The position numbers and the translations under genes were made by a program. From the NCBI GenBank assembly GCA_016937175.1, contig JAFGWL010000058.1, positions 1 to 12,800 on the forward strand: a stretch of 12,800 nt of DNA, given 5' to 3'. Of the stretch, positions 1 to 12,800 are shown piece after piece (positions within the stretch are counted from its first letter, which is position 1; each line of letters begins with the position of its first letter). The DNA is from Candidatus Mcinerneyibacteriota bacterium (GTDB taxonomy: Bacteria; Macinerneyibacteriota; Macinerneyibacteria; Macinerneyibacteriales; DSCS01). The notes below the pieces were generated by a model. The model was not told the DNA's origin. It was given only the letters and a program-made list of their open reading frames with translations, and ran no database searches.

Positions 1-831
1 AAGGCTGACAAGCCGGCCCACCGGGGTATGAAAGTCAAAAAAGGGGTTATAAAGGCCTGGGCTGCGGAGCACGGTATCCCCGTTTTCACGCCTTCCCGCC
101 TGGAAACCTTTGAGGCTGCCCGCTGCAGAGAGATCGCCCCGGACTGTATCGTCGTTGTCTCTTACGGCCTGAAGATCCCCCGGGAGATCCTCGATATCCC
201 CCCTCTGGGAGCTGTCAATGCCCATGCCTCTATTTTGCCTAAATATAGGGGCTCTTCGCCTGTGAACGCAGCGGTTCTCAATGGAGAAAAGAAGAGTGGG
301 GTCACCGTCTTCAGGCTGAATGAAGAGTGGGATGCCGGAGATATTCTCCTCACAAAAGAGATCACACTGGACGAGCGGGAGACAGCTTCTTCGCTTTGGG
401 ATAAACTGCGCCGCCTTTCAGCCGAAGCTCTTTCAGAAACACTGAATTCCATGGATGAGATCACCCCTCTCCCACAGGAAGAGGGAAAAGCGACCTTTGC
501 AGTGAAGATCTCAAAAGAGGATGCCCGTATTTTCTGGGAAAGCGAAGCCCTTGAGATCGACCGCTATGTGCGGGGATATTTTTCATGGCCCGGAGCTTTT
601 ACGACTCTGGAAGGGAAGACGGTAAAGATCCTGGGTGGACGTCCTGCGGATGAAGAACACAATGCTGCCCCGGGGACGATCCTGGGGGTGGATCCCGATA
701 AGGGGATCAAAGTCGCCTGCGGGAAGGGGGTCTTTTATATCACCGAACTGCAGATGGAATGTAAAAGAGCCATGTCATTCAAGGATTTTCTCAACGGATG
801 CCCTTTATGTGCAGGAGAGCGGTTTCTCTGA
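1..831 (+). CDS. fmt: Methionyl-tRNA formyltransferase, 5'-truncated by window edge
   Basis: Transfers a formyl group from 10-formyl-tetrahydrofolate to Met-tRNA(fMet) in the cytoplasm, making the initiator tRNA. The frame is open from base 1. The residues before the first ATG (position 28) already match the family (A-D-K-P-A-H-R-G, like the usual P-D-K-P-x-G-R-G), so the true start lies upstream and roughly 35-40 residues are missing. The catalytic core is clear: N-A-H-A-S-I-L-P-K-Y-R-G at about 217-252 supplies the active-site Asn (217-219) and His (223-225). The D-A-G-D-I-L motif at 331-348 supplies the Asp. The second half has the typical C-terminal tRNA-binding domain (W-P-G-A-F near 586-600). 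The stop is TGA at 829-831. A 139-base gap separates it from the next gene, which has its own promoter. I am sure of the family. Confidence 0.95.
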   Translation, partial: KADKPAHRGMKVKKGVIKAWAAEHGIPVFTPSRLETFEAARCREIAPDCIVVVSYGLKIPREILDIPPLGAVNAHASILPKYRGSSPVNAAVLNGEKKSGVTVFRLNEEWDAGDILLTKEITLDERETASSLWDKLRRLSAEALSETLNSMDEITPLPQEEGKATFAVKISKEDARIFWESEALEIDRYVRGYFSWPGAFTTLEGKTVKILGGRPADEEHNAAPGTILGVDPDKGIKVACGKGVFYITELQMECKRAMSFKDFLNGCPLCAGERFL

Positions 832-851
832 AGGGTTTACCTTTTAACGGA

Positions 852-863
852 TTTCCCGGGAAA
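852..863. repeat. 12-bp perfect palindrome upstream of the efflux promoter
   Basis: TTTCCCGGGAAA is a perfect palindrome without a central loop, 26 bases upstream of the -35 element of the next operon and 20 bases after the fmt stop. The lack of a loop and of a following T-run makes an intrinsic terminator unlikely. A protein-binding site is possible but unsupported beyond the symmetry. Confidence 0.4.
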
Positions 864-889
864 AATTGAATAAAAAGCAGAATCCCCCC

Positions 890-917
890 TTGACATCAAG
901 GGAAGTGTCCCTATAAT
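890..917 (+). promoter_or_regulatory. Sigma70-type promoter of the efflux operon
   Basis: TTGACA at 890-895 and TATAAT at 912-917 are both exact consensus hexamers, with a 16-base spacer. Transcription should start near 924, giving a leader of about 45 bases before the repressor start at 971. The promoter sits in the gap after fmt and reads into the repressor and exporter genes, which have no gaps large enough for another obvious promoter. Confidence 0.85.
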
Positions 918-927
918 CCAAAAGGAA

Positions 928-949
928 ACTAAATATACGTATATAGTGT
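928..949. promoter_or_regulatory. Candidate operator for the TetR-family repressor
   Basis: A perfect 12-bp palindrome, ATATACGTATAT (933-944), lies in an imperfect 22-bp dyad from 928 (AC) to 949 (GT). It begins about 10 bases downstream of the -10 element, over or just past the expected transcription start. A repressor bound there would block initiation or early elongation. The first gene downstream is a TetR-family repressor, and such proteins commonly repress their own promoter through dyads of this size. The sequence shows the symmetry and position; the link to this repressor is inference. Confidence 0.6.
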
Positions 950-970
950 AAAACGTGAAAGTGAGGGGGT

Positions 971-1555
971 ATGAACCGTCAGCTAAGGACAAAAGAAAAG
1001 ATCAGAGCTGCCGCCGCGGATCTCTTTATACGGCATACTGTCAGCCGGGTGACAGCAGACGAGATAGCTTCTTATGCCGGGATGAGCAAGAAGACACTGT
1101 ACAACCACTTTTCTTCAAAAGAAGAGCTTGAAAGAGAGGTCTTTCTTCATTTCATCCACGATATCCGTCTTCAGATAGGACGGTTGGCTGAAGAAGATAC
1201 GGACTTTCTCCATAAGCTTCAAAACCTTATGCGGATCATCACTCATGTCACAGGGATACTCAGTGACAGACTGATCGAGGACCTGCAGCAAAACAAAAGG
1301 GAATTGTGGAGAATGATCGATGAGGAGAGGCATATAAGTTTTATCGAAGGGGTCACTCCGATTTTCCGCCAGGGACAGCAGCAGGGGTTCATCAGAAATA
1401 ACATTGATATTCCCTTTGTCATGGAGATGCTTTATCAGAATATCCGTCTCATAAGCGATTCTGAATTTATCCGTTCCAGCAGCCGCTCTCTTGCCGAGCT
1501 GGCTCCGCTGATGCTTGACATCTTCATGAATGGGATCATGGAAAAAGGGAAATAG
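971..1555 (+). CDS. TetR/AcrR-family transcriptional repressor
   Basis: A 194-residue DNA-binding regulator, probably the ligand-responsive repressor of the exporter operon it begins. Residues 8-53 form the TetR N-terminal domain. The helix-turn-helix lies at about residues 28-47, ending in the family hallmark K-K-T-L-Y-N-H-F followed by S-S-K-E-E-L. The rest is a helical ligand-binding and dimerisation domain with no recognisable ligand motif, as usual. The start is ATG at 971, preceded by a purine-rich GAGGGGGT. The membrane-fusion gene starts 13 bases after the stop, so the two are co-transcribed. In E. coli the TetR protein CecR (YbiH) precedes ybhG-ybhF-ybhS-ybhR in the same order, which makes it the closest analogy. 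The inducer cannot be read from the sequence. Confidence 0.9.
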   Translation: MNRQLRTKEKIRAAAADLFIRHTVSRVTADEIASYAGMSKKTLYNHFSSKEELEREVFLHFIHDIRLQIGRLAEEDTDFLHKLQNLMRIITHVTGILSDRLIEDLQQNKRELWRMIDEERHISFIEGVTPIFRQGQQQGFIRNNIDIPFVMEMLYQNIRLISDSEFIRSSSRSLAELAPLMLDIFMNGIMEKGK

Positions 1556-1568
1556 AGAAGGAGGAAGC

Positions 1569-2438
1569 ATGAAGGCCACAGGTATTTTACTCTTTACAGC
1601 GCTCCTGTTCCTGATATCAGGATGTGCGGGGTCTGGGAATGCTGTCTTTTCGGGGACATTTGAGGCTGAAGAGGTTGATGTCAGCGCTTTGGGAACCGGA
1701 AGGATCGTCGAAATAATGGTAGAAGAGGGAACACAAGTCAAAAAAGGAGAAGACCTTCTGGCTGTGGATTATGAACTTCTCTCTCTTCAACGGGACCAGG
1801 CGCGGTTTGCTCTGGCATCACTTGGAGAAAAGATCAAAGGGCTTGAAAAGAACCTGGAAACGGCCGAGGTGAATTTTGAACGGGTCAGTCGTCTCTATCA
1901 GGAGGGAACTCTGTCTAAAGCCAGGTACGATGAAGCAGAGAACGCCTATGTGGGAGCAAAAAGCGCTTTTCAGGGAGCCCTGATGGATGCAGAGAGGCTC
2001 AAAAAAGAGGCCGCTGTCCTGGAAAAACAGATCAGAGACAGCATTGTCAAAGCTCCCCGGGAAGGGACGGTCACGGAGATCCTCTATAAAGAAGGAGAAT
2101 ATGTCAGGGCAGGAAGTATCGTCCTGAGCCTTGCTGACCTGCGTACCCTGGATATCAGGTTTTATGTACCGGAAAAGGACCTGGAGATGATTCGCGTCGG
2201 AGCTCCGGTGGAGATCATCCCTGACGCCATGCCGGATGCGGTTTATCGGGGGAGGATCACGACAGTTGCCCGGGAATCGGAATTTACCCCAAAGAATGTC
2301 CAATCAAAAGACGAGAGGGTCCTCCTCGTCTATAAGGTGGAGGCTGAAGTAGAGAACAGCGACGGGAAATTGAAAAAGGGGATGAATGGTGACATCATTA
2401 TCCCCGTTAAGGCGGAGGATGATGAAAGCAGTCATTGA
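1569..2438 (+). CDS. HlyD/YbhG-like membrane-fusion lipoprotein of an ABC exporter
   Basis: Periplasmic adaptor of 289 residues linking the inner-membrane ABC exporter to an outer-membrane channel. The N-terminus is a lipoprotein signal: a basic start, a hydrophobic stretch and the lipobox I-S-G-C with the acylated Cys at residue 19. Next come a half biotinyl-lipoyl domain (about 36-67, with V-E-E-G-T-Q-V-K-K-G), a long coiled-coil hairpin (about 70-158), the second lipoyl half (K-A-P-R-E-G-T-V...) and a beta-barrel domain (F-Y-V-P-E-K-D-L onward). F-T-P-K-N-V-Q-S-K-D-E-R near the C-terminus is typical of the YbhG group. An in-frame ATG at 1530 lies inside the repressor gene. I chose 1569 because GGAGG precedes it at the right distance and the signal peptide begins there. 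The gene overlaps the next by 17 bases. Confidence 0.92.
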   Translation: MKATGILLFTALLFLISGCAGSGNAVFSGTFEAEEVDVSALGTGRIVEIMVEEGTQVKKGEDLLAVDYELLSLQRDQARFALASLGEKIKGLEKNLETAEVNFERVSRLYQEGTLSKARYDEAENAYVGAKSAFQGALMDAERLKKEAAVLEKQIRDSIVKAPREGTVTEILYKEGEYVRAGSIVLSLADLRTLDIRFYVPEKDLEMIRVGAPVEIIPDAMPDAVYRGRITTVARESEFTPKNVQSKDERVLLVYKVEAEVENSDGKLKKGMNGDIIIPVKAEDDESSH

Positions 2439-3348
2439 CATAAAAGGCCTCAGATTCAGTTACGGAGAGGTACAGGCGCTTGACGGCGTCTCCTTTGATG
2501 TAGGCGAAGGAGAGATGTTCGGTTTGATCGGCCCGGATGGAGCAGGGAAATCCACGCTGATTAAAATCCTTTGCGGGATCCTCAAAGGATATGAAGGAGA
2601 GGCCGCTGAACTGGGAGAGGATTTAAAAACAGGGGGAGAGTCCATCAAATCCCGTCTTGGATACCTTTCTCAGGAATTCAGCCTTTACAGCGATCTCACT
2701 GTGGAAGAAAATATGTCCTTTTTCGCTGAGATCCATCAGATCAGGGATTTTCCCCGTCGCCGCCGGGAGCTGCTGGATTTTACACGGATGGCCCCTTTTC
2801 GTAACCGTAAAGCCGGGGCCCTTTCAGGCGGGATGAAAAAGAAGCTGGCCCTGGCCTGTACCCTGATCCACTCTCCCTCCATCGTCTATCTGGATGAACC
2901 CACAAACGGGGTTGACCCTGTCTCGCGCAGAGAGTTCTGGGAGATCCTATCCGAGCTTCTCAAGACGGGGGTGACGGTATTTATGACGACGCCCTACATG
3001 GATGAAGCTGAACGCTGTTCTCGTGTGGCTTTTCTGAACGAAGGGAAACTCCTCACGGTGGATCATCCCTCTCTTATGAGGAGCCGGTTCCCCTATGAGG
3101 TCTTTGAGTTGATTCCGTCACCTTCGAAGGATGCCGGAGAAATACTCGAAAAATGGCCCGGGATCCGGGATGTCCAGAGCTTTGGGGAGAGGCTTCATCT
3201 CTATTTTCTGAAGGATAAAGCTCCTGATGCCCGCAGCCTCATCTCGCAGTTTAAGGAAAAGAAGGTCTACAGCCGCGGGGGCCGCTATATCTCTCCGTCA
3301 TTGGAAGATGTCTTTATCAACTATCTCGATAAGGGAGGAGAACAATGA
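2422..3348 (+). CDS. ABC exporter ATPase 1 (YbhF N-half-like, degenerate H-loop)
   Basis: A 308-residue nucleotide-binding protein energising the ABC-2 exporter. Walker A is G-P-D-G-A-G-K-S-T (37-45), the Q-loop lies in L-S-Q-E-F-S-L-Y, the signature is L-S-G-G-M (134-138) and Walker B is I-V-Y-L-D-E-P (154-160). Where the catalytic H-loop His is expected (T-T-H-Y-x-D-E-A-E), residue 191 is Pro (T-T-P-Y-M-D-E-A-E), so this subunit may hydrolyse ATP poorly and act mainly as the regulatory half of a heterodimer. The G-P-D-G Walker A and altered H-loop resemble the N-terminal half of fused YbhF-type ATPases. It ends with the family motif L-E-D-V-F-I. Starts at 2386, 2419 and 2422 are possible. 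I prefer 2422, where the ATPase domain begins and GGAGG lies just upstream, although spacing is short. It overlaps the next gene by ATGA. Confidence 0.9.
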   Translation: MKAVIDIKGLRFSYGEVQALDGVSFDVGEGEMFGLIGPDGAGKSTLIKILCGILKGYEGEAAELGEDLKTGGESIKSRLGYLSQEFSLYSDLTVEENMSFFAEIHQIRDFPRRRRELLDFTRMAPFRNRKAGALSGGMKKKLALACTLIHSPSIVYLDEPTNGVDPVSRREFWEILSELLKTGVTVFMTTPYMDEAERCSRVAFLNEGKLLTVDHPSLMRSRFPYEVFELIPSPSKDAGEILEKWPGIRDVQSFGERLHLYFLKDKAPDARSLISQFKEKKVYSRGGRYISPSLEDVFINYLDKGGEQ

Positions 3349-4667
3349 AACGGTTTATCACTTGTCTTGCAGTCTTCATCTTCTCTGTCTTTATGATCTC
3401 GGCGGAGCCGATAGAACTGACAATACGTCAGGCCCTTGAAAGGGCCTTTGACCGGGATCTGGGCTACCAAGCAGCGAAAAAGGATGTCCTGATCAGTGAA
3501 GCCCGGGCCGGGCAGGCTGCTGGAGATCTCTGGCCGTCGATCACAGTCGAGTCTTCCCTCTTTCTTACCGATGAAAAAGAGGCGTATACCCTTTCTCTGC
3601 CCCTTTCCTCAGAAGAGGTAGTCATTGCACCCGAGACGGATCGATTGCAGAAAAACAGTATTACCCTTGTCCAGCCTCTTTTTGCCGGAGGGACACTTGT
3701 CAGCAAAAAGGCTTTCTTCCGTACAGGAATTAAAATATCAGAAAGCCGGCTCAAGGAGACGGCAGGTGATCTTGCCTTGAGGGTCCATGAGCTCTATTGG
3801 TCCATGGCAAAACTGGACAACGGGGAAAAGGCCCTGGAAAAAACACGTGAACTTGTCCTTGCACATATGAAGGATGTGGAGACTTTTTACAACGAAGGGC
3901 TGGCTACCAAAGTGGATCTGTTGAGAGTGAAAGAACGTCTTTCCCGAATCGACCTGGAGATCATAGAAAACAAAAACCGGCTTGAAAAGACGGCCCTTCA
4001 GCTTAAGAATATCCTGGGCCTGGACGGGGGAGAGAGGATCATAACAGTCTCTTCTGTAGAAGAGATAGCCGGGAACCTTCCTTCGGAGAGTCTATGCGTG
4101 GAAACAGCTGGGAAAAGCAATGATTCTCTCAGGGAGGCTCGTTTTGCCGTAGAGGCTGCCCGTTATCAGAAAAGGATGGTTCGCGGAGATCTTTCTCCCA
4201 AGGTCGCCTTTGTCGCTGCGTATCATTACGATAAGCCAAATTCTTCTCAGCAGCCTCTCCTGGATACTTATCAGGAAAGCTGGGAAGCGGGGCTCTCACT
4301 CTCTTTTGATCTCTTCTCCGGAGGGAAGAGGTTCGCGCGGGTTACAGAGGCTTCGTTGTCCGAAGAACGCAGCATCCTGATATACGAAAAATTGCGGCGG
4401 AACCTGGAAAGCTATGTCAGGGCTCATTACCGGGATTATGAGGCACAGGGGCTGACACTTGAAGCAGCCCGGCGGAATTTTGAAGAAGCAGAAGAGAATT
4501 TCAGAATGACAAGGTCTCTTTATCTGGAAGGAATGGCTGTCAATACCGATGTCCTGGATGCTGAAGCGGCCTATACCGAGGCTCAGATCCGTGTCTTGAA
4601 TGCAGCTGTGGACAAAGAACTGGCCCGGCTCAGGCTTTTGAATATCATGGGAGTCCTGGAAAGATGA
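3345..4667 (+). CDS. TolC-like outer-membrane efflux protein
   Basis: A 440-residue outer-membrane factor, expected to form a trimeric beta-barrel and periplasmic helical tunnel that receives substrate from the adaptor. A Sec signal peptide covers about residues 1-20 (basic MKR, hydrophobic core, probable cut after I-S-A). The mature part has two repeated halves of long amphipathic helices. Recognisable landmarks are L-T-I-R-Q-A-L-E-R-A near the N-terminus, Q-P-L-F-A-G-G before the first helical pair, the corresponding F-D-L-F-S-G-G-K-R in the second half, and N-T-D-V-L-D-A-E near the end. Start and stop both overlap neighbours by ATGA, so it is translationally coupled to both ATPase genes. 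A strong AAGGGAGGAG precedes the start. Its position between the two ATPase genes is unusual, because E. coli ybhGFSR has no channel gene of its own. Confidence 0.93.
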   Translation: MKRFITCLAVFIFSVFMISAEPIELTIRQALERAFDRDLGYQAAKKDVLISEARAGQAAGDLWPSITVESSLFLTDEKEAYTLSLPLSSEEVVIAPETDRLQKNSITLVQPLFAGGTLVSKKAFFRTGIKISESRLKETAGDLALRVHELYWSMAKLDNGEKALEKTRELVLAHMKDVETFYNEGLATKVDLLRVKERLSRIDLEIIENKNRLEKTALQLKNILGLDGGERIITVSSVEEIAGNLPSESLCVETAGKSNDSLREARFAVEAARYQKRMVRGDLSPKVAFVAAYHYDKPNSSQQPLLDTYQESWEAGLSLSFDLFSGGKRFARVTEASLSEERSILIYEKLRRNLESYVRAHYRDYEAQGLTLEAARRNFEEAEENFRMTRSLYLEGMAVNTDVLDAEAAYTEAQIRVLNAAVDKELARLRLLNIMGVLER

Positions 4668-5590
4668 GAAGTGAATCAGCTGTCACCGTCAAAGGGCTTT
4701 GTAAAAGGTTCGGTTCCTTTACAGCCGTAGACCATATCGATTTTACGGTACGAAAAGGAGAGATCTTTGGTTTTCTGGGAGCCAACGGTGCCGGCAAGAC
4801 GACTACGATCCGGATGTTATGCGGCCTTCTTCGCCCTTCTGAGGGGGTAGGAAAGGTAGCAGGATTTGATATCATGACAGACACAGAGATGATCAAGACC
4901 AGGATCGGCTATATGTCCCAGAAGTTTTCTCTATATGATGATCTCACTGTCATGGAGAATATCTCTTTTTTCGGCGGATTGTACGGATTATCAGCCAGGG
5001 AATTGGGAAAAAGGGGGAGGGAGGTCATAGAGTGGGCCGGCCTGGCGGGGATGGAGCGGCGCATCACCTCTACCCTGGCGGGAGGGTGGAAACAAAGGCT
5101 GGCCCTGGGGACAGCCCTTCTTCATGAACCGGAGATCATCTTCCTCGATGAACCCACAGCCGGTGTCGATCCCGTCTCCAGAAGAAATTTCTGGAAAATT
5201 ATTCAGGAGATCGCACATCGGGGTGTGACAGTCTTTGTGACGACCCATTACCTGGATGAAGCGGAATATTGTCATTCGATCAGGCTGATGGATAGAGGGC
5301 GGATCATAGCCGCCGGAGCTCCCGAAGAGCTCAAAAAAGAGGTCATTACCGAAAAAATGTATCAGATGGAGACAGATCAGCCCGCAAGGGCCGTGCATAT
5401 TCTGAAAACCCTTCAGGATATTTCCGGAGCTTCTCTCCTTGGGATCAAGATAAACATTCTAACGGATCTTCCGGAGCAGGAGTTGAAACAGATGGTCTTA
5501 GAGAAGATGAGCGCTGAAGAGATCCCTGTGGAATCTCTGGAGCCTGTGGACCCTACCCTGGAAGATGTCTTTATCAGGCTCATCAAATAA
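4664..5590 (+). CDS. ABC exporter ATPase 2 (YbhF C-half-like, complete catalytic site)
   Basis: A 308-residue ATPase, the likely catalytic partner of the first one. Walker A is G-A-N-G-A-G-K-T-T (39-47), the signature is L-A-G-G-W-K-Q-R-L (138-146) and Walker B is I-I-F-L-D-E-P (158-164). The H-loop is intact, with His at residue 195 (T-T-H-Y-L-D-E-A-E). The G-G-W-K-Q-R-L form of the signature is characteristic of the second half of YbhF-type ATPases. The C-terminal extension again ends in L-E-D-V-F-I. It starts in an ATGA overlap with the channel gene, and the first permease starts 10 bases after its stop. Equal length and complementary motifs suggest the two ATPases form a heterodimer under the two permeases; that pairing is inference. 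Confidence 0.93.
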   Translation: MRSESAVTVKGLCKRFGSFTAVDHIDFTVRKGEIFGFLGANGAGKTTTIRMLCGLLRPSEGVGKVAGFDIMTDTEMIKTRIGYMSQKFSLYDDLTVMENISFFGGLYGLSARELGKRGREVIEWAGLAGMERRITSTLAGGWKQRLALGTALLHEPEIIFLDEPTAGVDPVSRRNFWKIIQEIAHRGVTVFVTTHYLDEAEYCHSIRLMDRGRIIAAGAPEELKKEVITEKMYQMETDQPARAVHILKTLQDISGASLLGIKINILTDLPEQELKQMVLEKMSAEEIPVESLEPVDPTLEDVFIRLIK

Positions 5591-5600
5591 GGAGAATATC

Positions 5601-6707
5601 ATGGGAAGAATCAGAGCGGTGGTAAAAAAGGAGATGAAGCATATCGTCAGAGACCGGCGTTCCTTCAGCCTTCTTGTCATTATCCCCCTCTTTATGCTGG
5701 TCCTTTTCGGCTTCGCCCTCAACTTCAATGTCACAGAGGTGCCCATGGATGTGATTGACCGGTCACAGAGCGCTGAAAGCAGGCTTCTGATCGATAAATT
5801 CGTACAATCGGGCTATTTTAAGGTCCGACGATTCTTGCCGGACGAGAAAGAGGCTCTTGATGCCATGTCCCGGGGGAAAAGTGTGCTTATCCTCGATATC
5901 CCCGGGGACTTCAGTCACAACCTTCGAAAAGGCATTGAGAGTGATGTCGGCCTTTTTTTTGACGGAGTGGATACCAATACCGCTACAGCAGCCATGAGCT
6001 ATGCGGAGAATATCATATCGCTTTTCAACCGTGAGAGGGCCGGAACGGCTCCGGATTCAGCAGGGATCGACTTCAGACCTCGAGTCTGGTATAATCCCGA
6101 GCTCAGCTCCCGGGTCTTTCTGATTCCCGGACTCATCGTCTATATTCTCATGATCATCACAGTGGTCTCCACATCGCTGACCATTGTCCGGGAAAGAGAG
6201 GAAAGGACCATCGAGCAACTCATCGTCTCCCCCCTGGGGTCTATGGAGCTTATTCTGGGGAAAGTGGTCCCCTATATGATTCTGACTTTGGGAAGTGCCC
6301 TTGCCATCATGGCTTTTGGATATCTGATTTTCGGAGTCGGCGTCAAGGGCAGCCTGCTTCTTCTCTTTTTAAGTATGGCAATCTTTCTCACTGTGGGTGT
6401 CGCCACGGGGATCCTTATCTCGGCGATAGCCGATACACGACAATTCGCTTTTCTTCTGTCTGTTCTTTTTACCGTCCTCCCCACCTTGCTGCTTTCTGGT
6501 TTTGTCTTCCCGATCCGCAATATGGCTCCATTTATACAGGGAATCACCTATCTGGTCCCTGCCCGTTATTTCACTGAGATCATCCGGAATATCTATATCA
6601 AAGGCGTGGGTTTCGAGACATTCTGGGGCGAGTTTTCCGTGATGACCCTGATGGCCGCAGGCCTTCTTTTTATCAGTATCCGGAAGCTCAGATCACGTTT
6701 ATCATAG
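5601..6707 (+). CDS. ABC-2 type exporter permease 1 (YbhS/YbhR-like)
   Basis: A 368-residue inner-membrane subunit forming half of the exporter pore. A cytoplasmic amphipathic start (K-K-E-M-K-H-I-V-R-D-R-R) leads into TM1 (about 22-42). A large extracytoplasmic domain of about 130 residues follows, containing D-T-N-T-A-T. Then come five further membrane segments from about residue 171 to the C-terminus. Family hallmarks are I-V-R-E-R-E-E-R-T-I-E-Q-L after TM2 and S-G-F-V-F-P-I-R-N-M followed by P-A-R-Y-F. An in-frame ATG at 5565 lies inside the ATPase gene. I prefer 5601, preceded by AAGGAG and starting with the expected basic N-terminus. The second permease follows after 8 bases. Confidence 0.93.
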   Translation: MGRIRAVVKKEMKHIVRDRRSFSLLVIIPLFMLVLFGFALNFNVTEVPMDVIDRSQSAESRLLIDKFVQSGYFKVRRFLPDEKEALDAMSRGKSVLILDIPGDFSHNLRKGIESDVGLFFDGVDTNTATAAMSYAENIISLFNRERAGTAPDSAGIDFRPRVWYNPELSSRVFLIPGLIVYILMIITVVSTSLTIVREREERTIEQLIVSPLGSMELILGKVVPYMILTLGSALAIMAFGYLIFGVGVKGSLLLLFLSMAIFLTVGVATGILISAIADTRQFAFLLSVLFTVLPTLLLSGFVFPIRNMAPFIQGITYLVPARYFTEIIRNIYIKGVGFETFWGEFSVMTLMAAGLLFISIRKLRSRLS

Positions 6708-6715
6708 GAGGGAAA

Positions 6716-7840
6716 ATGACGCGTCTTTTTGCCTTTATCAGAAAAGAATTCCTGCAGTTTAAACGAGACCCGAAGATGCTGGCTATGAGCATCCTCTCTC
6801 CTCTTCTTCAACTGATCCTCCTGGGGTATGCCGCAAGCTTCGATATCTCGCATATTCCCACAGTTGTCTGGGACCAGGACGGAAGCGCGATGAGCCGTTC
6901 TTATATTGATGCTTTTCAGGCGAGTGAAGCTTTCAAAGTGCTTAGCCCTCTTCAGAGCCGTGAAGAACTTGTGCGGCGCCTTGACACGGGGGAAGCCGCC
7001 CTGGCCCTTATCATCGAAGAGGGTTTTCAATCTCATATTCTGGAGGGAGAGTCACCAAAAGTGGCCGCTCTGGTGGACGGAACAGACACCAATACGGCGA
7101 CCTCAGGACTCTTCTACTCCGGGGAGGTCACTAAAAGCTTTGTACAAAGATCGAGAAAACCCCCACTTACTTCTCTCATGACTCATAAGGCGGGGCAGGT
7201 TGTGCCCCGGATGCGTGTGACATTCAACCAAAGTCTTGAAAGCCGGCACTTTCTGGTTCCGGGGATCCTCGGGCTTGTCCTCATGATCATCACCATGACC
7301 CTGACATCGTTGGCTATTGTGAAAGAGAAAGAGAAGGGGACTTTGGAACAGGTGATGGTGACCCCTGTAAAAGGCTGGGAAGTCATCCTCGGGAAGCTGA
7401 TACCCTTTGCAGTCATCGGAATGATCGATATTCTGCTGGTCATCGGCTCAGCGGTATTTCTTTTCGGGATACCCTTGAAAGGAAGCCTGGCCCTTCTTCT
7501 GGCGCTCTCCTTCCTCTATCTCTTAAGTATGCTGGGATTGGGGCTTTTTATCTCAACGATCTCCCAGACCCAGCAACAAGCTATGCTTACCGCTGTCTTC
7601 TTTATCATAACACCCATGGTCTTTCTCTCGGGGTTTATTTTTCCGGTCCGCAATATGCCGGAGGGGATTCAACTTGTGACACCCCTCCTGCCTCTTAAAC
7701 ACTATCTGGAGATCATCAGGGGTATTTTTTTAAGAGGAGCGGGGATCCGGCAGCTTTGGGCTCCGGTGTCGGCTCTTGCTGTTCTCAGCCTGGGTATCTT
7801 TTCAGTGAGCCTTCTTCGGTTCAGAAAATCATCGGAATGA
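6716..7840 (+). CDS. ABC-2 type exporter permease 2 (YbhS/YbhR-like)
   Basis: A 374-residue partner of the preceding permease, with the same layout: a basic N-terminus (I-R-K-E-F-L-Q-F-K-R-D-P), one TM segment (about 21-40), an extracytoplasmic domain with G-T-D-T-N-T-A-T, then five C-terminal TM segments. Shared hallmarks are I-V-K-E-K-E-K-G-T-L-E-Q and S-G-F-I-F-P-V-R-N-M-P. The start follows AGGAGGG with a 3-base gap. As the last gene of the exporter operon, it ends inside an inverted repeat. The two permeases are clearly related and probably assemble as a heterodimer with the two ATPases. Substrate is not readable; relatives export drugs or other toxic compounds. Confidence 0.93.
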   Translation: MTRLFAFIRKEFLQFKRDPKMLAMSILSPLLQLILLGYAASFDISHIPTVVWDQDGSAMSRSYIDAFQASEAFKVLSPLQSREELVRRLDTGEAALALIIEEGFQSHILEGESPKVAALVDGTDTNTATSGLFYSGEVTKSFVQRSRKPPLTSLMTHKAGQVVPRMRVTFNQSLESRHFLVPGILGLVLMIITMTLTSLAIVKEKEKGTLEQVMVTPVKGWEVILGKLIPFAVIGMIDILLVIGSAVFLFGIPLKGSLALLLALSFLYLLSMLGLGLFISTISQTQQQAMLTAVFFIITPMVFLSGFIFPVRNMPEGIQLVTPLLPLKHYLEIIRGIFLRGAGIRQLWAPVSALAVLSLGIFSVSLLRFRKSSE

Positions 7841-7857
7841 ACATGCGAATTTTCTGA
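7821..7857. repeat. 9-bp inverted repeat spanning the last permease stop codon
   Basis: TCAGAAAAT (7821-7829) and ATTTTCTGA (7849-7857) are perfect complements separated by 19 bases that contain the TGA stop (7838-7840). The stem is A/T-rich and no T-run follows, so it is a poor intrinsic terminator. It could stabilise the 3' end of the message or bind a protein. No better terminator is visible between this operon and the next promoter. Confidence 0.45.
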
Positions 7858-7919
7858 CAAGCCCCCGAGTCTTTCAGGATACTCTTCCATTCATTTTTCC
7901 CACACCTTCTCCATACTGT

Positions 7920-7948
7920 TTGACATCATTACAATCCCCTGATAAAAT
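7920..7948 (+). promoter_or_regulatory. Sigma70-type promoter of the nqr operon
   Basis: TTGACA at 7920-7925 and TAAAAT at 7943-7948 are separated by the optimal 17 bases. Transcription should start near 7955, leaving a leader of about 25 bases with AAGGGGG (7969-7975) before the nqrB ATG at 7981. The short leader leaves no room for a riboswitch. No operator-like dyad is obvious, which suits a constitutively expressed respiratory enzyme. Confidence 0.8.
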
Positions 7949-7980
7949 AGAGGAAACTTCATTCTTTTAAGGGGGACAGG

Positions 7981-8922
7981 ATGGCAGAAGGAAAAAAGAT
8001 CATCCAGAAGCAGAAGCCTATGCGGACTGTGCTTACGGGACTGACCCCCGCGGTGGCCGTTTCTGTCTATTATTTCGGATGGAGAAGCCTGGTGCTTCTC
8101 TTTGTCGTCACTTTTTTCGGATTTTTAACAGAGTATATCTTTAACAGGTTTTATAATAAGCCTGTCACCGAGGCGGTCTTTGTCACCTGTGTCCTCTTTG
8201 CTCTTTCCCTTCCGCCTACACTGCCTTACTGGATGGCCGCTCTGGGGATCATCTTCGGCCTGGTCTTCGGAAAACTGGCCTTCGGCGGGTTCGGACGCAA
8301 TGTCTTCAACCCCGCTCTGGTGGGTCGTGTTTTCCTCTATATCAATTTCGGTAACGCGATGACAGGGAAAGGGGCCTGGCTTGACCCCGACGGGACTTTC
8401 CCCGCCGGCCTGGTACGTTTTACTCTGGACAGTATCAGCGAAGCCACTCCTCTCAGAGCTCTTGCTTCGGGTGGCTCCGTTGCGTTGAAGGATCTTTTTT
8501 TAGGGAACACAGGAGGATGCCTGGGAGATACGGCGGCTTTCCTTCTTATTATGGGAGGGATCTATATCCTCTGGAAAAAAGTCGCCAATTACCGTATTGT
8601 CACCGGGGTCCTGCTGGGTTTTCTGGCGATGAACGGCAGCTTGTGGCTGGCAGGCCTGACTTTTGATCCCCTGCGGGGGCTGTTGGCCGGAGGTTTTTTG
8701 CTGGGAGCTTTCTTCATGGCCACAGACCCTGTCTCAGCAGCCCAGACGAACAGGGGACGGTGGATATACGGGATCCTTATCGGTGTCTTGTCCGTTCTCA
8801 TCCGGGTATTCTCCAATTGGCCCGAAGGGGTCATGTTTGCTATTCTCCTGGGAAATATGTTCGCTCCTATCATCGATTATGCCCTTTCAGCCAATAAAAA
8901 AAAGGAGAGCTCTCATGCCTGA
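7981..8922 (+). CDS. nqrB: Na+-translocating NADH:quinone oxidoreductase subunit B
   Basis: A 313-residue integral membrane subunit of Na+-NQR, carrying covalent FMN and belonging to the sodium path. About ten hydrophobic segments can be seen. The flavinylation motif is D-S-I-S-E-A-T-P-L (residues 150-158), with the FMN acceptor Thr at 156. N-P-A-L-V-G-R and F-M-A-T-D-P-V-S-A (245-253) are conserved in the NqrB/RnfD family. The C-terminal stretch (W-I-Y-G-I-L-I-G-V-L, then N-x-F-A-P-I-I-D-Y) matches NqrB better than RnfD, and the following nqrF settles the identity. It is shorter than typical NqrB of about 410 residues, mainly because the long soluble N-terminus is reduced to about 15 residues. 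It overlaps nqrC by 8 bases. No nqrA precedes it. Confidence 0.92.
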   Translation: MAEGKKIIQKQKPMRTVLTGLTPAVAVSVYYFGWRSLVLLFVVTFFGFLTEYIFNRFYNKPVTEAVFVTCVLFALSLPPTLPYWMAALGIIFGLVFGKLAFGGFGRNVFNPALVGRVFLYINFGNAMTGKGAWLDPDGTFPAGLVRFTLDSISEATPLRALASGGSVALKDLFLGNTGGCLGDTAAFLLIMGGIYILWKKVANYRIVTGVLLGFLAMNGSLWLAGLTFDPLRGLLAGGFLLGAFFMATDPVSAAQTNRGRWIYGILIGVLSVLIRVFSNWPEGVMFAILLGNMFAPIIDYALSANKKKESSHA

Positions 8923-9553
8923 GAAGAAAGGAGCCTGGGGGAAAAGCCTCTATACCATTGTTTTTATGACTTTTCTGACAGCGCTCTTCATCACTGTACT
9001 GTCCCTTCTCTTTCTCAAGACACGTCCGCGGATCAGGGTCAATGAGAGTTATGATTTCAAAAGTGCTGTTTTGCACGCAGCAGGAGAAGAAACAGGCCGT
9101 TCAGGCCCCGAAGCTCTCATAGCTCATTATGATTCTTCTGTGGAAGAGAAGAAGCTCCCAGAAGGCAAAGGATTATATTATAAAGTATTGCGCCGGGACG
9201 GGTCTGTCTCCTATGTATTCCCTTTCCAGGGGCCGGGGCTTTGGGGTGAGATCGAAGGAGTGCTGGGGTACAACGGAGGCCTGACGGAGATCACGGGGTT
9301 TGATATCCTGAAACAGAATGAGACTCCGGGCCTGGGCGGACGGATTACCGAAGCGTGGTTTAAGAGTCAGTTCAAGGGGAAAGTGGGCCCTTTTATCGCA
9401 CTTGTGACAAGTGAGGAAGGCCGGGATTCTGTAAACTCTTTCCAGGCTGTGACCGGGGCCACATCGACTTCTGCTGCGGTCCAGTCCATTTTGAATGATT
9501 TGATCCGAAGCAGCATCGAGATGCTGAGAACTGTTCCCGAGGAGGAGCGATGA
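8915..9553 (+). CDS. nqrC: Na+-translocating NADH:quinone oxidoreductase subunit C
   Basis: A 212-residue subunit with one N-terminal TM anchor (about 11-34) and an extracytoplasmic FMN domain. The family motif E-T-P-G-L-G-G is present. The ApbE flavinylation site is T-G-A-T-S-T-S, with acceptor Thr at residue 183 (codon 9461-9463). Position -6 from that Thr, normally Asp (as in D-G-L-S-G-A-T), is Gln 177 here. The protein is shorter than proteobacterial NqrC of about 255 residues and nearer to RnfG in size. The ATG at 8915, inside the nqrB end, has AAAGGAG just upstream and begins the expected basic-then-hydrophobic N-terminus. The frame stays open further upstream, but that part is nqrB in another frame. 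The stop overlaps nqrD by ATGA. Confidence 0.92.
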   Translation: MPEKKGAWGKSLYTIVFMTFLTALFITVLSLLFLKTRPRIRVNESYDFKSAVLHAAGEETGRSGPEALIAHYDSSVEEKKLPEGKGLYYKVLRRDGSVSYVFPFQGPGLWGEIEGVLGYNGGLTEITGFDILKQNETPGLGGRITEAWFKSQFKGKVGPFIALVTSEEGRDSVNSFQAVTGATSTSAAVQSILNDLIRSSIEMLRTVPEEER

Positions 9554-10158
9554 AAGGTAATACGAAAAAATTGTTCCGGGACGGGTTGTTCAAAAACAAC
9601 CCCGTCTTTATTCAGATCCTTGGGATCTGTTCCACACTAGCTGTGACCAACAGGGTCAAAAACACCGTTGTCATGGTGGCCGGTTTGCTTTTTGTCGTAG
9701 CCTTGTCCAATCTTACCATCTCCCTTCTTCGCAAAGCGATTCCGTCGCGTGTGAGGATGATGGCCGAAGTCCTGATCATTGCCTCATTTGTCATTATCGT
9801 CGATATCGTTCTGAAGGCCTATCTGTGGGATATCTCAAAACAGCTTGGCCCCTATGTGGGACTCATCATCACCAACTGTATTATTATGGGACGGGCGGAA
9901 GCCTTTGCCATCTCCAACCCTCCGTGGCCCTCCTTTTTGGACGGTATCGCTTCAGGACTGGGATATGCCTATGTCCTGGTCTCCATCGCCATCGTCAGGG
10001 AGCTTTTGGGGAATGGTACTCTCTGGGAGATCCAGATTCTGGGAGACTGGTGGGTCAAATGGACCATGATGGTCATGGCCTCCGGGGCCTTTTTCATGTT
10101 GGCTCTCTTCATCTGGATCATGAAAGGGATCGTCTTCAGAGAGCGGGGTGAAGCATGA
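9550..10158 (+). CDS. nqrD: Na+-translocating NADH:quinone oxidoreductase subunit D
   Basis: A 202-residue integral membrane subunit of the NqrD/RnfE family, with six predicted TM segments. Together with NqrE it forms the inverted-topology core that holds an iron-sulfur centre mid-membrane. The two conserved cysteines are visible: Cys27 in L-G-I-C-S-T-L-A-V-T, and Cys110 in I-T-N-C-I-I-M-G-R-A-E-A-F-A. N-P-P-W-P-S-F-L-D-G and I-V-R-E-L-L-G-N-G-T are further family landmarks. Length is normal. The start overlaps the nqrC stop (ATGA) with GGAGGAG upstream; its own stop overlaps nqrE the same way. Confidence 0.95.
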   Translation: MKGNTKKLFRDGLFKNNPVFIQILGICSTLAVTNRVKNTVVMVAGLLFVVALSNLTISLLRKAIPSRVRMMAEVLIIASFVIIVDIVLKAYLWDISKQLGPYVGLIITNCIIMGRAEAFAISNPPWPSFLDGIASGLGYAYVLVSIAIVRELLGNGTLWEIQILGDWWVKWTMMVMASGAFFMLALFIWIMKGIVFRERGEA

Positions 10159-10742
10159 CTTTTCTGGGAGCTTTTGCCGTTTTTTTTGCAGCGATCTTTA
10201 CCAACAATATCCTCCTGACCAACTATCTGGGGATGTGCTCCTTTCTTTCCGTCTCCCGGGAAGTAAAGACATCGGTGGGCCTGGGAGCAGCGGTGACCTT
10301 TGTCATGGCCTTTACAAGCGCCATCAACTGGGCCGTCTACCACTACCTTCTGGTTCCGGATCTTGTCTATCTGCGATATATAGTCTTTATCGTGGTCATC
10401 GCCGCTTTTGTCCAGATCGTGGAAATGATCATTGAACGGGTATCCGATGTCCTTTATGCGGCATTGGGGATATTTTTGCCTTTAATCACCGTCAACTGTG
10501 CAATCCTGGGGGTCAGCCTTTTTATGGTCATCCGGGAATATACCTTTCTTCAGTCATTTGCTTTCGGCCTTGGGAGCGGCCTGGGTTGGATGCTGGCCAT
10601 CATCGCCATGGCGGGGATCCGCAGGAAGATCGCCAAAAGCCCGATCCCGAGGGGGCTGGAGGGCGCCGGGATAACACTGATCATTGCCGGGATCATGGCC
10701 ATGGCTTTTGTGGGGTTTTCAGGGATGATCACCCTGGGATAA
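10155..10742 (+). CDS. nqrE: Na+-translocating NADH:quinone oxidoreductase subunit E
   Basis: A 195-residue integral membrane subunit, homologous to NqrD and RnfA, with six predicted TM segments. Cysteines Cys28 (Y-L-G-M-C-S-F-L) and Cys115 (T-V-N-C-A-I-L-G-V) are the expected partners of the two NqrD cysteines for the shared [2Fe-2S] centre. V-T-F-V-M-A-F-T...Y-H-Y-L-L resembles the NqrE consensus. The C-terminal half has E-G-A-G-I-T-L-I-I-A-G-I and ends in G-F-S-G-M, as usual. Length is normal. Translation is coupled to nqrD by the ATGA overlap, and nqrF follows after 12 bases. Confidence 0.95.
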   Translation: MTFLGAFAVFFAAIFTNNILLTNYLGMCSFLSVSREVKTSVGLGAAVTFVMAFTSAINWAVYHYLLVPDLVYLRYIVFIVVIAAFVQIVEMIIERVSDVLYAALGIFLPLITVNCAILGVSLFMVIREYTFLQSFAFGLGSGLGWMLAIIAMAGIRRKIAKSPIPRGLEGAGITLIIAGIMAMAFVGFSGMITLG

Positions 10743-10754
10743 GGGAGGCCTATT

Positions 10755-11855
10755 TTGAACGAACTGATTCAAGCTGTGGGAATCCTCTCGGCCATATCAG
10801 CAGTGCTTTCTCTGCTTATGGTCATCGCCGACAGGACCATTGCCAATTACGGCGAAGTGACCATCACCATTAATGATGAGAAAAAGTTAACTGTTCAGGG
10901 GGGGAGCACTCTGTTGAGCACACTGATGAGTGAGGAGATCTTCATTCCTTCCGCGTGTGGAGGCCGGGGCTCCTGCGGATTCTGCAAAGTCAGGGTCCTG
11001 GAGGGAGCGGGGGATACCCTGCCTACGGAACTTCCTCATCTGTCCGAAGAAGAGCGCCGAAACAGTATCCGCCTCTCCTGTCAGCTGAAAATTAAAAAAG
11101 ATATGAAGATCGAGATCCCTGAGGAACTCTTTAATGTGAAGCAATTTAGGGGGGTCGTGGCCCGGATAAGGGATCTGACGTATGATATTAAGGAGATCAC
11201 CATCCGTCTTCTGGAGCCTGCAGAGATCTCCTTCAAGGCCGGCCAGTATGTACAGCTGGAGACACCCGAGTATGAATTGGCTGACGAGCCTGTCTACAGG
11301 GCCTACTCTGTCTCTTCGGCTCCCAGCCGAAAGGACCTGGTGGAATTGGAGATCCGGCGTGTCCCCAACGGGATCTGCACGACCTATGTCCATGATTATC
11401 TGAAGGAAGGGGCCGCGGTGACGTTGAACGGGCCTTATGGCGAATTCTTCTTGCGTGATTCAACCCGGAGGATCGTCTTTATCGCCGGAGGGTCGGGAAA
11501 CGCTCCCATCAAATCCATACTTTCGGATATGGCGGAAAAGAAGATCGGGCGAAAGGCTCTTTACTTCTTCGGTGCCAGGACTACAAAAGACCTCTTTTTA
11601 CAAGAGGAGATGAAAGCATTTGAAGGACAATTGTCCGATTTTACATATATCCCCGCCCTTTCAGAACCTGCAGAAGAAGATAATTGGGGCGGAGAGACAG
11701 GGCTCATCACCGATGTTATCGACCGACGCCTGGACATGGGTGAAGAGACCGAAGCTTACCTGTGCGGCAGCCCCGGAATGATCGCAGCCTGCATTAAAGT
11801 CCTGACAGCGAAAGGAATTCCCGAAGAGCGTATCTATTATGATAAATTTGCATGA
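10755..11855 (+). CDS. nqrF: Na+-translocating NADH:quinone oxidoreductase subunit F (NADH-oxidising)
   Basis: A 366-residue entry subunit that oxidises NADH through FAD and a [2Fe-2S] ferredoxin domain. One N-terminal TM anchor (about 5-26) is followed by the ferredoxin domain with Cys68, Cys74, Cys77 and Cys109 (S-A-C-G-G-R-G-S-C-G-F-C and R-L-S-C-Q). Next is the FAD domain (R-A-Y-S-V-S-S), then the NADH domain (G-G-S-G-N-A-P, Y-L-C-G-S-P-G-M). The terminal Y-Y-D-K-F-A keeps an aromatic residue near the end, as in other NqrF. It lacks a segment of about 30 residues found in Vibrio NqrF between the flavin-domain start and R-A-Y-S, and so is shorter than the usual 407. The start codon is TTG with GGGAGG six bases upstream; the next in-frame ATG (residue 22) would remove most of the membrane anchor. 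Confidence 0.95.
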   Translation: MNELIQAVGILSAISAVLSLLMVIADRTIANYGEVTITINDEKKLTVQGGSTLLSTLMSEEIFIPSACGGRGSCGFCKVRVLEGAGDTLPTELPHLSEEERRNSIRLSCQLKIKKDMKIEIPEELFNVKQFRGVVARIRDLTYDIKEITIRLLEPAEISFKAGQYVQLETPEYELADEPVYRAYSVSSAPSRKDLVELEIRRVPNGICTTYVHDYLKEGAAVTLNGPYGEFFLRDSTRRIVFIAGGSGNAPIKSILSDMAEKKIGRKALYFFGARTTKDLFLQEEMKAFEGQLSDFTYIPALSEPAEEDNWGGETGLITDVIDRRLDMGEETEAYLCGSPGMIAACIKVLTAKGIPEERIYYDKFA

Positions 11856-11867
11856 GAGGAGTCAGGC

Positions 11868-12335
11868 ATGAAACAGACAGTCCAGATGGATAAGATTCAG
11901 GCCAGCATGCGGCGGGGTGTCATTACCCTGGAAGGTTTTTTGGGAACGGATACGCGAAAACTCGTAGATATTCTAATAGATGATGATGCTGAGGTCCGCC
12001 GCCTGGGGATGAGTCACGAGGCCATTGCCCGCCGCATGCTGGAGCTGAAACAGGCAGGGGAAGCAGGGCTGGGAGAGTTTGTCACTGTCGGTGAACAGCT
12101 TGAGGTCAAAGTGGATGCTGTCCGCGGGAAGCTGCCTTGCCCCTTCGGTGATCCGGGGATCTTCGGGAAAGTAAATACAACGGTTCGGAATAAAAAGACC
12201 AAAAAAGAGGTGACTTATACCGATCTTCATATCCACATGATCTGGGCTCACGGGTTTTATGAGGGGAAAGGATCCCGCTTCCGGCTGGAACCTGCCGAAC
12301 TTATAGACATATTGGAAGTTAAAAGAGACGAATAA
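11868..12335 (+). CDS. Conserved-looking protein of unknown function, last gene of nqr operon
   Basis: I do not recognise this 155-residue protein and assign no function. It starts 12 bases after nqrF with AGAGGA seven bases upstream of its ATG, so it is almost certainly co-transcribed with the pump. It has no signal peptide or membrane segment and should be cytoplasmic. The N-terminal half is charged and helical (A-I-A-R-R-M-L-E-L-K). The C-terminal half holds motifs that look conserved: G-K-L-P-C-P-F-G-D-P-G (single Cys, residue 91), then a patch with His 121, 123 and 128 (D-L-H-I-H-M-I-W-A-H-G-F-Y-E-G-K-G), then F-R-L-E-P. One Cys plus clustered His could suggest metal or redox binding, but this is speculation. 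It is neither NqrM (small, Cys-rich, membrane) nor ApbE. Confidence 0.85.
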   Translation: MKQTVQMDKIQASMRRGVITLEGFLGTDTRKLVDILIDDDAEVRRLGMSHEAIARRMLELKQAGEAGLGEFVTVGEQLEVKVDAVRGKLPCPFGDPGIFGKVNTTVRNKKTKKEVTYTDLHIHMIWAHGFYEGKGSRFRLEPAELIDILEVKRDE

Positions 12336-12340
12336 CCCGG

Positions 12341-12399
12341 ATTTTTATTTTCTTTTTTTTTAAAAAGTGCTTGACACCCCCCGGTGACTTCACTATACT
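12341..12399 (+). promoter_or_regulatory. Strong rRNA-operon promoter with A/T-rich upstream element
   Basis: TTGACA at 12371-12376 and TATACT at 12394-12399 are spaced by 17 bases. They are preceded by an A/T tract (12341-12366, runs of T then AAAAA) in the position of an UP element. Transcription should start near 12406. The promoter drives tRNA-Lys, tRNA-Glu and the 16S gene. It begins 36 bases after the last protein gene stop, with no GC-rich terminator stem between them. Confidence 0.85.
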
Positions 12400-12405
12400 C
12401 CTTTT

Positions 12406-12456
12406 CGTTGGCGCTGAGCTCGAAAGAAGCAAAGCGGCGGCATTTTTTTTTGGGGA
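12406..12456 (+). promoter_or_regulatory. rRNA-operon leader with T9 run and complementarity to tRNA-Lys
   Basis: This short leader lies between the expected transcript start and tRNA-Lys. Three segments are complementary to the tRNA in nested order: CGTTGG (12406-12411) with 12517-12522, GCTGAGCT (12413-12420) with 12465-12472, and GCGGC (12434-12438) with 12459-12463. A run of nine T residues (12443-12451) follows a weak possible stem (GGCGCT at 12410-12415 with AGCGGC at 12433-12438, one mismatch). No boxA-like antitermination sequence is evident. A role in folding, processing or attenuation is inference. Confidence 0.4.
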
Positions 12457-12529
12457 GGGCCGCTAGCTCAGCTGGTAGAGCAACGCCCTTTTAAGGCGTG
12501 GGTCGTTGGTTCGAATCCAACGCGGCTCA
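12457..12529 (+). tRNA. tRNA-Lys(UUU)
   Basis: A full 73-base cloverleaf. The acceptor stem GGGCCGC/GCGGCTC pairs with one G-U, and the discriminator is A. The D-arm contains AGCTCAGCTGGTAGAGC. The anticodon stem ACGCC/GGCGT encloses loop CTTTTAA with anticodon TTT at 12490-12492. The T-arm is GTTGG-TTCGAAT-CCAAC. The 3' CCA is not encoded. It is the first gene of the rRNA transcript. Confidence 0.97.
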
Positions 12530-12539
12530 TGACAGACGA

Positions 12540-12612
<73 letters not shown>

Positions 12613-12630
12613 TAGGCTTGTAAAAGCCTG
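12613..12630 (+). other. GNRA-tetraloop hairpin between tRNA-Glu and 16S rRNA
   Basis: AGGCTT (12614-12619) and AAGCCT (12624-12629) form a perfect 6-bp stem, plus a flanking U-G pair, closed by loop GTAA, which belongs to the stable GNRA class. No T-run follows, so it is probably a processing or structural element at the tRNA-Glu 3' end rather than a terminator. Confidence 0.55.
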
Positions 12631-12663
12631 TTGAAGCACATAGTGAAGAGAGAAAATGTCGGG

Positions 12664-12681
12664 CTCAAAGATAAATTTGAG
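12664..12681 (+). other. Small hairpin in the 16S leader
   Basis: CTCAAA (12664-12669) and TTTGAG (12676-12681) pair perfectly around a 6-base loop, about 30 bases before the expected mature 16S end. It is A/T-rich and weak. It may be part of the pre-16S leader fold, whose 3' partner lies outside this window. Confidence 0.35.
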
Positions 12682-12712
12682 TTTAATGAGTGGATTAACT
12701 TAATTGATTATA

Positions 12713-12800
12713 TTCAATGAGAGTTTGATCCTGGCTCAGAGCGAACATTGGCGGCGCGTTTAACACATGCAAGTCGAGCGAGAAAACTTCTTCGGAAGTG
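12713..12800 (+). rRNA. 16S ribosomal RNA, 5' end only (cut by window edge)
   Basis: The universal AGAGTTTGATCCTGGCTCAG lies at 12720-12739. The conserved GGCGGCGCG and ACACATGCAAGTCGAGCG follow. ACTTC-TTCG-GAAGT near the end is the helix 6 hairpin with a UUCG loop. The mature 5' end is set about 7 bases upstream of AGAGTTTGAT by analogy and is approximate. The GGCGGCGCG form hints at Spirochaetota, though this stretch is too short to place the organism. ACATTGG replaces the common ACGCTGG. Confidence 0.95.

Follow-up and report, generated by a model that had tools for sequence, protein, structure and literature searches.

An NqrA-less nqrBCDEF operon of Candidatus Mcinerneyibacteriota as a probable member of a distinct Na+-NQR-like clade

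The nqrBCDEF operon identified on contig JAFGWL010000058.1 of a Candidatus Mcinerneyibacteriota genome (GCA_016937175.1) was found to have no accompanying nqrA, and it probably belongs to a distinct clade of Na+-NQR-like complexes, predicted from sequence to be five-subunit, NADH-driven ion pumps that feed an acceptor other than quinone. NqrA-less operons are already in print; what is new here is the clade itself, the loss of an arm of NqrB that docks NqrA, the quinone-less nature of many hosts and an orphan protein whose gene is locked to the operon.

Organization of the operon

The window (the whole stretch of DNA analysed, 12,800 nucleotides) spans an entire contig of a draft genome of 1.88 Mb in 71 contigs, with a completeness of 98.66%. 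Five genes were identified by their Pfam and NCBIfam domains as nqrB to nqrF (Table 1), in keeping with an earlier note on this DNA that had described an nqrBCDEF operon lacking nqrA, and they are tightly packed, with overlaps or 12-base gaps between them (7981-11855). The dedicated promoter proposed in that note was located as a promoter-like site (a consensus match only) that reads into nqrB, with a TG preceding its second hexamer and the nqrB start situated approximately 30 bases further 3'. The ABC-export operon upstream of this site is unrelated; it is complete (971-7840) and comprises a TetR regulator, an HlyD-type protein, ABC ATPases, an outer-membrane efflux protein and two ABC-2 permeases. 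The interval given in the note ended at 12335 and thus included a sixth gene that had been left unmentioned. Further 3', a strong promoter-like site precedes two tRNAs and a 16S rRNA gene, of which the window includes the 5' end.

Table 1. Features of the nqrBCDEF operon and its upstream region
Feature	Position	Strand	Description
Sigma-70-type promoter-like site, TTGACA-17-TAAAAT	7920..7948	+	11/12 consensus matches; consensus match only
nqrB, short NqrB/RnfD homologue, 313 aa	7981..8922	+	NQR2_RnfD_RnfE domain; flavinylation motif SEATPL
nqrC, short NqrC/RnfG homologue, about 212 aa	about 8915..9553	+	FMN_bind; flavinylation motif GATSTS
nqrD, 202 aa	9550..10158	+	Rnf-Nqr domain; NF006777 and TIGR01939 above cut-off; both [2Fe-2S] cysteines
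nqrE, NqrE/RnfA homologue, 195 aa	10155..10742	+	Rnf-Nqr domain; both [2Fe-2S] cysteines
nqrF, 366 aa, TTG start	10755..11855	+	TM helix, [2Fe-2S] ferredoxin (Fer2), FAD/NADH domains
Sixth operon gene, 155-aa soluble orphan protein	11868..12335	+	Starts 12 bases 3' of nqrF; unannotated

NqrB and NqrC are indeed short, as had been remarked, when compared to the approximately 400 and 250 aa of their canonical counterparts, and short operons of relatives show that this is a property of the variant. NqrD and NqrF reach NCBI equivalog cut-offs (NqrF scoring 316.7 bits against TIGR01941, cut-off 295), while NqrB scores over the NCBIfam cut-off for RnfD and under that for NqrB. As a result, pipelines assign mixed subunit names, as in the Ilyobacter record, and a variant labelled as a mixture of RnfD, NqrD and NqrF is easily overlooked.

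Absence of nqrA and distribution of the short operon

No nqrA was found genome-wide using profile searches: the sole match to TIGR01936 scored 22 bits and lies on a true RnfC, and the match to PF05896 (a further nqrA model) falls on a biotin-carrier protein. The same operon is carried by the congener G001 (99% complete) and by G002, whose contig stops inside nqrD, with no nqrA above cut-off in either genome. A true absence, which the earlier note had raised, is therefore supported, and the relocation it had considered, of the kind known from Chlamydia, is not borne out, as no ordinary nqrA lies elsewhere in this genome or in those of the two relatives. The collection that was searched contains only three genomes of the source phylum, and each possesses the operon together with the gene for the 155-aa protein.

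A scan of species genomes encoding NqrF returned 59 loci with two architectures. The canonical one is nqrABCDEF, with an NqrB of about 400 aa and an NqrF of 405-436 aa, and the short one is BCDEF without nqrA, with an NqrB of about 320 aa and an NqrF of about 366 aa. Records carrying a short BCDEF operon bore the labels Spirochaetes, Kiritimatiellae, Clostridia and Tissierellales, Fusobacteria, Nitrospirae, Limnochordia and deltaproteobacteria, and they include isolates of Alkaliphilus, Acidaminobacter, Dethiosulfatibacter, Propionigenium and Ilyobacter. The genes flanking these operons vary by lineage, which indicates that the short operon is a self-contained unit, and no conserved extra gene was found in those of Clostridia. 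The NqrC of Propionigenium maris (L034 5645-6739) has 364 aa, which greatly exceeds the length of its relatives, and possibly carries an extra domain.

Among the 35 genomes with a short BCDEF operon, the nqrA cut-off was passed in one only, a Kiritimatiellae MAG (G005). Its NqrA was rejected as a partner of the short operon because it is encoded in a complete nqrABCDEF operon located separately; this MAG holds three related operons, namely rnf, canonical nqrABCDEF and NqrA-less nqrBCDEF (L019, L124, L125).

Cofactor ligands and the NqrB arm

Sequence comparison showed that cofactor ligands are kept in practically all members of the short clade. These are the threonines of NqrB and NqrC that bind flavin covalently and the four cysteines of NqrD and NqrE, while NqrF keeps its four ferredoxin cysteines and its FAD/NADH motifs. 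The ApbE flavin transferase was found in 34 of the 35 short-BCDEF genomes.

What is missing is the cytoplasmic arm N-terminal to transmembrane helix 1 in NqrB, and the canonical N-terminal extension is absent also. The motif of this arm, which docks NqrA or RnfC, was identified in 26/27 canonical NqrB and 27/27 RnfD sequences and in none of 31 short NqrB sequences, 30 of which have a KQ-like pair in its place, immediately preceding the helix. In the RNF structure the arm of RnfD is buried in RnfC (PMC9588780), and in Na+-NQR the arm of NqrB is intertwined with NqrA, with the NqrB N-terminus building the quinone/inhibitor pocket (PMC9325719, PMC10643135).

With the ligands conserved, the electron path up to NqrB is predicted to be that of the shared core. 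NADH would be oxidised at NqrF by way of FAD and [2Fe-2S], from which electrons would pass to the [2Fe-2S] cluster between NqrD and NqrE, to the outer-face FMN of NqrC and then to the FMN and riboflavin of NqrB. Oxidation of NADH through this core may drive the export of Na+ (or H+), with electrons presumably leaving from NqrB, at the cytoplasmic face, or from NqrC, to an acceptor other than a quinone made by the cell. The five-subunit pump envisaged in the earlier note, with nqrA truly absent, thus agrees, as a prediction, with the retained ligands and with the existence of the short BCDEF clade.

The 155-aa protein encoded by the sixth gene

Relatives of the 155-aa protein were identified in nine of 39 searched genomes, as a single copy in each, and all nine lie directly 3' of nqrF in a short BCDEF operon. 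A further relative, annotated as hypothetical, occurs in Ilyobacter. Beyond the source phylum the family was found in spirochaete, Kiritimatiellae and Fusobacteria lineages, with none identified in Clostridia or in canonical-NQR genomes among the 39. Searches with the protein gave no match in NCBIfam, PHROG or the sequences of the PDB and nothing above the cut-off in Pfam, where the best hit was a chance HTH (E 0.066). Its AlphaFold model is confident (pLDDT 92.3); the best match among PDB folds had an E of 0.21, with Z at most 2.2, which does not in itself prove a new fold. Without a convincing fold match, function could not be read from the fold.

Going by linkage alone, this protein may work with the pump, and within the source lineage it is the leading candidate for a partner peculiar to that lineage. 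It is a tentative and rather unlikely idea that, in the spirochaete, Kiritimatiellae and Fusobacteria lineages, it fills the place of NqrA/RnfC, serving electron output or control, in a quinone-independent, NADH-driven ion pump.

Quinones as electron acceptors

An alternative is that the complex still reduces (mena)quinone directly at NqrB, with NqrA being merely dispensable. The quinone site of canonical NQR lies mostly within NqrB, and of its residues E144 persists in 29/29 and E157 in 23/29 short NqrB sequences. NqrA carries no cofactor (PMC12174285). The glycines G140/G141 of this site were discarded as diagnostic, the second glycine being missing also in 23 of 25 sampled canonical NqrB sequences. 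However, short NqrB lacks the N-terminal segment that makes up the quinone/inhibitor pocket, and the gene content of the hosts argues against the alternative too.

MenA, UbiA and MqnP are members of the UbiA family. Some gene of this family is present in 20 of the 35 short-BCDEF genomes, which is in favour of quinone reduction, but is absent from the other 15, among them the isolates Alkaliphilus pronyensis, A. serpentinus and Acidaminobacter JC074, so these cannot make quinones. Strong matches to the futalosine pathway (PF02621) were limited, among the 35, to G028 and to G005, which also has NqrA; no gene of this pathway was found in the source genome with PF02621. The single UbiA of the source genome appears linked to lipids, adjoining a PcrB/GGGP synthase and a geranylgeranyl reductase (L134 6484-9395; contig G000:C68, about 44.5-47.4 kb), a cluster that points to archaeal-type ether-lipid synthesis in a bacterium. 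Taken with the loss of the pocket, this makes direct reduction of quinone by the complex unlikely. As E144 and E157 persist, quinone scavenged from neighbouring cells could possibly act as acceptor, going by these residues.

Phylogeny

In trees of concatenated B, D and E sequences, short BCDEF, canonical NQR and RNF were each monophyletic (100/99, 100/100 and 100/100), and these groups persisted unaltered when Ruegeria, Prevotella, Ilyobacter and Bacteroidetes RNF sequences were included. In the NqrF tree, with monooxygenase reductases as outgroup, the short and canonical forms were reciprocally monophyletic (96/89 and 100/100). Alkaliphilus relatives group inside the short-BCDEF clade. The trees comprise these three groups only, with the position of the root assumed and with sequences of Thermotoga and C. 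ultunense left out. Reciprocal monophyly in both the B/D/E and the NqrF trees indicates that the short form is not a recent loss within canonical NQR.

The short operon could instead be a living intermediate that predates the addition of NqrA in the evolution of NQR from RNF, as the earlier note had suggested. In favour of this, both the B/D/E and the NqrF tree place it as sister to canonical NQR, and the length of short NqrF is near that of monooxygenase reductases. However, RnfC was present in every sampled RNF operon and is homologous to NqrA, from which an A/C-type subunit is most simply assigned to the common ancestor, and its later disappearance from the short-BCDEF lineage is the simpler history. 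The intermediate reading is thus distinctly improbable, and a single loss of the A/C-type subunit at the base of the short-BCDEF clade is preferred as the likely course of events. The RNF of Bacteroidetes (L137, L138) nests within RNF and not beside NQR, which does not favour a published proposal that derives NQR from a duplicated rnf operon of Chlorobi/Bacteroidetes.

RnfC and the separate RNF operon

A search for rnfC and rnfB, which the earlier note had recommended, located a separate rnfCDGEA operon in the source genome (G000:C37), on a contig that ends before rnfB; rnfB is present in G001. The complex might therefore borrow RnfC from this operon to give a six-subunit hybrid, and a full-scoring RnfC, above cut-off, was identified in 33 of the 35 short-BCDEF genomes. 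However, the docking arm for RnfC is lacking in all 31 short NqrB sequences, and with NADH entering at NqrF and NAD+ reduced at RnfC there would be no redox span for pumping. In addition, two genomes, both of them MAGs, have no such RnfC, with G015 giving no match and G025 giving PrdC only. Such a hybrid is accordingly regarded as highly unlikely.

Sub-threshold RnfC matches elsewhere, which proved to be PrdC in two genomes and RnfC-like proteins without the N-terminal part in others, were set aside as partners because they occur in a minority of genomes only. The RnfC-like PrdC proteins are encoded at L133 5327-6490 and L166 816-1979, the former copy (G025) lying beside proline-reductase-like genes.

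The last alternative, that nqrA is present in an assembly gap or has diverged past recognition, draws on the 71 contigs of the genome, but it is largely refuted and has next to no probability given the 98.66% completeness, the same absence in G001 and, at the family cut-off, in 34 of the 35 BCDEF genomes, the ease with which RnfC was found by the same method and the missing NqrA-binding arm of NqrB.

Comparison to known systems

Operons of NqrBCDEF without NqrA have been reported in Thermotoga thermarum and T. lettingae in 2014 (PMC4148951), in Clostridium ultunense and Alkaliphilus metalliredigens in 2018 (PMC5924567), where a lower-potential acceptor was suggested for C. ultunense; NqrBCDEF has also been described in an Izimaplasma (PMC6256511). 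A phrase search, subscription papers aside, found no further studies of such operons. Those of Thermotoga, C. ultunense and A. metalliredigens resemble the operon described here in gene order, in the lack of NqrA and in the presence of RNF in the genome, with the acceptor declared to be unknown (PMC4148951, PMC5924567). The Thermotoga and C. ultunense reports are genome notes, however, and do not include phylogeny, an analysis of the arm, a survey of quinones or the 155-aa gene. An evolutionary study of 2014 listed no nqr operon in Thermotogae and stated that Firmicutes lack one (PMC4014512); the operons of Clostridia contradict the latter statement if the short form is counted.

Canonical Na+-NQR of the Vibrio cholerae type shares homologous B, C, D, E and F subunits, the cofactor ligands and the architecture of NqrF with the present operon, which differs in lacking NqrA, the NqrB arm and the N-terminal extension, in its shorter NqrC and NqrF and in its placement in a separate clade. 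RNF (RnfABCDGE) has a homologous core of D, G, E and A, with short NqrB being the size of RnfD, but the present operon has NqrF in place of RnfB, no RnfC and no SPHI arm. Two-subunit NQR/RNF-like systems are likewise reduced relatives of NQR, proposed to hand electrons from NAD(P)H to acceptors outside the cytosol (Meheust et al. 2021, PMC8238504). In these, NqrB is fused to a PF00175 domain and NqrD and NqrE are missing (PMC8238504), in contrast to the present operon, in which the core subunits are all encoded, each as a separate protein.

Implications

The role of NqrA, a subunit without a cofactor, is an open question, and a clade that has neither NqrA nor its docking arm reveals what the core alone can do. 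Should the proposed function be true, quinone-less strict anaerobes would have an ion-pumping NADH oxidase besides RNF, and present schemes of fermentative energy conservation would contain a gap at this point.
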